Origin: Gelidibacter algens
GTDB lineage: Bacteria > Bacteroidota > Bacteroidia > Flavobacteriales > Flavobacteriaceae
DNA length: 64,000 nt
NCBI RefSeq assembly: GCF_001678675.1
Contig: NZ_LZRN01000002.1
Location: forward strand, 124,001 to 188,000
Direction of reading: 5' to 3'
Shown: in pieces, positions 1 through 64,000 of the stretch
Numbering within the stretch: position 1 is the stretch's first letter
Layout: each line of letters starts with the position of its first letter
Made by a program: the position numbers and the translations under genes
The notes under the pieces: model-generated
Database searches by the model: none
The model's input: only the letters and a program-made list of their open reading frames with translations
What the model was told of the DNA's origin: nothing

Positions 1-71
1 AGAGAGACAATGAAGAAATTTATATTATCGAATATGAGGATAGTATAGAAAATCAAGATGACCATGACTAA
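1..71 (+). CDS. C-terminal end of a septum formation initiator (DivIC/FtsB-like) protein, partial
   Basis: The frame that enters the window at base 3 is open to a TAA at 69-71 and encodes an acidic tail containing EEIYIIEYEDS. Short acidic tails of this kind end the FtsB/DivIC-like division proteins that Flavobacteriia often carry just before methylmalonyl-CoA mutase. The family assignment rests on this tail and on gene order only, because the coiled coil and membrane segment lie outside the window. Its stop overlaps the start of the next gene, so the two are probably co-transcribed. Confidence 0.55.
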   Translation, partial: RDNEEIYIIEYEDSIENQDDHD

Positions 72-1434
72 AACGCTATTTGAAGAGTTTCCTGAAGCAT
101 CATCCAAACAATGGAAACAGCTTATCCAATATGATTTAAAAGGCGCTGACTATAATGAGTCGCTCATTTGGAAAACTGATGAGGGCATTCACGTAAAGCC
201 TTTTTATCATGCAGATGAGTTTGAAAAACTTCCAGATGTTTCCGGCACGAAAGCCACAGAATGGGAGATTTGCCAAACAATTTTTGTAGCAAATACTGAA
301 AAATCAAATCTGAAAGCGGTCAATGCCCTTGAACGCGGTGCTGAAAGCATCAAATTTATTCTGCCTTCTGAAGATGTCGTAATCAAAGACCTCTTGGTCA
401 ATATCAATTTAGCAAAGGTCACAGTTTTTTTTGAATGTCAATTCTTGTCTGCCAGGTTTGTAAAACAATTCCTTTTTATCCCAAGCAAGGAAAACATCCA
501 TATTCAAACCGATATTATAGGAAATCTTGCTAAAACAGGTAATTGGTTCACAAATTTAAAAGCGGACCATTCCGAATTTGAAACCATTGTAAACAATACT
601 AATACGTGTACTGTCAATCTTGGTCTTTACCAAAATGCTGGTGCCAACATGGTACAACAACTGGCTTACGCTTTGGCACATGTCAATGAATATTTAAATC
701 ATTTTGACGCTGTGCTTTCAGAAGAAGACAAACAATCTTTTAAAGTAATTTTCAACGTCTCGGTAGGAACCAACTATTTCTTTGAAATTGCAAAACTCCG
801 GGCGCTAAGAGACTTATGGCGCTCTTTGGCAGAGGCGTATGGCTACCATCCAGAGTGCTCAATTTTTGTAAAACCAACAAAACGCAACAAAACACTTTTC
901 GATTACAATACCAATATGTTGCGTACTACTACGGAATGTATGAGCGCCGTTCTTGGAGGTGCAAATACCATCTCTAATGTGCCTTATGACGCCATTTATC
1001 ACAAAGACAATGAATTTGGAGAACGCATTGCCAGAAACCAACTATTAGTTTTAAAGCATGAAAGTTATTTTGATAAGGTAAATAACCCAGCAGATGGTGC
1101 TTATTATATTGAAAGTCTAACCGATCAATTAGCAGAAAAGGCTTTGGAGTTGTTCAAGAACATAGAGTCTTCCGGTGGATTTTTACACCAACTTAAAGAA
1201 GGAGTTATTCAAAAGAAGATTAAGGAAAGTGCCGCACAAGAGCAAGAAAAGTTTGATAAAGGCGAATTGATTCTATTAGGCACCAATAAACATCCCAATG
1301 CTGATGACAAAATGAAGCATGAACTGGAGTTGTATCCTTTCGTCAAGAAAAATCCAATTAAAACCTTAATAGAGCCTATTATTGAAAAACGTTTGGCGGA
1401 GACTGTTGAACAAAAACGATTGGAAAAAGAATAA
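58..1434 (+). CDS. mutA: Methylmalonyl-CoA mutase small (beta) subunit
   Basis: This is the non-catalytic partner subunit of the adenosylcobalamin-dependent mutase that interconverts methylmalonyl-CoA and succinyl-CoA, in propionate and odd-chain or branched amino-acid metabolism. The 458 residues cover the TIM-barrel substrate domain (for example VGTNYFFEIAKLRALRDLW) and stop before any DxHxxG cobalamin-binding domain. The short form without a B12 domain is usual in Bacteroidota. Either ATG 58 or ATG 64 could start it; both overlap the upstream stop. Its natural partner, the large subunit, begins 551 bases downstream, after an intervening toxin-antitoxin pair. Confidence 0.93.
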   Translation: MTMTKTLFEEFPEASSKQWKQLIQYDLKGADYNESLIWKTDEGIHVKPFYHADEFEKLPDVSGTKATEWEICQTIFVANTEKSNLKAVNALERGAESIKFILPSEDVVIKDLLVNINLAKVTVFFECQFLSARFVKQFLFIPSKENIHIQTDIIGNLAKTGNWFTNLKADHSEFETIVNNTNTCTVNLGLYQNAGANMVQQLAYALAHVNEYLNHFDAVLSEEDKQSFKVIFNVSVGTNYFFEIAKLRALRDLWRSLAEAYGYHPECSIFVKPTKRNKTLFDYNTNMLRTTTECMSAVLGGANTISNVPYDAIYHKDNEFGERIARNQLLVLKHESYFDKVNNPADGAYYIESLTDQLAEKALELFKNIESSGGFLHQLKEGVIQKKIKESAAQEQEKFDKGELILLGTNKHPNADDKMKHELELYPFVKKNPIKTLIEPIIEKRLAETVEQKRLEKE

Positions 1435-1450
1435 ATTAAATAAGTGTCTT

Positions 1451-1696
1451 ATGGAAGCAATAAGAAAAATTGTAAGCGTAAAGAATCGTACGATTACTAT
1501 CGTGCTTCCGGATGATTTTGATGCGAATCAGGTAGAAGTTATTATTTTTCCTTCCGAGAAGTCTGATAATTCGGAATATAATGTCCCCCAATGGCAGATT
1601 GATCGCGTAAGGGACCGGACAGAGAACTATTTAAATAATCCGGAGGATGTCACGGATATCGATGATTTTTTGAAAGAAATAGAAGGTGAATTATAA
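1451..1696 (+). CDS. Antitoxin of a RelE/ParE-type toxin-antitoxin pair
   Basis: An 81-residue protein starting at ATG 1451, 16 bases after mutA. The N-terminal half (VSVKNRTITIVLPDDF) looks like the beta-strand DNA-binding half of small antitoxins. The C-terminal half is acidic and helical (DVTDIDDFLKEIEGEL), as expected for the part that wraps a toxin. Its last codons overlap the GTG start of the toxin gene by 11 bases, the usual antitoxin-first order. Function is inferred from size, charge pattern and position; the exact antitoxin family was not identified. Confidence 0.7.
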   Translation: MEAIRKIVSVKNRTITIVLPDDFDANQVEVIIFPSEKSDNSEYNVPQWQIDRVRDRTENYLNNPEDVTDIDDFLKEIEGEL

Positions 1697-1975
1697 AACA
1701 GTAATTCTTCCTGAAGCTAAAATTGAATTTAAGGAAGCAATCGCTTATTATAAGAATATAAATCCCAAGCTTTCTGGTAGATTTTATGGATCAGTTACAG
1801 AAAGTCTCAAGAGTATTAAAAGTGAACCTTTACGTTGTCAATTGAGATATGATAATGTGAGAATAAAGATGCTTAAAACATTTCCCTATCTTATTCATTA
1901 TTCTGTTATGAATCTAAAATTGTGATTAAATTGATATGTCATTCATCAAAAGATAGTGACCTTAATATCTTTTAA
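1686..1975 (+). pseudogene. RelE/ParE-family toxin gene with a single-base frameshift
   Basis: The frame starts at GTG 1686 and reads VILPEAKIEFKEAIAYYKNI, then a KMLKTFPYLIHYSV segment, all typical of RelE/ParE ribonuclease or gyrase toxins. At about 1905-1910 the frame goes out of phase and stops at 1925. Inserting one T in the short T run at 1906-1907 restores [20 protein letters not shown], the expected last strands of the fold, ending at TAA 1973-1975. As written the toxin loses its C-terminal strands and is probably inactive. It is either a decayed toxin or a homopolymer sequence error. Confidence 0.72.
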
Positions 1976-1985
1976 AGAAAAAATA

Positions 1986-4127
1986 ATGAGTAGAAAGAAT
2001 TTGCAACATATTAAACTGGACCGAAGACTGATGACGGATGATGAGAGAACGCGTCTTGAATCTTCTCAATCTGAAACCTTCAAAACTGCGGAAGACGTTG
2101 ACATTCAACCTACTTATACCAAAGATGATTTAAGTAACGTAGAGCATCTCAACTTTATAGCTGGACTGGCACCAAACCTTCGCGGTCCCTATTCAACCAT
2201 GTATGTGCGCAGACCTTGGACGATCCGTCAATATGCTGGATTTTCAACGGCCGAAGAAAGCAATGCTTTTTACAGACGAAATTTAGCGGCAGGACAAAAA
2301 GGATTGTCGGTAGCTTTTGATTTGGCAACCCATAGAGGTTATGATTCTGACCATGAACGTGTGGTGGGCGATGTTGGTAAAGCAGGCGTGGCTATTGACT
2401 CGGTAGAGGATATGAAAATTCTATTTGATCAAATTCCTTTGGATAAAATGAGTGTATCCATGACTATGAATGGTGCTGTATTGCCCATCATGGCATTTTA
2501 CATCGTGGCGGCTGAAGAGCAAGGTGTGCAACCTGAGCAATTGGAAGGCACCATTCAAAATGACATTTTAAAGGAATTTATGGTTCGGAACACTTACATT
2601 TATCCGCCCACACCTTCTATGAAAATCGTCTCTGATATTTTTGAATACTCGAGCAAGAATATGCCGAAATTCAATAGTATCAGTATTTCCGGTTACCACA
2701 TGCAAGAAGCAGGTGCTACTGCTGATATTGAATTGGCATACACCCTTGCCGACGGATTGGAATATATCAAAAAGGGACTCGAAGCGGGCATGGACATTGA
2801 TACTTTTGCACCGCGTTTGACTTTCTTTTGGGCCATTGGGATGAACCATTTTATGGAAATTGCCAAAATGCGCGCTGCCCGAATGTTATGGGCAAAAATG
2901 GTGAAGCAATTTAAGCCTAAAAACGATAAATCACTTTCATTACGTACCCACTGCCAAACTTCTGGATGGAGTTTAACAGAGCAGGATCCTTTCAACAATG
3001 TGGCACGAACCACCATTGAAGCGACAGCTGCTGCTTTTGGAGGTACTCAAAGTTTGCATACTAATGCCTTGGATGAAGCCATAGCCTTACCAACCGATTT
3101 CTCTGCACGTATAGCGCGTAACACACAATTGTTTCTCCAACAAGAAACCCAAATAACGAAAACGGTCGATCCGTGGGCGGGAAGCTATTATGTTGAAAAA
3201 CTGACCCATGACATTGCCCAAAAAGCTTGGGAATTAATAGAGGAAGTTGAAGAGCTTGGAGGCATGACGAAAGCTATCGAGGCGGGCATCCCAAAATTAC
3301 GTATTGAAGAAGCCGCAGCTCGAAAACAAGCACGTATTGACTCTGGACAGGACATTATTGTAGGGGTCAATAAGTACAGGTTGGAAAAAGAAGATCCAAT
3401 TTCGACCTTGGAAGTCGATAACCAAACCGTTAGAATCTCACAAATAGAACGTTTAAACAGCATAAAATCTGAACGCAATACTGAAAAAGTTAAGGCGACA
3501 TTGTCAAAATTATCAGAAGTTGCTCGCACAGGCGAAGGTAATTTGTTAGCTTTAGCAGTAGAAGCAGCAAGAGAACGTGCTACTTTGGGTGAAATCAGTG
3601 ATGCGCTTGAAGCAGTGTTTGGTCGATATAAAGCTCAGATAAAATCATTTTCAGGCGTGTACAGTAAAGAAATAAAAGACGATAGCTCCTTTAAAAGAGC
3701 ACGGGAGCTTGCCGATAAATTTGCAGATCAAGATGGGCGTAGACCGCGCATCATGATTGCAAAAATGGGACAGGATGGTCATGACCGGGGGGCCAAAGTG
3801 GTTGCAACGGGATATGCTGATGTTGGTTTTGATGTGGATATTGGGCCACTGTTTCAAACTCCAAAAGAAGCTGCCAAACAAGCAGTGGAAAATGATGTAC
3901 ATATTTTAGGTGTATCGTCATTGGCAGCTGGTCATAAAACCTTAGTGCCGCAAGTGATTGAAGAATTGAAAAATTACGGTCGTGAAGATATTATGGTGAT
4001 TGTGGGCGGCGTCATCCCTAAACAAGATTACCAATATTTATTTGATGCTGGTGCGGTGGCAGTTTTCGGCCCTGGAACTCGAATCAGTGATGCCGCCATT
4101 CAGATGTTGGATATTTTGTTGGATTAA
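1986..4127 (+). CDS. mutB: Methylmalonyl-CoA mutase large (alpha) subunit
   Basis: Catalytic subunit of the B12-dependent mutase, cytosolic. ATG 1986 gives 713 residues ([13 protein letters not shown]...), close to the family norm; the frame extends upstream to 1956 but that part has no family resemblance. The TIM barrel carries the signature [20 protein letters not shown]. The C-terminal cobalamin domain holds the DxHxxG motif ([12 protein letters not shown], axial His about residue 599). The start lies 10 bases after the repaired toxin stop, so mutA, antitoxin, toxin and mutB read as one transcription unit. Confidence 0.97.
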
Positions 4128-4265
4128 CCACGGGATAGATTAGGTTTGATTTTTTTATTTAGAGGTGCAAAGCTTGCAAGCCTTTAATAGTTATGGAACA
4201 GATCAACACGCTACTGAGAAACTCATTAAAGTAGCTCCACATAGGCATTATTTCAATAATTGATT

Positions 4266-5099
4266 ATGAAGTTTAATATATTTTACCTACTCATTTTTTT
4301 GATGGTATTTGGAAGTGCCAAAAGCCAGCAGTTAAATGTAATGACGTACAATGTACGTTTGGATATTGCGTCTGACGGAGAAAATGCATGGCCATATAGA
4401 AAGGATTTTTTAAGCTCCCAAATTATGTTCCTAGAACCTGACATTCTTGGAGTTCAGGAAGCAAGACCAAATCAAGTAAAAGATTTAAAAGAAGCCTTAA
4501 AAGATTACAAATTTATCGGCGAAGGGCGAGATGGTGGGCAAGAAGGTGAGCATGCTGGAATCTATTACAATAGCAAAAAAATAACAGTAGAACAAGCACA
4601 CACATTTTGGCTTTCAAATGCGCCAGAAACAATATCCAAGGGTTGGGATGCCGCTTATCCAAGGGTTTGCACCTACGGACTGTTTACATTAAAAGAAAGT
4701 AACCAAAAAATTTGGGTGTTCAACACCCATTTAGATCATGTTGGCACAATTGCTCAAAAGGAAGGCATGACGCTTATTTTGAAGGAGATTAAAAACCTTA
4801 ACACTCAACAGTTTCCCGTAATTTTAATGGGTGATTTTAATGTAGAACCTGATTCAGAATTGATATCAGTTATAATGTCTAAAATGAAGGATTCTAAAGA
4901 AGAAGCCGAAGTAGTCTTTGGACCTGAAGGCACATCTAATGCCTTTAAATATAACGAACCCGTAACGCGGCGCATTGATTATATTATGGTTTCTGATCAA
5001 ATTAGGGTAAAGAAGTATGCTGTGTTTTCAAGCTCCATTGACTTCAAGTTTCCTTCAGATCACTTTCCTGTTTATGTGCAACTCGAGATTACTAAATAA
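4266..5099 (+). CDS. Secreted endonuclease/exonuclease/phosphatase-family protein
   Basis: The ATG at 4266 gives 277 residues; a TTG two codons earlier is less likely. A signal peptide (KFNIFYLLIFLMVFGSAKSQ) targets it outside the cytoplasm. All EEP landmarks are present: MTYNVRLD, GVQEARPNQ with the metal-binding Glu, NTHLDHVG, GDFNVEPDSE, RIDYIM and the terminal SDHFPV. The fold covers DNases, sphingomyelinases and sugar or lipid phosphodiesterases. Secretion without a membrane anchor suggests a scavenging phosphodiesterase, but the substrate cannot be read from sequence. It stands alone, 138 bases after mutB, with no visible terminator between them. Confidence 0.88.
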   Translation: MKFNIFYLLIFLMVFGSAKSQQLNVMTYNVRLDIASDGENAWPYRKDFLSSQIMFLEPDILGVQEARPNQVKDLKEALKDYKFIGEGRDGGQEGEHAGIYYNSKKITVEQAHTFWLSNAPETISKGWDAAYPRVCTYGLFTLKESNQKIWVFNTHLDHVGTIAQKEGMTLILKEIKNLNTQQFPVILMGDFNVEPDSELISVIMSKMKDSKEEAEVVFGPEGTSNAFKYNEPVTRRIDYIMVSDQIRVKKYAVFSSSIDFKFPSDHFPVYVQLEITK

Positions 5100-5241
5100 G
5101 TTCTGAAATAGTAATATTTTAAAAATCAAATTAAAACGACGCTTGCCCAAAAAGAAGCATTCAGTATTTAACACTCCATATTTCGTGTCAAGTTCTTTTT
5201 CAATAAACAGCGCCGTGATTCTAATGTCTGTCGACTAGTTC

Positions 5242-5394
5242 TTAAAACCATTCGAAATACAAACCTGATAAAACTACCCCAACTATCAAAACAATGAGCA
5301 CTATGGCTACAAATAAGGTTGTGGATTTTGTGGTTTTATCTTTTTGCAAAATATAATCTCGCGTTTTTTCATCATCTTCTTTAATTAAACTCAT
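5242..5394 (-). CDS. Small single-pass membrane protein of 50 residues
   Basis: On the minus strand ATG at 5394 opens a 50-codon frame ending in TAA at 5242. It has a charged N-terminus (MSLIKEDDEKTRDYILQKDK) and one hydrophobic helix (LFVAIVLIVLIVGVVLSGLY), then a short EWF tail. It follows the aldehyde dehydrogenase by 10 bases in the same direction, so it is likely co-transcribed. The clean charged-hydrophobic architecture and tight spacing argue that it is real. I do not recognise a family and assign no function. Confidence 0.6.
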   Translation of the reverse strand: MSLIKEDDEKTRDYILQKDKTTKSTTLFVAIVLIVLIVGVVLSGLYFEWF

Positions 5395-5404
5395 AGGTGT
5401 TTCT

Positions 5405-6769
5405 TTAGTGGTTAATATAAACTGTTTTTTTATTTACAAATTCGTGGATGCCTTCCTTAGAAAGCTCTCTTCCATAACCGGAAGCTTTAGTGCCGCCAAA
5501 AGGAAGTCGTGCATCAGATTTTACAAGTTCATTTATAAAATAGGCGCCATCTTCAATAGTCGCAATGTGGTTTTGGGCTACTTCAATAGATTGTGTAAAA
5601 ATCATAGTGCCTAAACCATATCTGGTTTCTGAGGCCATTTTAAAAGCTTCTTCTGCATTTTTGACTTTCATAATAGGTGCAACAGGACCAAATGTTTCTT
5701 CTTTAAAGACGGGCATATCTTTAGTGATATCCGTAAGTATTGTTGGTTCAAAATAAGCATTGTCTTGTTTGTTTCCCATAACTACGGTTGCACCAAGAGT
5801 AACGGAATCTTCAATTTGCTTTTTTAAAGTGTCTGCCAAATCTGTTCTTGCCAAGGTGCCAAAAGTAGTATCTTCTTTCATTGGATCCCCATACTTTAGT
5901 TCTGCTACTTTTTCTTTAAAGCGCTTTAAGAAGGTATCATAAATGTTCTCAGTAACAATAAATCGCTTGGCTGCAATGCAGCTTTGTCCAGTATTTTGCA
6001 TTCTGGCATTTACAATAACGGCCATGTATTTGTCTAAATCAGCATCATCCAAAATAATACATGCATTATTGCCACCCAACTCCAATACTGTTTTCTTCAA
6101 ATTTTTACCGGCAGTTTCAGCAATCTTTTTACCAGCCTTTTCACTTCCGGTCAACGTGACAGCTTTAATGATGTCATTACTTATTAGATTTTCAATGGCA
6201 TCATGATCTGCTAAAATGGTGGTAAAACAACCTTTAGGATAGCCAGCCTTTTCAAAAAGTTGTTCAATGGCCATAGCGCATCCTGTGACATTGGCGGCAT
6301 GTTTTAAAATCGCGGTATTTCCTGCAGTTAATGTGGGTACCGCAAACCGCATCACTTGCCAAAACGGATAATTCCAAGGCATAATGGCCAAAATAGTCCC
6401 CAAAGGATCATAGCTTATAAAACTTTCAGAGGCATCGGTTTCTATAAGTTCATCCGCTAAAAAATCATCAGCGTTAGTGGCATAAAAATCACAGAGTGAG
6501 ACGCATTTTTCAATTTCTGAAATACTCTGGTTTATAGGTTTGCCCATTTCTTGAGTCATCAGTTCAGCCAGCTCTTGTTTATCGTCCTCCATAATTTGTG
6601 CAAGACTCGATAAGAGCCTGCAGCGCTCTTTAATGGATGTATTTCGCCACTCATAGAACCTATCGTTAGCGGTACTTAAAATAGCTTCAAGTTCTTGAGA
6701 GGTGTGAAATTTATATTCTTTTATAGAATTGTTGTTAAAAGGATTAACAGTCTTGATGGAATTATTCAT
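5405..6769 (-). CDS. NAD(P)-dependent succinate-semialdehyde dehydrogenase (Sad/YneI-like aldehyde dehydrogenase)
   Basis: Aldehyde dehydrogenase of 454 residues that oxidises short aldehydes to acids, most likely succinic semialdehyde to succinate. The catalytic set is complete: PWNYPF (Asn about 133), AILKHAAN (Lys about 156), VLELGGNN (general-base Glu about 230) and NTGQSCIAAKR (nucleophile Cys about 264). Length and the GQSCIAAKRF context match the short Sad/YneI class better than the longer GabD class. There are no neighbouring GABA genes, so the physiological aldehyde is uncertain. A 50-residue membrane protein gene follows 10 bases downstream. Confidence 0.9.
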   Translation of the reverse strand: MNNSIKTVNPFNNNSIKEYKFHTSQELEAILSTANDRFYEWRNTSIKERCRLLSSLAQIMEDDKQELAELMTQEMGKPINQSISEIEKCVSLCDFYATNADDFLADELIETDASESFISYDPLGTILAIMPWNYPFWQVMRFAVPTLTAGNTAILKHAANVTGCAMAIEQLFEKAGYPKGCFTTILADHDAIENLISNDIIKAVTLTGSEKAGKKIAETAGKNLKKTVLELGGNNACIILDDADLDKYMAVIVNARMQNTGQSCIAAKRFIVTENIYDTFLKRFKEKVAELKYGDPMKEDTTFGTLARTDLADTLKKQIEDSVTLGATVVMGNKQDNAYFEPTILTDITKDMPVFKEETFGPVAPIMKVKNAEEAFKMASETRYGLGTMIFTQSIEVAQNHIATIEDGAYFINELVKSDARLPFGGTKASGYGRELSKEGIHEFVNKKTVYINH

Positions 6770-6953
6770 ATTGGCCTTGTTTTATGTTAATTTCGTCGTA
6801 AATTGATTTAACATTTTGGTTAATAAGTCTATTTTTATTATAATAAAGACGAGTCATTATCGAAAATATATGAAATAATTAAGGTCTGCAAGAACAATTG
6901 TGTATTAGTTAACATTTTATTTTTTTGAGCTAACAGAGATTAATTTTTAATTA

Positions 6954-6961
6954 TAAATTTG
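6954..6961 (+). promoter_or_regulatory. Bacteroidota -7 element upstream of the YtxH gene
   Basis: TAAATTTG matches TANNTTTG and lies 48 bases before the YtxH ATG. A TTTG at 6924-6927 is 26 bases upstream, longer than the usual 17-23 spacing, so the -33 box is doubtful. Confidence 0.4.
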
Positions 6962-7009
6962 ATAGAACTTGTAAATCAATATTAACAATTTAAAAAACGA
7001 GAAAATATT

Positions 7010-7417
7010 ATGGGAAATAATAGTAGTAATACGCTTATCGGCATTTTGGCTGGTACTGCAATTGGAGCAACATTAGGAATTTTATTCGCACCCGATAAAG
7101 GTGTTAACACGAGACAAAGAATTTCTGATGAAGCTATATCTGCTAAGGAAAGACTTACTGAGGGCGCTTTGGCAGCAAAAGAGAATATTGCTAATAGAGC
7201 ATCACATTTGGCTAATAGAGCTGCAGGCTGGAAAGATGATATTGTAGACACTGTAGGCCATAAAAAACAGACTCTTGACGAAAAAGTAGAGTCTATTGTT
7301 TCTGATACAAGCCATAAAGCTGAAGATGTCATTTCGACTTTGGAACGCAGATTGGCTGAGCTCAAAGAAAAAAACAAAACACTACAAAAATCGCCAGTCC
7401 AAAAATCACAAATCTAA
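7010..7417 (+). CDS. YtxH domain-containing small envelope/stress protein
   Basis: A 135-residue protein. It has an N-terminal glycine-rich hydrophobic segment (TLIGILAGTAIGATLGILFA) followed by the PDKG turn that marks YtxH proteins, then a long amphipathic Ala/Lys/Glu helix ending in a basic tail. YtxH proteins are induced by general stress in Bacillus; their biochemical role is unknown. It is the first of three tightly packed genes (3-base gaps) with the holin-superfamily III and small coiled proteins, and is expected to work with them at the inner membrane. Confidence 0.85.
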   Translation: MGNNSSNTLIGILAGTAIGATLGILFAPDKGVNTRQRISDEAISAKERLTEGALAAKENIANRASHLANRAAGWKDDIVDTVGHKKQTLDEKVESIVSDTSHKAEDVISTLERRLAELKEKNKTLQKSPVQKSQI

Positions 7418-7420
7418 ATT

Positions 7421-7771
7421 ATGAATATTTTTGAATCTATAAATAATACTTCCGATAAAGCGACAGATATTGGAGAAAGATACTTTGATAAAACTCGCGA
7501 GTATGTTAAATTAAAAATTTTTCAGCAAGTTTCTTATACCGTTAGTATGGTTGGGAAGGCTTTAATTATTGGGGCTGTATTATTTATAGGTTTAATTTTT
7601 TTGGCTTTTGCTTTGGCTATTTATCTGGGTCATTTACTGGGCCACGTGTCCTTGGGTTATCTAATTGTTGGTGTTCTCTTTTTAATAGTGGCTCTGATTA
7701 TCTACAAGGCAAGATACCTGATTGATGAACAAATAATTAAAAAAATTCAAATCAAAATTTTTAAAGATTAA
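7421..7771 (+). CDS. Phage-holin superfamily III-like (actinobacterial holin-X-like) membrane protein
   Basis: A 116-residue protein with an N-terminal amphipathic region (TDIGERYFDKTREYVKLKIF), two membrane helices (about residues 48-70 and 75-92) and a basic C-terminal tail. This layout is that of the PF07332-type putative holins, which in Bacteroidota are chromosomal and accompany YtxH genes rather than phage lysis genes. No endolysin or phage gene is nearby, so a lysis role is not supported. It is the middle gene of a three-gene operon. Confidence 0.72.
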   Translation: MNIFESINNTSDKATDIGERYFDKTREYVKLKIFQQVSYTVSMVGKALIIGAVLFIGLIFLAFALAIYLGHLLGHVSLGYLIVGVLFLIVALIIYKARYLIDEQIIKKIQIKIFKD

Positions 7772-7774
7772 ACT

Positions 7775-7978
7775 ATGAAAAGCTATAAATCCTTTGATGA
7801 TATTGATTATGAGTTGAATAAGCTTAAACTTGAAAGAGAAATTGCGTGGGAAGAATTAAAGGTCGTCAAAAATGAATTTCAAGAAGATTTAAGACCATTC
7901 AATTGGGTGAGTACGGGCTTGAAATTTGCTGGAAAATACGGTGTTTTTGTATTATTAAAAAAAATTATTGGAAAATAA
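7775..7978 (+). CDS. Small conserved-type protein of the YtxH operon (possibly DUF6327-like)
   Basis: A 67-residue protein beginning MKSYKSFDDIDYELNKLKLE. A charged, probably coiled N-terminal half is followed by a weakly hydrophobic C-terminal stretch (GKYGVFVLLKKIIGK) that could touch the membrane. It starts 3 bases after the holin-like gene and closes the operon, converging on the AraC gene 4 bases away. The family name is from memory of similar small flavobacterial proteins and should be treated as tentative; no function is assigned. Confidence 0.65.
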   Translation: MKSYKSFDDIDYELNKLKLEREIAWEELKVVKNEFQEDLRPFNWVSTGLKFAGKYGVFVLLKKIIGK

Positions 7979-7982
7979 ATTT

Positions 7983-9023
7983 TCAATTTTCAATTTCTTC
8001 AACATTTAAAACAACAATCTGCTTTCTGAATTCGTGTGGTGTCAATTTATACTTGTCCTTAAAGATTTTAGAAAAATAACTTCTACTGGTAAAACCTATT
8101 GTGTACACAATTTGAGAAATATTCAAATCTGTTGTATTCATAAGATCTCTAGCAGCTTCGAGGCGTATATGTCTGATATATTCTGTGACCGTTCTGGCAT
8201 ACAAGAATTTGAATCCTTCCTGTAATTTGGCTTGAGAAAGCCCAGAATCTCTAGAAATTTGATCTAAATTATAACTTACGGATGGATCATTCAATATTTT
8301 TTTTGCGTGCCTTCTAATGGTTTTCAACTCATCCTTTAGTAAAGAGTTTGGTACAGCTTCATTTTTCTGATATCTATCATGTCGTGCAATATGCATGGAC
8401 AACAAGTGGTAAATTTCACCTTCTATTTGAAGGATACGAGTTATGCCTAAAGTGCTAAGATCTCGAAGAGCCTTGACATGATCTTCCATTCTTAAATGGA
8501 TGGGACTGTAATAGGCATATGCATCTTCATGGTTTTCATCTACAAATACCTTATGAAGTTTTTCATTAAGTTCTGAGAGTTGATTGTTACGTTTCTTTTT
8601 AAATTCGGTTCTTAAAATACGGATATTGTTAATAATAGTATGTAGGCCTTTAGGAAAAAGCGTAAAATGTCTAAGCTTTTTCTTGGCAACTACGATGGAA
8701 GAATGGTACTGTTCTATAGTGTTAAATTCATCTTGGTCCTCAAAGCGATGTTTGAAGTAGCCCTGCGAGCAATATGAGAAGTGTATAGGATTGCTATTCT
8801 CATTATCATCAATAAACAGAATATCTTCAAAGAATATGGCATCAAATTCCATTAAACTTACGCCCCAGTCAAAAGTAATACATCTGATGCAGCCTTTTGC
8901 GATGTCATTGTCAAAAGCTAAGGTGTATTCTCCCCATCGTTCGCTAATATCTCCTCCCAAAAAATCCTGGATCTGTCTTAAAGCATCTTCAGTGCTCTCA
9001 GCTTTGGTGACTACTTGTATCAT
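7983..9023 (-). CDS. AraC-family transcriptional regulator
   Basis: ATG at 9023 gives 346 residues (MIQVVTKAESTEDALRQIQD); the open frame runs to a TTG at 9086 but that extension is less likely. The N-terminal 230 residues form a sensor region of unknown ligand. The C-terminal 100 carry two helix-turn-helix motifs, with NLDQISRDSGLSQAKLQEGF and the AraC signature IVYTIGFTSRSYFSKIFKDK. It faces the YtxH operon tail to tail, and could regulate the surrounding stress genes, although no target site was identified. CAAATATA at 9119-9126, read on this strand as TATATTTG, is a good -7 element about 95 bases upstream. Confidence 0.9.
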   Translation of the reverse strand: MIQVVTKAESTEDALRQIQDFLGGDISERWGEYTLAFDNDIAKGCIRCITFDWGVSLMEFDAIFFEDILFIDDNENSNPIHFSYCSQGYFKHRFEDQDEFNTIEQYHSSIVVAKKKLRHFTLFPKGLHTIINNIRILRTEFKKKRNNQLSELNEKLHKVFVDENHEDAYAYYSPIHLRMEDHVKALRDLSTLGITRILQIEGEIYHLLSMHIARHDRYQKNEAVPNSLLKDELKTIRRHAKKILNDPSVSYNLDQISRDSGLSQAKLQEGFKFLYARTVTEYIRHIRLEAARDLMNTTDLNISQIVYTIGFTSRSYFSKIFKDKYKLTPHEFRKQIVVLNVEEIEN

Positions 9024-9118
9024 AACATTCTCAAAATATGTAAAAGGTTGGCACGATAAATTTTTAAAAAAATAGAGAGTAAGCAAAAAAAAGATTCAGA
9101 ACGCAAATTTGTTTTAAA

Positions 9119-9126
9119 CAAATATA
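9119..9126 (-). promoter_or_regulatory. Candidate -7 element for the AraC-family gene
   Basis: On the minus strand this reads TATATTTG, a match to TANNTTTG, 95 bases before the ATG at 9023. No convincing TTTG box was found at the proper distance. Confidence 0.35.
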
Positions 9127-9697
9127 AACAGTGTTCAGTCCATCTTAAATATTTTAAAAATCTTTCACAAATTTATAATATTTTAGATATACGAAAAGAT
9201 AAAACTGAATACAGTCAATCTTTTTTTGAATAGAGATCGCCGGAACAGATCTAACTATATAATTTAGTGGTATACAAAAAGAGTCTAGTACTCTATACAC
9301 TGGTTGGTTAGTTAGGGAGAACAACCTCAGCAACACTTCAAAATGCTGAGGTTTTCTTTTGTCTTACGCTGACCCTGTTAATTCTTATTATTCTCGAGGC
9401 TAAAGAACAAAAAGCAGATAAGTTTGATCCTCAAAATAAAAAGTTTGACACTAAATGAGCTCCGAGAATTGTTCTATCAACTTCCTTATTCAATACCAAC
9501 AGAACCCATCAACTTTACATTGCAATTACGTATGACCTAACCAGAATAAGTATAGTTCAACAAGAAAAAGAACTTAGCGAAAGTGAACAAAAGGTTAATA
9601 TTTTGAACCTAAATTAAATGCGTCAATTTTCCACTGTATTGAAGTAACTGTTTATAGTATTGACATGTAACTTTATAAAAACTTTAAAACAACAATT
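9127..9697. other. Gene-poor stretch with an orphan terminator
   Basis: About 570 bases with no credible coding frame. Several short open stretches with ordinary codon use (for example one near 9400-9457 reading AKEQKADKFDPQNKKFDTK then stop) look like decayed coding remains, but none has a start and family resemblance. The only clear structure is the hairpin at 9323-9353. Confidence 0.4.
9323..9360 (+). terminator. Rho-independent terminator with no gene upstream on its strand
   Basis: A perfect 10-bp stem, AACCTCAGCA (9323-9332) with TGCTGAGGTT (9344-9353), an 11-base loop, then TTCTTTT. The T run is on the plus strand only, yet the nearest upstream gene (AraC) runs the other way. It may end a short non-coding transcript from about 9130-9320, or be what is left of a lost gene. 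Confidence 0.6.
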
Positions 9698-10147
9698 ATG
9701 AGTAATTACACAGATAAATTAGGTAACAAATTAAACGATTTGCTTGAGAAGACCTATGACGCCGAGAAGGGTTTCAAGAAAGCAGCTGAAAATGCAGAAC
9801 ATTCAGGGCTTAAAACATATTTTTCAAATAAAGCTCAGGAACGCTACGATTTTGGACACCAATTGAAATCGGAAATGAAGAATTTTGGTCAAGAGCCAGA
9901 CAAAGGTGGCAGTATTGCAGGAGCGACACATCGCACGTGGATGGAAGTTAAATCATGGTTTTCAGCTGACGATGATGAGTCTATGTTGGAAGAAGCCATC
10001 AGAGGTGAAAAAGCTTCAGTAGATGAATATCATGATGTGCTTAAAGAAAGTACTCTTCCTGGTTCAACAAAACAATTGTTGGAGTCTCAAAAAACTACCA
10101 TAGAACAAGGTCTTACAAAAATTAAAAGATTGGAAGATCTTAACTAA
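9698..10147 (+). CDS. PA2169-family four-helix-bundle protein (DUF2383)
   Basis: A 149-residue soluble protein, all helical by composition, with the ferritin-like layout of DUF2383/PA2169 proteins: NDLLEKTYDAEKGFKKAAEN, then an RYDFGHQLKSEM helix, a GSIAGATHRTWMEVKS turn and a final helix pair containing EAIRGEKASVDEYHDVL. The family is often induced by osmotic or general stress and found next to other small stress genes, as here. The Glu/His residues could bind metal, but this has not been established from sequence. A terminator follows directly, so it is probably a single-gene unit. Confidence 0.88.
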   Translation: MSNYTDKLGNKLNDLLEKTYDAEKGFKKAAENAEHSGLKTYFSNKAQERYDFGHQLKSEMKNFGQEPDKGGSIAGATHRTWMEVKSWFSADDDESMLEEAIRGEKASVDEYHDVLKESTLPGSTKQLLESQKTTIEQGLTKIKRLEDLN

Positions 10148-10170
10148 TGATTATAAACATGTATATTTCA

Positions 10171-10199
10171 AAGGGCACTTTTTTCAGGTGTCCTTTTCT
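10171..10199 (+). terminator. Terminator after the DUF2383 gene
   Basis: AAGGGCAC and GTGTCCTT form an 8-bp stem with one G-U pair around a T-rich loop, followed by TTCT. It lies 24 bases after the stop. Confidence 0.55.
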
Positions 10200-10313
10200 A
10201 TATCCAATGATCTAGTTCAAAACAAAATGATGCCTTTTTTGCGTTATTAATTGAAGCATTCAAGTTAAATCATACGATTAAATAGATGTTACTTAGATAC
10301 AGAATTTTTAACA

Positions 10314-10964
10314 ATGTTTTACAAAATCTCCAACATCGCCAGTAAGGAATTAATTGAAAAAAAATTTCACGTAACTTTTGAATTTCCAAACCTTTATAAA
10401 CCTGAAGAATTTATTGAGGGATTAAAAGAGTCAACGGTTTCTGTGATTACAATTTCTGAACCTAAAAAGGTTAGTTACGCCATCTGGGGGCTTTTACCTG
10501 AAGATTTTGAGGACAATTGGAGTGTCTTTCAAGATGTTTTCAATACTTTGAATGTTAAAAAGGAGTTGCTTCAAAATGACCATAAAGTCTACAATAAAGC
10601 GCTTGAAAAGCGACGATGTGTGGTTATTGCTTCTGGTTTTTATACCACCTTCTTGACCAAAGGATCTGTAGAGAGGTGCCATGTACATCTTCCAAATTTT
10701 GAACCATTTCCAATAGCGGCCATCTTTAATGAACTTAGTGATGGATTTTTAACATGCTCTTTGGTAGTTACTGACGTAGATGAATCTTTTAAGAACATTC
10801 CAAATATCTCCAATTTGAAGCCGCTCGTTTTAAATGCTGATGAACTAAAGCAATGGCTTGATAGATCAACTTCAATAGATCAAATTAATAGGTTATGTGC
10901 AGATCACATTTCGTTAAAGTTTACTTATGAAATTGATAGCCGTTTGATACCGTCCATGAAATAG
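10314..10964 (+). CDS. SRAP (YedK/HMCES)-family protein lacking the catalytic residues
   Basis: A 216-residue protein with the SRAP scaffold: YAIWGLLPEDF matches the family WGLIPxW region, and KRRCVVIASGFY the RRCLxPAxGFYEW core. Active SRAP proteins need Cys2, which crosslinks to abasic sites in single-stranded DNA, plus an Asn, a Glu after GFY and a His near the C-terminus. Here residue 2 is Phe, the GFYEW Glu is Thr (GFYTTF), and the late IHxRMP-type segment reads IPNISNLKP, without the His. It therefore cannot form the usual thiazolidine crosslink. It could still bind DNA, or do something else. Confidence 0.78.
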   Translation: MFYKISNIASKELIEKKFHVTFEFPNLYKPEEFIEGLKESTVSVITISEPKKVSYAIWGLLPEDFEDNWSVFQDVFNTLNVKKELLQNDHKVYNKALEKRRCVVIASGFYTTFLTKGSVERCHVHLPNFEPFPIAAIFNELSDGFLTCSLVVTDVDESFKNIPNISNLKPLVLNADELKQWLDRSTSIDQINRLCADHISLKFTYEIDSRLIPSMK

Positions 10965-11074
10965 TGCCGTTTTTTGATATCATGCTTTTGAGTTAAATTC
11001 TCTTTTGATTACGTTAAGGCCTATGCTCTATTAAAATGTACCTTTATTGTACATTAACTAAAATCAAAAAATTA

Positions 11075-11237
11075 ATGTTACGTTGGACTATTATTTTTAT
11101 TAGTAATTGCTATTATCGCTGGTATCTTAGGGTTTGGTGGTATTGCTGGAGGTGCCGCTGGAATAGCTAAAATTTTCTTCTTTATTTTTATAGTGCTTTT
11201 CATTTTATCTCTCTTGAGAGGTGGATTAAAAAAATAA
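11075..11237 (+). pseudogene. DUF1328 (YtjA-like) small membrane protein gene with a single-base frameshift
   Basis: ATG 11075 begins MLRWTIIF, the invariant N-terminus of DUF1328 proteins. The remainder, [20 protein letters not shown] and then a second hydrophobic helix ending LLRGGLKK, continues from 11100 to TAA 11237 in another frame. Removing one base (A11099) joins the two into a normal 53-residue protein with two membrane helices. As written, translation from the ATG misreads and stops early. The rest of the gene is undamaged, so the defect is either very recent or a sequence error. DUF1328 proteins are small stress-linked membrane proteins of unknown role. Confidence 0.75.
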
Positions 11238-11274
11238 AAGCTATATTTAATAACTTTAAACCAAAATTGAAATT

Positions 11275-11442
11275 ATGAAAAAACTAATGATGACTTTTGC
11301 AATCCTTTTTTCTTTAGGAACGGCAATGACAACTTTTACCAGTTGTAGAGAAACAAATGAGACTGAATTGGAAGAAGCAGCAGATGATGTTGGAGACGCA
11401 GTTGAAGATGCGGCTGACGATGTTGAAGATGCTGTTAACTAA
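11275..11442 (+). CDS. Small acidic lipoprotein of 55 residues
   Basis: ATG 11275 opens MKKLMMTFAILFSLGTAMTT, a lipoprotein signal ending at a cysteine in the sequence TSCRE. The mature part is only about 30 residues and is built from repeated acidic blocks (EEAADDVGDAVEDAADDVEDA), likely one amphipathic helix. Tiny lipoproteins of this design recur in Flavobacteriia beside DUF1328 and YtxH genes; function unknown. It lies 38 bases after the DUF1328 gene and is followed by a strong terminator, so the two probably share a transcript. Confidence 0.75.
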   Translation: MKKLMMTFAILFSLGTAMTTFTSCRETNETELEEAADDVGDAVEDAADDVEDAVN

Positions 11443-11471
11443 TAAATGTAGGATCTACATTTTTATAAGAA

Positions 11472-11505
11472 AAGAGGCCGTCATTTTAATGACGGCCTCT
11501 TCTTA
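11472..11505 (+). terminator. Strong bidirectional terminator
   Basis: A perfect 13-bp stem (AAGAGGCCGTCAT at 11472-11484 with its complement at 11489-11501), loop TTTA. It is flanked by T-rich sequence downstream and A-rich sequence upstream, so it can end the lipoprotein transcript and the convergent ArsC-like gene. Confidence 0.85.
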
Positions 11506-11898
11506 TTTTACGTCTTTACTATCTGGTTCAATATATTTTACAAAGTCCGCTTCGGATTCGAGTTGAACATACTGATTTCCTATAATGGCAATTGGCTTAG
11601 TGAGCACTTCGGGTTGTTTGTCGAGTAATTTTAACCAATCTTCCTGGTCCAAATTTGGATGATCTCCATAATTTTTTACAAAATCGGGATGTTCCTGATC
11701 GATTAGATCTGAAATAGAAACTCCCAAGCCTTTGGCCAACTCAACCCATTGGGTTCCGGTAACATTAGTTTTTGAAATATCTATAGTTAGTATTTTCTTC
11801 TCAGAAGCCAAAACATATGCTAGTACTTGCTTTCCAATTGAACTTTCAGAATGAAAGAACAACTTTATTTCGTTTTTGTCTGTTGAAATCACGCCCAT
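11503..11898 (-). CDS. ArsC/Spx-family thioredoxin-fold protein without catalytic cysteines
   Basis: A 131-residue protein with the layout of arsenate reductase-like proteins: a strand, a HSESSIGKQVLAYVLAS helix where the CxxC or CxxS catalytic site normally sits, LTIDISKTNVTGTQWVELAK, then KPIAIIGNQYVQLESEADFV near the end. No cysteine occurs at the active-site loop, so reductase activity is not expected. This cysteine-free version is annotated as an arsenate reductase family protein in other Flavobacteriia; a structural or regulatory role is more likely. The ATG at 11898 has no competing start. Confidence 0.75.
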   Translation of the reverse strand: MGVISTDKNEIKLFFHSESSIGKQVLAYVLASEKKILTIDISKTNVTGTQWVELAKGLGVSISDLIDQEHPDFVKNYGDHPNLDQEDWLKLLDKQPEVLTKPIAIIGNQYVQLESEADFVKYIEPDSKDVK

Positions 11899-12102
11899 TT
11901 GATTTTATAATTAAGATATTGAATTATTTTGTCCTATTTTGATATCCATTAAACACTTGAAGAATAGAACACTAAGTCAAGTATATGGAAATGTGGGTAA
12001 AAAAATAAATATATAAAAAAAAGACGAAATAATACACTGTCAAAAGCAATTGTTAAATAATAACTTTTAATGATATTATGGAGGGTTTTGTATCAAAATA
12101 TC

Positions 12103-12110
12103 TATTTTTG
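12103..12110 (+). promoter_or_regulatory. -7 element for trxB
   Basis: TATTTTTG matches TANNTTTG, 22 bases before the first ATG. A TTTG at 12087-12090 is only 12 bases upstream, too close for a normal -33 box. Confidence 0.45.
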
Positions 12111-12132
12111 TTAAGTTAAAAATGTAATACAT

Positions 12133-13116
12133 ATGATGTCAGATTCAATAGAGAAAGTAAAATGCCTAATTATAGGGTCAGGACCAGCAGGATTTACAGC
12201 TGCTATTTATGCAGCTAGAGCAAATATGTTTCCAGTACTCTACCAAGGGGCGCAACCAGGGGGGCAATTGACAACCACAAATGATGTCGAAAATTTTCCA
12301 GGATATCCAGATGGTATTACAGGACCTGAAATGATGATAGAGTTGCAAAAACAAGCTGAACGTTTTGGAACTGATGTCAGAGACGGCTGGGTTACAAAAG
12401 TTGATTTTTCAGGAGATGTACATAAAGTGTGGGTGCAAGATACCAAGGAAATTCACTGTGAAACTGTAATCATTTCCACAGGCGCATCTGCGAAATATTT
12501 AGGCTTACCATCAGAACAAAAATATTTGAAACTAGGTGGAGGCGTTTCTGCTTGTGCTATTTGTGACGGATTCTTTTATAGAAATCAAGAAGTTGTTATT
12601 GTAGGAGCAGGTGATTCTGCTTGTGAAGAAGCACATTATCTTTCAAAACTTTGCAAAAAAGTAACTATGTTGGTAAGACGTGATGAGTTTAGAGCTTCAC
12701 AAATTATGCAGACAAGAGTGAAAAACACCAAAAATATTGACATCTTATTTAATACTGATACCGAGGAGGTTTTGGGTGATGGGCAAGTAGTGACAGGTGT
12801 TCGAGTAAAAAATAATGTAAGCGGCGAGGTGCGTGAAATTGCTGTAACCGGCTTTTTTGTCGCTATTGGGCACACACCAAATACTGGTGTTTTCAAAGAC
12901 TTTTTAGAGTTGGATCCAACAGGCTATATCATCAATATACCAGGAACTGCAAAAACTAATGTAGAAGGTGTTTTTGTTTCTGGGGATGCCGCAGACCATG
13001 TTTACAGGCAAGCCATTACTGCTGCAGGTACGGGATGTATGGCCGCTTTGGACGCTGAACGCTATTTAGCTGCAATAGATTCTACTTTTGAAGTTAATAC
13101 GGCTACCAATTACTAA
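12133..13116 (+). CDS. trxB: Thioredoxin-disulfide reductase
   Basis: FAD- and NADPH-dependent reductase that keeps thioredoxin reduced, cytosolic. The 327 residues show the FAD-binding GSGPAG (about 15-20), the redox pair CAIC (Cys141 and Cys144) in SACAICDG, the NADPH-binding GAGDSACEEA and the terminal FVSGDAADHVYRQAITAAGTG, all typical. Two adjacent ATG codons at 12133 and 12136 are equally possible starts. It is a single gene bounded by a -7 element upstream and a terminator downstream. Confidence 0.97.
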   Translation: MMSDSIEKVKCLIIGSGPAGFTAAIYAARANMFPVLYQGAQPGGQLTTTNDVENFPGYPDGITGPEMMIELQKQAERFGTDVRDGWVTKVDFSGDVHKVWVQDTKEIHCETVIISTGASAKYLGLPSEQKYLKLGGGVSACAICDGFFYRNQEVVIVGAGDSACEEAHYLSKLCKKVTMLVRRDEFRASQIMQTRVKNTKNIDILFNTDTEEVLGDGQVVTGVRVKNNVSGEVREIAVTGFFVAIGHTPNTGVFKDFLELDPTGYIINIPGTAKTNVEGVFVSGDAADHVYRQAITAAGTGCMAALDAERYLAAIDSTFEVNTATNY

Positions 13117-13140
13117 AGGTTAAAAATATTTTAAATTATG

Positions 13141-13185
13141 AAGTGCCAAAAGTTCAGTTATCAACTAAACTTTTGGCACTTTTAG
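13141..13185 (+). terminator. Bidirectional terminator between trxB and the head-GIN gene
   Basis: A 14-bp perfect stem (AAGTGCCAAAAGTT at 13141-13154, complement at 13168-13181) with a 13-base loop and a short T run. It serves trxB and the convergent DUF2807 gene. Confidence 0.85.
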
Positions 13186-13207
13186 TATTTCTAACTTATA
13201 ATTTTCT

Positions 13208-14041
13208 TTACTCTTTCATCTGTAGCTTTGAAGTTCCAACAAACTTAATCAAGGTTATTTTTGGTTCGTTATATAAATACACTTCACTATTACCGGTGGC
13301 CTCAATAGTTACCGTGTCATTGACACGTATGGTAGCTGCACTACTCATTTCAGCAATGATGCTACAGGTAGTGGTCAAAAATTCTTTTCCATTAAAGGTA
13401 GATGAATTGTCCACGCGCAACTGAGTGCTATTTAAGGTGCCTTCCAAATTAGCGGTGGCACGCTGATAGAGGTCAATTTTAGCTGTTTTTGAATTGAGCA
13501 AGGCATCCATCTTCACATTATCATTAAGAATAATGACAGCGTTGGTGGCATTGACATTCAATTTTACTTTTGACTTATCTGATGCTGTGTAGTTGAATTC
13601 ATTCGTTTTTATATTCAGATAGGCGCGTGACGATCCTGTCGTTTTTAGCGTCGCGTTTTTCAACTCCAAAGAGGTCAAAGAACGGATTTCACCATCTTCC
13701 AAAACTTCAATGTTTTCCAATCCATCAGTGTAGTTGACCTTAATGTTCATGAGTTTACTGGAGGTGATTTTTTTGGTAGTTTTAAAGGTTAGGGTGCCAT
13801 TAACTACTTCAAAAATAACGTATTCATGAAGGTTGCTGTCTGTTTCAATTTCAACGGAAGGTTTGCTGTTATAGATAATTTCAACAGAAAAATCTTCGCC
13901 TACAACAATCTTGTTAAATGGATCAATATAGGTTTGGGTTATGGTCACATTTCTATCACCTTTGATTTTCTCTTCATCTTGTGCAGAGGTGTAGGCGGTG
14001 GAAATAAGTGCCAATAGAAATGTAAAAATGATTTTATTCAT
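13208..14041 (-). CDS. Secreted head-GIN domain protein (DUF2807)
   Basis: A 277-residue protein with a signal peptide (IIFTFLLALISTAYTSAQ) and two DUF2807 segments. It opens with the family pattern DPFNKIVVGEDFSVEIIYN followed by NLHEYVIFEVVNGTLTFKT, then short repeated beta-strand rungs (LKTTGSSRAYLNI, IILNDNVKMDALL). Such domains form a beta-helix-like stack at the cell surface; the adhesin label in databases is a prediction. It is last in the PadR-PspC-DUF2807 series and has its own -7 element at 14067. Confidence 0.85.
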   Translation of the reverse strand: MNKIIFTFLLALISTAYTSAQDEEKIKGDRNVTITQTYIDPFNKIVVGEDFSVEIIYNSKPSVEIETDSNLHEYVIFEVVNGTLTFKTTKKITSSKLMNIKVNYTDGLENIEVLEDGEIRSLTSLELKNATLKTTGSSRAYLNIKTNEFNYTASDKSKVKLNVNATNAVIILNDNVKMDALLNSKTAKIDLYQRATANLEGTLNSTQLRVDNSSTFNGKEFLTTTCSIIAEMSSAATIRVNDTVTIEATGNSEVYLYNEPKITLIKFVGTSKLQMKE

Positions 14042-14066
14042 TTTAACGATTTAAGGTTTATACTAA

Positions 14067-14074
14067 CAAATATA
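14067..14074 (-). promoter_or_regulatory. -7 element for the distal DUF2807 gene
   Basis: Minus-strand TATATTTG, a TANNTTTG match 26 bases before the ATG at 14041. The best CAA-type (-33) partner is 14 or 25 bases away, so neither is ideal. Confidence 0.4.
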
Positions 14075-14152
14075 AACAAAAACCATCCCAAACTTTTAAC
14101 AAGCTTTGAAATGGTTTTAAAAACACGTTAGTGGACTGCTAAATTTCTCGTG

Positions 14153-14875
14153 TTAGTGCTGGTTTACAGTACTTGATACATCGTCAGATTTATTGATTTT
14201 TTCAGGGTTTCCTGCAAACGTTATATCGCCTCCACTTGAAGTTTTGGCGGTCAGTTCTTTGGACGCATTTACTTTAATGTCAGCACCACTGGATGCTTTG
14301 GCATTTGTAACTAAGGTCATCAAGTCTGTTGCGTTAATATCGCTCCCACTAGAGGCATTAGCTACCAAAGTATCAGCCGCCCCCTTAAGTTTTAAGTCAC
14401 TGCCACTTGCTGCATTACATACTAAATTGCTGACCTTTACCTCTAAATCCATATCACTGCCACTGGCGGTATCAAGTTCTAAATCAACTGATGAGATGGT
14501 GTTTGTTCCATAAACATCACTACCACTGGCAGCAGAAATTTTTCTAATAGTTTTAAAGCTCACCTTTACCTTTTGTGCTTCAGAATAGCTAATGTTCTCA
14601 TCAGCATAAATCTTGAGCGTATTGCCTTCAACCTTAGTAATGATAATGTCATGCAAATTCTCATCTGCCTGAACTGTTAAGCTTTCAGTGTCGCCTTGGG
14701 TGAGATAGACATCAAGTCCACGACTCACTTCAATGTGGTCAAAAGTTCCTTCGATAGTGCGCTCCTCAGTAGTCACATTTCCGTTGCCCTTAACGCCAAA
14801 ATTGTAATCGAAATTGCAGGAAAACAGGCTTAAACTCAGAATGGAGGTCACGATAATTTTAATTAATGTGTTCAT
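14153..14875 (-). CDS. Head-GIN domain lipoprotein (DUF2807) with ASGSD rungs
   Basis: A 240-residue lipoprotein: the signal LIKIIVTSILSLSLFSC ends at the acylated Cys. The mature protein starts with a DUF2807 head (GTFDHIEVSRGLDVYLTQGD) and continues as a regular stack in which AASGSD, ASSGSD or SSGAD recurs every 18-22 residues, a clear beta-helix of short rungs. It is exported and anchored, 121 bases after the PspC gene in the same direction. A role in sensing or buffering envelope state together with PspC is inferred from the linkage only. Confidence 0.87.
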   Translation of the reverse strand: MNTLIKIIVTSILSLSLFSCNFDYNFGVKGNGNVTTEERTIEGTFDHIEVSRGLDVYLTQGDTESLTVQADENLHDIIITKVEGNTLKIYADENISYSEAQKVKVSFKTIRKISAASGSDVYGTNTISSVDLELDTASGSDMDLEVKVSNLVCNAASGSDLKLKGAADTLVANASSGSDINATDLMTLVTNAKASSGADIKVNASKELTAKTSSGGDITFAGNPEKINKSDDVSSTVNQH

Positions 14876-14996
14876 AATTGTTGGTTTTTTAACTACGCCA
14901 ATGTCGTAGCAGGTTGATTATTAATTCAAATATCTATTAAATAGTTGTTGATGACCAACCTAAATACTTGAACTGTTGATTTATAATGATAGGTTG

Positions 14997-16826
14997 TTAA
15001 TTGTCGTCTGATGTTATTTCAATGCCATTGCTGTCAATATTGACTCTAACCCTTTCATTATTAGACTTAACACCATTAGTATTGATTTCGAGAGAATTAC
15101 TGTCACTTTTAATTTTGAGACCATTTTCATCTAGCTTCAATTCAGAACCATCGTCATTGATGTCCACCTTGATCTTAAAATCTTCAGGACAATCCAAACA
15201 TTTGATTTCGTTGTTTGAAATCTGAAGATAATGACCTTCCAAGCCATCTTCAAAGATATCGTCACTGTTCTTAAATGTCATATGTTCTTTATAATTTCCA
15301 AAATCAGAACTAAAGCTGAAATTAGAATTCCTATGGAAAGAGTTTGTGTTCTTATCAGCAAACAAGACCGTTCCTTCAGGTAAATACAGCGTTACTTCAA
15401 CCTCTTGATCTCTAAATTTATTCTCAAAAGCAGTCGTTAAAAAGCCATCAAGATCGAGTCTGTTGCCTGTCAATTTGTAATTGTAATTGATTTTTTCAGC
15501 TCGCATTTTAGCATTTTGATACGAATTTCCTCTTGAATTTTTATCAATCCTGATAGAGGCCACGGAATCTCTTGTGGACTTCAAAATGAGGCTAACATCA
15601 GTTAAATAAAGTAATTTACGATCGTTTTCATCATATATAGGTTTCAAGTCGTTGCTGTGTCTTCCAAATTGTTTGCTGTATGACCTATTGTGGGCCATAC
15701 TTAAGTAAAGTGTGTCTTTGGCAGTAATATTGAAACTTTCGGTTTGTTGAACCATAGCCTCTTCAGAATATTCGCTACCCCATTTGATGCCTACAATGAC
15801 CAAACCTATGATGGCTATAAGCCATAAACCAAACAATGAGAATTTTGCAACATTTCCTATAGACTTTAGGTTGTTCACCAATATTTTCAGTCCCAAATAG
15901 AAAATGAAAAAGAAGGGAATACCAATGGCGAAGAACGAGAGCATTGACATTAGCCAAATAGGAACATTTGAAGCGTTAGCAGCATCAAATAAGTCAATTC
16001 CAGGAATATGTATGGCATCAGCAACACCCACTGAAAATAATCCAATCACTAAGGCAATGAGCATTCCGGCTCCTATGATCATCAAGAGGATACCTACAAA
16101 TTTTGCAAACACTTTTAAAAAGAACATAATAATATCGCCTATGGTATCAAAAAAGTTCTTGGAACTTGATTTGATTCGGTTGCCTTGTTTGGGCAAATTG
16201 ATATTTTTTACGGCATCAGAAACGTTTTGTGAGACATTTTCAAACCCATCTTTTATTTTTTTTTCGATGTTGCTAATGTTGACGGGTTCTCCAGTCATAG
16301 TCAGCTTTTCGGCAGTAGTGAGAGCTTCAGGAACCAGCATCCAAAAGAGGATATAGATGAACACAAATGTTCCTCCAGAGCCTAAGGCTAAAAGGATCCA
16401 AATTAAACGCACCCAAACCGCATCAATCCCTAAATAGTATCCAAGTCCTGAGGCAACGCCACCAATGTATGAGTTATCTGTATCTCTAAATAATTTTTTA
16501 GAAAAGCTGCTGTTGTTTTTATGTTGATAATTGGTTTGTGGTTCATCTTCAAAAATCTCATCATCCACCAAATAATCCTCTGGCTGACCCATGATCGAAA
16601 TCACCTCATCAACTTCTTTTATTCTAATGACGTGTTTGTCGTTTTGAACGCGCTCATTAAAGAGTTCTGCAATACGTGCTTCTATGTCGGCGATAATTTC
16701 AGAACGACCTTGAGAGTCAGTAAATGAACGTTTGATGGCCTCCAAATAGCGTTGCAATTTTAAGTATGCATCTTCATCAATATGAAAAAATATACCTGCT
16801 AAGTTTATATTGACTGTCTTATTCAT
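14997..16826 (-). CDS. PspC domain-containing membrane protein
   Basis: A 609-residue inner-membrane protein. Residues 20-60 carry an amphipathic YLKLQRYLEAIKRSF...SEIIADIEARIAELF region common to this family. A PspC domain follows at about 108-168 (IGGVASGLGYYLGIDAVWVR), then further membrane helices at about 240-360, and a large C-terminal non-cytoplasmic region rich in DUF2807-like strands (LKLDENGLKIKSDSN). PspC modules respond to inner-membrane stress in proteobacteria. The start overlaps the upstream PadR gene by 8 bases, so the two are translationally coupled. Confidence 0.9.
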   Translation of the reverse strand: MNKTVNINLAGIFFHIDEDAYLKLQRYLEAIKRSFTDSQGRSEIIADIEARIAELFNERVQNDKHVIRIKEVDEVISIMGQPEDYLVDDEIFEDEPQTNYQHKNNSSFSKKLFRDTDNSYIGGVASGLGYYLGIDAVWVRLIWILLALGSGGTFVFIYILFWMLVPEALTTAEKLTMTGEPVNISNIEKKIKDGFENVSQNVSDAVKNINLPKQGNRIKSSSKNFFDTIGDIIMFFLKVFAKFVGILLMIIGAGMLIALVIGLFSVGVADAIHIPGIDLFDAANASNVPIWLMSMLSFFAIGIPFFFIFYLGLKILVNNLKSIGNVAKFSLFGLWLIAIIGLVIVGIKWGSEYSEEAMVQQTESFNITAKDTLYLSMAHNRSYSKQFGRHSNDLKPIYDENDRKLLYLTDVSLILKSTRDSVASIRIDKNSRGNSYQNAKMRAEKINYNYKLTGNRLDLDGFLTTAFENKFRDQEVEVTLYLPEGTVLFADKNTNSFHRNSNFSFSSDFGNYKEHMTFKNSDDIFEDGLEGHYLQISNNEIKCLDCPEDFKIKVDINDDGSELKLDENGLKIKSDSNSLEINTNGVKSNNERVRVNIDSNGIEITSDDN

Positions 16827-17163
16827 TTCTTGATTTTTTTGTGTTGGTTACTAAGTTAACTGCGTTCTGTAATTCACTCCAAGTGGTATTCAATTCTTTC
16901 AGGAACAATTTGCCTGTTTCTGTAAGACCATAATATTTACGGGGTGGTCCTGAGGTAGATTCTTCCCATCTGTAATTTAAAAGGCCGGCATTTTTCAGCC
17001 TTGTCAGTAGAGGGTATATTGTGCCTTCCACGACAAGCAGCTTTGCGTTTTTAAGGGTGTCTAAAATTTCTGCTACGTAGGCATCTTCATCTTTTAGGAC
17101 GGAGAGTATGCAATATTCTAGAACACCTTTACGCATTTGTGCTTTTGTATTTTCAATTTTCAT
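16819..17163 (-). CDS. PadR-family transcriptional repressor
   Basis: A 114-residue winged-helix regulator. MRKGVLEYCILSVL is the first helix, VVEGTIYPLLTRLKNAGLL the recognition segment, and GPPRKYYGLTETGK the wing. PadR proteins repress nearby membrane genes until a ligand or stress signal releases them. It heads the PspC operon and overlaps it by 8 bases, so it most likely regulates its own operon. The binding site was not located. Confidence 0.93.
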   Translation of the reverse strand: MKIENTKAQMRKGVLEYCILSVLKDEDAYVAEILDTLKNAKLLVVEGTIYPLLTRLKNAGLLNYRWEESTSGPPRKYYGLTETGKLFLKELNTTWSELQNAVNLVTNTKKSRNE

Positions 17164-17359
17164 AAGTCTGTTCTTTTGTTTAATAATAGTTTTATGCTCC
17201 TAAAGCTTTGGGATGCATAAGAGCTGTGTTGTGTTTGATTGATGATGGTAGACAATGTTTGTGTCATGTTCTCTTGATTTAATGTTAAACTGTTCATTCT
17301 TTGATTGATTGATTACCCGGCCTGACGCGCCTTTTCGGTAAGGGCGGGTTGATGAAATA

Positions 17360-17806
17360 CTATTTTAAAAAATTGATGGTCAAAGGATATTTATAAAATT
17401 CGCCATCTCTAGCTTTTAAGCTTGCCACGACTATAAATATAAGTTCTAGAATAAATCCTATGATAGCCAAAACCCCAAAACCGCCAGTAATATAAAGTAG
17501 AGGCGAAGGCTTGCCTATATTAATGTGGACATTATCAAATCCGTTAAAATCTAAAAAATCGATATGAGACAAAAGATTGAAAATAAAAAATGGAATGGTC
17601 AACGCGCCCAAAATTACAGCATATAATAAAATGCTAATTTGAAAATTAATGGCTTGCTTACCATGTGCATCTATAAATTCAGATTTCTCTTTATTGATCG
17701 TCCATAGGATTATGGGACCAATAAAATTTCCAAAAGGAATTATGAATCTTGAAAAGGTCGATAAATGGATGAATGTTGCGATATTTTTTTGATGGTTGTC
17801 GATCAT
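17360..17806 (-). CDS. DUF4870 domain-containing membrane protein
   Basis: ATG 17806 (MIDNHQKNIATFIHLS) gives 148 residues; the longer frame to 17848 would need a TTG. Three hydrophobic segments surround the DUF4870 signature KSEFIDAHGKQAINFQIS, which precedes a membrane helix. A conserved-looking last helix (GFGVLAIIGFILELIFIVVA) ends in ASLKARDGEFYKYP. This small Tic20-like membrane family has no established function. It is a single gene with about 200 bases between it and the PadR operon. Confidence 0.88.
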   Translation of the reverse strand: MIDNHQKNIATFIHLSTFSRFIIPFGNFIGPIILWTINKEKSEFIDAHGKQAINFQISILLYAVILGALTIPFFIFNLLSHIDFLDFNGFDNVHINIGKPSPLLYITGGFGVLAIIGFILELIFIVVASLKARDGEFYKYPLTINFLK

Positions 17807-17946
17807 TTTAAAAGTATATAATAGTTGCTTATACAAATATATATCCAAAAGAAGGTATTATGTAAAACATAGTAGTATATTTTAACATAAAATTAACAAA
17901 TTGGAATTTGGAATAAATTCGATAATTTAGCGATACCTAAATATTT

Positions 17947-18405
17947 ATGATGAAAATATCTCCAAGAAAACTCAACGTATTTTTGGGTTTCAAATTACCA
18001 TCGGCCTATTTGTGTGGCGTGAGAGCAAAGTCTATTGATGATGAGCAATGTAAAGTAAGTGTCAAACACAGATGGATCAATCAAAATCCATTTAATTCAA
18101 TGTTCTGGGCTGTACAAGGTATGGCTGCGGAGTTGACAACAGGCGCATTGGTAATGTCAAAAATAAAAGATAGTGGCAAGCCCATATCAATGTTAGTAGC
18201 CAATAACAATGCTTCCTTTACGAAAAAGGCAACGGGACGTATTAATTTTGTTTGCACTGATGGTAAAAAAGTTGATGCAGCACTAAAGAAAACTATTGAG
18301 ACTGGAGAAGGACAGACTATTTGGATGAATTCAGTTGGTACCAATGAAGATGGTATTGAAGTTTCAAATTTTAACTTTGAATGGACGATAAAAGTCAGAA
18401 GTTAG
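17947..18405 (+). CDS. DUF4442 hot-dog-fold protein (PaaI-thioesterase-like)
   Basis: A 152-residue soluble protein with the DUF4442 pattern: KLPSAYLCGVRAKSIDDEQC, then NPFNSMFWAVQGMAAELTTG, where the hot-dog helix and acyl-CoA-binding residues lie, then strands to EWTIKVRS. Related proteins are thioesterase-like, but the substrate is unknown and no catalytic residue can be assigned with confidence. ATG 17947 and ATG 17950 are both possible. Its stop codon lies inside a short heptamer-period tract (see 18395-18415). Confidence 0.83.
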   Translation: MMKISPRKLNVFLGFKLPSAYLCGVRAKSIDDEQCKVSVKHRWINQNPFNSMFWAVQGMAAELTTGALVMSKIKDSGKPISMLVANNNASFTKKATGRINFVCTDGKKVDAALKKTIETGEGQTIWMNSVGTNEDGIEVSNFNFEWTIKVRS

Positions 18406-18415
18406 AAGCATGAAG
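18395..18415 (+). repeat. Short heptamer-period tract at the 3' end of the DUF4442 gene
   Basis: Three units with a 7-base period: TCAGAAG, TTAGAAG, CATGAAG. The TAG stop at 18403-18405 is inside the second unit. Similar tracts sit at the 3' ends of dps, the DUF58 and MoxR genes, and pepT. Confidence 0.4.
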
Positions 18416-18503
18416 GATATGGAATTTTAACCCTTTGTAACAATTTTGAAAAATTCCGTACCAATATAGCAAAGAATTAAAAATAATAATAAAAATAACA
18501 ACC

Positions 18504-19304
18504 ATGACAGCACACGAAATTGATTACCGGATCTACGGCGAAGAAATGCAATATGTGGAGATCGAACTCGATCCACAAGAAGGCGTCATTGCAGAAGCCG
18601 GAAGCTTTATGATGATGGACGATGGTATAAAAATGGAAACCATTTTTGGTGATGGTTCTGAGCAAAACAAAGGCTTTTTAGGCTCTATATTAGGTGCTGG
18701 AAAACGGATTCTTACAGGTGAGAATTTGTTTATGACTGCGTTTTACAATACCCTTTCTGGTAAAAAGAACGTGTCCTTTGCGTCTCCTTATCCAGGTAAA
18801 ATAATTCCTATTGATCTCACAGAATTCCAAGGCAAGTTTATCTGTCAAAAGGATGCTTTTCTTTGTGCTGCAAAAGGGGTGAGCGTGGGTATTGAATTTT
18901 CGAGGAAAATAGGACGAGGCTTCTTTGGCGGTGAAGGTTTTATCATGCAAAAATTGGAAGGTGACGGTATGGCGTTTGTTCATGCAGGTGGCACCATGGC
19001 CAAAAAGGTGCTTCAAGCTGGAGAAACCTTGCGGGTAGATACAGGATGTTTGATAGGATTTACGCAAGATGTAGATTATGATATTGAATTTATAGGTGGC
19101 ATTAAAAACAAATTATTTGGTGGTGAAGGGTTGTTTTATGCCAAGCTCCAAGGCCCGGGAACTGTCTATATTCAGTCGTTGCCGTTTAGTAGATTGGCAG
19201 CCCGAGTATGGGCAAGTGCGCCACAAGGTGGAGGAAAAGATAGGGGAGAAGGCAGTATTCTTGGTGGATTGGGCAATATACTGGATGGAGACAACCGGTT
19301 TTAA
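18504..19304 (+). CDS. AIM24 family protein (TIGR00266 type)
   Basis: A 266-residue beta-rich soluble protein. The family marks are [62 protein letters not shown] and [10 protein letters not shown] near the C-terminus. In yeast AIM24 affects mitochondrial membrane organisation; the bacterial role is not settled. The start at ATG 18504 is unambiguous. It is a single gene 98 bases after DUF4442, and the 138 bases after it hold nothing recognisable. Confidence 0.92.
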
Positions 19305-19443
19305 AGGCAAGGTTAAATCCAATTTGTTAAAGTCTACATGGTTGTAGGCTAATGTCATTTTTTTTACTAAATTTAGACAACTTAAAAGCAACTGCCTATT
19401 ATTGAAATCTACTTAATTAATCATAACCTAAACTAAAATAATC

Positions 19444-19641
19444 ATGGCAAGAGCAATGTTTGAGTACACTAAAACTGTACTAAGCAAAGTCAGTTTTGAT
19501 ACTGCGTTGTTCTGTAGGGAAGTCCAAAAAGCAATTCATCGACTATTACCTTATGAACTTGAAGAGCTAAAGGTTTTTATCAAATCTTTGATCCTACAGA
19601 ATCCAGACTTAAATCAATGTTTAATCTATTTAAAAACATAA
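19444..19641 (+). CDS. Conserved small flavobacterial protein, function unknown
   Basis: A 65-residue soluble protein, MARAMFEYTKTVLSKVSFDT then LFCREVQKAIHRLLPYELEE and LNQCLIYLK. Near-identical small proteins occur widely in Flavobacteriia from what I recall, which with the clean ATG and the terminator right after the stop argues that it is translated. It looks helical, with two cysteines and no known motif. It is expressed as its own unit. Confidence 0.7.
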   Translation: MARAMFEYTKTVLSKVSFDTALFCREVQKAIHRLLPYELEELKVFIKSLILQNPDLNQCLIYLKT

Positions 19642-19642
19642 T

Positions 19643-19672
19643 AAAAAGCGACCATCAGGTCGCTTTTTTATT
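19643..19672 (+). terminator. Bidirectional terminator between the small protein gene and oxyR
   Basis: AGCGACC (19647-19653) pairs with GGTCGCT (19658-19664), extended by A5/T5 on either side. The T run is downstream on both strands. Confidence 0.85.
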
Positions 19673-20606
19673 TTGCTAGTGGACTGATGATCTTTACATT
19701 TTGAAATGCAATTGCACCTCTTATAATTCCAGAGATCACGTTGTGCAACGCGTCAATAATTTGCATTTTTAATTCACTTTTATGGTAAATAATGCTCACT
19801 TCTCGTGCCGGAGACGGTTCATTAAAGTACCTAAGATTGTGATTCAGATTCTCGTTAAGCTCAACAGTGTGCAAATACGGTAAGAGTGTCATTCCCAATC
19901 CTTCATTGGAAAGCTTGATCAAGGTTTCAATACTGCCACTTTCCAATTGAAAATTTTCGTTAGTTTGATCCTTAAATGCTTTGCATAAATTGATCACGCC
20001 ATCCCTAAAACAGTGGCCATCTTCAAGTAGCAACATGTCTTCTATCTCTAGATCAGAGACGTCAATGGTTTTCTTTTTATAGAGGCGGTGATGTTCAGGA
20101 ATGTATCCCACAAAAGGCTCAAAATAAAGTACACGCTCTTTAATATTGCTGTTTTCTAAAGGTGTCGCAGCAATGGCCGCATCTAAATGTCCATCATTAA
20201 TACGCTGGATGATGTCTTCAGTGGTCAGCTCTTCAATTTTAAGTTTCACTTTCGGATATTTTTTAATAAAAGCTTTTAAAAACATCGGCAGCAAAGTGGG
20301 CATGATGGTAGGGATAATGCCAATTCTAAACTCGCCACCTATAAATCCTTTTTGTTGGTCTACAATATCTTGGATACGGTCAGATTCATTGACAATATTT
20401 CTGGCCTGATGGACAATTTTACGCCCAACTTCTGTCAATTCAATAGGTTTTTTACCACGATCAAAGATCAGAATATCTAATTCTTCTTCCAATTTTTGTA
20501 TTTGGGTACTTAGTGTGGGTTGTGTTACAAAACATTTTTCAGCAGCCTTGGTAAAATTTTTATGTTCAGCAATGGCTAATACATAGGTTAATTGCGTTAT
20601 GGTCAT
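19668..20606 (-). CDS. oxyR: OxyR-type hydrogen peroxide-sensing LysR regulator
   Basis: A 312-residue LysR-type activator. The N-terminal helix-turn-helix is FTKAAEKCFVTQPTLSTQIQ. The substrate-binding-like domain carries the redox pair in LLEDGHCFRDGVINLC; the two cysteines fall at 199 and 208, the same numbers as in the E. coli protein, where they form the peroxide-induced disulfide. It is divergent from dps across a 104-base gap holding tandem AT-rich operator-like repeats, so dps is the obvious target. Confidence 0.95.
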   Translation of the reverse strand: MTITQLTYVLAIAEHKNFTKAAEKCFVTQPTLSTQIQKLEEELDILIFDRGKKPIELTEVGRKIVHQARNIVNESDRIQDIVDQQKGFIGGEFRIGIIPTIMPTLLPMFLKAFIKKYPKVKLKIEELTTEDIIQRINDGHLDAAIAATPLENSNIKERVLYFEPFVGYIPEHHRLYKKKTIDVSDLEIEDMLLLEDGHCFRDGVINLCKAFKDQTNENFQLESGSIETLIKLSNEGLGMTLLPYLHTVELNENLNHNLRYFNEPSPAREVSIIYHKSELKMQIIDALHNVISGIIRGAIAFQNVKIISPLAK

Positions 20607-20622
20607 GGTTATTCATTTAAAC

Positions 20623-20686
20623 TATAAAAATATAAAAACTATCTATAAAAACTATAGTCGCTTGAGTTAATTTAACCTTAAATTTG
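20623..20686 (+). promoter_or_regulatory. oxyR/dps divergent control region with tandem operator-like repeats and a dps -7 box
   Basis: TATAAAAACTATC (20631-20643) is followed at once by TATAAAAACTATA (20644-20656), with a shorter TATAAAAA just before at 20623-20630. The -7 element TAAATTTG (20679-20686) stands 24 bases before the dps ATG, placing the repeats at roughly -25 to -60, where a LysR activator would bind. The ATAG/CTAT character is loosely like E. coli OxyR half-sites, but the exact 7-base spacing is not met. Confidence 0.55.
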
Positions 20687-20710
20687 AAAGAACGAAAAAA
20701 ATTAAAGAAG

Positions 20711-21190
20711 ATGACATTAAATACGATTGGCTTAGATACCAAAAAAACCAAAGATTTGGCAAAAGATTTAAATGATTTATTAGCGAACTTTCAAGTATAC
20801 TATCAAAATCTGAGAGGCATCCATTGGAATATAAAAGGGAAACGTTTTTTTGATTTACATGTAAAATTTGAGGAGCTTTATACCGATGCCAATTTGAAGG
20901 TTGATGAAATTGCAGAACGAATTTTAACTTTGGGCGAAACGCCACTACACACATTTGAGGATTACACGAAGACAGCAAAAGTAAAAGTGGGGAAAAACAT
21001 CTCCCAAGATGAAAAAGCTGTAGAGTTGATTGTACATTCTTTATCTGAATTGCTAAGTATTGAGCGTATGATTTTAGATAAATCCGACAAAACTGGAGAT
21101 GAAGGTACCAACTCTATGATGAGTGATTTTATTACTGAACAAGAGAAAACGGTGTGGATGATGAAAGCTTGGTTGGGCGAGACTGTATAA
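20711..21190 (+). CDS. dps: Dps-family DNA-protecting ferritin-like protein
   Basis: ATG 20711 gives 159 residues; the open frame extends to a TTG at 20684 that overlaps the -7 box. Dps dodecamers oxidise and store iron with peroxide and protect DNA. The inter-subunit ferroxidase ligands are visible: His38 (GIHWN), His50 (DLH), Asp65 and Glu69 (VDEIAER), with spacings 12, 15 and 4 as in known Dps proteins. The N-terminus is short and barely charged, so DNA binding may be weak. Peroxide control through the divergent oxyR is likely. Confidence 0.95.
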   Translation: MTLNTIGLDTKKTKDLAKDLNDLLANFQVYYQNLRGIHWNIKGKRFFDLHVKFEELYTDANLKVDEIAERILTLGETPLHTFEDYTKTAKVKVGKNISQDEKAVELIVHSLSELLSIERMILDKSDKTGDEGTNSMMSDFITEQEKTVWMMKAWLGETV

Positions 21191-21192
21191 AG

Positions 21193-21220
21193 TTTCAAGC
21201 ATGAAGCACGAAGTGTCAAG
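21193..21220 (+). repeat. Heptamer-period tract at the 3' end of dps
   Basis: Four 7-base units, TTTCAAG, CATGAAG, CACGAAG and TGTCAAG, begin 2 bases after the dps stop. The shared NNNSAAG pattern matches the tract after the DUF4442 gene. Confidence 0.45.
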
Positions 21221-21240
21221 TTACTTTTGTGATTTAAAAT

Positions 21241-21278
21241 AAATGGAGAATTCAGTTAATGAATTCTCCATTTTTCGT
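21241..21278 (+). terminator. Bidirectional terminator between dps and the DUF2141 gene
   Basis: A perfect 13-bp stem, AAATGGAGAATTC (21241-21253) with its complement (21261-21273), loop AGTTAAT, then TT. It separates two convergent genes. Confidence 0.8.
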
Positions 21279-21320
21279 TCATCGGTGCTATACTAATTTA
21301 AAGAATATTAGAGGGGAAAA

Positions 21321-21737
21321 CTAAAATCGAATAGCCATCTCCACATCTTCCTCACCCATTTCAAATTTAGCCTCACTAAATTGAGGTGGCCCATAGCTCA
21401 CCGGGTTGTTTGACATCCCGTAGGATTCTAGGGGCATCCCATTTTCAAAATCCATACGCTCATTGTCATTGCTGTCATGCAGAGCCATAATGGCATAGGT
21501 TCCGGGTTTGACGTTTGTAAAAGTAATAGTGATCTTTCCATTTTTAATCTCACTTTTTTGAGATTGTATTCCAGTTCCTTTCATAAAATCTTCACTAGTA
21601 TGAAGGCCAAGTAAGACATGCCCTTTGTCATTTTTTACATTATCAATGGTAACTGTGATTTTGTGTCCTTCAGTTTCTTGACAAAATCCTAAAAAGGAGG
21701 TCACTGAGATTGCGATACTTAAAAATAAATGTTTCAT
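21321..21737 (-). CDS. Secreted DUF2141 protein
   Basis: A 138-residue exported protein with a signal peptide (HLFLSIAISVTSFLGFCQ). The mature part is a small beta-sandwich of the DUF2141 type: GHVLLGLHTSEDF, KITITFTNVKPGTYAIMALH, DSNDNERMDF, then GYGxxNN-like MSNNPVSYGPPQFSEAKF. The DSNxNxxxD loop looks like a calcium-binding loop. The family is widespread in Bacteroidota and of unknown function. It is monocistronic and converges on dps. Confidence 0.88.
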   Translation of the reverse strand: MKHLFLSIAISVTSFLGFCQETEGHKITVTIDNVKNDKGHVLLGLHTSEDFMKGTGIQSQKSEIKNGKITITFTNVKPGTYAIMALHDSNDNERMDFENGMPLESYGMSNNPVSYGPPQFSEAKFEMGEEDVEMAIRF

Positions 21738-21983
21738 ATAAATTGATTTACAGGTTAATGATGGATCAAATATCTTTAAACTGCTTAGCAGTTCACAAAA
21801 ACGTTTACTGAAGCGTTGATTTATGGGGATGAAATGTTTTTTATGGCGAAGTTGAAGGTATTATGCACAATTGGCCACAAACGATTTCACGAATATGCCC
21901 ATTTAAATCTGAACACAGCCTGCCCCTCCAATAGCTTTTGCGAAGCTTCCTATCGGCAGACATGGAATGCGTACTGTCAATTG

Positions 21984-22039
21984 AAAGACCGAAGACCGAA
22001 GACCTAAAACTGCCAACTGCCAACTGAAGACTGCTGACT
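21984..22039 (-). repeat. Eight-unit heptamer tract at the 3' end of the DUF58 gene
   Basis: Plus-strand units of exactly 7 bases: AAAGACC, GAAGACC twice, TAAAACT, GCCAACT twice, GAAGACT, GCTGACT. On the DUF58 coding strand the units read as AGTC or AGTT followed by three variable bases. It ends 3 bases beyond the DUF58 stop codon. Confidence 0.6.
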
Positions 22040-22042
22040 TAC

Positions 22043-23374
22043 TTAAAGCAAGCCTCTCGATTTAATCTCCAAATATTTATTGATGGTGTCGATGGTCAAG
22101 TTTTCTGGTGTCGTTAAAATAGAATAGATGCCATACTTTTTTAATTCCTGAACGATGAGGCGTTTTTCAAATGCAAATTTTTCAGCAATAACTTTATCAT
22201 AAACCTGCTGAATGGTAGCCGCCTTTTCATTAACAATACTGTTCAATTCGGTATTCTTAAAGAAAATCACCACAATTAAATGATTTTTAGCAATGGCCTT
22301 TAAGTAGGGCAATTGCCGATTGAGACTATCTAAAGTTTCAAAATTTGTATAGAGCAAGATCAGGCTACGTTGCGTAATATGTCTTTTGATGTTGGCATAC
22401 AATCGGCTAAAATCACTTTCAAAATAATCGGTTTTTACGTTGTAAAGCGATTCTAAAATAAAGCGCATTTGTGAACTTCGGCGCTGTGCAACCACCATAT
22501 TTTCTACCTTCTTGGAAAAAGAAAGCATTCCCGCTTTGTCGTGCTTTTTTAAAGCGATACTGCTGATCACCAAGGTGGCATTAATGGCATAGTCCAATAA
22601 ACTCAAGCCTTCAAACGGCATTTTCATCACACGACCTTTATCGATAATGGAATAAATGGGTTGCGACTTCTCATCCTGAAATTGGTTGACCATCAAACTA
22701 TTCTTCTTAGCGGTGGCTTTCCAATTGATTGTGCGTAAGTCATCACCAATAACATAATCTTTTATTTGCTCAAACTCCATGGTATGGCCAATTCTTCGGA
22801 TTTTTTTAACGCCGTAATCTTGCAAATTATGATTGATGTTAAGGAGCTCAAACTTTCGCAATTGTTTAAAGCTAGGATAAGTTGGCACCATGGCATCAGC
22901 ATCAAAACGAAAGCGCTTGGCTACGAGGCCTATTTTTGAGGACGCATAAATATTAAGGTTTCCAAAATGATATTCGCCACGTTCTGTAGGTTTGAGAGTA
23001 TAGGCAATGTGTTCCTCCTTTTTGGGTGTGATATTTAAGTGAAGCTTAAAATTCCGTTCTTGAAATTGAATGGGAACTTCATCAATAATAGTCAGATAAA
23101 TCGCAAATGGATAAGCGCTGATAATATTAATCTCTACTTCATTTTTATCGCCATTTGAGAATTTATCAGGTAGCAACCGTTGACCAACAATTTTGTCTTT
23201 ACCCATAAATACAATGAGCATATCCAAAAAAAACAATAAAAGCAGCACTAAAATTAAGAGTTGGGCAACACCAAATAAAACAGGAACAAAATAACTGAAC
23301 GCGAAGAGTATTATAATGAACAATCCACTATAAAAAAACCGAGGCTGTATGTAAAATGGTGTAAAGAATTTCAA
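22043..23374 (-). CDS. DUF58 domain-containing protein
   Basis: A 443-residue membrane-anchored protein with two N-terminal membrane helices (about 15-55) and a DUF58 core: GHTMEFEQIKDYVIGDDLR, INWKATAKKNSLMVNQF, then a von Willebrand-A-like domain whose first strand ends IIDKGRVMKMPFEGLS. DUF58 proteins pair with MoxR ATPases, which here lie just upstream. The frame opens with TTG at 23374; no ATG lies between it and an in-frame stop upstream, so a TTG start is the best choice. Last gene of the SpoIIM-to-DUF58 series. Confidence 0.88.
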   Translation of the reverse strand: MKFFTPFYIQPRFFYSGLFIIILFAFSYFVPVLFGVAQLLILVLLLLFFLDMLIVFMGKDKIVGQRLLPDKFSNGDKNEVEINIISAYPFAIYLTIIDEVPIQFQERNFKLHLNITPKKEEHIAYTLKPTERGEYHFGNLNIYASSKIGLVAKRFRFDADAMVPTYPSFKQLRKFELLNINHNLQDYGVKKIRRIGHTMEFEQIKDYVIGDDLRTINWKATAKKNSLMVNQFQDEKSQPIYSIIDKGRVMKMPFEGLSLLDYAINATLVISSIALKKHDKAGMLSFSKKVENMVVAQRRSSQMRFILESLYNVKTDYFESDFSRLYANIKRHITQRSLILLYTNFETLDSLNRQLPYLKAIAKNHLIVVIFFKNTELNSIVNEKAATIQQVYDKVIAEKFAFEKRLIVQELKKYGIYSILTTPENLTIDTINKYLEIKSRGLL

Positions 23375-23457
23375 GGTTATAATGGATTTTTGCTACTCCC
23401 GATACATCAGGATACTCATGTTTTTTTGATCTATTTCTGTTCTATTGCCGAGCCAGG

Positions 23458-23481
23458 CTGAGACTGAGACTGAAACTGCTA
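23458..23481 (-). repeat. Hexamer-period tract between the MoxR and DUF58 genes
   Basis: Plus-strand units CTGAGA, CTGAGA, CTGAAA, CTGCTA, ending 8 bases beyond the MoxR stop. On the coding strand these read as CAG-rich units like those after pepT and DUF58. An inverted repeat, TCCCGATA around CATCAGGA, lies at 23397-23412. Confidence 0.45.
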
Positions 23482-23489
23482 ACTAAATC

Positions 23490-24545
23490 TCACCTCGGAA
23501 TCTCAACATTCTCAATAATCTGCTTAATTACATCTGTACTTGAGATGCCTTCCATTTCCCGTTCTGGAGTTACAATCACACGATGGTGCAACACCGGGAT
23601 TGCGGCGCGTTTAATATCTTCAGGAGTTACAAAATCCCGACCACTCATGGCTGCAAACGCTTTGCTGGCTTTTAAAATCGCAATGGACGCTCTAGGTGAA
23701 GCGCCTAAATATAAAAACTGATTATTGCGTGTTGCAATAATTAAATCGGCAATATATTTCAATAAGTGTTCTTCCACCAATACTTGAGTCACCAGGGCTT
23801 GGTAGTGGACAATTTGTTCTGCTGTTAAAAAAGGTGTGATCGCATCCGTTTTGACACGGTCTTGCAGATTGTGTTCACGCACTAAAATCTCAATTTCTTC
23901 TTCAAGATTTGGATAGTTGACATTGATCTTAAATAAAAAACGATCCAATTGTGCTTCTGGCAAACGATACGTGCCTTCTTGTTCGATGGGGTTTTGGGTT
24001 GCTAAGACCATAAAAGGGGAGTCTAGCTTGTAATAATTGCCGTCAATGGTGATCTGTTGTTCTTCCATGACTTCAAACAATGCCGCTTGTGTTTTTGCTG
24101 GGGCTCTGTTGATCTCATCAATCAAGATCATATTGCTGAAAATAGGTCCTTTTTTAAACTCAAATTCGGTTGATTTCAAATTGAACACTGAAGTTCCCAA
24201 TATATCACTTGGCATTAAATCTGGCGTAAATTGAATTCTGCTAAATCCAACACTCAAGGACTTCGCCATTAATTTGGCAGTAATCGTCTTTGCAACGCCA
24301 GGAACACCTTCAATTAAGGAATGGCCTTTGGCAAGTAAGGAAGCCAAAAGCATGTCTACCATATCGGTTTGCCCAACAATGACTTTGCCTATTTCATGTT
24401 TAATGTTTTGCACATTGGTTTGCAATTCAGAGAGGTCTAAACGGTTGGTGAATTTTAAATCCTGCGTTGTCTCTTCCTGAAAATTATCTGAAACAGGCGT
24501 GTGTTCTACTGGTGTATGTCCTTCAATAGGTTTTTGTTCTTCCAT
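23490..24545 (-). CDS. MoxR-family AAA+ ATPase
   Basis: ATG 24545 (MEEQKPIEGHTPVEH) gives 351 residues; the frame to 24569 would need TTG. Walker A GVPGVAKT lies at about 80-87, Walker B MILIDEINRAPAKTQ about 65 residues later, the sensor region MVLATQNPIEQEGTYRLPEA follows, and a C-terminal lid contains GASPRASIAILKASKAFA. MoxR ATPases act as chaperones for vWA-domain partners, here the DUF58 protein encoded next. It starts 4 bases after the DUF4350 gene. Confidence 0.95.
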   Translation of the reverse strand: MEEQKPIEGHTPVEHTPVSDNFQEETTQDLKFTNRLDLSELQTNVQNIKHEIGKVIVGQTDMVDMLLASLLAKGHSLIEGVPGVAKTITAKLMAKSLSVGFSRIQFTPDLMPSDILGTSVFNLKSTEFEFKKGPIFSNMILIDEINRAPAKTQAALFEVMEEQQITIDGNYYKLDSPFMVLATQNPIEQEGTYRLPEAQLDRFLFKINVNYPNLEEEIEILVREHNLQDRVKTDAITPFLTAEQIVHYQALVTQVLVEEHLLKYIADLIIATRNNQFLYLGASPRASIAILKASKAFAAMSGRDFVTPEDIKRAAIPVLHHRVIVTPEREMEGISSTDVIKQIIENVEIPR

Positions 24546-24549
24546 GGGT

Positions 24550-25755
24550 TTATGAATAAAATTCTTCAATATGTTTATTGAGCTTTAAAAGATTCTCTTC
24601 AAAAAACTCATTTTTTGTCCGTAACCAATTGATGAAATTAATGGTTTTTTTAACGGTTTCTTTTCTCTTACCAGATTTTTGAGCAAGCTTGGTTATAAAC
24701 TCCTCATTTAAGGTGGTGGTGTCTAAATTATAGTCGGATCGTATCTTCTCTAAAAAATAAGTGATTTTCTTATCGATGAGATTTTTGTGATCTTGGGTTT
24801 CGTAGTAAAGGTTGGAAATTGTTTTTACAAAACCAACCGTTGTATTTTCCAATGGTTTGACGATGGGAATAATCCGTTGCCGTCTTTTTGCATTGAAAAC
24901 CATAAACAGCAAGGTTAAGATGAGCGTCAAATACCACGCCCATTTAAAGGCGGGCTGCTGTAGGAACCAACTTAAATCTGATTTTTCTTCTGCATCACCA
25001 TATTGAGAATTAAAATATTTGGTATACGAATCAAAATATATAGTGGCATTTGGCAAGTAGGAGAGGGCGCCTTCAGTATAGCGGTAGCGTTGCTCCTTTA
25101 GTATATTATAATTGGTAAACACCTTTGGTTCCAAATGCAAATAGATGGTGCCCTCGCCAAAAGGAATTTCCAAGAAGTTGGTGAGCTTAGGGTTACCATT
25201 TACATAGCCTAAAACGGTATAATTTTCAGGTTCAAATTCTGAAAAATAGGATGAACTTTCGTTTTTGTCAATTGTTGAGTTTTTTGATTTTAAATTCGGA
25301 TTTGTAAAACTTAATTGTGAGATGCTGTCTTTGTTTTGAACAACATCAATCGCAATATCCAAGGTATCCAACAACGTTTGTGGGAACGTATAGTCTGACA
25401 TAAAAAGTGTATTCCCACGCCCTGCAAACAGTAGGAGTTCTTCAATGTCTCCCAATTCCAAATAATCTGAGTTGCCAACTAAAACATAATTGCCCTCCGC
25501 TACATGATCGCCATAACCATCTTCTGAATTGGCGTAGAAATAATTATAAGGTGTATAATAAATGGTTTTTAGTTTCTGTCCTTCTAAAAGTTTTGGCAAC
25601 TCTTTGTAAAATATACTTACGCCATAAGGCTTGTTGCTTTTTTCATTAAAGCTCTCTTCCCAATCAATAGTGCGCCTATTGCTATAATCGAGCGTCATGG
25701 CGATGGTGACGATGGTAGCAGCAATAACAAGTATGATGGCTAAGGTCTTATTCAT
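24550..25755 (-). CDS. DUF4350 domain-containing membrane protein
   Basis: A 401-residue protein with an N-terminal membrane helix (LAIILVIAATIVTIAMTL), a periplasmic DUF4350 domain beginning NRRTIDWEESFNEKSNKPYG and containing VGNSDYLELGDIEELLLFAG, a second helix (WAWYLTLILTLLFMVFNA) at about 270-290, and a cytosolic helical tail. The domain resembles GATase-like folds in other families, but no catalytic residue is evident. It is coupled to the DUF4129 gene by a 4-base overlap. Confidence 0.87.
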   Translation of the reverse strand: MNKTLAIILVIAATIVTIAMTLDYSNRRTIDWEESFNEKSNKPYGVSIFYKELPKLLEGQKLKTIYYTPYNYFYANSEDGYGDHVAEGNYVLVGNSDYLELGDIEELLLFAGRGNTLFMSDYTFPQTLLDTLDIAIDVVQNKDSISQLSFTNPNLKSKNSTIDKNESSSYFSEFEPENYTVLGYVNGNPKLTNFLEIPFGEGTIYLHLEPKVFTNYNILKEQRYRYTEGALSYLPNATIYFDSYTKYFNSQYGDAEEKSDLSWFLQQPAFKWAWYLTLILTLLFMVFNAKRRQRIIPIVKPLENTTVGFVKTISNLYYETQDHKNLIDKKITYFLEKIRSDYNLDTTTLNEEFITKLAQKSGKRKETVKKTINFINWLRTKNEFFEENLLKLNKHIEEFYS

Positions 25756-26480
25756 GAATTGACCTCATTAATAAGTTTTACAAAACTATTTTTAGCCAGT
25801 TGGTATTGCTCTGTATCCAACGTAAACTCACCATACCAGGTGTAATTATAAAGATAGGAGGTATACGCGAAACCTTTGCTGAACTTTTGGGAAGCGATGG
25901 CATTCATATAATCGGCATTGGTTTTATCGTCCTCAAACTTTATAAAATTTTTGAGGGTCAATTGTTTTAGTACCAATAAATAATAATATCTAATAGCCAA
26001 TCTGTAGTCATTTGTGTTTTCTGCATTCGTAATGAGCGTTTTGATATCGGCATGTGCTATATTTTCAGCAGTGATCTCGCTGTAAGATTTTAGTTGTTCA
26101 TTGTTTCTTGAAGAAAAGAGTTTGCTACTCCCTTCATTTAGAAGTGTATATGCTAAATAACCTACGGCAAAAATCAGAATAAGAACAAACAACCAGTTGA
26201 AGGCGCTCAAGTCAAATGAAAAATCATTGGTTATATTGTCTTCTTTTATATCGGGCTGATCTTCAGAGTACTCAGCGTCTTGGCCTTGTTGTGTTGATCC
26301 GGAGCGTACTTTAGCTTTTCCCTCATAATCATACTTTCTGCCAGAATAATCATCCTTAAAACCATTGCTAAACTGGCGTTCAGTTTGCGGTTGTTGCATA
26401 GTGGCAGTAGCCCAAAGTGTAGACTTTGTACTGGGCAAGAACAAGCAGACCATAAAAATAAGCGTCAGATTAAGTTTCAT
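25752..26480 (-). CDS. DUF4129 domain-containing membrane protein
   Basis: A 242-residue protein with a signal-like N-terminus, a polar periplasmic stretch rich in Gln, Ser and Asp, one membrane helix (FNWLFVLILIFAVGYLAYTLL), then the cytosolic DUF4129 helices (DYRLAIRYYYLLVLKQLTLK and YLYNYTWYGEFTLDTEQY). In transglutaminase-like membrane proteins the same module follows the catalytic domain; here it stands alone. Overlaps the DUF4350 gene by 4 bases and abuts the SpoIIM-like gene with no gap. Confidence 0.87.
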   Translation of the reverse strand: MKLNLTLIFMVCLFLPSTKSTLWATATMQQPQTERQFSNGFKDDYSGRKYDYEGKAKVRSGSTQQGQDAEYSEDQPDIKEDNITNDFSFDLSAFNWLFVLILIFAVGYLAYTLLNEGSSKLFSSRNNEQLKSYSEITAENIAHADIKTLITNAENTNDYRLAIRYYYLLVLKQLTLKNFIKFEDDKTNADYMNAIASQKFSKGFAYTSYLYNYTWYGEFTLDTEQYQLAKNSFVKLINEVNS

Positions 26481-27464
26481 TTAAGCGACTATGGGAATCA
26501 ATTTTTCTTTGAGTTTTTTAGTTACCAAAAAAGGATATATTAAATAATAGTAACTAATACATCCTAACGTGACCAAGATAATGCCAACAGAAATCATTTT
26601 GGGCATTTCTTGGGAATATCTTGTGATAAAACCTTCTAAAAATCCAGCAAAAAAGGTGAACGGAAAAGTGCTGATGACTATTTTAATACCAGTTTTTGCA
26701 CCGTGTTTAAATGAGGTGAATCTTGAATGTGTTCCAGGAAATAAAATGCTTGCTCCTAAAATCAAACCTGCTGCCGCTTCAATGACTATGGCAAAAATTT
26801 CCATAGATCCATGAATCCAAATGCCTCTGACGCTTTCCCAGAACACATTTTTTTCATAAAAGAAATATTGAAATGAGCCCAGCATGATACAGTTTTTGAA
26901 CAGAATATACACAGTGCCCAATCCGCCAAAAACGCCAAGGATAAAAGCAATGATCCCCACACGCAAATTGTTTACCGTAATCCCAATAAAACTGCCCCAA
27001 TTGCTGCCGCTTTTATAAACCGCTACAGGATTGCCAGCTTCAATATTCTCCAAAGTCATATTGACGTATTCATCGCCTAAAATGGAGCGGACAAACTCGC
27101 CATCATTTGCGGCTGAAATTACGCCAATGGTTGTAAAAAGGGTAAATATGATGAAAGCGATATATACAAATTTGCGGTATTGATACATGATCAAAGGGAC
27201 TTCTGTTTTCCAAAAAGCGACAATTCTATTGCGGTCTTCCCGCTTCGTTTTATAAATTTTTTGAAAAGCTTTGGCTGCTAATTGATTTAAATAGGTAATT
27301 ACTTTACTTTTGGGATAGTAAGTTTGTGCGTAAGATAAATCGTTGATGAGTTGAATGTATTGTGAAGCGAGTTCATCAGGATTTTTAAAATCATTATTGA
27401 AAACAGCGGTCTCAAAACTTAACCATTTTTCTTTATTTTGCTTAATAAATGCAACTTCTCTCAT
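26481..27464 (-). CDS. Stage II sporulation protein M-like (SpoIIM/DUF95) membrane protein
   Basis: A 327-residue polytopic membrane protein. A cytosolic N-terminus (MREVAFIKQNKEKWLSFE) is followed by about six helices with the SpoIIM-family signatures NWGSFIGITVNNLRVGIIAF and GIWIHGSMEIFAIVIEAAAG. The organism does not sporulate as far as gene content shows; non-sporulating relatives keep this protein in MoxR/DUF58/RDD clusters of unknown function. First gene of the minus-strand series, 24 bases from the divergent RDD gene. Confidence 0.9.
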   Translation of the reverse strand: MREVAFIKQNKEKWLSFETAVFNNDFKNPDELASQYIQLINDLSYAQTYYPKSKVITYLNQLAAKAFQKIYKTKREDRNRIVAFWKTEVPLIMYQYRKFVYIAFIIFTLFTTIGVISAANDGEFVRSILGDEYVNMTLENIEAGNPVAVYKSGSNWGSFIGITVNNLRVGIIAFILGVFGGLGTVYILFKNCIMLGSFQYFFYEKNVFWESVRGIWIHGSMEIFAIVIEAAAGLILGASILFPGTHSRFTSFKHGAKTGIKIVISTFPFTFFAGFLEGFITRYSQEMPKMISVGIILVTLGCISYYYLIYPFLVTKKLKEKLIPIVA

Positions 27465-27488
27465 ACGGTCGTTAAATTAAAAAATAAA

Positions 27489-28205
27489 ATGTCAGAGTTA
27501 CAAATTAACACCACTCAAAATGTAAAAATAAATTTTACAGCTGCCGGAGCTGGAGAACGTTTGTTGTCCTTTATTATTGATACCTTGATCAAGCTTGGTT
27601 ACATCACTATTTTGAATATGAGCGTTGGTGCTTTTCAGGATATGGACCAATGGTCTCAGGTTGGACTCAATACATTACTTGGCCTGCCAGTGGTCTTTTA
27701 TACTTTGGTTTTGGAAGCCCTTATGGAAGGTCAGACTATTGGTAAAAAAATCATGAAGATAAAGGTCGTTAAAATTGATGGGTATCAAGCCTCACTTTCA
27801 GATTATGTGGTGCGATGGTTTTTTAGAATTGTGGATATTTACATTTTAGGTTTGGGATTTTTCGTGATTCTTTTCAGTAAAAGATCACAACGTTTGGGAG
27901 ACATGGCTGCAGGTACGTCGGTGATTATGTTGAAGGACAAGGTCAATATCAGTCACACCATTTTAGAAGATTTGCATGAAGATTACAAACCAACGTATCC
28001 AGCGGTCATTAAGTTGTCAGATAATGATGCGCGAATTATAAAAGACACGTTTACCACGGCAAAATTGGCCAGTGACTACCAAACGCTGATTAAGTTGCGA
28101 AACAAAATAACAGAAGTGATTGGAGTGACCGCAATCAATGGCAACGATATTCAATTTATCGACACTATTTTAAAAGATTATAATTATTATACCCAAAGCA
28201 TGTAA
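27489..28205 (+). CDS. RDD family membrane protein
   Basis: ATG 27489 (MSELQINTTQNVKINFTAAG) gives 238 residues; the frame opens at a TTG at 27438 inside the divergent gene, which is less likely. RDD signatures are present: GAGERLLSFIIDTLIKLGYI, ALMEGQTIGKKIMKIKVVKI and RSQRLGDMAAGTSVIMLKD. The last 70 residues form a soluble helical tail. It shares a 24-base intergenic gap with the SpoIIM-like gene, so the promoters overlap and the six genes are probably regulated together. Confidence 0.9.
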   Translation: MSELQINTTQNVKINFTAAGAGERLLSFIIDTLIKLGYITILNMSVGAFQDMDQWSQVGLNTLLGLPVVFYTLVLEALMEGQTIGKKIMKIKVVKIDGYQASLSDYVVRWFFRIVDIYILGLGFFVILFSKRSQRLGDMAAGTSVIMLKDKVNISHTILEDLHEDYKPTYPAVIKLSDNDARIIKDTFTTAKLASDYQTLIKLRNKITEVIGVTAINGNDIQFIDTILKDYNYYTQSM

Positions 28206-28215
28206 GCAGAGAGCC

Positions 28216-28612
28216 AAGTTTTGTTTTTCACAAAACTTGCGCGAATCGCTTATCCCGCATTTGGGCGGGATCTCACCGAGTTCCATTTAAATTATATAGG
28301 GTGTTTTTTTTCACAAAACTTGCGCGAATCGCTTATCCCGCATTTGAGCGGGATCTCGGATAGTGCCATTGAGGTTATGTAGTATACACGTTTTTCACAA
28401 AACTTGCGCGAATCGCTTATCCCGCATTTGGGCGGGATCTCAGGTAGGTCGATTTAAATTATGAGGCGTAACTGTTTTTCACAAAACTTGCACGAATCGC
28501 TTATCCCGCATTTGGGCGGGATCTCACCGAGTTCCATTTAAATTATATATAGCGTGTTTGTTTTTCACAAAACTTGTGCGAATCGCTTATCCCGCATTCG
28601 GGCGGGATCTCA
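28216..28612 (+). repeat. Five-copy tandem array, 52-bp core at an 84-bp period, non-coding
   Basis: Cores start at 28224, 28307, 28391, 28475 and 28561 (intervals 83, 84, 84, 86). Each begins TTTTTCACAAAACTTG, continues CGAATCGCTTATCCCGC and ends GGGCGGGATCTC; copies differ at only a few positions. Each contains a 7-bp hairpin, ATCCCGC with GCGGGAT around a 6-base loop. The inter-core segments (31-34 bases) are AT-rich and partly alike; the first and fourth share CCGAGTTCCATTTAAATTAT. In front of copy 1, AAGTTTTG (28216-28223) pairs with CAAAACTT (28231-28238). Intervals of 83-86 rule out one continuous reading frame. Confidence 0.9.
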
Positions 28613-28914
28613 GAGAGCAAATTTCAAATGGATTTTAAATCAGAATAGTACCATTTTAGACTGCGCTCAAATTGAAGTCTTTCAAAATTTTTTGGGCGAA
28701 TCTCTCAAAGCCAAGTTTTCTTTTTATAAAACAGATACCATCAACTTCGTGCAGCTTGCAAACAATTTATAAAGCTTATGTACCAGCAAATTTTTTTATA
28801 TGCTCATACTGCAATCACAACTAAAAAACAACAATTCCATATTTTTAGGTATTAAAATTCTAATTCCCAAAACGTGTTGCTATCTTTGAATGCTGAATTT
28901 TTTAATGACAGATT
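28613..28914. other. Non-coding stretch after the repeat array with a -7 element for the TRIC gene
   Basis: No credible gene. At 28710-28732 a segment beginning GCCAAGTTTTCTTTTTATAA resembles the opening of the first repeat copy, so the array may once have been longer. TATCTTTG at 28881-28888 is a -7 element 26 bases before the TRIC ATG; no good -33 box is visible. Confidence 0.45.
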
Positions 28915-29532
28915 ATGTTTCTTCAAACCATTGACATTCTTGGGACAATTGCCTTCGCTATTTCTGGTGTATCCATTGCGATGGACAAAAAAATGGATGC
29001 CTTTGGTGTTCTTATCATTGCATTTGTAACCTCAGTAGGAGGTGGAACGGTGCGGGATGTTTTGATTGGAATCACACCCGTTTCTTGGATGACTGATATC
29101 ACTTATGTCTATGTGATATTTGGCGCTACTATTTTTACAGTGATCTTCAGGCAGAAAATTAATTACTTGCGTACGTCTTTATTTCTATTTGACACTATTG
29201 GGATTGGACTTTACACAGTTGTGGGTATCGAAAGAGGTTTGGCGGCAGGTTTGCATCCCATCATTTGTATTGCATTGGGCACGATGACGGCCTGTTTTGG
29301 TGGGGTGATCAGAGATATTCTGTGTAATGAAATCCCAGTGATTTTTAGAAAGGAAATTTACGCAACAGCATGTATTTTGGGAGGAATTACCTATTTTATT
29401 TTAGGACAATTTCCAATACCTGATAATATCATCTTTATGGCCGCAGGATCTATCGTGATCACCGTGAGATTGGTTGCCGTAAAATTCAAGATTAGCTTAC
29501 CGAGCCTCTATAAAAATGAGGAACCTATTTAG
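28915..29532 (+). CDS. Trimeric intracellular cation (TRIC) channel-like membrane protein (UPF0126/YicG type)
   Basis: A 205-residue protein of seven hydrophobic segments with an internal duplication: FAISGVSIAMDKKMDAFGVL and VTSVGGGTVRDVLIG in the first half, TMTACFGGVIRDILCNEIPV in the second. The GGGxxRD motifs are the family hallmark and line the pore in structures of prokaryotic TRIC channels, which pass K+ and other monovalent cations. The start is clear. It stands alone between the repeat array and a toxin-antitoxin pair. Confidence 0.93.
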   Translation: MFLQTIDILGTIAFAISGVSIAMDKKMDAFGVLIIAFVTSVGGGTVRDVLIGITPVSWMTDITYVYVIFGATIFTVIFRQKINYLRTSLFLFDTIGIGLYTVVGIERGLAAGLHPIICIALGTMTACFGGVIRDILCNEIPVIFRKEIYATACILGGITYFILGQFPIPDNIIFMAAGSIVITVRLVAVKFKISLPSLYKNEEPI

Positions 29533-29580
29533 CTATAGGTTAAAACTCCTGTCGAATGTCCAATAGACATCAAGATTACT

Positions 29581-30009
29581 TCAGTAATTATTTTTTTTTA
29601 AGCTATTTAAAAATTCATCGGCAGTCATTACCGGAATCAAGGATTTTTTAAAATCCTTACCATTTCTTGTGATGATGATGTCGCATTCTGATTCTGTAGC
29701 ACGGAAATATTGTAGGGCATCTTCAAAGTCTTTGATAGAGGAATTTAGTCCTTTTTCAATGGTCTGTTCGTTAAGCACGCAAATGTCACTAATGATGCTA
29801 AATTTCCTTAGTTTTTCCCGTGCAATTACTGAATTCTCAAATTTTGAAAGAAAATAATTGACCGTAGCAAATGAAATGGGTGATACTACCATCGTCACTA
29901 TCCCTTTTTCGGATAAGGTTGCAATTTTAGCTATCGGTTCATAAAATGGTGCTCTTTCACCCAATAGATCCAACATAACATTGGTGTCTATGAACAGTCT
30001 TTTACTCAT
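29581..30009 (-). CDS. PIN-domain toxin (VapC-like ribonuclease)
   Basis: A 142-residue PIN protein. RLFIDTNVMLDLLGER gives the first acidic ligand (Asp8); further acidic residues follow in KDFEDALQYF and SECDIIITRNGKDF, enough for the Mg-binding site. PIN toxins cut tRNA or mRNA when freed from the antitoxin. It overlaps the upstream antitoxin gene by 4 bases (ATGA), the typical coupled arrangement. Intact, unlike the toxin near 1.7 kb. Confidence 0.9.
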   Translation of the reverse strand: MSKRLFIDTNVMLDLLGERAPFYEPIAKIATLSEKGIVTMVVSPISFATVNYFLSKFENSVIAREKLRKFSIISDICVLNEQTIEKGLNSSIKDFEDALQYFRATESECDIIITRNGKDFKKSLIPVMTADEFLNSLKKNNY

Positions 30010-30254
30010 TTGTGTTTTTCAAGAAGGTAGTCTGAATACTCTTTTTTATAATTTAAATCGGTGGGAACCTGTTTTCCGGTAGCAATGCTTTTGACAAAAG
30101 GAGATATTTCAAATTCATCATTTGAGCTCTCTGTCGTCAATGATTGAAGGTAAGACTCAACTATTCTGGAAAGGCTCATGTTTTTATTCGAAGCATATTT
30201 TTTCGCTTTCTCTATGATCTTTTGATTAAGCTTTAAAGTCAATTTTGTGTCCAT
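30006..30254 (-). CDS. DUF6364-type ribbon-helix-helix antitoxin
   Basis: An 82-residue protein, MDTKLTLKLNQKIIEKAKKY followed by ASNKNMSLSRIVESYLQSL. This is a ribbon-helix-helix DNA-binding start and matches the DUF6364 antitoxins that precede PIN genes. The acidic and basic C-terminal half should bind the toxin. A minus-strand TATATTTG (30274-30281) is a good -7 box; the nearby TACGTA palindrome could be the operator. Confidence 0.85.
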   Translation of the reverse strand: MDTKLTLKLNQKIIEKAKKYASNKNMSLSRIVESYLQSLTTESSNDEFEISPFVKSIATGKQVPTDLNYKKEYSDYLLEKHK

Positions 30255-30273
30255 TCGTTAAAAGTTATACGTA

Positions 30274-30281
30274 CAAATATA
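30274..30281 (-). promoter_or_regulatory. -7 element of the DUF6364/PIN operon
   Basis: Minus-strand TATATTTG, 19 bases before the antitoxin ATG. A minus-strand TTG lies about 15 bases further upstream, slightly too close. Confidence 0.4.
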
Positions 30282-30364
30282 CTCAAATAACCCGTACAAT
30301 GGATGTGTTTATAAATCCTTAAATACATTTCATCAATATTCGGCTCAAACAGTTTCCATAAAAA

Positions 30365-30390
30365 AAGCCACGCTTCAAAAAACGTGGCTT
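30365..30390 (-). terminator. Terminator of the M3 peptidase gene
   Basis: AAGCCACG (30365-30372) pairs with CGTGGCTT (30383-30390); on the minus strand the stem is followed by a T run. It lies 23 bases after the M3 stop. Confidence 0.75.
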
Positions 30391-30412
30391 CAATTTATAG
30401 GATTTTAGTTAA

Positions 30413-32569
30413 TTAACTCTGTGGAACAGGAAACCCTCTATCTTTCATTAAGGCTTCAATTTTAGCATCACGTCCTCTAAACAAGCGATACGCTTCTGCT
30501 GGATCCATTGAGTTTCTCGGTGCGAAGAGATATTTCACCAATTTTTCAGCAAGTTCTGCATCATAGAATCCGCCAGGAGCATCCTTAAATGCTTCAGAAG
30601 CATCACTGGTCAACACATCTGCCCACATATAACCATAATATGCAGTGGCATAACCTTCGCCTGAGAATACGTGTCCAAACTGTGGTGTTCTGTGGCGCAT
30701 CACTACTTCTTTTGGCATGTTGAGTTCGTTCAAGGTTTCACGCTCAAATTTATCGATATCAATATTTTCAGGGTCTGCCAAATGTAATTTCATATCAATT
30801 AATGCCGAAGCCAAATATTCTGTAGTTCCAAAGCCTTGGTTAAAGGTGGATGCTTTTTTGATTTTAGCTACTAATGCTGCCGGAATAGGTTCGCCAGTTT
30901 TATAATGTACCAAAAACTGATTGATCACCTCGTCAGTAGAAAGCCAACGCTCCAATAACTGCGACTGGAATTCAGTATAATCTCTTACGCCACCATTTAA
31001 TGTTGGATATTTGACGTTAGAAGAGAAGAAATGCAGCGCATGTCCAAATTCATGGAAAAATGTGGTCGCATCATCCCAAGAAACTAAGACAGGCTCGCCT
31101 GGAGCAGGTTTTACAAAATTGGAATTGTTAGAGGCCAGAACGGTCTCTTTACCATCAAAAGTAGTATAGCTTCTGTAAGTAGTTGCCCAAGCGCCAGAGC
31201 GTTTCCCTTCACGAGCAAACGGATCTAAATACCATAATCCAATATGGTCTCCAGTATCTTTATCAGTCACTTCCCAAACATTTACATCTTCATGGAAAAC
31301 AGGAACTGTACCTTCTTTAACTGGCGTAAACTCGTAGTTGAACAAACGGCCTGCAGTGTAGAACAAGGCTTGGGTTAATTTGTCAAGTTGTAGGTATTGC
31401 TTAACTTCTTCGCTATCTAGATCATATTTCTTTTGACGTACTTTTTCAGCGTAGTAGCGGTAATCCCAAGGCTCAATTGTAATTTTATCACCATTGGCAT
31501 TGGCTACTGTTTGCATGTCAGTTACTTCTTCCTTCACTCTTGCAATGGCAGCTGGCCAAACAGCCATCATTAAGTCCATCGCATTTTCTGGTGTTTTTGC
31601 CATTCTGTCCTGTAAACGCCATTCTGCATAATTATCATAACCCATCAAGCCTACGCGCTCTTTACGGAGTTTTAAGATTTGTGCAATCAAGGCGTTGTTA
31701 TCATAATCGTCAGCATTATCACCACGAGCATAATAATTGTTCCACACTTGTTTACGCAACTCGCGTTCTGTAGAATAGGTCAAAAATGGATCCATTGAAG
31801 ATCGTGTATTGGTAATAGCATATTTTCCATCCTGACCTTTATCTGTGGCTATTTTTGCTGCAGATTTGGTAAATGATTCTGATAATCCGCCTAATTGGTT
31901 CTCGTTCAAGTAGGTCACATAATTTTCTTCATCATGCAAGACGTTGTTTGAAAACTTGGTGTAGAGTGATGACAATTCTTTATTGATTTCAGCATAGCGC
32001 TTCTTTTTCTCTGCATCCAAATTGGCACCGTTCATCTCAAAACTCTTGTAGGTCAGGTCGACCACACGTTGTTGATCGTCTTCCAAGGGCGTGCTTTGTA
32101 ACGCTTCATAAACAGTTTTAATTCTCTGGAATAATTTCTCATTTTGGGAAATTTTAGAATTGTAATCTGACAGTTTAGGAGCCAACTCTGTTTGAATGTC
32201 CCTAAACTCAGGAGAAGACATATTACTGCTCAAAATACCATAATATGTAAAAACACGATCAAGCTCTTTTGCTGAGCGCTCCATGGCAGCAATGGTGTTT
32301 TCAAACGTTGGAGGTTCAGGATTATTGGCTATTTTTTCAATATCTTCCAAACCTAGTTCCATTCCTTTTTCAACAGCTTCCTTCACATCGCTGATGTCCA
32401 TCTTATCAAATGCGGGAACGCCATCATAAGGACCTGTCCATTCCTGTAACAGAATGTTGTCATTTTTAGCCATAGTATCTTCTTTTTTTGCTTCATCCTT
32501 ACAGCCTGTAAAGGCGATAAGCGCACATAAACCTAGAGTTTTAATGTGTCTGAGATTGTTTTTTGTCAT
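30413..32569 (-). CDS. M3-family metallopeptidase lipoprotein (peptidyl-dipeptidase Dcp-like)
   Basis: ATG 32569 (MTKNNLRHIKTLGLCALIAF) gives 718 residues; the longer frame to 32599 needs a TTG. A lipobox (IAFTGC) anchors it to the membrane outside the cytoplasm. The zinc site HEFGHALHF lies near residue 504. C-terminal landmarks such as MRHRTPQFGHVFSGEGYATA and GYMWADVLTSDA are those of Dcp/oligopeptidase A. It probably removes dipeptides from peptides reaching the periplasm. It follows a cyclophilin gene by 60 bases on the same strand. Confidence 0.93.
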   Translation of the reverse strand: MTKNNLRHIKTLGLCALIAFTGCKDEAKKEDTMAKNDNILLQEWTGPYDGVPAFDKMDISDVKEAVEKGMELGLEDIEKIANNPEPPTFENTIAAMERSAKELDRVFTYYGILSSNMSSPEFRDIQTELAPKLSDYNSKISQNEKLFQRIKTVYEALQSTPLEDDQQRVVDLTYKSFEMNGANLDAEKKKRYAEINKELSSLYTKFSNNVLHDEENYVTYLNENQLGGLSESFTKSAAKIATDKGQDGKYAITNTRSSMDPFLTYSTERELRKQVWNNYYARGDNADDYDNNALIAQILKLRKERVGLMGYDNYAEWRLQDRMAKTPENAMDLMMAVWPAAIARVKEEVTDMQTVANANGDKITIEPWDYRYYAEKVRQKKYDLDSEEVKQYLQLDKLTQALFYTAGRLFNYEFTPVKEGTVPVFHEDVNVWEVTDKDTGDHIGLWYLDPFAREGKRSGAWATTYRSYTTFDGKETVLASNNSNFVKPAPGEPVLVSWDDATTFFHEFGHALHFFSSNVKYPTLNGGVRDYTEFQSQLLERWLSTDEVINQFLVHYKTGEPIPAALVAKIKKASTFNQGFGTTEYLASALIDMKLHLADPENIDIDKFERETLNELNMPKEVVMRHRTPQFGHVFSGEGYATAYYGYMWADVLTSDASEAFKDAPGGFYDAELAEKLVKYLFAPRNSMDPAEAYRLFRGRDAKIEALMKDRGFPVPQS

Positions 32570-32629
32570 TGAATTAATGTTGATTTTAAAGTTTTTCAAG
32601 ATATTGAATTTGGGGCGCAGTTTTCTTAA

Positions 32630-33337
32630 TTAATTTATAATTTCCACCTTTTGGATATAGATGTTATTTAAGGGCCATTCGCCGTCATCGGTTTTTTGTG
32701 CTGCAATTTTATCCACAACGTCCATGCCGTCTGTTACTCTTCCAAATACTGTATAATCACCATCCAAATGATGCGCGCCACCTTGCTGTTGTACAATAAA
32801 AAATTGATAGGGGGAGGCCATTTTATATGGGTTTTCTATTTCACTGCTTGGCATGCTAATAACACCTCTGTCGTGCAAAAAACCATGCTGGGTATCTTTG
32901 GGGAGGAGGTATTTTCCAATTTTACGCCGTCTTTCGGCTATGGACATGTCATCACTACTGCCCCCCTGAATGACAAAATTTTCAACAACACGATAAAATT
33001 GAGTGTTATCAAAATAGCCCTGCTTGGTCAAGAAGATAAAATTGGCGCGGTGGAATTTTGTTTCATCATACAAAAGAATGTCTATGGTTCCAAAATCAGT
33101 GGTGATGCGTACTTTGTTTTCCTTGTTTTCCTTCTCGTACTCCAGAAAGAAGTCCATCGCATTTTTATCAGTGAGTTTTGGAAATTTGCGTTGTTTTATT
33201 TTAGGTGCTTTTTTCTTGTCCTCACTATTAACAGTAGCCAAGGAATCTATATTTGAATTGTTTTTTTGTTGACGGGATTGTTTATCTTCACAATTGAGAA
33301 ATATAAAAAATACGCTAATAAACATTAAAATTCTCAT
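32630..33337 (-). CDS. Cyclophilin-type peptidylprolyl isomerase lipoprotein
   Basis: A 235-residue protein with a lipoprotein signal (ILMFISVFFIFLNC) and a charged linker to about residue 75. A cyclophilin domain follows: TDFGTIDILLYDETKFHRAN, FYRVVENFVIQGG, GVISMPSS, YQFFIVQQQ and DYTVFGRVTDGMDVVDKIA. It catalyses prolyl cis-trans isomerisation in exported proteins. The catalytic Arg of FxRV is present. Divergent from the NUDIX gene, 6 bases apart at their starts. Confidence 0.92.
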   Translation of the reverse strand: MRILMFISVFFIFLNCEDKQSRQQKNNSNIDSLATVNSEDKKKAPKIKQRKFPKLTDKNAMDFFLEYEKENKENKVRITTDFGTIDILLYDETKFHRANFIFLTKQGYFDNTQFYRVVENFVIQGGSSDDMSIAERRRKIGKYLLPKDTQHGFLHDRGVISMPSSEIENPYKMASPYQFFIVQQQGGAHHLDGDYTVFGRVTDGMDVVDKIAAQKTDDGEWPLNNIYIQKVEIIN

Positions 33338-33343
33338 GACTAA

Positions 33344-33985
33344 ATGAATTTTGATACATTTTTAAAATCTATTTCAAAAATAGAACATATTCCACTTCCA
33401 GGCCATGATTCGCAGTTTAAAATGTCGCCACCTTATCGTAACGATCTGATTCTTGAGCAAGAAGAAGCTATGAAAACTGCAAAAAAAGCTGGAGTTATGG
33501 CATTGTTTTATCCTGACGTGGCGCAAAATACGAAGTTGATTTTGATATTGAGAAAAACCTATAGGGGCGTCCATTCCGCTCAAGTTGGTTTTCCGGGAGG
33601 TAAGTTGGAAGCCGATGATCCGTCTTTGGAATATGCTGCATTGAGAGAGACTTTTGAAGAAGTAGGCGTTCCATTAGGCACTATTACAGTGTTGAAAGAA
33701 ATGACCAAATTATACATTCCCCCGAGTAATTTTACCGTGCATCCGTTTTTGGGGATCACGATGCAAACGCCACGATTCCTTAAACAAGATGATGAGGTTG
33801 AGGATTTGATAGAGGTGACCTTCAGTGATTTTTTGAATGATGACCATGTTACTTCCCAAATGATAATGACCTCGTTGAATAAGAAGGTTGAAGTTCCGGT
33901 TTTCAAATTGAACGGGCACACGGTTTGGGGCGCAACAGCAATGATGCTCAGTGAAATAAAAGACTTGTTAAAAACAGTGCTCTAA
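33344..33985 (+). CDS. NUDIX hydrolase, CoA pyrophosphatase-like
   Basis: A 213-residue cytosolic hydrolase. The NUDIX box runs from about 82 to 108: GFPGGKLEADDP, then ALRETFEEVG. The segment KTYRGVHSAQVGFPGG upstream of the box is the CoA-pyrophosphatase (NudL) signature (LxxHxGQxxFPGG type). Such enzymes split CoA or acyl-CoA to phosphopantetheine and 3',5'-ADP. Starts 6 bases from the divergent cyclophilin gene, so both promoters lie inside the partner gene. Confidence 0.9.
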   Translation: MNFDTFLKSISKIEHIPLPGHDSQFKMSPPYRNDLILEQEEAMKTAKKAGVMALFYPDVAQNTKLILILRKTYRGVHSAQVGFPGGKLEADDPSLEYAALRETFEEVGVPLGTITVLKEMTKLYIPPSNFTVHPFLGITMQTPRFLKQDDEVEDLIEVTFSDFLNDDHVTSQMIMTSLNKKVEVPVFKLNGHTVWGATAMMLSEIKDLLKTVL

Positions 33986-34072
33986 GTTGAGGTTTTTGTT
34001 AAATTTGTGTTCTGTAATATGCTGAAATGACCTTGTTTGTTTTCAGCGGTTCGTAATTCGAAAATAGAAATA

Positions 34073-34882
34073 ATGGGATTATTTAAAAGAAACCCTTTTG
34101 GACATATACTTTTTGTAAAAAAATGGCTTATCCGCATCGTTGGTGCCATGACTCATAGGCGATTTAGGGGTTTTAATGAACTTCAAATAGAAGGTTCTGA
34201 AATCATTAAAAATTTGCCTGAAACCAACGTGCTCTTCATCTCCAATCATCAAACCTATTTTGCTGATGTGGTGGCCATGTTCCACGTGTTCAATGCCAGT
34301 TTGAGTGACCGTGATGATAGTATCAAAAACATTGGTTATTTATGGAACCCGAAGTTGAACATTTACTATGTGGCTGCTAAAGAAACCATGAGTTCTGGAT
34401 TATTGCCAAAAATATTGGCTTATGTGGGGTCTATCAGTATTGAGCGTACATGGAGGGCAGAAGGTAAAGAGGTGAACCGTCAGGTTAAAATGAGTGACAT
34501 TACGGCTATTTCCAAGGCTTTGGATGATGGATGGGTCATCACATTTCCGCAAGGCACAACAACGCCTTTTAAACCTATTAGAAAAGGGACAGCTCACATT
34601 ATTAAACGATACAAGCCAGTTGTTGTGCCTATTGTGATTGATGGCTTTAGACGCTCTTTCGATAAAAAAGGTATCCGCATCAAAAAAAAGAACATTCTTC
34701 AGTCCATGGAAATTAAAGAACCTCTGGTGATTGACTATGAGAACGAATCCATAGATCAGATTGTAGAAAAAATTGAATATGCCATTGAGCAGCATCCTTC
34801 ATTCCTGAAAGTTATTCCGCAAGACGAAATTATGGCACAAGAACAGCTTAACAAACTCCGTAAATGGAAAGTTAAGGAGTAG
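34073..34882 (+). CDS. 1-acyl-glycerol-3-phosphate acyltransferase-family protein (divergent PlsC type)
   Basis: ATG 34073 gives 269 residues (MGLFKRNPFGHILFVKKWLI); the frame to TTG 34037 is unlikely. The PlsC pattern is recognisable but altered. The catalytic HX4D box reads SNHQTYFAD, with His59 and Asp65 separated by five residues. The FPEGT box is FPQGT (158-162). VGSISIERTW stands at motif II. VVVPIVIDG fits the last motif. It is probably a membrane-associated acyltransferase for phospholipid or ornithine-type lipid synthesis; the altered boxes make the acceptor uncertain. Confidence 0.78.
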   Translation: MGLFKRNPFGHILFVKKWLIRIVGAMTHRRFRGFNELQIEGSEIIKNLPETNVLFISNHQTYFADVVAMFHVFNASLSDRDDSIKNIGYLWNPKLNIYYVAAKETMSSGLLPKILAYVGSISIERTWRAEGKEVNRQVKMSDITAISKALDDGWVITFPQGTTTPFKPIRKGTAHIIKRYKPVVVPIVIDGFRRSFDKKGIRIKKKNILQSMEIKEPLVIDYENESIDQIVEKIEYAIEQHPSFLKVIPQDEIMAQEQLNKLRKWKVKE

Positions 34883-34895
34883 GAAATACTTTTAG

Positions 34896-35542
34896 TTAAG
34901 ACAACATTTCCAACTTTTTCAATTCTTTATAATTCCGGTTGAGTTTTCTGAGCAATAGGCCATAAATCAGCCAATAGAAAAACAGTAAAATACCTGCAAA
35001 AACCGCGAATACTCCCGCAACAATAAGGATGGTCTTCGCGTAGAAAATAAAAACCTCACCGTTGGCAGCTGCAGTTTGAGCTTTGCTGATAAACGCTTTA
35101 TCCTGGTCAAACTCAATATACAATACAGCAATAACGGTTGTGGCCATTAATGCTAAATTGAAAAATACATAGTTTTTAACCGTTTTCCGAGTCTTTAAAA
35201 TATTCTCCATTAACACTTTGGAATTGTCAGTCGCTGAAATGCGTTTGAAATTTTTGTAGAATAAAAAGAAAAAATATGCCAATATCAAATATCCTACAAC
35301 GGATAATGGAATGAGAAGCCAATCAGAGTCCATTTTGTCAAATTCCTGTGCGTTTTTCGAGTCTTTAAAAAATAAAGAAAGTCCTGTCCATAGGGCAAAT
35401 TCCAAGAGACTGATAATGAAAATCCACTTAACGATGGACGATGATCTTTTTAAGATCATTTTATAGATAGCATTGGCAGAGACGTGAGGGTACTCGATCT
35501 CCTCCTTCTTCCAATGTTTTTTAATAATTCTAATTCATCCAT
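34896..35542 (-). pseudogene. Membrane partner protein of the ECF sigma factor, frameshifted near its start
   Basis: The open frame to 35459 encodes four membrane helices (LKRSSSIVKWIFIISLLEFA onwards) but lacks the family N-terminus. Upstream, ATG 35542 encodes MDELELLK, and after one added base in the A run (T run at 35517-35522 on the plus strand) it continues KKHWKKEEIEYPHVSANAIY straight into the open frame, giving about 215 residues. This N-terminus is characteristic of a flavobacterial family encoded right after ECF sigma genes, as here (5-base gap). It probably acts as a membrane regulator of the sigma factor. As written, full-length translation fails. Confidence 0.72.
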
Positions 35543-35546
35543 AAGA

Positions 35547-36041
35547 TTACGGATTAAGGATTGTTTTTAATTTGTTTTTGATCCTGTTCATTTTCACTCT
35601 TGCATTAACCTCACTGATCCCTAAGGTTTCACTTATTTCTCTGTAATCTTTATCCTCTAGATAAAGAAATACAAGTGCCTTTTCAATATCATTGAGTTGG
35701 CGTACGGCATCATATAATAATTTTAATTGTTGTTCTTCCGTATCGTCATAGTCTTCAGCTTTAATCTTAAACTGAAACGTTTCTAATTCATACGTATTAA
35801 TTGTGCGTTTAGATTTTCGGTATAGGGTGATGGCAGTATTAAGTCCAACACGATACATCCAAGTGCTAAATTTTGCATCGCCACGAAACTTAGGGTAAGC
35901 TTTCCATAATTGTATGGTGATCTCCTGAAACAAATCATTGTGCGCTTCTCTGTGGTTTGTATAGAGTCTACAAACTTTATGCACAATGTTTTGATGCTCT
36001 TCTAGCAACGCAACAAAATTATGTTCTAATTCTTTGTCCAA
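35547..36041 (-). CDS. ECF-type RNA polymerase sigma factor
   Basis: A 164-residue sigma factor. Region 2 includes DLFQEITIQLWKAYPKFRG and KFSTWMYRVGLNTAITLYRK. Region 4 is EKALVFLYLEDKDYREISET with LGISEVNARVKMNRIKNKLK. It starts at TTG 36041; no ATG is available before an in-frame stop. It is followed at once by the four-helix membrane protein, which may hold it inactive. The cognate promoters cannot be deduced here. Confidence 0.92.
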   Translation of the reverse strand: MDKELEHNFVALLEEHQNIVHKVCRLYTNHREAHNDLFQEITIQLWKAYPKFRGDAKFSTWMYRVGLNTAITLYRKSKRTINTYELETFQFKIKAEDYDDTEEQQLKLLYDAVRQLNDIEKALVFLYLEDKDYREISETLGISEVNARVKMNRIKNKLKTILNP

Positions 36042-36208
36042 ATCGGGTAGTTAGTTATAGTGTTAGTAGAGGAATTGTGGAAATTGTTACAGGAATTTGA
36101 GTTTATTTTTAAAGAAAAATAAAGTATATATGGGTTAAATTAAAAGTTGTTATAAAATGTCATATATACCTGATTATTATATATTTAAACTGTTACTATT
36201 GATAAAAG

Positions 36209-36877
36209 CTATCGCTGTTTCAAAAGGCCTAAGACAATGAAATATTGTGCCAAGGCATACGTGAGCATGATGCTGATGCTAGAAAATCTTAAAGGCATAT
36301 AAAATTTATTCAAGGCTAAAAGACTGTCTGAAATTAAAAACAATAACGCGCCTAAAAATACCAAAATAAAACTTTTTGAGGGTACTTTTTTCTGTCTTAA
36401 GAATGCCGTAATGGCCATCATTAAAATGACAATCATATAAATTAATACTGGAATTAACAAGTCGCCCAAACCATCTTTAAGCAGATAAAAAAGACCTAGG
36501 GCATAAATAAAAAAAACAGCACTTACCCCTAAAAGATTTATTTTAGGATTTCTATAGATCAGAAAAACCAAACAATAGCATACATGCGCCACTAAAAATG
36601 AAACCAAACCAAGCATAAAATAATGCGGTGACATGTCCACAAACATTAAAAGCACATCGCCCAGCAAAGAAAAAACGAGCGCCAGTACCGTAATGATTCT
36701 TGTTTTTGAGGCCAACCCTTTACTTTGGCTATAAAAGAAGACTGTTAAAGCTATTAGCAGAGAAGGTTTGGTTATGTAATGCCATGCTGAAAGGCTTTGT
36801 ATACTGCCACAAATGAGCTCAGCAGTAATGAGCAGTATAAAAATGGAGGTAAATAGTTTGTCAGTTTTGGTGAGCAT
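36209..36877 (-). CDS. Lysoplasmalogenase (YhhN family)
   Basis: A 222-residue protein of about eight membrane helices. The YhhN signature is spread over HYITKPSLLIALTVFF, FSLLGDVLLMF and GALLFLISDSLLALNKF, with the conserved Lys, Asp and Asp-Ser positions. The family hydrolyses lysoplasmalogen vinyl ethers in animals; in bacteria the substrate is not certain. A single gene upstream of the ECF sigma gene on the same strand. Confidence 0.88.
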   Translation of the reverse strand: MLTKTDKLFTSIFILLITAELICGSIQSLSAWHYITKPSLLIALTVFFYSQSKGLASKTRIITVLALVFSLLGDVLLMFVDMSPHYFMLGLVSFLVAHVCYCLVFLIYRNPKINLLGVSAVFFIYALGLFYLLKDGLGDLLIPVLIYMIVILMMAITAFLRQKKVPSKSFILVFLGALLFLISDSLLALNKFYMPLRFSSISIMLTYALAQYFIVLGLLKQR

Positions 36878-37036
36878 GGTTGGGAATTTGGATCTAATAT
36901 ACTAAAATGAAAGTATTATGCACATTATAAGCCGTTCTGCCAGTTCATCCTCCAATTATGACAGTTGGGAACTTATGAATTTTTATTCTGTTTGATTCGG
37001 TCCACATTTGTCCCATCAACTAATCAATCGATCATT

Positions 37037-39190
37037 ATGAAAGCTTTACCGACCTTATTTTTATTTTTCGCACTTATCAAAAGTTTTAGCCAAACTACAA
37101 TCTCAGGAAAGGTAACGGATCCTAAAGGATTCCCGATTGAAGGCGCCAATGTATACTTGGAAGGTTCCTATGATGGCGGCACCACTGACATTTCAGGATT
37201 CTTTTCTTTCAGAACGAGCGAGACAGGAACCCAGACCTTGGTCATTTCCTTTTTGTCCTTTGAAACCTTTAAAAAGCTAGCTGATGTTTCAACAATGACC
37301 GCATTACAGATCAAACTTATGGAAGATGTGAACGCCTTGGATGCTGTTGTACTTTCTGCCGGAACCTTTGAAGCAGGTGATAATAGTAAAGTCTCCGTAC
37401 TGAAGCCTTTAGATGTGGTAACAACCGCAAGTGCCTTGGGCGATTTTGTTGGGGCGTTGCAAACCTTGCCGGGAACATCAACCGTGGCTGAAGACGGCCG
37501 CTTATTTGTACGTGGTGGCGAGGCAGATGAAACCCAAATTTTCATAGATGGCATTCGTGTATTTACGCCTTATAGTCCGACAACCAATAATATACCAACC
37601 CGCGGCCGTTATTCGCCATTCTTATTTGACGGCATTACCTTTTCCACTGGTGGGTATTCGGCAGAATATGGCCAGGCGCTCTCCAGCGTTTTATTGCTCA
37701 ATACCATTGATGAACCCGATCAAAACAAAACAGATATTGCCATTATGACCTTGGGTGGTGGCATTGGCAATACTCAAAAGTGGGATAAAAGTTCGTTGAG
37801 CGCCAATGCCTCTTATATTAATCTGGCGCCCTATATTGCCTTGCTTCCGGATAGAAATAAATGGGACAAACCTTTTCAGTCCGCCTCAGGTGAAGCTGTC
37901 TATAGACGGCATTTTGAGACTGGGCTACTCAAACTTTACAGTGCTTTTGATACCTCCAATTTTGAATTGACCCAAGAAGACATCAACAGCACTGATGGGG
38001 TCCATTTTAAACTCAACAATAAAAACTTCTATTTTAATGGCTCTTATCAAGGTATGCTAACCGATGTTTGGACTGTTTTTGGCGGGTTGAGCTATACGCA
38101 TGCTAAAACCGATGTTGGTATTATGGACAGCGATATCGATAACATTGAAAATTCATACCACACCAAACTCAAATTTAAACGCCGCTTTAGCAATCGGTTG
38201 AAGCTGGCTCTTGGAGCCGAATATTTTTCAACCCATTTTAATGAATATTACAAAGACGATTTGGTGTCATCTGCCACTAACGGGTTCACTAACAACATAG
38301 CAGCTTCATTTGTTGAAGCGGATGTTATTTTTTCAAAAAAATTGGCCTTAAAAGCAGGATTGCGTGCAGACTATAGCCAAATGTTCGAGTCTGTTGCCGT
38401 TGCGCCCCGATTATCATTGGCCTATAAGACAGCCAAAAATAGCCAAGTGTCATTTGCCTATGGTAATTTCTATCAAAACCCAAGTAATGACATTTTAAAG
38501 TTTGATCAGAATCTTGAACCGCAGCATACTGACCATTATATCTTTAACTATCAATACAATGCTGAAGGCCGAATTTTTAGGGCCGAAGCTTACTATAAAA
38601 ACTATAAACGATTGGTAAAATACGATACTGAATTTGTTGATTTTGATAGTAATTTCAAAAGCACAGGCAGTGGCTATGCGAAGGGTATTGATTTGTTTTG
38701 GCGTGATAATAAGAACATCAAGAATGTAGATTATTGGGTGAGTTATTCATTTTTGGATACAAAACGTGATTATAAAAACTATCCTAGTGCCGCACAGCCT
38801 AATTTTGTCAATACCCACAATATTTCAGTAGTGGCTAAATATTGGATAGACGATTGGAAAAGTCAGGTTGGTTTTAGTTATGGTTTTGCTTCTGGAAGAA
38901 ATTACACCGATCCTAATCAGGAAGGATTTTTGAATGCCAAAACAAAATCTTATAACAGCTTGAGCCTTAATTGGGCGTATTTATTAAGTCCCCAAAAGAT
39001 ACTGTATGCCTCAGTGAATAATGCTTTGGGCTTCAAGAATATCAACGGCTACCAATATGCAAATACAGCAGATGTCAATGGCAGCTTTTCAAGGAGAGCT
39101 TTGCGTCCCGCTGCAGATCAATTCTTTTTTGTGGGATTCTTTTGGACAATCAGTGATAAAGGAACAGATAATCAGTTGGACAACTTGTAG
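37037..39190 (+). CDS. TonB-dependent outer-membrane receptor with carboxypeptidase-regulatory-like domain
   Basis: ATG 37037 gives 717 residues; the open frame begins at 36965 but the signal peptide MKALPTLFLFFALIKSFSQ fixes the start. Residues about 22-105 are a CarboxypepD_reg-like domain (ISGKVTDPKGFPIEGANVYL). A plug follows with LPGTSTVAEDGRLFVRGGEA and a barrel to the C-terminus. No SusD-like partner is adjacent, so it is not a standard polysaccharide locus. Substrate unknown; it may take up a metal complex or small peptide. Confidence 0.92.
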   Translation: MKALPTLFLFFALIKSFSQTTISGKVTDPKGFPIEGANVYLEGSYDGGTTDISGFFSFRTSETGTQTLVISFLSFETFKKLADVSTMTALQIKLMEDVNALDAVVLSAGTFEAGDNSKVSVLKPLDVVTTASALGDFVGALQTLPGTSTVAEDGRLFVRGGEADETQIFIDGIRVFTPYSPTTNNIPTRGRYSPFLFDGITFSTGGYSAEYGQALSSVLLLNTIDEPDQNKTDIAIMTLGGGIGNTQKWDKSSLSANASYINLAPYIALLPDRNKWDKPFQSASGEAVYRRHFETGLLKLYSAFDTSNFELTQEDINSTDGVHFKLNNKNFYFNGSYQGMLTDVWTVFGGLSYTHAKTDVGIMDSDIDNIENSYHTKLKFKRRFSNRLKLALGAEYFSTHFNEYYKDDLVSSATNGFTNNIAASFVEADVIFSKKLALKAGLRADYSQMFESVAVAPRLSLAYKTAKNSQVSFAYGNFYQNPSNDILKFDQNLEPQHTDHYIFNYQYNAEGRIFRAEAYYKNYKRLVKYDTEFVDFDSNFKSTGSGYAKGIDLFWRDNKNIKNVDYWVSYSFLDTKRDYKNYPSAAQPNFVNTHNISVVAKYWIDDWKSQVGFSYGFASGRNYTDPNQEGFLNAKTKSYNSLSLNWAYLLSPQKILYASVNNALGFKNINGYQYANTADVNGSFSRRALRPAADQFFFVGFFWTISDKGTDNQLDNL

Positions 39191-39343
39191 TCTTAGAATG
39201 TATTTTTATTAAGGAATGTTGTTCTTACTCAGTTTGCACAAGTACCAAGAATGATTTTAAAATTTGATATGCAATAGCCTAAAGCCTATGGGAGATTTTA
39301 CAAAACGCAACGCAAAAGTGGGCACAGGCCTAAAGCAATTTCC

Positions 39344-40417
39344 TCAGGACTCATTTTTTGTTTTGAGCTTCGCCAACTGTTTTTGCGCTTTTTCTAGTTG
39401 ATCCTTAGTGGCTGGTTCGGGCAATTGTTCTTTGGCACCATCTGGCTCAAAAGTCAATTCTACATAATATGGAAAATGGTCTGAGTCAATTGATTCGCAA
39501 CTCTTCATATGTAATAATCTAAACTCGGGAGACACGTAAACATGGTCCAAAGGCCATCGGAATAAATACTTCTGGGCATTGAACGTACTGAAAAAACCAC
39601 GTCCAACCCTAATATCCAACAATTCACTTGTGGCTTGAAACAGTTTGGAGGTAGATGACCATGGAATATCATTGAAATCGCCAATAACTATTACAGGAAC
39701 CTCTGATTCACGTGCCAATGCAGAAGTCATCATAAGTTCCGCATCTCTATCTGTAGACAAGGGGTTTTCTTGTGGCATTGGTGGTGTGGGATGGATGGCA
39801 TAAAGTTGTATCACATCTCCAGAAGGTAAGCGTACCTTGCTATGTATGGATGGGATGCTATCGGTTACCAAAAATTTCACTTCTGGGTTTATGAGTTCTA
39901 GTTTGGAATACATTAAAATGCCGTAGGTGTTCTCTAGAGGTAGTTCTAATTTGTATTTGTAATCTGAAGTAAGGTTTTGAACTATGGCATCTTTCCAACG
40001 TTTATTTGCTTCCGTAAATACCATAATGTCTGCGTCCAATTCTTTAATGAGGTCTATTAAATGGTCGTTATTTTCGTTTTTCTGTAAGACATTTGCCGTT
40101 AACAATTTTATTTTTGGTATCGTATTGGTCACTGTTGCAGCCATAACTTCTTTTTCATGGAAGGGTGTATAAGGAACTATTTTGTAAAATTGATAAATAA
40201 AACAGGCGATGAGCATTAAGATGAACGCATAGTCTTTAATGTTTTTAAAATCGAATTTGATGCAATAGACAACAATTGCAATAAAAGTGAGGGTCGTCAG
40301 CTGAATATGTGGAAAATCAAACATCCGTATCCACCAGTAATCTGTTGGAATTAATGGAATTAACGTAAAAATTATGGCAATGATGCCAAACCCGAATAAA
40401 ATTTTCTTTAGGAGCAC
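39344..40417 (-). CDS. Membrane-anchored endonuclease/exonuclease/phosphatase-family protein
   Basis: A 357-residue protein starting at GTG 40417. Three N-terminal membrane helices (about 5-90) precede an exported EEP domain: KLLTANVLQKNEN, MVFTEANKRW with the metal Glu, IHPTPPMPQEN, VIGDFNDIPWSS, PLDHVYVSP and SDHFPYYVEL. The tail after residue 325 is a charged helix. This three-helix form is common in bacteria and may act on lipids or nucleotides at the outer face of the inner membrane. The preceding 150 bases after the TonB receptor hold nothing recognisable. Confidence 0.87.
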   Translation of the reverse strand: MLLKKILFGFGIIAIIFTLIPLIPTDYWWIRMFDFPHIQLTTLTFIAIVVYCIKFDFKNIKDYAFILMLIACFIYQFYKIVPYTPFHEKEVMAATVTNTIPKIKLLTANVLQKNENNDHLIDLIKELDADIMVFTEANKRWKDAIVQNLTSDYKYKLELPLENTYGILMYSKLELINPEVKFLVTDSIPSIHSKVRLPSGDVIQLYAIHPTPPMPQENPLSTDRDAELMMTSALARESEVPVIVIGDFNDIPWSSTSKLFQATSELLDIRVGRGFFSTFNAQKYLFRWPLDHVYVSPEFRLLHMKSCESIDSDHFPYYVELTFEPDGAKEQLPEPATKDQLEKAQKQLAKLKTKNES

Positions 40418-40560
40418 AAATATTTATTTTTTATCAAAGTAGTGATAATTATGGAATACACTACAATAGCCCATCAAAATAAAGGATTAGCGTTAAAGCT
40501 TTTATCAATTGAAACACATTTTCTCTTCTGAATTAAAGAAATTGCGTAAAACTTTATATC

Positions 40561-40878
40561 ATGAATATAGCGTATCTAAATTGTATTGAAGCCTGCCAAA
40601 AGTGCTTGGTAGACTGTCAAAATTGTCTCATTCAAATGGCTGGGATGAAAAGTATGAACGACTGTCCCAAATGTTGTGTCCAGTGTATTGATGCGTGTTT
40701 GGTTTGCATCAAAATGATGTCAGCAAACAGTGACTATACAGCGGAATACTGCAAATTGTGTGCTGATATTTGCGATTGGTGTGCAGAACAATGTGGCCAA
40801 CATGATCATGAACACTGCCAAAATTGCGCAGAATCTTGTAGAAAGTGTGCAGAAGAATGCAGAAAAATAGCCGCATAA
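40561..40878 (+). CDS. Four-helix-bundle copper-storage-type protein (Csp, DUF326)
   Basis: A 105-residue protein with 21 cysteines in CxxC, CxxxC and CC spacings (CIEACQKCLVDCQNC, CPKCCVQCIDACLVC, CKLCADICDWCAEQC, CQNCAESCRKCAEEC) spread over four helices. In Csp proteins such cysteines line the inside of the bundle and hold many Cu(I) ions. There is no signal peptide, so it is cytosolic like Csp3. HDHEH between helices 3 and 4 may help metal entry. Single gene, 26 bases before the GH3 gene. Confidence 0.92.
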   Translation: MNIAYLNCIEACQKCLVDCQNCLIQMAGMKSMNDCPKCCVQCIDACLVCIKMMSANSDYTAEYCKLCADICDWCAEQCGQHDHEHCQNCAESCRKCAEECRKIAA

Positions 40879-40904
40879 ACTCAATCGTATTTTATCTTTA
40901 GCCC

Positions 40905-42428
40905 ATGGCAATACTCGGTAATATCATTAAAGGATTCATTGATGTCAAAGAATCTTTTTCTTCAGGGCACAATCCTGTTGAAGAACAGCAAGCAGTTTTA
41001 AAAAAGCTTTTAACTAAAGCTAAAGACACTGCTTTCGGAAAACATTATGACTTTGAATCCATACTGGAATCAGAAGAACCGGCAAATGTTTTTGCAAACA
41101 AAGTGCCTTATTTTGATTACAATAAAATTCAAAAAGAATGGTGGTATCGCCTTCAGGAAGGTGAAGAAAACGTCACATGGCCAGGGCATCCACAATATTT
41201 TGCTTTGAGTTCTGGTACTACAGGAAATTCTAGCAAGCGCATTCCTGTAACTGATGATATGATAGAGGCGATAAAAAAAACAGGTATTCAACAGGTTTTC
41301 GCACTGAGTAATTTTGATTTTCCGGGTGATTTTTTCGAAAAGGAAATCATGATGTTGGGAAGTTCAACAGAACTAAAAGAAAACAATGACCACTTGGAGG
41401 GCGAAATAAGTGGGATTAGTGCCAGTAATATTCCATTTTGGTTTCGGTCATATTACAAGCCAGGAGAGGAGATTTCTAAAATTGACGATTGGGATGCTCG
41501 CGTGCAAAGAATTGCCGAGAATGCAGAAAATTGGGATATTGGCGCCTTAAGTGGGATTCCATCTTGGATTGAACTTATGCTTCAAAAAGTTATCAGTCAT
41601 CACAAACTGAACAATATCCACGACATTTGGCCTAATCTTCAAGTGTATACGTCAGGTGGTGTAGCTTTTGGGCCTTATGAAAAAAGTTTCAATGCGTTAA
41701 TGGGCCATTCCATCACTGTAATTGATACCTATTTGGCATCGGAAGGTTTTGTGGCATTTCAATCAAGACCAGAAACCGATGCTATGAAATTGGTAACTGA
41801 TGAAGGGGTGTACTTTGAATTTGTCCCTTTCAAACCAGAGTATATCAATGATGATGGTGCATTAATTACGGATGCGCCGTCTGTAACATTGAAAGACGTC
41901 ACATTAGATCAAGATTATGTATTGGTAATGAGTACTGTTAGTGGTGCATGGCGCTATGAAATTGGAGACACTATTGCTTTTACAGATGTGGCCCGTGCCG
42001 AAATTAAAATTACGGGGCGCACTAAGTTTTTCTTAAATACTGTGGGGTCGCAATTATCCGTCAACAAAATGGATGATGCCATGAAGCATTTGGAAGCGGA
42101 GTTCTCTACAAAAATTCCTGAATATACTATTTGTGCGAAACGCTGTGAAGATGGAGAATTTTACCATTGCTGGTATATTGGTACTGAAGATGATCTTAAT
42201 GAAGCGGCAATAGCAGAAAGTTTGGACAATTTTTTAAAAGAGGCCAACAAAAACTATAAAGTTGCCCGTAGTAAGGCTTTAAAAGGTGTAAAGGTCAAAC
42301 GTATAATACCGTCTATCTTTTATGAGTGGAGTGGTGCCAACAAGAAAAAAGGTGGCCAAGTAAAAATGGAACGAGTAATGAATGAGGATAAGTTTGAGGA
42401 ATGGGAGCAGTTTGTTACTGAACAATAG
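40905..42428 (+). CDS. GH3-family acyl-acid-amido synthetase-like protein
   Basis: A 507-residue member of the ANL adenylating superfamily, GH3 branch. The phosphate-binding motif is FALSSGTTGNSSKRIPVT; later marks are TSGGVAFGPYEKSF, YLASEGFVAFQ, YEIGDTIAFTD and GRTKFFLNTVGSQLSVNKMD. In plants GH3 enzymes join amino acids to jasmonate or auxin. Bacteroidota homologues are common, but the acid and amine are unknown. Its 3' end overlaps the convergent metallopeptidase gene by 14 bases. Confidence 0.9.
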   Translation: MAILGNIIKGFIDVKESFSSGHNPVEEQQAVLKKLLTKAKDTAFGKHYDFESILESEEPANVFANKVPYFDYNKIQKEWWYRLQEGEENVTWPGHPQYFALSSGTTGNSSKRIPVTDDMIEAIKKTGIQQVFALSNFDFPGDFFEKEIMMLGSSTELKENNDHLEGEISGISASNIPFWFRSYYKPGEEISKIDDWDARVQRIAENAENWDIGALSGIPSWIELMLQKVISHHKLNNIHDIWPNLQVYTSGGVAFGPYEKSFNALMGHSITVIDTYLASEGFVAFQSRPETDAMKLVTDEGVYFEFVPFKPEYINDDGALITDAPSVTLKDVTLDQDYVLVMSTVSGAWRYEIGDTIAFTDVARAEIKITGRTKFFLNTVGSQLSVNKMDDAMKHLEAEFSTKIPEYTICAKRCEDGEFYHCWYIGTEDDLNEAAIAESLDNFLKEANKNYKVARSKALKGVKVKRIIPSIFYEWSGANKKKGGQVKMERVMNEDKFEEWEQFVTEQ

Positions 42429-43035
42429 CCTCAGTTTCTTTTGCTGCTGTGTTTCTTTTGTCAATAATGTCCATGATCTCTTCAGGTGATAAATAGTATT
42501 TTTTGATACGGAGTTTGTAAGCTTCATGTATCTCGGCATTGTTCAAAATAAAGTCCTTTGTTTTAAGAATATAGTCTTCCATATTGTGCTGTACCGCGTA
42601 AGTATCTGCAGCACGTTCAGCTTCCACAATATGATTGTCAGACATCACATACTTTACTCCAAACCATAAGAGGTTGAGTTTGCTTCTATTGGTGTAATCT
42701 ATAATATGCCCTAGTTCATGACCAATCCACCCAACCAACACATCTGAAGGAATATTTGTGGTCAGGAATTTTTTATCTGCAATTTTAAAGGTTTCGCTGA
42801 TAAGCACCACATAGGATCTATTTTTCCGACTTCTAAAAAAGCTGTCAAATGTTGGTCTTGCCTGCATTGTTGATTTTTTGATGTTTTCCTTGAATCTAAA
42901 CTCTATGGACGTTTCTTGCAGTTCAGGATAATACGCCAAGGCTTTATGGATTTCTTCAGAGATGGAATCAGGAATTATATGTTGTGCGTTCATTGACGTG
43001 CTTAGTGTAATAATTAAAAAGATGAGATACTTCAT
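42415..43035 (-). CDS. Exported M48-like zinc metallopeptidase
   Basis: A 206-residue protein with a signal peptide (YLIFLIITLSTSMNAQ). The zinc site is GWIGHELGHIIDY (His106, Glu107, His110), with a downstream EAERAADTYA whose Glu is the likely third ligand. The HExxH...ExxxD pattern resembles M48 or minimal gluzincin proteins, but no transmembrane HtpX part is present. Probably a periplasmic endopeptidase; substrate unknown. Convergent with, and 14 bases into, the GH3 gene. Confidence 0.8.
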   Translation of the reverse strand: MKYLIFLIITLSTSMNAQHIIPDSISEEIHKALAYYPELQETSIEFRFKENIKKSTMQARPTFDSFFRSRKNRSYVVLISETFKIADKKFLTTNIPSDVLVGWIGHELGHIIDYTNRSKLNLLWFGVKYVMSDNHIVEAERAADTYAVQHNMEDYILKTKDFILNNAEIHEAYKLRIKKYYLSPEEIMDIIDKRNTAAKETEAIVQ

Positions 43036-43267
43036 AAGGTAGAAGCCTCAAAATACATTTATTTAGCTGCAATTGGGCAGGTTTTACTTTTATTTAACGA
43101 AAAGTGATTAGCGTTATAATTTGAATTTTTGCGGTATTGGAGCCTTCTAATGTGTTTTAAGTATGACAGCTAACGCCCTAGAATCGGCGTTAAAGTGATT
43201 ATTTTTTGCTCAAATTTGAAAAAGACGGTTTTACGACTGTTTTTTTTATATGTGAAATTCTCCGCGT

Positions 43268-44509
43268 TTAGTAACATTCAAAACATTTTAAATAGTGGCC
43301 ATTAAGCTCAAGGTCTTCTGACCCTTTCAATGGTTTTGAAGGATATTCTTTTTCATTCAGAATACGTTTAAATGCTTTGGCATAAATGAGCAGTTCGTCC
43401 CTTCTGCTTTTAAGCTTGTTTTCAATAGTCTTGCCATCCAGATCGTATAGCTGTGACGGCCATAGGCGAAGGGCATTTTCAATAACTGAATCTGTTAAGA
43501 GATGTTGCAATTGTTGTGCTTCTTCAATAAATACAGCTTCTTCAGTGCTCTTTAAAAAATAGACATCAAAATCGTGGATCAGTCCAGGCATGTAATCGAT
43601 ATCCTTATCAAAAGGACGCATTTCAGGCGTGACATTTTTATTGGCCAAAATACTCGGAATGATGCCACTGATATTAAAAAAAGCATTGTCTCTATCTGCT
43701 GGCAGCGGAATTGCAACTTGACCATTCTGTTCTTCTTTGATAATCCAGCCCCATTGTTTGGCATGCCTGTCCCAGTCACCAATAACCAAATCGAATAAAC
43801 GTGCTCTTACCAAGGCGTGTTCATCTATCTTAAGTGTCTTACCACGTTCTAGTTTTAGGAGTTGAAGGTCATCAGTTTCTACAATTTCAGTAACGTTTTT
43901 GATGGACGTCCAATTGGTACTGCTTTCGGTTTCGTGCTCAAAAAGAAAAAGCTTGTTTCCATAAGTGTCATTATAATCTTTTAATGCGTCTTGTTTGGGA
44001 ATGAAGTACAGTTTTGGAGCGGTGTGTTGTACATGGGCCGCCTCTGCCAAAGAAGCTACTACTGTAGCGGCGTAGGGGTGCTGCGCACTAATACCATCTA
44101 CGATGATATTTTCAAGTCCGAGGGTTTTGGCGAATTCCGGCACTAGAGGCGCGGGTGTCTTGTTGACGCTTCTTAACGTGTATTTATTACCAATGCTGTC
44201 CTCAAGTTTTAAAGATTTGGTCTGGTTACCACCACCTTCCTCTATAACGGTAAGCCCACCTAAAAGGGTGTCCAAAAACGCCACCTTAACTTTTATGGGT
44301 GTAGACCATGCGTCACGGTAGTGCTCTCCCTGCATCAATTTTTTTAAGTCGTTTGCTTTATATAACGTGCTGGCAGCAATGGTTAATGAATCATAATCTT
44401 TAAAATTGATGCTATCAATAGTATCCAAATTGACAACGGTTGAGGTTTTAAAGTTTTCTGGGGTGCTGTTTAATGACCAATACAACACTATGATAAACAG
44501 AACCAGCAC
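43268..44509 (-). CDS. Membrane-anchored protein with an atypical-kinase-like (HipA/Fam20/PI3K-type) signature
   Basis: A 413-residue protein. The frame opens at GTG 44509 within a membrane segment (LVLFIIVLYWSL), so it is anchored with the bulk outside. A possible nucleotide-binding strand, YTLRSVNK (Lys about 117), precedes RARLFDLVIGDWDRHAKQW (Asp245, Asp247, His249) and, about 20 residues later, PLPADRDNAFF (Asp274). These resemble the catalytic loop and metal-binding Asp of HipA, Fam20 and PI3-kinase-type folds. The same module occurs, from memory, at the end of some Bacteroidota metallophosphoesterases. Kinase activity is an inference. The N-terminus is uncertain: one added base in the A7 run (44530-44536) would append a basic RTKKRNTTHRKK leader. 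Confidence 0.6.
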   Translation of the reverse strand: MLVLFIIVLYWSLNSTPENFKTSTVVNLDTIDSINFKDYDSLTIAASTLYKANDLKKLMQGEHYRDAWSTPIKVKVAFLDTLLGGLTVIEEGGGNQTKSLKLEDSIGNKYTLRSVNKTPAPLVPEFAKTLGLENIIVDGISAQHPYAATVVASLAEAAHVQHTAPKLYFIPKQDALKDYNDTYGNKLFLFEHETESSTNWTSIKNVTEIVETDDLQLLKLERGKTLKIDEHALVRARLFDLVIGDWDRHAKQWGWIIKEEQNGQVAIPLPADRDNAFFNISGIIPSILANKNVTPEMRPFDKDIDYMPGLIHDFDVYFLKSTEEAVFIEEAQQLQHLLTDSVIENALRLWPSQLYDLDGKTIENKLKSRRDELLIYAKAFKRILNEKEYPSKPLKGSEDLELNGHYLKCFECY

Positions 44510-44611
44510 AACGCCTATAATTAAAATTATTTTTTTCTATGAGTTGTGTTCCTTTTTTTAGTACGTATGGTCTAATGCAATATTATATTTTCTTAACGGC
44601 GACCATTTGGT

Positions 44612-45181
44612 TTATTTTTCATTTTCACTCCGCCATTTAATATTGCAGCCAATGCTCGGTTTTTGGTTTTCAGGCGATGGGTTATTATTCAACAGTGCGT
44701 TAAGTGCATTGATCAGATCTTCTCCTGTCACAGGAATATCATTTCCTGGTCTTGAACTATCCAACTGACCTCTATAAAACAATTCCAAGTTGGAGTCAAA
44801 AAGAAAAAAATCTGGAGTACAGGCTGCATTATATGCTTTCGCAACGCTTTGGGTCTGATCGTATAAATACGGAAAAATATACCCTTCATCCACAGCCATT
44901 TTCTTCATATATTCCGGTCCATCCTGTGGATAATTGGTGACATCATTACTCGAAATTGCTATAAAATCAATGCTCTTAGATTTATAATCTTTTGCTAGTT
45001 TTGTGAGTTTTGAATTTACATGTTTAACAAATGGGCAATGGTTGCAAATAAACATTATGACCGTTCCTTTAACGCCTTTGCAAGCATCCAAGGAAAGCTT
45101 TTCATCGCTTACAGTATCCAATAATCTAAAATTTGGAGCTTTCGTGCCTAGAGGCAACATGTTTGAAGGAGTTTGGGCCAT
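44612..45181 (-). CDS. Thioredoxin-family (AhpC/TSA-like redoxin) protein
   Basis: A 189-residue cytosolic redoxin. LGTKAPNFRLLDTVSDEKLS is the redoxin N-terminus; the active site is FICNHCPFVKH with Cys46 and Cys49, followed by FIAISSNDVTNYPQDGPEYM and the cis-Pro segment AACTPDFFLFD. The CNHCPF form is common in Bacteroidota and has been linked to thiol peroxidase or TlpA-like reductase activity; the real substrate is unknown. Divergent from csaA, 42 bases away. Confidence 0.9.
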   Translation of the reverse strand: MAQTPSNMLPLGTKAPNFRLLDTVSDEKLSLDACKGVKGTVIMFICNHCPFVKHVNSKLTKLAKDYKSKSIDFIAISSNDVTNYPQDGPEYMKKMAVDEGYIFPYLYDQTQSVAKAYNAACTPDFFLFDSNLELFYRGQLDSSRPGNDIPVTGEDLINALNALLNNNPSPENQKPSIGCNIKWRSENEK

Positions 45182-45223
45182 ACTATTATTTTTTTATCTT
45201 GTAAATTAATTTAAAATTTGAAC

Positions 45224-45559
45224 ATGGAAAAGATAATAACTTTTGAGGAGTTCACCAAAGTTGATTTGCGGGTTGGCACTATTATAGAAGTCAATGATTT
45301 TCCTGAAGCAAGAAACCCTTCCTATCAGATGGTTATTGATTTTGGTAGCCTTGGCACTAGAAAATCTTCCGCACAAATTACCACACTTTATGCAAAGGAA
45401 GACTTGTTGCACCGACAGGTTGTAGCAGTGGTGAACTTTCCTAAAAAGCAGATTGGAAAGTTTATGAGTGAATGTTTGGTGGTTGGTGCAGTAAAGGATC
45501 AGGATGTTTGCTTATTGAGTCCCGAAATACTGGTTAAAAACGGTTCACCTGTAGTTTGA
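45224..45559 (+). CDS. csaA: tRNA-binding (CsaA) protein
   Basis: ATG 45224 (MEKIITFEEFTKVDLRVGTI) gives 111 residues; a TTG two codons earlier is disfavoured. It is a single OB-fold domain of the EMAP-II type with the CsaA signatures KVDLRVGTIIEVNDFPEARN, FPKKQIGKFMSECLVVGAV and CLLSPE. CsaA binds tRNA and has chaperone-like activity in Bacillus. Length and motifs match the family fully. Single gene followed by a convergent terminator. Confidence 0.95.
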   Translation: MEKIITFEEFTKVDLRVGTIIEVNDFPEARNPSYQMVIDFGSLGTRKSSAQITTLYAKEDLLHRQVVAVVNFPKKQIGKFMSECLVVGAVKDQDVCLLSPEILVKNGSPVV

Positions 45560-45670
45560 AATATTTTTAAGATTAAACATAAACACCATTTGCGCAATCT
45601 CTTTATCAATTCTTGCGAAAAAGTGGTGTCGGGCTTGACTAATTTTATGAGCTACGGCAATTAACAGAAC

Positions 45671-45705
45671 AACCCAAAATTAAGGAAGACTCAATTTTGG
45701 GTTGA
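45671..45705 (+). terminator. Hairpin between csaA and the M14 peptidase gene
   Basis: An 11-bp stem, AACCCAAAATT (45671-45681) with AATTTTGGGTT (45693-45703). It lies between convergent genes; T runs are weak on both sides. Confidence 0.55.
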
Positions 45706-45755
45706 TTTATGTATTATTTTGACTTCAATCTGTGCTTAATTTAAAAGCCATTCAA

Positions 45756-48095
45756 TTATAATTCTTCTCTAAAAAAGATGGCGTTCATCATCAGTTTATT
45801 GGTGCCAAACCAAAATGCTCTAAAGTTGGTATTGTCTGTAAATGCAACCACTTTTCCACGTTTCATACGTTGCATTTGGTAAGGGACGCTCAACGCCAGA
45901 CTATCTAAATTTGATTTGGAAATATATCCACTCAATAAGGGGTTTTTTGTGTATTGAATGGGGTTGTTATAACTCTGTTTGTCAGGATTTATAAATAGGG
46001 TAGAACCTCTAAATAGTGGAAGTTTGTCATTTTTATATCCAAAATTGATAGGATGTGAACGGTCCAGTTTCGCTTCAAAAATAGCACCACCAATCACTTG
46101 GGCACCATTGTAATCACTGCGTTGCCCATAAGTTACATTTTTGGCGATACGTTCGGATTTTTTAATGTCTAATTTCATGAATTTGTTGGTGTTCAACCAA
46201 CGTACTGCGCTTTCAAAACCAATGAGTGTACCACCATTTTCAACCCACTTTCTTAAGGTTTCAGCAGCGCTTTTACTGAGGCTACCACTTGGCAAGATGA
46301 TGGTGTTGTAGCGGCTTAAATCTGCACGCTCTAAATTGTCAGTATCTAATTTTGTCAAGGTCATATCATAGCGTTGGTCAAGTAAATGCCAGATTTCTCC
46401 AGCGTCATAAGGCGACACACCACTGCCCACAATTAATGCTATTTTTGGTTGTGTCAATGCTCTAAATTGATTGCTACCCAAGTCGATACCTTTTGTTAAA
46501 CCTGTAGAAACCGCATCTATTTGCACATGTCCTTCTTTGGCCAGTTCATTCAAAAAGTTGTAGAGTTCATCGGCATCTTTAGATTGGTTTTGAACGGGAA
46601 CCAATATGGTGCCATAATCATAATCCTTACCATTAGCGCCAAATTGCTCCATGGCAACTTTTGCACGTAAATCACTTTTAAGAATTTGATTAAGCACTTT
46701 TGGAGTGTAATACTCATGCCATTCCATCAAATAGGCATAATTGCTTTTTGCAGATACTTGTCCAGGTTTCATTTTCAAATCCGTTACCTCTGCACCCATA
46801 TTTGAGGAGGCCGCGCCTTCAACATAATCTAAATTGAAAGCCAATGGGAAGGTCCAGGCAGATACATCATAAAACAAACTGTCTTCAAATGTCGTGCGCT
46901 TTTCAAACATCGCATTGATCAATCGCGTGTTTTTTTGATTTTTTGGGATGACGTAGCTATAACCTTTCTTGAATTTTTTGCCATCGATGGTCACGTCACG
47001 CATGTTTTTCGCAGCTTCCAATGTTGATAAAGCTGCTGTAAATTGATTGCGGATGGTAAATGGAAAGGTCAAAAGGCCGTTTTCACTTTCCTGAACATGG
47101 CCTCTAGAACTGGCTTGTTCAAAAAGAATACCGATACCGCCGTTAATATCAGGAAACGTGGATCCTTTTCCATAGTAGAAATCGTCAAAACTCTCTTCAG
47201 TGTAGTAGAAAGATCCAATCTTATCTAAGGCTTCAGCATGGAAATTTCCAATACGCCTGGTCAGTTCTTGGTTCAATTTTGGTGTTAGTGGATGCGTCCT
47301 GCTCGGGATTCCGGGTTGGAAAAAGAAGGTAGAATTAGTCCCCATTTCATGATGGTCTGTAAGGATGTTTGGCAACCATTTGTGAAAGGTTTCCAATCTT
47401 GCTCTTGATTCTGGCAATTGCACTGGCAACCAGTCTCTGTTCATATCAAACCAATAATGGTTGCTTCTCCCTCCAGGCCACACTTCAGAATATTCGCGGT
47501 CATTTGGGTCTGGATTTAAATTTTTGCTTTTGTTGGAATTTGCCCAATACGCAAAGCGTTGCAAGCCGTCAGGGTTGAATGAGGGATCAAAAAGAATCAC
47601 CATATCATCCAGCATCTCTTTCACATCATTGCTTTCTGCGGCAGCAAGATAATAGGCCACCAAAAGTGCTGCGTTGGAGCCACTTGCTTCGTTTCCATGA
47701 ATGGAAAAGCCTTGGTTGACCACAATTGGCATATTGCTGGTGGTTACCGAAGCATTGTCTTCAGTGGCCGCAATATGTTGCTGACGGATGGCGTCAATAT
47801 TTTGATGGTTTTTTGGAGAGGTAATGGTAAGCAAAATCAACGGCCTGCCTTCATACGTCATGCCTCTGTTTTCTAGCGTGATTCTTTCTGAGCTCTCAGC
47901 CAGTGCTTTCATGTATTCCACAAGTTTGTCGTGGGTAATATGCCATTCACCAACCTCATGGCCTATGACTGATTGTGGTGTTGGAATGGCCTTATTGTAA
48001 CTTGTGCTTTGCGGTAAATAATACGATAAATCCGTTTGTTTTTGGCCAAAAATGAAACACGACGATAAAAGAATGATAGTATACAAAAATTTCAT
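45756..48095 (-). CDS. Exported M14-family zinc carboxypeptidase
   Basis: A 779-residue secreted protein with signal peptide KFLYTIILLSSCFIFGQ. The M14 zinc ligands are HGNE (His133, Glu136) and the later DHHEMG (His248 or His249); WFDMNRDWLPVQLPESRARL sits where substrate-binding residues lie. The C-terminal 300 residues contain a GATase-like Rossmann domain (KIALIVGSGVSPYDAGEIWH, TIILPSGS), the usual extension of this Bacteroidota group. It probably trims peptides outside the cytoplasm. Downstream on the same strand from the DUF3276 gene, separated by a terminator. Confidence 0.93.
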   Translation of the reverse strand: MKFLYTIILLSSCFIFGQKQTDLSYYLPQSTSYNKAIPTPQSVIGHEVGEWHITHDKLVEYMKALAESSERITLENRGMTYEGRPLILLTITSPKNHQNIDAIRQQHIAATEDNASVTTSNMPIVVNQGFSIHGNEASGSNAALLVAYYLAAAESNDVKEMLDDMVILFDPSFNPDGLQRFAYWANSNKSKNLNPDPNDREYSEVWPGGRSNHYWFDMNRDWLPVQLPESRARLETFHKWLPNILTDHHEMGTNSTFFFQPGIPSRTHPLTPKLNQELTRRIGNFHAEALDKIGSFYYTEESFDDFYYGKGSTFPDINGGIGILFEQASSRGHVQESENGLLTFPFTIRNQFTAALSTLEAAKNMRDVTIDGKKFKKGYSYVIPKNQKNTRLINAMFEKRTTFEDSLFYDVSAWTFPLAFNLDYVEGAASSNMGAEVTDLKMKPGQVSAKSNYAYLMEWHEYYTPKVLNQILKSDLRAKVAMEQFGANGKDYDYGTILVPVQNQSKDADELYNFLNELAKEGHVQIDAVSTGLTKGIDLGSNQFRALTQPKIALIVGSGVSPYDAGEIWHLLDQRYDMTLTKLDTDNLERADLSRYNTIILPSGSLSKSAAETLRKWVENGGTLIGFESAVRWLNTNKFMKLDIKKSERIAKNVTYGQRSDYNGAQVIGGAIFEAKLDRSHPINFGYKNDKLPLFRGSTLFINPDKQSYNNPIQYTKNPLLSGYISKSNLDSLALSVPYQMQRMKRGKVVAFTDNTNFRAFWFGTNKLMMNAIFFREEL

Positions 48096-48142
48096 AAGCG
48101 TTTAATATAAAAATTTCATAGGTTTAGTTAACGTTTAAATAT

Positions 48143-48173
48143 AAAAAACCGCTACAGAATGTACCGGTTTTTG
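48143..48173 (-). terminator. Terminator of the DUF3276 gene
   Basis: AAAAACCG (48144-48151) pairs with CGGTTTTT (48165-48172); on the minus strand it ends in a T6 run. It lies 26 bases after the stop at 48199. Confidence 0.7.
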
Positions 48174-48198
48174 GTAATATTTTTTATGTGTTTTCAGA

Positions 48199-48588
48199 TT
48201 AGATATCCTCAAAGTTAATATCAGTAAAGCTTTCAGCTGATTTAACTGGCTCAGAATTTGAGTTGTGGTCTTCAGAATCAAAATCGTCTTTTTTGAAATC
48301 TTTTTGATGACGTTCGCTGATCACTTCATCACCTTTTTCATTGACAACATAATCTGTCATTTCCTTTAAAATCTCATTGAATTCGCTGAAATCTTCTTTG
48401 TAAAGATAAATTTTATGTTTCTTGTAGTGAAAAGAACCATCGTCATTAGTGAATTTTTTACTTTCTGTGATAGTAAGGTAATAGTCTTCAGCTTTTGTGG
48501 CCCTAACGTCAAAAAAATAGGTTCTTCTTCCTGCGCGTAATACTTTAGAGAATATTTCCTCTTTCTCCATCATTCCGTGATCACTCAT
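48199..48588 (-). CDS. PUR-alpha-like (DUF3276) nucleic-acid-binding protein
   Basis: A 129-residue protein: IFSKVLRAGRRTYFFDVRAT then DYYLTITESKKF, DGSFHYKKHKIYLYKEDFSE and FNEILKEMTDYV. This is the PUR repeat of Bacteroidota DUF3276 proteins, related in structure to eukaryotic Pur-alpha, which binds single-stranded DNA and RNA. The last 40 residues form an acidic tail. The exact cellular role is unknown. It has its own terminator and is probably a single-gene unit. Confidence 0.93.
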   Translation of the reverse strand: MSDHGMMEKEEIFSKVLRAGRRTYFFDVRATKAEDYYLTITESKKFTNDDGSFHYKKHKIYLYKEDFSEFNEILKEMTDYVVNEKGDEVISERHQKDFKKDDFDSEDHNSNSEPVKSAESFTDINFEDI

Positions 48589-48827
48589 ATATTTTTATTT
48601 TAATTAGTAACAGTTTACGTACCAAAAATCTAAAAAAAAAGAATAGTAACCAACAATTTCTGTTATTTCTTTTAACTAACTGATAAGAATCTTCTTGCAA
48701 CTCATTAAGAATGGCTAGTTATTTGGGATGATTTTTGGTGATACTGGCAAGTGAATTGGTCTATCCTTGAGCAGTGCTTATCGCATATGCCGAATTTGAT
48801 GTTTAAACCATCAAAATTTGGAAGACC

Positions 48828-50582
48828 CTATTCGTTTTGTGTAAGTTGTTTGATATAGAGTTCATTGTAATAGCCATCCGCACCAATGAGAGTATCGTGG
48901 GCACCTGTTTGTATGATCTTACCTTGGTCAAGTACAATAATTTTGTCGGCACTTTTAGCCGAAGACACCCTATGGCTCACAATAATAGTCGTTTTGCCTT
49001 TAGTAATGGTTTTAAGGTTGTTCAATATTTTTTCTTCGGTCTCAGTGTCAACGGCAGATAAACAATCGTCAAACAACAAAATTTGTGGCGCTTTAATGAT
49101 AGCCCTTGCAATGGAAATACGCTGTTTTTGACCGCCAGAAAGCGTCATGCCCCGTTCGCCCAAAACAGTATCATAACCTTTGGTAAACCCTTTGATGTTT
49201 TTATGGACATCGGCATTTTTTGCGGCATTGATCACTTCTTCTTCAGTAGCGTCTTCCTTGCCAAACATGATGTTGTTTTTTATGGAATCTGAAAACAAAA
49301 AGGCATCTTGAGGCACATAACCAAGATGATCCCTCAAACTTATTAAATTCAAATTTTCTATAGGCGTCCCATCAATTTTAATCTCACCTGATGTCACATC
49401 GTATAAGCGTCCTATAAGATCTAGTATGGTCGATTTGCCAGAACCTGTTTTGCCAATAATTGCCAATGTCTCACCTCTATTGAGTTTGAAACTTACATTT
49501 TTCAAGGCTTGAATATTGGTGTCAGGGTAGGTGAAGGACACGTTTATAAATTCAATGTTACCTTCAATATGGGAAGGTTCAGTAACATTGTTTTTTATAG
49601 TTGGTTCCTGTTTTAAAAATTCGTTGATCCTTTTTTGGGAAGCTTCTGCCTGTTGTATTACAGAAGTTACCCACCCTACAGTGGCTACAGGCCATGTTAA
49701 GAGGTTGACATAGATGATGAATTTTGCAATCACCCCCAAACTTTCAATTTCACCATTTATATATTGTTTACCGCCTATATAGATCACGATGATGTTGCTT
49801 AAACCAATTAAGAAGATCATCAGTGGGAAAAATAGGGCTTGGATTTTAACCAAGTCAATATTTTTTTGTCTGCTTTCTGCAGAAAGTTTATCAAAATCAG
49901 CATTGGTGCCACCTTCAATTCCATAAGACTTGATAACGCTAATACCACTAAAAGTTTCCTGCGTAAATGTAGAAAGTTTGGAAAGCCATTGCTGAACTAT
50001 GGTACTTCGCTTATGAATAGATTTGCTTAAAATATAGATAAAATAGGAAAGGATGGGTAATGGGATAATAGTGTACAAGGTCAGTGTAGGCGCGGAATTG
50101 AACATTAAAATAAGCGCAATTACAAACAGTGTTACAGTATTGATACTATACATGAGGGCAGGGCCTGCGTATTCCCTCACTTTTCCTACATCTTCACTGA
50201 TACGGCTCATCAAATCTCCGGTTCGGTTAGATTTGTAAAAATCTAAGGACAAGCGTTGGTATTGTTGATACACTTCGTTTTTGAGATCATACTCTATCTG
50301 TCGAGACACATAAATAATGGTCTGCCGCATCAAAAAGGTAAACACCCCACCTATAACTGCAGCACCAACAATATAAAGGACATTTATAAGCAATTTACTC
50401 TTGACCACATCTAGGTCTGTAGTGACACCTTTTCTGTAATTGTCAATAACATCTACTGAATTACCAACTAATTCTGGCGTAAAAAGGAGAAAAATCCTTG
50501 CGACAATCGTAATTAAAACTCCTGCCAATAACTTATATCTGTACTTGTAAAAATATTTATTAACGTGCTGTAACTCTCTCAT
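48828..50582 (-). CDS. ABC transporter, fused permease and ATPase (MsbA/MDR type)
   Basis: A 584-residue half-transporter that would act as a homodimer or heterodimer. Six membrane helices occupy about 1-310, with the coupling-helix region RTGDLMSRISEDVGKVREYA. The ATPase domain carries Walker A IGKTGSGKST, signature LSGGQKQRISIARA, Walker B ILLFDDCLSAVD and the His switch IVSHRVSS. The Walker B region reads DDCLSAVD rather than DEATSALD: the catalytic Glu is replaced by Asp, a change seen in the less active site of heterodimeric exporters. Export substrate unknown. Confidence 0.93.
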   Translation of the reverse strand: MRELQHVNKYFYKYRYKLLAGVLITIVARIFLLFTPELVGNSVDVIDNYRKGVTTDLDVVKSKLLINVLYIVGAAVIGGVFTFLMRQTIIYVSRQIEYDLKNEVYQQYQRLSLDFYKSNRTGDLMSRISEDVGKVREYAGPALMYSINTVTLFVIALILMFNSAPTLTLYTIIPLPILSYFIYILSKSIHKRSTIVQQWLSKLSTFTQETFSGISVIKSYGIEGGTNADFDKLSAESRQKNIDLVKIQALFFPLMIFLIGLSNIIVIYIGGKQYINGEIESLGVIAKFIIYVNLLTWPVATVGWVTSVIQQAEASQKRINEFLKQEPTIKNNVTEPSHIEGNIEFINVSFTYPDTNIQALKNVSFKLNRGETLAIIGKTGSGKSTILDLIGRLYDVTSGEIKIDGTPIENLNLISLRDHLGYVPQDAFLFSDSIKNNIMFGKEDATEEEVINAAKNADVHKNIKGFTKGYDTVLGERGMTLSGGQKQRISIARAIIKAPQILLFDDCLSAVDTETEEKILNNLKTITKGKTTIIVSHRVSSAKSADKIIVLDQGKIIQTGAHDTLIGADGYYNELYIKQLTQNE

Positions 50583-50636
50583 TTATAATAGTGGGCCGTT
50601 TTTGAATTGACGATTTGATAATTTAGCGACTATATT

Positions 50637-50668
50637 TTTGCTCATACTTTAATATTGCTCTATTTTTG
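50637..50668 (+). promoter_or_regulatory. Promoter of the leucine dehydrogenase gene
   Basis: TTTG (50637-50640), 20 bases, then TATTTTTG (50661-50668): a full Bacteroidota promoter 48 bases before the ATG. A second TATTTTTG at 50633-50640 overlaps the -33 box and may be an alternative start. Confidence 0.65.
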
Positions 50669-50716
50669 AGCCTAATTTTTAGATAATCTAAAAAACGTTG
50701 AAATAATTTTAATGAT

Positions 50717-51817
50717 ATGAATTCAAAAGTTATTAGTGGTAAAGAACTTTCAAAGGCAGATCCTGTTTTTGGACAACTTTCTTTTGATGATCACGAGCAA
50801 ATTGTTTTTTGCAATGACAAAGATACTGGTTTAAAGGCAATAATTGGCATTCATAATACGGTTTTAGGACCGGCCTTAGGTGGTACAAGAATGTGGAATT
50901 ACGCCAATGAATGGGAAGCTTTGAATGATGTGTTGCGACTTTCTCGTGGCATGACCTTCAAAGCGGCAATTACAGGCTTAAATTTAGGAGGTGGCAAAGC
51001 TGTTATCATAGGCGATGCCAAGACTCAAAAGACACCTGAATTGATGCGCAAATTTGGTGAGTTTGTGCACTCTTTGAGTGGAAAGTATATTACCGCGGAA
51101 GATGTAGGTATGACTACTGAAGATATGGATACGGTAAGAGAAGTGACCCCTTATGTTACGGGAATCTCTGAAAGTAAAGGTGGTGCGGGTAATCCGTCTC
51201 CAATAACTGCGTATGGTGTTTTTATGGGAATGAAAGCTGCTGCAAAATTTAAATTTGGATCTGATGTTTTGGAAGATAAATCGGTATTCGTCCAAGGTAT
51301 CGGAAATGTTGGAGAAGCTTTAGTGGAGCATTTGGTTAATGAAGGTGCGAAAGTAACCATTACTGATCTTAGCCAAGAACGTTTGGAGAGCGTGAGAAGC
51401 AAATATGGCGTTTCCATTTATACTGGAAAGGATTTATATAGTGAAGCCATGGACATTTATGCACCTTGTGCACTTGGCGCTACAATAAATGATGACAGCA
51501 TTTATAGATTGAAAGCCAAAATCATCGCTGGCGCAGCTAACAATCAGTTGGCTGAGGATAGACATGGGGTGATGTTGCAGGAAAGAGGCATTGTTTATGC
51601 GCCAGATTTCTTGATCAACGCCGGAGGCATCATTAATGTGTATGCGGAACTTGAAAACTATGATAGACAGGAAATTATACGTAAAACAGAAAATATTTAC
51701 AATACGACTTTGGAAATTCTGCAACGCTCCGAGGCAAATGACGTGACTCCTAATGTAGCTGCGGTTAATACAGCCAAAGAACGAATCGCAAAACGAAAGA
51801 GCGAACATTCAAAATAA
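50717..51817 (+). CDS. ldh: Leucine dehydrogenase (Glu/Leu/Phe/Val dehydrogenase family)
   Basis: A 366-residue NAD-dependent enzyme that deaminates leucine, valine and isoleucine to the 2-keto acids. The catalytic core shows GPALGGTRMW, MTFKAAITGLNLGGGKAVI (lysines about 82 and 94), AEDVGMTTEDMD and the NAD-binding VQGIGNVGEAL (about 192). The 366-residue length and GGTRMW context match leucine rather than glutamate dehydrogenase. Together with HMG-CoA lyase and methylmalonyl-CoA mutase in this window it points to branched-chain amino-acid catabolism. Own promoter and terminator. Confidence 0.93.
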   Translation: MNSKVISGKELSKADPVFGQLSFDDHEQIVFCNDKDTGLKAIIGIHNTVLGPALGGTRMWNYANEWEALNDVLRLSRGMTFKAAITGLNLGGGKAVIIGDAKTQKTPELMRKFGEFVHSLSGKYITAEDVGMTTEDMDTVREVTPYVTGISESKGGAGNPSPITAYGVFMGMKAAAKFKFGSDVLEDKSVFVQGIGNVGEALVEHLVNEGAKVTITDLSQERLESVRSKYGVSIYTGKDLYSEAMDIYAPCALGATINDDSIYRLKAKIIAGAANNQLAEDRHGVMLQERGIVYAPDFLINAGGIINVYAELENYDRQEIIRKTENIYNTTLEILQRSEANDVTPNVAAVNTAKERIAKRKSEHSK

Positions 51818-51841
51818 GAGCAATATATCTTACGATATTGT

Positions 51842-51870
51842 TTTGAAGTTATAAATTAATACTATTTTTG
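51842..51870 (+). promoter_or_regulatory. Candidate promoter of nusB, abutting a terminator
   Basis: TTTG (51842-51845), 17 bases, then TATTTTTG (51863-51870). The start point would fall at about 51874-51878, inside the 5' arm of the hairpin that begins at 51872, so transcripts from here would lack part of that stem. Confidence 0.55.
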
Positions 51871-51871
51871 C

Positions 51872-51907
51872 AAGGCGAAAAGTCAATGACACTTTTCGCC
51901 TTTTTTA
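51872..51907 (+). terminator. Terminator between leucine dehydrogenase and nusB
   Basis: A 12-bp stem, AAGGCGAAAAGT (51872-51883) with ACTTTTCGCCTT (51891-51902), loop CAATGAC and a T run. It can stop transcripts coming from the leucine dehydrogenase gene. Confidence 0.85.
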
Positions 51908-51926
51908 ATTTAATAAGTTCTTACAA

Positions 51927-52871
51927 ATGCTAAACAGAAGACATATTCGTATAAAAGTGATGCAAACCCTTTATGCGTTTGATGGTGGAGAAAGTGATGA
52001 TTTCAAAAAAGACGAGAGATTCCTGCTTCAAAGTCTTGATCACATGTATGATTTGCATCTTTTGATGCTCTCGCTTTTAATTGAAGTACAAAAGCGCGCA
52101 GAAGATTATCAGGAAAAATCCCAACGGAAAATTTTAGCAACACAAGAAGAAAAAAATCCCAACAAAAAGTTTATAAATAATCAAGTTTTACAAATCTTAA
52201 GAGAAGACAGAGCACTTCAAATTGAGATTGAAAATCGTAAAATGGATTATTGGTACCTAGATTTTGAATATGTCGACATTATTTTTAAGAGCATTTTAGA
52301 GAGTACACTTTATAAGGATTATATGACGAATACGGTTTCTGACTTTAAAGAAGATAAACACTTTATTATGGATGTGTTTAGTGAAATCATTGCGCCAAAT
52401 GAGAAGCTTTATGACTATATTGAAGACAAGAAACTAACCTGGTTGGATGATTTGCCAGTAGTCAACACCGGTATTTTGAAATTGCTCCGTAAATTAAAGA
52501 AAGAAAACAAAGCCAATTATTTTACGCCAAAACTTTTTAAGGATACTGAAGACAAGGAGTTTGCGACTACGTTGTTCAAAAAATCCGTACTAAATAAGTC
52601 AAAATTCAATCAAGAGGTGGCAGCTAAAACGACAAATTGGGATGCTGACCGTATTGCAAGTTTGGACGCAATTTTACTTCAGATGGCAATTTGTGAATTT
52701 CAAAAATTCCCATCCATACCAGTAAAGGTAACCATTAACGAGTATATTGATATTGCAAAAGAATACTCGACACCTAAAAGCAGTTTCTTTATTAATGGAA
52801 TTTTGGACAAAATAGTTAAGGAATATAAAGAAAACGGCGAATTAAATAAAATAGGACGAGGGTTGATGTAA
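51927..52871 (+). CDS. nusB: Transcription antitermination factor NusB (long Bacteroidota form)
   Basis: RNA-binding factor of the rRNA antitermination complex. MLNRRHIRIKVMQTLYAFDG is the NusB start; the classical RNA- and S10-binding core lies in the last 130 residues (DRIASLDAILLQMAICEFQK, PVKVTINEYIDIAKEYSTPK, FINGILDKIVKEY). At 314 residues it is about twice the E. coli length because of a helical insertion, which is normal for Flavobacteriia. First of the nusB, DUF1573, yajC series. Confidence 0.95.
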   Translation: MLNRRHIRIKVMQTLYAFDGGESDDFKKDERFLLQSLDHMYDLHLLMLSLLIEVQKRAEDYQEKSQRKILATQEEKNPNKKFINNQVLQILREDRALQIEIENRKMDYWYLDFEYVDIIFKSILESTLYKDYMTNTVSDFKEDKHFIMDVFSEIIAPNEKLYDYIEDKKLTWLDDLPVVNTGILKLLRKLKKENKANYFTPKLFKDTEDKEFATTLFKKSVLNKSKFNQEVAAKTTNWDADRIASLDAILLQMAICEFQKFPSIPVKVTINEYIDIAKEYSTPKSSFFINGILDKIVKEYKENGELNKIGRGLM

Positions 52872-52893
52872 TAAGAAATTATCGCTATTTTTG
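52863..52893 (+). promoter_or_regulatory. Internal promoter for the DUF1573-yajC pair
   Basis: TTG (52863-52865), 20 bases, then TATTTTTG (52886-52893), 48 bases before the DUF1573 ATG. The -33 element overlaps the last codons of nusB. Confidence 0.55.
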
Positions 52894-52941
52894 CATTCTC
52901 AAATCTATTAATAACTGTACAAATAACTAAAAAAAAATACT

Positions 52942-53496
52942 ATGAAAAAAATAATGTTAGGTGTTAGTGCACTATGTATGGTAGCATTTATGTCCTGTAA
53001 GGAGGATGCTACAGCAAAAATAAAATCAGAAAATGTTGCAGAAGCTGCACAAAGAGATGCCAATTCAGGAAACGCTGCGGCCATTGATTTCAATGAGACT
53101 GAGCATGACTTTGGAACAATAAAAAGTGGGACGCCTGTATCGACTATTTTCAAATACAAAAATACAGGGAGCTCTCCATTGATAGTGAGTGACATTAAAA
53201 GTACTTGTGGATGCACTGTGCCTTCAGATTGGACAAGACAAGTTGCTCCAGGAGAAACAGGTCAATTTAAAGTAGAGTTTGATGGCAAAGGAAATGGCGT
53301 TGTTACCAAATCAATTACCATGACCACCAATACTGAAAAGGGTGCCGAGACTGTTAGAATCAAAGCTATGATAGAAGGCGGTCCTAATGCTCAAGCGCCC
53401 GTTATGGATGCGTCAGGAGCACAATCAATAATGCAACAACAACCCGCTCGAAAATCGAGCACACAACCTGGTCACGAAGGCCATAACCACGATTAA
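52942..53496 (+). CDS. DUF1573 lipoprotein
   Basis: A 184-residue lipoprotein (signal MLGVSALCMVAFMSC). The DUF1573 domain is an immunoglobulin-like module: IDFNETEHDFGTIKSGTPVS, FKYKNTGSSPLIVSDIKSTC, then GCTVPSDW and PGETGQFKVEFDGKGNG, with the conserved CGC. The tail is Gln/Ser/His-rich and ends GHEGHNHD, a possible metal-binding end. Function unknown. Lies between nusB and yajC, as commonly seen in Flavobacteriia. Confidence 0.9.
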   Translation: MKKIMLGVSALCMVAFMSCKEDATAKIKSENVAEAAQRDANSGNAAAIDFNETEHDFGTIKSGTPVSTIFKYKNTGSSPLIVSDIKSTCGCTVPSDWTRQVAPGETGQFKVEFDGKGNGVVTKSITMTTNTEKGAETVRIKAMIEGGPNAQAPVMDASGAQSIMQQQPARKSSTQPGHEGHNHD

Positions 53497-53524
53497 CATA
53501 ACCACGAATAATAATTAAGAATAA

Positions 53525-53836
53525 ATGGAAGGAATAAGTTCGTTTTTACCTTTTATCGCCATGTTTGCTGTAGTGTATTTCTTTATGATTGCACCACAAA
53601 TGAAACGCGCTAAAAAGGAAAAGAAATTTGCAAGTGAATTAAAGAGAGGTGACAAAGTTATTACCAAAAGCGGAATGCACGGTAAAATAGTTGACCTAAA
53701 TGATAAAGATAGCAGCTGTGTTATTGAAACCTTGGCAGGAAAAATCAAGTTTGATCGTTCTGCCATTTCAATGGAGATGAGTAGCAAACTCAACGTTGAT
53801 CCTGCAACTACTGCAACAACCACAACAACAAAATAA
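53525..53836 (+). CDS. yajC: Sec translocon accessory subunit YajC
   Basis: A 103-residue protein with one N-terminal membrane helix (FLPFIAMFAVVYFFMIAPQ) followed by the hallmark MKRAKKEKKF and a cytosolic domain with KRGDKVITKSGMHGKIVDL. YajC associates with SecDF and the Sec translocon. The C-terminus is a Thr-rich tail. Starts 28 bases after DUF1573 and ends at a terminator, closing the transcript. Confidence 0.96.
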   Translation: MEGISSFLPFIAMFAVVYFFMIAPQMKRAKKEKKFASELKRGDKVITKSGMHGKIVDLNDKDSSCVIETLAGKIKFDRSAISMEMSSKLNVDPATTATTTTTK

Positions 53837-53856
53837 TTTTTGTTTATAAAATTAGA

Positions 53857-53885
53857 AAAAGCCACTGCAAAGTGGCTTTTTTAGT
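53857..53885 (+). terminator. Terminator after yajC
   Basis: AAAAGCCACT (53857-53866) and AGTGGCTTTT (53871-53880) form a 10-bp stem with loop GCAA, followed by TT. It lies 20 bases after the stop. Confidence 0.85.
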
Positions 53886-54096
53886 TTTAGCAGTTTTTAT
53901 TAGTATTCAACCCAATCCATAATTTGCTTCCTAAAGAGATCAGAGAAGCTAGAGTTTCATTTTCAAATTATCTCCAATTTAGTGCAGCTCATTTATCGTA
54001 TCATAAAACATTGAATGCTTCAGCAGAATGAGAATTGACATCAAAAACAGTCTTCTATAGAATTTATTTCGATAAGTTAATTAGAAATTTACTTTT

Positions 54097-54184
54097 ACTG
54101 AACACGGAACACGGAACACTGAACACTGAACACTGAACACTGAACACTGAACACTGAACACTGAACACTGAACACTGAACACTG
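54097..54184 (-). repeat. Twelve-copy heptamer tandem repeat at the 3' end of pepT
   Basis: Plus-strand unit ACTGAAC repeated 12 times plus a partial ACTG; units 2 and 3 read ACGGAAC. On the pepT coding strand the unit is GTTCAGT. The tract ends 1 base before the pepT stop codon. The rest of the gap from the yajC terminator (53886-54096) shows nothing recognisable. Confidence 0.9.
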
Positions 54185-54185
54185 C

Positions 54186-55424
54186 CTACTTCTTTAAAGC
54201 CACCAACTCAGCAATCTTACAAATCACCGCGGTAGCCTTGATCATACTCTCCACAGGAACATATTCATAACGACCGTGGAAATTGTGGCCTCCTGCAAAG
54301 ATATTTGGGCATGGCAAGCCCATATAGCTCAATTGAGAACCATCCGTGCCGCCTCTTATAGGTTTGATGATCGGTTTAATGTTGAGCGCCATCATAGCTT
54401 CTTCTGCAATGTCAACAATATGCATTACCGGTTCAATCTTTTCCTTCATATTGAAGTATTGATCCTTAATTTCAATGGTTACCACTTCTCTCTCGTACTG
54501 TGTGTTCAAATCGAAAGTCAATTGGCGCATCGCTTCTTTTCGGGCTTTAAAATGATTCTCGTCATGATCTCTAATAATATATTTCAAAACCGTTTCTTCA
54601 ACACTGCCTTGCATGCCTGCCAAATGGAAAAATCCTTGATAATCTTCAGTATGCTCAGGAGTTTCAAGCATTGGTAAAGAGTTGATAAACTCGGTAGCAA
54701 TGTACATGGAGTTGATGAGCTTGCCCTTGGCATAACCAGGGTGCACAATCTTTCCTTTTATTTTTACTGTGGCGCCTGCAGCGTTGAAATTCTCATATTC
54801 CAATTCGCCAATTTGGCTACCGTCCATCGTGTAGGCCCATTCGGCGCCAAATTTCTCGACATCAAATTTATGCGCACCACGACCAATTTCTTCGTCAGGT
54901 GTGAATCCAATTCTAATTTCACCATGCTTAATTTCTGGATGCTTGATGAGATACTCCATAGCCGATACAATTTCTGTAATTCCCGCTTTATCATCAGCCC
55001 CTAAAAGCGTATTACCATCAGTCGTGATCAATGTTTGCCCTTTATACTGTAGCAAATCATCAAATAAATCAGGGGACAGGATAATATCTTCTTCAGCATT
55101 TAATATAATGTCCTTGCCATCATAATTCTCAATAATTTGAGGTTTGACATTGGCGCCAGTAAAATCAGGAGAGGTATCAAAATGGGATACAAATCCGATC
55201 ACAGGAACTTTATGGTCAACATTGCTTGGCAGTGTTGCCATAATGTACGCATTCTGGTCAATGGAAACTTCTTTCATGCCAATGGCAGTGAGTTCCTTCA
55301 CAAGTGCATGTGCCAAATTCCATTGTTTTTCGGTACTCGGTGTAGTTTCAGAATTAGGGTCAGACTCGGTGTCAATAGTGACATAACTTATAAATCTATC
55401 AATGATGTGTTGTTTCTCAATCAT
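54186..55424 (-). CDS. pepT: Peptidase T (tripeptide aminopeptidase)
   Basis: A 412-residue cytosolic dizinc M20 peptidase that removes the N-terminal residue from tripeptides. Metal-site motifs are in order: [10 protein letters not shown] (His and Asp), [13 protein letters not shown] (bridging Asp), [15 protein letters not shown] (catalytic Glu pair), [40 protein letters not shown] and [19 protein letters not shown] (final His). Length and motifs fit PepT fully. Its stop codon abuts the heptamer repeat tract. Confidence 0.96.
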
Positions 55425-55958
55425 ATCTTTTTCTTTTATTATGCAAAATAAAGCATATTCAAAATAATATTAAGCCTGTCATGGATGTTTCGCGTAAATA
55501 TTTTCAATATATGATCCTAACTCAAATCTCTTTATTTTTTTATTTACTTTTTATATTGAATTGTTTTCATATATTTGGTTAAGAGGTAATTAAATATTTA
55601 ATGATTTTACAAGAAAATGTCATTTTTTGTTTTTTTAACTTCATTCTTTAAAAATTTTAATCAGGATGAGTTTAATTGGCGTTTACATTCGAATCAAATA
55701 ATTCATTTTTTTATACTTACTCCCCATTTCTTTCAATTAGCCGCCCTTTAAACTATAGTGTATACATAAGCATTGGTATTTTGAAGTAAACAGTCCTAAA
55801 ACTTATAAGTTAAATTGTTAAGGCTTACAGGACCGATTTAGTTTTTGATACTTGTCAAAATATGAAATCTATGAATCTCATGGCGATCCATGGTATTCTA
55901 TGGTATTCCGTTCTTTATTAAAGAATTACGAACTTATTAATCCTTAAAACTAGTTATT
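55425..55958. other. AT-rich 534-bp region upstream of the large TonB receptor gene
   Basis: No coding frame. TATATTTG at 55570-55577 matches a -7 element but lacks a spaced -33 box and is about 380 bases from the receptor start. At 55880-55912 there are short direct repeats (CATGGCGATC, CATGGTATTC, TATGGTATTC) of 11-12 base period. This could be a regulatory region for the receptor, possibly with a long leader. Confidence 0.4.
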
Positions 55959-58853
55959 ATGAAGAAAAATTATCTATTATTTTGTTTAATTGTCTTTTCT
56001 TATTCACTGTATGCCCAAAAAGTTTCGGGTATTGTAATTGATGAAAACAACGTAGCCTTAAGTGGTGTCACCATAGTGGTTAAAGGCACTTTAGTGGGTA
56101 CTATTACTGATTTCGACGGTAAATACGAGGTAAAGGCAGCTCTAGGCGACAAACTGATTTTTTCTTATGTTGGTTATAATACCTTAGAAAAAACAGTAGA
56201 AGGAACCACACTGGATGTCACCATGAAACCAGGAGTATCTTTAAATGAAATCACATTAATAGGCAGTAGAAACCCTTCCAGAACTGCTGTTAATTCATTG
56301 GCTCCAGTGGATGTGATCGATGTATCAGAACTTGTTGCAGTCAGTCCGCAGGTAAATCTTAATCAGATTCTGAATTTTGTTGCACCCTCATTTTCCTCCA
56401 ATACCCAAACTATTGCAGATGGAACTGACCATATCGATCCTGCCTCTCTTAGAGGTCTTGGACCAGATCAGGTTTTAGTACTTATTAATGGTAAAAGGCG
56501 GCATACCTCTTCACTTGTCAATGTCAACGGAACATTTGGTAGGGGAAGTGTTGGGACAGATTTGAATGCTATTCCTACTGTAGCTATTCGGCGTATTGAA
56601 GTATTGAGGGATGGTGCAGCCGCCCAATACGGGAGTGATGCCATTGCCGGAGTCATTAATATTGTGTTGGAAAATTCAACAGACGAACTGAAATTTAATA
56701 TCACCACCGGCGCTCATTTTTCAAAAAATTCTAATGAACAAACTGGTGGGGTTGATGGAGCCACAACTAACATCAGTGCAAACTATGGTTTAAAACTTGG
56801 AGACAGGGGTGGCTATATTAATTTCACTGGGGATTTTGATTACAGAGACGACTATAACCGTATGAAAGAATGGGAAGGCTCTATTTTTAATAGGTATAAT
56901 ACTATTGAACGTTTTGCCTCAAACGATGGCTATGATCTAAAAAAACTGTTGGATGATGATGTGAGTGATGTGATCAATTATGGAAATCAGGCAGGTTTTA
57001 ATCTCGATCCTAACGCCACCAAGGGCGAACTTCGTACAATTTTAGGGGCAAATAACACAGACGCTGAATTGGCCAGTAGAAACCTGACCAAATCAGATTT
57101 TAATATGAGAGTGGGGCAATCTAAAGTAAGGGGTGGTAGATTTTTTGCAAACATGGCCTTGCCTTTAGATGATAATGGTTCTGAGGTGTATTCTTTTGGA
57201 GGATTAAGTTCCCGTACTGGAAATTCAGCAGGGTTTTACCGTTTGCCTAACCAAAGCCGGACCTATACCCCGGCTTATATCAATGGGTTTTTACCAGAAA
57301 TCAATTCAACCATTACAGACCAATCGCTTTCTGTTGGGGTTAAAGGTAAATTAGGAGATTGGAATGTTGATTTTAGTAACACCTATGGCAAGAATGCATT
57401 TCTCTATACCATCGGTAATACATTCAATGCGTCTTTGCAAAATGCATCGCCAACCACTTTTGATGCCGGTGGTTTTAACTTTGCACAAAATACAGTGAAT
57501 TTGGATCTTAACCATTTTTATGAAGATATTTTGTCAGGGCTTAACGTCGCATTTGGAGCAGAATACCGTCTCGAAAATTACCAAATAGTGGCAGGAGAAC
57601 AAGATTCATATGCACAGTATACGGCTCAAGGCGCAGTGGTGACCTTAGCTAGTCAACAACCTTCTGTAGACTTTTTTGGCTCTAAAAGACCAGGTGGCTC
57701 ACAAGTGTTTCCAGGTTTTAGTCCAAAAAATGAAGTGGATAGAGGTCGTAATAGTGTTGCAGGATATATTGATTTGGAAGCCGATGTTACTGAATCATTT
57801 CTGTTGAGTCTTGCCTCTCGTTTTGAAAATTACTCTGATTTTGGATCAACTATTAACTTTAAATTAGCGGCATTATATAAAGTAAATAATAGTTTAAATT
57901 TAAGGATTGCTGGTAATACTGGTTTTAGGGCGCCGTCATTGCACCAATTATATTTCAATTCTACCTCTACAATTTTTGATCAAAACGGAGATCCACAAGA
58001 AGTTGGAACATTTGCAAATGATAGTCGTGCGGCTAACTTATTGGGAATTCCAGAGCTCAAGCAGGAAACCTCCAAAAGTGTAAGTTTGGGCTTTACTGTA
58101 AAATTGCCTGACGCAGGCATCAATATAACGCTAGATGGTTATTTTGTTGCAATAGACGATCGAGTAGTATATACAGGACAGTTTACTCCAAAACGTAATA
58201 GCAGTGGTGACCCCATAGATGCGGCAAATGAAGAATTGGCAAAACTATTGTCTCAAGCCAATGCTACTGCAGCTTCCTTTTTTGCCAATGCTATTGACAC
58301 TGAATCAAAAGGTATTGACTTGGTGGTCACCCATAAAATCAACATAGGGAATGATGTGGTGCTGAAAAATGATTTGGCAGCAACATTATCGAAAACCAAA
58401 CAAGTTGGAGATATCAAAGCGTCTCGTGTTCTTGAGAATGCTGGTTTAGTAGATACTTATTTCCCAGAAGATAGCCGTGTCTATTTAGAAGAAGCGGTCC
58501 CAAGAACCAAAGTAAATCTGTCCCATACCTTAAGTACAGGCAAGCTCAATTTCTTTTTGAGAAATGTTTATTTTGGAGAAGTTACTGAAGCGACAACAAA
58601 TATAGCTCTACAGCAAGTGTTTGGCTCAAAAATAGTGACTGATCTTTCAATAGGCTACAATCTGTCAGATAGTTTTTTAATTACGGTTGGTGCAAATAAT
58701 TTGTTTGATATGTATCCAGATCGTGCAAGTAAAGATATTAATGGCGATGGCAATAATAGAAGTGACGGACGCTTTGACTGGTCAAGAAGAGCTCAGCAGT
58801 TTGGCGTTGGTGGACGATTTTTGTTCGCAAGACTAAGCTTATCGCTCAAATAA
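55959..58853 (+). CDS. Large TonB-dependent receptor with carboxypeptidase-regulatory-like domain
   Basis: A 964-residue outer-membrane receptor: signal peptide NYLLFCLIVFSYSLYAQ, then a CarboxypepD_reg-like domain (VSGIVIDENNVALSGVTIVV, about 22-90). The plug includes SLRGLGPDQVLVLINGKRRH and EVLRDGAAAQYGSDAIAGVI. The barrel ends in RFLFARLSLSLK. The IDPASLRGLGPDQVLVLINGKRRH type of plug is found in receptors without SusD partners. A transporter for an iron complex is a reasonable guess, given the imelysin genes 3 kb on, but substrate is not encoded visibly. Confidence 0.93.
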   Translation: MKKNYLLFCLIVFSYSLYAQKVSGIVIDENNVALSGVTIVVKGTLVGTITDFDGKYEVKAALGDKLIFSYVGYNTLEKTVEGTTLDVTMKPGVSLNEITLIGSRNPSRTAVNSLAPVDVIDVSELVAVSPQVNLNQILNFVAPSFSSNTQTIADGTDHIDPASLRGLGPDQVLVLINGKRRHTSSLVNVNGTFGRGSVGTDLNAIPTVAIRRIEVLRDGAAAQYGSDAIAGVINIVLENSTDELKFNITTGAHFSKNSNEQTGGVDGATTNISANYGLKLGDRGGYINFTGDFDYRDDYNRMKEWEGSIFNRYNTIERFASNDGYDLKKLLDDDVSDVINYGNQAGFNLDPNATKGELRTILGANNTDAELASRNLTKSDFNMRVGQSKVRGGRFFANMALPLDDNGSEVYSFGGLSSRTGNSAGFYRLPNQSRTYTPAYINGFLPEINSTITDQSLSVGVKGKLGDWNVDFSNTYGKNAFLYTIGNTFNASLQNASPTTFDAGGFNFAQNTVNLDLNHFYEDILSGLNVAFGAEYRLENYQIVAGEQDSYAQYTAQGAVVTLASQQPSVDFFGSKRPGGSQVFPGFSPKNEVDRGRNSVAGYIDLEADVTESFLLSLASRFENYSDFGSTINFKLAALYKVNNSLNLRIAGNTGFRAPSLHQLYFNSTSTIFDQNGDPQEVGTFANDSRAANLLGIPELKQETSKSVSLGFTVKLPDAGINITLDGYFVAIDDRVVYTGQFTPKRNSSGDPIDAANEELAKLLSQANATAASFFANAIDTESKGIDLVVTHKINIGNDVVLKNDLAATLSKTKQVGDIKASRVLENAGLVDTYFPEDSRVYLEEAVPRTKVNLSHTLSTGKLNFFLRNVYFGEVTEATTNIALQQVFGSKIVTDLSIGYNLSDSFLITVGANNLFDMYPDRASKDINGDGNNRSDGRFDWSRRAQQFGVGGRFLFARLSLSLK

Positions 58854-58880
58854 TAATTTTTAAATTGAATCACCATAAAA

Positions 58881-58906
58881 ACTACCCTATCTTTGGGTAG
58901 TTTTTT
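58881..58906 (+). terminator. Terminator of the TonB receptor gene
   Basis: ACTACCC (58881-58887) pairs with GGGTAGT (58895-58901), extended by A and T runs. The T run merges with a TATTTTTG at 58906-58913 just before the pyrD ATG. Confidence 0.75.
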
Positions 58907-58919
58907 ATTTTTGCAATCT

Positions 58920-59954
58920 ATGTATAAAACTATTCTTCGTCCCCTTCTTTTTTTATTCGATCCTGAAGCTGTCCATTATTTCACCTTTAAACTGATACGC
59001 CGTGCACATAATTTAGGCCTTGGGGGTGTATTTAGGAACATGTATCAGGTAAAAAATAATTCTCTTGAACGTGAACTTTTTGGGTTGAAATTCCCAAATC
59101 CTGTCGGACTTGCTGCTGGTTTTGATAAAGATGCCAAGCTTTATAAGGAACTTTCCAATATGGGTTTTGGCTTTGTTGAAATTGGCACCGTCACGCCAAA
59201 ACCACAACCAGGAAATGAGACGCCTCGTTTGTTTAGATTGAAAGAAGACTCGGCCATTATCAATCGTATGGGTTTCAATAACGGTGGGGTGGAAGCAGCA
59301 GTAGAACGGTTGAAAGTAAACGCTAGCCTTAAACAGGGTAAAAGAGTATTGATTGGTGGAAACATCGGTAAAAATAAAAACACGCCCAATGAAGAGGCCG
59401 TAAATGATTACTTAATTTGCTTCGATTCACTTTTTGATGTTGTAGATTATTTTGTGGTCAACGTGAGTTCTCCCAACACGCCAAATCTTCGCGCCTTGCA
59501 AGAAAAGAAACCGCTGACTGATTTGCTACAAACGCTTCAAGATAAAAATAACCTAAAGGAAAAACGAAAGCCTATTCTTTTAAAAATTGCACCCGATCTG
59601 ACGGATGAGCAGCTTTTAGATATTATCGAGATTGTTGCTATCACAAAAATAGACGGTGTTATTGCTACAAACACCACAATTTCCCGCGAGGGTATTTCTT
59701 CAGAACATAAAAATGAAATGGGTGGGTTAAGCGGTAAACCCTTGACAAAACGGTCAACGGAAGTTATCCGCTTTCTTTCAGAAAAAAGTAACAAGGCCTT
59801 TCCAATCATTGGGGTAGGCGGCATTCATACTGCTGAAGATGCCTTAGAAAAATTGGATGCTGGCGCTGATTTAATTCAATTGTATACCGGTTTTATCTAT
59901 GAAGGGCCTCAATTGATTAAGGACATTAACAAAGCACTTATGAAGCGTAGTTGA
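58920..59954 (+). CDS. pyrD: Quinone-dependent dihydroorotate dehydrogenase (class 2)
   Basis: ATG 58920 ([20 protein letters not shown]) gives 344 residues; the frame upstream to 58893 runs into the terminator. It oxidises dihydroorotate to orotate in pyrimidine synthesis, bound to the membrane face by its N-terminal helices. Marks are [33 protein letters not shown] and [10 protein letters not shown] with the class 2 catalytic Ser at about 183-184, plus ATNTTI and [20 protein letters not shown] ends 6 bases before the ATG, so the leader, if this is the promoter, is almost absent. Confidence 0.96.
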
Positions 59955-60580
59955 TGAACTATGATCTCCTCATATCATTTATGATTGCCACATTTGCACT
60001 GGCAATTTCTCCTGGTCCTGATAACATCTATGTCTTGATGCAAAGCTTGGTCCATGGCAGAAAATTTGGTTTGGCCACGGTAATCGGATTGATGACCGGC
60101 TGTTTAGTTCACACCACATTAGTGGCTTTTGGCGTGTCAGCCCTTATAAAAGCGAATGAAACCTTATATTTTATTTTGAAATTGTTAGGGGCAGCGTATC
60201 TGATCTATCTCTCTTTTAAAGTTTATAAAAGTAGCAGCGATATCAGTCTTGGGAGCACTTCAATACCAAAAAAAAGCACGGTACAATTGTTTAAGCAGGG
60301 CTTTATAATGAATGTCCTGAACCCTAAGGTATCTATATTCTTTCTGGCATTTTTTCCTGGCTTTTTATTCAGTGACAGCTTGAATACTGTTGCTCAATTT
60401 TATATTTTAGGCGTTCTCTTCATCATCGTATCTTTTCTTGTGTTTGCTACAATTGCCATATTATCTGGTGCTATTTCATCTTACATCACAAAGCACAAGG
60501 GTATAGGTGTCTTCTTAAAATGGCTGCAGATTGTTGTTTTCCTTGGGATTGCAATGCTCATTTTGTTCTCTGAACTTTGA
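59954..60580 (+). CDS. LysE-family amino-acid exporter
   Basis: A 208-residue protein of six membrane helices starting at ATG 59954, which overlaps the last base of the pyrD stop (TGATG), so the two are coupled. The LysE/RhtB signature is ISPGPDNIYVLMQSLVHGRK at about residue 20; the NPKVSIFFLAFFPGF segment is the other landmark. It exports amino acids or related metabolites. The link to pyrD may be fortuitous. Confidence 0.93.
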   Translation: MNYDLLISFMIATFALAISPGPDNIYVLMQSLVHGRKFGLATVIGLMTGCLVHTTLVAFGVSALIKANETLYFILKLLGAAYLIYLSFKVYKSSSDISLGSTSIPKKSTVQLFKQGFIMNVLNPKVSIFFLAFFPGFLFSDSLNTVAQFYILGVLFIIVSFLVFATIAILSGAISSYITKHKGIGVFLKWLQIVVFLGIAMLILFSEL

Positions 60581-60695
60581 ATTTTTGATCAAATGGCCTC
60601 TATTTCTTTGATAGCGAATTCCATTTTCCTTTTATCAACTCACCATTATGGGCATCAGAAAAATAATAGTATTTTTGGGGATCGAAAATTGATAC

Positions 60696-61559
60696 ATGTC
60701 TAGCACCGTAAAAATTATTGAATGCCCAAGAGATGCCATGCAGGGCATTAAGAATTTTATTCCTACGGATAAGAAAGTGCAGTATATTCAATCGTTATTA
60801 CGGGTTGGTTTTGATACCATTGATTTTGGTAGTTTCGTCTCTCCAAAAGCCATTCCTCAAATGGTAGACACCGCTGAGGTGCTTTCCAAATTGGACCTTT
60901 CAAAAACTCAAAGCAAACTTTTGGCCATCATTGCCAACACAAGAGGTGCTGAAGAAGCATCAAAACATCCTGAAATAAACTATTTGGGTTATCCGTTTTC
61001 AATTTCTGAGAATTTTCAAATGCGAAATACCCACAAAACAATTGCGCAATCTGTGGTAGCCTTAAACGAAATTTTAGAAATCGCTGATACCTCTAACAAA
61101 GAAGTTGTGGTTTACATTTCTATGGGCTTTGGAAATCCTTACGGAGATCCATGGAATGTGGATATTGTGGGCGATTGGACTGAGCGTTTGGCAAAAATGG
61201 GCGTCAAGATACTATCGTTGAGCGACACCGTTGGTAATTCCAACCCTGAGAATATTGACTATCTATTTTCTAATTTGATTCCAAAATATCCGCATATTGA
61301 ATTTGGAGCTCACCTACATACCACGCCTACATCTTGGCATGAAAAAGTTGATGCCGCCTATAAAGCCGGCTGTAAGCGCTTTGATGGTGCCATTCAAGGT
61401 TTTGGTGGTTGCCCAATGGCAAAAGATGAATTGACCGGGAATATGCCCACTGAAAAATTGTTATCCTATTTTACGTCACAACAAAATAATGACCTCAATG
61501 CCTTGAGTTTTGAAAGTGCCTATAACGAGGCTACTAAGGTTTTTACGGCTTATCATTGA
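60696..61559 (+). CDS. Hydroxymethylglutaryl-CoA lyase
   Basis: A 287-residue TIM-barrel lyase that cuts HMG-CoA to acetyl-CoA and acetoacetate, the last step of leucine breakdown. The start IIECPRDAMQGI matches the family ExGPRDxxQ, GAHLHTT holds the metal-binding His pair, and GFGGCPMAKDEL contains the flexible catalytic Cys loop. SISMGFGNPYGDPWNV-like YISMGFGNPYGDPW is typical of the bacterial enzyme. TATTTTTG at 60670-60677 lies 18 bases before the ATG. It pairs functionally with leucine dehydrogenase at 50.7 kb. Confidence 0.93.
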   Translation: MSSTVKIIECPRDAMQGIKNFIPTDKKVQYIQSLLRVGFDTIDFGSFVSPKAIPQMVDTAEVLSKLDLSKTQSKLLAIIANTRGAEEASKHPEINYLGYPFSISENFQMRNTHKTIAQSVVALNEILEIADTSNKEVVVYISMGFGNPYGDPWNVDIVGDWTERLAKMGVKILSLSDTVGNSNPENIDYLFSNLIPKYPHIEFGAHLHTTPTSWHEKVDAAYKAGCKRFDGAIQGFGGCPMAKDELTGNMPTEKLLSYFTSQQNNDLNALSFESAYNEATKVFTAYH

Positions 61560-61684
61560 AAAAATTCTCATGTTTGCCCTAAATACAATGAAATTAGATT
61601 TAAATTTTAACACTTTCCAATAAGCTCATTGTCAATAATCTATTCCTTTTTGAATTCATCTATTTTAAATTAATCTAAATAAGC

Positions 61685-61715
61685 TTTGGAGATTCAAAAT
61701 CCTGACTTATTTTTG
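61685..61715 (+). promoter_or_regulatory. Promoter of the DUF4856-imelysin operon
   Basis: TTTG (61685-61688), 19 bases, then TATTTTTG (61708-61715): the best match to the Bacteroidota promoter consensus in the window, 41 bases before the ATG. Confidence 0.75.
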
Positions 61716-61756
61716 TGCTCGAATCAAAACACTATTTATATTAAGACTAAATAAAT

Positions 61757-62959
61757 ATGAGAAAAATTTTATTAGGAATAGCGATCACTTCAACGCTCTT
61801 CACATCATGTTCTAACGATGATGATAGTAACAACCAAAACACACAAGTGGAAGCACCATTAACCTATCAGTTTGCAAGAGGAGGTAATTCCACCGTTAAT
61901 TTTGAGGGTCAAACCACCAGAATTCAAATGGCAATGGCATTCAGTTCAGCCTTGAACGATAATACGAAAACAGCTGCCGATTTGCAAGGAATGTTTTCGC
62001 ATATGGAAGGTGAAAATAATTTTTCTGATGCTGAGTTAAACGCATCTGGTAAAAATATTCGCAGTAAAGTAGCGGCTTCAAAGGATTATTTTTCTGCCAA
62101 TACCACGGTTTCAAATGACATCAAAAATCTTATGGATTCATGGATTGAACAGCAGGCAACTACTGTATTTGTAAATAAGGACGTCACTGCAACTACTGGA
62201 ACAGCTGGTAAATTGCAACAAGCAGGCGGAGGGTCTATTAGATATGTGAACGCTAAGGGTCTTGAATTGAATCAAGCCATATCAAAAACATTGATTGGCG
62301 CTTTAATGACCGACCAAATGTTAAACAATTATTTGAGCACTTCGGTTTTGGATGAAGGGTCAAACATTGATAACAATAATAAGGATGTCGTCGAAAACGG
62401 AAAACCGTATACTACCATGGAACACAAATGGGACGAGGCTTATGGTTATTTGTACGGGAATGAAGATAACCCTGAATCTCCAGTGTTGGATGCAGACAGT
62501 TTCTTGAACACTTATTTAAACCAAGTCGATGCTGATCCTGATTTTGCGGGTACCGCTTCAGCCGTTTATGATGCCCTAAAATTGGGGAGAGCTGCAATTG
62601 TAGCTAAAAATTACGACGTAAGAGATGCACAGGTTGCGATTATTAGAGAAAACATTTCACTTGTAATAGCCGTTCGTGCAGTCCACTATTTGCAAGGTGG
62701 AAAAGAAGAATTGGCAGCTGGAGATACTGCAAGAGCGTTTCATGAATTATCTGAAGGGCTCGGATTTATCAATAGCTTGCAATTTACAAGACAACCAAAT
62801 ACTGATGCACCCTATTTTACGCATGAAGAGGTGACTGGTTTTATGGCAAAATTGATGGAAAGCAATGGATTTTGGGATGTAACGCCTGAAACTTTAGACA
62901 GCATGTCTGCTGCCATTGCTGCAAAATTTGGCTTTACCGTGGCAGCGGCAGCTGATTAA
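61757..62959 (+). CDS. DUF4856 lipoprotein
   Basis: A 400-residue lipoprotein (signal ILLGIAITSTLFTSC). The mature protein is helical: TRIQMAMAFSSALNDNTKTA, LKQ-type stretch GLELNQAISKTLIGALMTDQ, TTMEHKWDEAYGYLYGN, DALKLGRAAIVAKNYDVR, AVRAVHYLQGGK and FHELSEGLGFINSLQF. This is the DUF4856 pattern, a family encoded next to imelysin proteins in Bacteroidota. The KWDEAYGY and HELSEGxGF motifs recall the imelysin fold itself. Likely an outer-membrane-anchored partner in iron uptake; this is an inference. Confidence 0.85.
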   Translation: MRKILLGIAITSTLFTSCSNDDDSNNQNTQVEAPLTYQFARGGNSTVNFEGQTTRIQMAMAFSSALNDNTKTAADLQGMFSHMEGENNFSDAELNASGKNIRSKVAASKDYFSANTTVSNDIKNLMDSWIEQQATTVFVNKDVTATTGTAGKLQQAGGGSIRYVNAKGLELNQAISKTLIGALMTDQMLNNYLSTSVLDEGSNIDNNNKDVVENGKPYTTMEHKWDEAYGYLYGNEDNPESPVLDADSFLNTYLNQVDADPDFAGTASAVYDALKLGRAAIVAKNYDVRDAQVAIIRENISLVIAVRAVHYLQGGKEELAAGDTARAFHELSEGLGFINSLQFTRQPNTDAPYFTHEEVTGFMAKLMESNGFWDVTPETLDSMSAAIAAKFGFTVAAAAD

Positions 62960-62976
62960 AATTAAGAATATGTTGT

Positions 62977-63006
62977 AGTGATTGCATTATTAGGAATGCA
63001 ATCACT
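62977..63006 (+). other. Perfect 12-bp hairpin between the DUF4856 and imelysin genes
   Basis: AGTGATTGCATT (62977-62988) pairs with AATGCAATCACT (62995-63006) around the loop ATTAGG. No T run follows, so it is not a classic terminator. It lies 17 bases after one stop and 40 before the next ATG, and may stabilise or trim the messenger. Confidence 0.65.
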
Positions 63007-63045
63007 GCTATTTAAAATTTGCACGAATTAAAAAAATTGATAACC

Positions 63046-64000
63046 ATGATTAAGAAAATTGTTTTATTCCTCGGTTTGGCACTCATTGTTTCCTGTAGCA
63101 CTTCAGATGATTCACCATCAGGAGGAACTACTGACGATTTTGACCGTGCCGCATTATTGACAAACCTCGCAGATAATATTATCATTCCATCCTATCAGGA
63201 TTTTGGTCCAAAATTGTCCACCTTAAAAGGTGCTATTGAGAGCTTTGTGGCAACACCTAATCAAAGCACTTTGAATACAGCTCGAACCAATTGGCTCACG
63301 GCCTATAAAGCTTGGCAACATGTGGAAATGTTCAACATCGGAAAAGCTGAAGCCTTAAATCAGTATTATTACTTTATGAACATTTATCCTGTAACGGTTT
63401 CTGATATTGAAACTGGCGTAAACACTGGAAGTTATGATTTAAATTCGTCCAATTACCATGACGCACAAGGTTTTCCAGCTTTGGATTACTTGCTGTATGG
63501 CGTTGCCTCGGATGATGCTGGCATACTTTCAAAATACGCTTCTGATGCCAACGCTCAAGGTTACAAAGATTATTTGACGGCGGTTATCGACCAAATGGAT
63601 AGCTTGACGCAACAAGTGATCACCGATTGGACAACGGTTTATCGTAATCAATTTGTGAACTCCACGCAAAACACAGCCACAAGTTCACTGAACAAATTTG
63701 TTAACGATTATATCTTTTACTACGAAAAAGGTTTACGTGCAAATAAATTCGGAATTCCGGCGGGTGTTTTTTCTACAGCCCCCTTACCAGAAAAAGTGGA
63801 GGCCTATTACAATCAGGAGGTTTCAAAAGCATTGAGTCTTGAAGCCTTAAATGCAGTTCAAAATGTGTTCAACGGTAAAGCGTTCAACAGTTCTGCAACG
63901 GGTGCAAGTTTTAAAACGTATTTGGAACATTTAAACACCAATAGAGGGGGACAAAATTTAAGTACTATTATTAATGACCAGTTCAATTTAGCGAGAACTA
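63046..64000 (+). CDS. Imelysin-family lipoprotein, truncated by the window end
   Basis: ATG 63046 opens a frame that runs off the window after about 318 codons. A lipoprotein signal (VLFLGLALIVSC) precedes the imelysin domain: NIIIPSYQDFGPKLSTLKGA, TNWLTAYKAWQHVE, GFPALDYLLYG, FNSSATGASFKTYLEHL. Imelysins are iron-regulated surface proteins. The canonical GxHxxE reads GFPALD here, so peptidase activity is not expected. It continues the operon with DUF4856. Confidence 0.88.
   Translation, partial: MIKKIVLFLGLALIVSCSTSDDSPSGGTTDDFDRAALLTNLADNIIIPSYQDFGPKLSTLKGAIESFVATPNQSTLNTARTNWLTAYKAWQHVEMFNIGKAEALNQYYYFMNIYPVTVSDIETGVNTGSYDLNSSNYHDAQGFPALDYLLYGVASDDAGILSKYASDANAQGYKDYLTAVIDQMDSLTQQVITDWTTVYRNQFVNSTQNTATSSLNKFVNDYIFYYEKGLRANKFGIPAGVFSTAPLPEKVEAYYNQEVSKALSLEALNAVQNVFNGKAFNSSATGASFKTYLEHLNTNRGGQNLSTIINDQFNLART

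Follow-up and report, generated by a model that had tools for sequence, protein, structure and literature searches.

The repeat array behind the RDD gene

An RDD-family membrane protein gene of Gelidibacter algens is followed by a block of closely similar repeats, which raises the question of what these repeats are and what they do at the end of this gene. The window analysed is a 64,000 bp stretch (assembly GCF_001678675.1, contig NZ_LZRN01000002.1, positions 124,001 to 188,000 of the forward strand), and coordinates refer to it unless another genome is named. A sequence-only reading had described five copies of a core recurring at about 84 bp. This is borne out: the cores start at 28222, 28305, 28389, 28473 and 28559, with start-to-start spacings of 83, 84, 84 and 86 bp, and TRF reports a single 84-bp array (28221-28612, period 84, 4.7 copies). 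The hairpin ATCCCGC/GCGGGAT, pointed out in the same reading, is present in all five copies. Since spacings of 83 and 86 are not multiples of three, a coding repeat was rejected. The main features, with matches to RNA models of the type 1 element (R1) and of its hairpin 1 (R3), are as follows.

27489-28205, plus strand: RDD-family membrane protein gene (PF06271, E 3.8e-21); its TAA stop at 28203-28205 is the first part of the element
28203-28252, plus strand: copy 1, hairpin 1, complete (R3, 4.4e-20; family covariation)
28252-28271, plus strand: copy 1, hairpin 2, ATCCCGC/GCGGGAT, then CTC, without a T-run (sequence)
28206-28275, plus strand: copy 1 as delimited by the type 1 model (R1, 1.4e-18)
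28294-28358, plus strand: copy 2, hairpin 1 without its conserved 5' half (R1, 1.4e-6)
28379-28442, plus strand: copy 3, hairpin 1 without its conserved 5' half (R1, 1e-7)
28466-28526, plus strand: copy 4, hairpin 1 without its conserved 5' half (R1, 5.3e-7)
28552-28612, plus strand: copy 5, hairpin 1 without its conserved 5' half (R1, 3.3e-8)
28709-28732, plus strand: decayed relic of the hairpin 1 stem-loop (local alignment to copy 1)

The core is conserved far more than the linkers, with 6 of 53 core columns variable against 21 of 33 linker columns in copies 1-4 (Fisher p 6e-7), which supports the earlier proposal of tandem duplication with a constrained core. Pairwise linker identity ranges from 0.61 to 0.88; linkers 1 and 4 are 88% alike, so that a recent duplication is likely, and the remaining pairs are 61-73% identical. 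The suspicion that the array was once longer gains support from positions 28709-28732, which align to the hairpin 1 stem-loop of copy 1 with a score that none of 500 single-base shuffles, preserving base content only, equalled. This suspected relic stands as an alignment but not as a copy, because none of the RNA models R1, R2 (type 2) or R3 matches it.

The gene 3' of the array lies on the same strand as the RDD gene and matches PF03458 (Gly_transporter). Just behind it, on the minus strand at 29581-30254, two small overlapping genes of 142 and 82 aa look, by eye, like a PIN-domain toxin and its antitoxin. Elsewhere in the window, at 54097-54184, the heptamer ACTGAAC is repeated about 12.6 times with 97% matches (TRF) and is a possible slippage tract.

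A conserved fold that begins with the stop codon

Among the five units, copy 1 stands apart. Its hairpin 1 has an outer helix of TAAGC paired with GCTTA, at the start of which lies the stop codon of the RDD gene. Inward of this helix come a GA-facing-GA internal loop, a short conserved helix interrupted by a single-base bulge, and finally an inner stem whose sequence is free. Hairpin 2 adjoins hairpin 1 directly, one base being common to both. The segment CACAAAACTTGCGCGAATCG had been taken for single-stranded. Within copy 1 it belongs to the 3' strand of hairpin 1, whose 5' half starts at the RDD stop (R3 match). Copies 2-5 have hairpin 2 but only the 3' half of hairpin 1, and R3 finds 28203-28252 as its only match in the window up to E 1. 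Lacking the 5' half, some units cannot form hairpin 1. Long-range pairing of a single 5' half with every 3' half was considered and rejected: it fits genome G000 and most units of G006, and fails in G002 and G001, whose later copies bear other arms (by eye).

The same fold recurs across the family of related elements, where hairpin 1 begins with a base-paired stop codon and is kept by compensatory changes. In 41 aligned hairpins, hand-picked from 132 distinct sequences with the longest excluded and compared against a structure derived from the same family, 98.3% of cells are paired, compared with 27-54% after displacing the partner strand. The covariation score of this set is 0.444 against 0.117 in shuffles (0/500 as high), and 9 of 15 pairs have changed on both sides against 7.4 in shuffles (2/500). 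The stems thus covary strongly, mostly including the change from TAA/TTA to TGA/TCA: among 158 stop codon pairings, 154 are TAA/TTA, three TGA/TCA and one TGA/TTA. The regular expressions used for the set of 132 sequences, the pattern matches and the pairing counts fix the GA letters, so the constancy of the GA loop in those sets is built in. GU pairs outnumber AC pairs by 20 to 6 in 106 type 1 representatives (p 0.009), which argues that it is the sense strand that folds, as a single strand; G-T is also the milder mismatch in DNA, and the bias therefore indicates the strand, not RNA as opposed to DNA.

These observations bear on the idea that the array is a double-stranded protein-binding array, for example of the nucleoid or gyrase kind that has been suggested for certain BIMEs. 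The copies are in tandem and a spacing of 84 bp is close to eight helical turns by arithmetic, but the inner stem is free in sequence provided that pairing holds and the excess of GU over AC favours the sense strand, and we regard this explanation as very improbable.

Relatives within Gelidibacter

BLAST with copy 1 finds relatives in all nine Gelidibacter genomes analysed, its own counted, and R1 matches in all nine as well. Type 1 elements lie behind the RDD gene in eight of them (tails judged by eye), the exception being G005, where the array runs off the contig end. Elements were also seen by eye behind the methylmalonyl-CoA mutase gene in seven of the nine, with none seen in G003 and G005. 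In the near pair G007/G008, units 1 and 2 are swapped, with 98% identity crosswise, which shows turnover of whole units; in G002 the arms differ among the array copies (by eye).

The array might be the product of passive tandem duplication and concerted evolution only, its cores alike since the copies are young or gene-converted. The recent duplication seen in linkers 1 and 4, the permuted units of G007 and G008 and the differing arms of G002 agree with this. Against it, the core is conserved while the linkers of the same copies have diverged, it is conserved in other genera and in Firmicutes, and its stems covary. We consider passive duplication as the whole explanation improbable.

A sister element of the form TTAGTGAAACC ... 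GGTTGAACTAATCCCGC, here called type 2, also has matches in all nine Gelidibacter genomes, from at least 5 to at least 68 per genome and at least 221 in total. R2, which was built without copy 1, nevertheless matches it at 28203-28272 (1.8e-7), and the two types are therefore akin; R1 contains copy 1 as one of its 13 sequences. The type 2 element starts at a T-tract (at least five T within the 12 bases before its start or running into it) in 23 of 30 located elements, against one of 33 other TTAGTG control sites. In 21 of these 23 a stable hairpin precedes the T-run, resembling an intrinsic terminator. Across 16 representatives, 134 of 143 inner-stem cells are Watson-Crick pairs, made up of letters that differ. 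The preceding gene, a putative priA, has its TAG stop provided by a type 2 element in G000 and G008 (by eye). The strict type 2 set holds three informative cells for strand bias, two GU and one AC; a bias computed from a looser pattern (GU 43, AC 46) was discarded as misaligned.

Other palindromes accompany the arrays of both types. In type 2 arrays the stems of later units contain a different palindrome, of the CTGTCTGCCGACAGGCAGG kind. In several type 1 arrays a palindrome CTGAGCxxxGTCGAAG forms hairpin 2 or stands as an insertion; this motif, too, includes a GA/GA mismatch. These observations come from loci L063, L066 and L070, and L056, L058, L190 and L200.

Spread and placement beyond the genus

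A search for the core in other Flavobacteriaceae, as the sequence-only reading had proposed, found it with R1 in at least 26 of 149 genomes of the family (E up to 1e-4; 33 candidates scored per genome), and at least 25 of 148 genera matched. The RNA-model searches scored 20-150 candidates per genome, so that their counts are lower bounds. R3 matched at least nine of 296 Bacteroidota genomes, with 20 candidates scored per genome, and all nine belong to the Flavobacteriaceae. All 34 inspected R1 matches lie directly after a stop triplet (TAA in 30, TGA in four), a set that excludes the RDD and mutase first units seen earlier and the later array units, which follow no stop. At two of these loci, L136 and L142, the gene ends with a stop of its own and the triplet is a further TAA shortly after it.

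Across GTDB genomes, a pattern that specified 24 positions, with two-fold choices at two of these, gave at least 120 matches in at least 118 stretches; the stop codon is part of neither the pattern nor the model. Among the matches listed, TAA precedes 117, CTT two (both in L269) and TTA one, and TAA precedes the element in all of the first 80 stretches listed. The genes before the listed matches encode the mutase (66), DnaK (19), an RDD protein (13), an FKBP (1) and others (2), which places 98 of 120 after the mutase, DnaK or RDD gene in Flavobacteriaceae and their kin. The other 19 have no long frame before them: 16 are Firmicutes records, one is L165 and two are the CTT cases of L269. Gene labels come from C-terminal tails, with a Pfam check of one representative of each of seven gene kinds (RDD twice). 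Besides the main hosts, mutase, DnaK and RDD, rarer ones in Flavobacteriaceae are HtpG, a prolyl isomerase and others; a sodium:dicarboxylate symporter and a carboxymuconolactone decarboxylase family gene are, with HtpG, further hosts. Related elements are found at the stop codons of a small recurrent gene set, or near terminator T-tracts. Tandem arrays with at least two 3' cores occur at 24 of 69 mutase, 9 of 15 RDD, 4 of 21 DnaK and 2 of 5 other loci.

At the Bacteroidota loci among L133-L158, L159-L238 and L319-L344, the last codon before a type 1 element specifies Met or Lys for the gene kinds observed (L136 and L142 having the second TAA); this could reflect a target preference, or simply a small number of founder genes. 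At L158, 3' of the DnaK element, stands a separate palindrome that starts CGTCATGCTGAAC and resembles a CGTC-tagged REP.

Clostridium neonatale has at least 38 matches and seven other Firmicutes genomes at least 4-10 each; six Flavobacteriia have at least 1-10 each. In some Clostridia and Negativicutes the elements are dispersed repeats away from stops: none of 20 C. neonatale copies inspected begins at the stop of a frame of at least 80 codons, and at ten Firmicutes loci the reading frame leading to the TAA spans just 2-41 codons. At L183, L187 and L225 (Acidaminococcaceae and Selenomonadales; Negativicutes) the hairpin sits inside a longer repeat with shared flanks, e.g. TGCAGACGAATTAATCAG, perhaps a MITE-like element.

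Descent and mobility

The mutase gene was found in 44 of 60 genomes of Flavobacteriaceae. Among the best 30 of these 44, ten have the element at the mutase stop, two of them (L316 and L293) with weak scores. On the mutase gene tree the element state changes 8 times against 8.6 in shuffles (198/500 as low); the tree is a quick one and weakly supported, with one of 27 inner branches starred. Element state is thus not clustered beyond chance, which implies frequent losses or repeated hits on the same stop, and simple vertical descent at this gene was dropped as unsupported by the tree test. The scattered presence speaks against plain inheritance, though there may have been a single origin. Mutase loci without the element have different 3' flanks, so no clean empty site could be read.

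A rival explanation is that the element is a mobile DNA palindrome, a non-autonomous repeat like those of single-strand-DNA transposons, for which stop codons and T-tracts are safe sites and which serves no host function. Its own first bases (TAA, TT) would restore the signal at the target, and arrays and folds would reflect transposition. The exact junctions, the scattered presence at the mutase stop, the high type 2 copy numbers within one genus (at least 5 to 68 matches per genome) and the 38 or more copies in C. neonatale all agree with it, as does a weak, partial Y1_Tnp match (23.1 bits) on contig 2 of G002 at 361145-361387, about 1 kb from the mutase array. The search for transposases, which covered Y1_Tnp only, also yielded much that does not fit. 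Matches are absent from nine of 18 element-bearing genomes, C. neonatale included; they occur in seven of nine Gelidibacter genomes, and in neither of the array-bearing G007 and G008. None of the 12 Y1 loci fetched, out of 32 Gelidibacter matches, has an R1 or R2 match within its flanks (up to about 2 kb, less at contig ends). Moreover, no viral contig has an exact pattern match, and viral carriage was rejected on this ground; the same few genes recur as hosts, and the stems are compensated. The sequence-only reading had held that copies scattered and tied to a transposase would mark a mobile-element by-product. The scattering is found; the tie is limited to the weak match near the G002 array, with none at the 12 fetched loci. 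We consider a mobile palindrome without host function possible, though on balance unlikely.

Transcription context and proposed function

A terminator-like hairpin with a T-run lies 3' of the element in 16 of 18 DnaK, 29 of 63 mutase, one of 15 RDD and one of five other loci, against none of 101 shuffled sequences, which preserve base content only. At DnaK the element thus lies between stop codon and terminator. With a terminator after only one of 15 RDD elements, a 3' UTR is an assumption for the RDD gene. Among the roles suggested by the sequence-only reading, an RNA element in the RDD 3' UTR fits best: the family covariation, the DnaK placement and the sense-strand bias favour it, and the scarcity of RDD terminators weighs against it. 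That reading was right in part; it missed the stop codon inside hairpin 1, the distinctness of copy 1, the recurrence of the family at defined genes across Flavobacteriaceae and the dispersal in Firmicutes.

The reading that we prefer, to which we give an even chance, is a REP-like two-hairpin element at exact gene 3' ends that acts on mRNA 3' ends and was multiplied at the RDD gene by recombination. The element's place, its covariation and the REPs reported near stop codons suggest that it acts as RNA, either at the end of translation or on the stability of the mRNA. The element would work as sense-strand RNA in the 3' UTR of an mRNA, where a folded 3' end would slow 3'-5' decay; mRNA stabilisation has been hypothesised for REPs, as described in PMC3733652. 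The folded end may also compete with the terminating ribosome, as reported for REPs near the stop: PMC12306157 describes ribosome stalling by REPs no more than 15 nt from a stop codon. In the RDD array the element would have been multiplied by recombination between units; only copy 1 retains a complete hairpin at the stop, and the other 3' cores would be kept by selection or by recent copying. The family may spread, or may once have spread, as a dispersed repeat. Several observations stand against this reading, the scarcity of RDD terminators and the ambiguity of G-T in DNA among them. Type 2 elements are found past the terminator, in a stretch to which little transcript from the upstream gene extends, and give no usable strand bias. 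Presence at the mutase stop is scattered, the Firmicutes copies inspected do not lie at gene stops, and copies 2-5 are without the 5' half of hairpin 1.

A bolder and rather doubtful version is that the elements form an unnamed gene-end class, in which the stop codon is one strand of a conserved fold, a sister type sits at T-tracts, and access to the stop comes under joint control with the fate of the mRNA end, the same few genes (chaperones, mutase) having been reached repeatedly across a bacterial family.

A local repeat becomes a testable family, with a covarying structure that starts at stop codons and gave no match in the Rfam searches. If a stop codon in a helix affects termination or decay, this would be a new tie between the end of translation and mRNA fate; if the element is mobile, it would be a repeat that meets gene ends to the base.

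Comparison with known systems

No known RNA family was recognised: Rfam searches gave no match in the window at the gathering score, and at ten loci searched up to E 1 the only hit was a weak overlap with Clostridiales-2 in L199 (23.4 bits against the 58.6 needed, E 0.35). A literature search by title and abstract found no description of the element and no publication on the CTTCGACAAGCTCAGG palindrome. An intrinsic terminator was rejected, hairpin 2 being followed by CTC instead of a T-run and the DnaK loci having separate terminators downstream (16/18). A CRISPR array was rejected as well, the linkers being 61-88% alike and not unrelated spacers. The consensus of integron attC simple sites is RYYYAAC ... 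GTTRRRY; compared by eye, the type 1 letters do not fit it, and the type 2 GTTGAAC fits one half.

In E. coli, BIME-2 arrays are clusters of structured units behind genes, and in this the RDD array is like them. BIMEs, as described in PMC3733652, are clusters of REPs. The REPs of a BIME alternate in inverted orientation; the array in the window consists of five direct copies with no inverted one. To the GTAG/CGTC REPs of PMC3733652 the element is similar as a short extragenic palindrome, mostly 3' of genes and in many copies, and GTAG REPs often provide the TAG stop codon of the neighbouring gene (PMC3733652). Unlike these REPs, it has two linked hairpins, a stop codon in the outer helix, few recurrent host genes and direct arrays. 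No GTAG or CGTC tag was seen at the hairpin foot in the elements inspected by eye: the foot of hairpin 1 is TAAGC/TGAGC or TTAGT, and hairpin 2 mostly follows GCTT or ACTA (by eye). As a multi-copy extragenic palindrome the element corresponds to a REP, and it does not correspond to a REPtron, a Y1 gene flanked by the repeat, since none of the 12 fetched loci has this arrangement and a single weak Y1 match lies about 1 kb from the G002 array. A RAYT link was rejected on the same 12 loci, which have no R1 or R2 match, and on the nine of 18 element-bearing genomes without Y1_Tnp. With no tags and no established transposase link, we do not file the element as a REP or BIME, though it may be REP- or BIME-like in its working.

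Two further systems share single features with the element. The Bacteroidetes subclass 2.6 of TnpA_REP is described in PMC6006769 as having atypical structures without GT[AG]G and with copies elsewhere in the genome, which is a likeness; these structures flank the transposase gene, whereas none of the present elements lies near the 12 fetched Y1 loci, a comparison made by description only. The ribosome-stalling REPs within 15 nt of a stop codon (PMC12306157) share with the present element a stable hairpin close behind the stop; here, in contrast, the stop codon itself is inside the helix. Set among these systems, the block of repeats behind the RDD gene represents a structured gene-end element that is widespread; here it forms a local array, in part decayed, and its anatomy is well supported.
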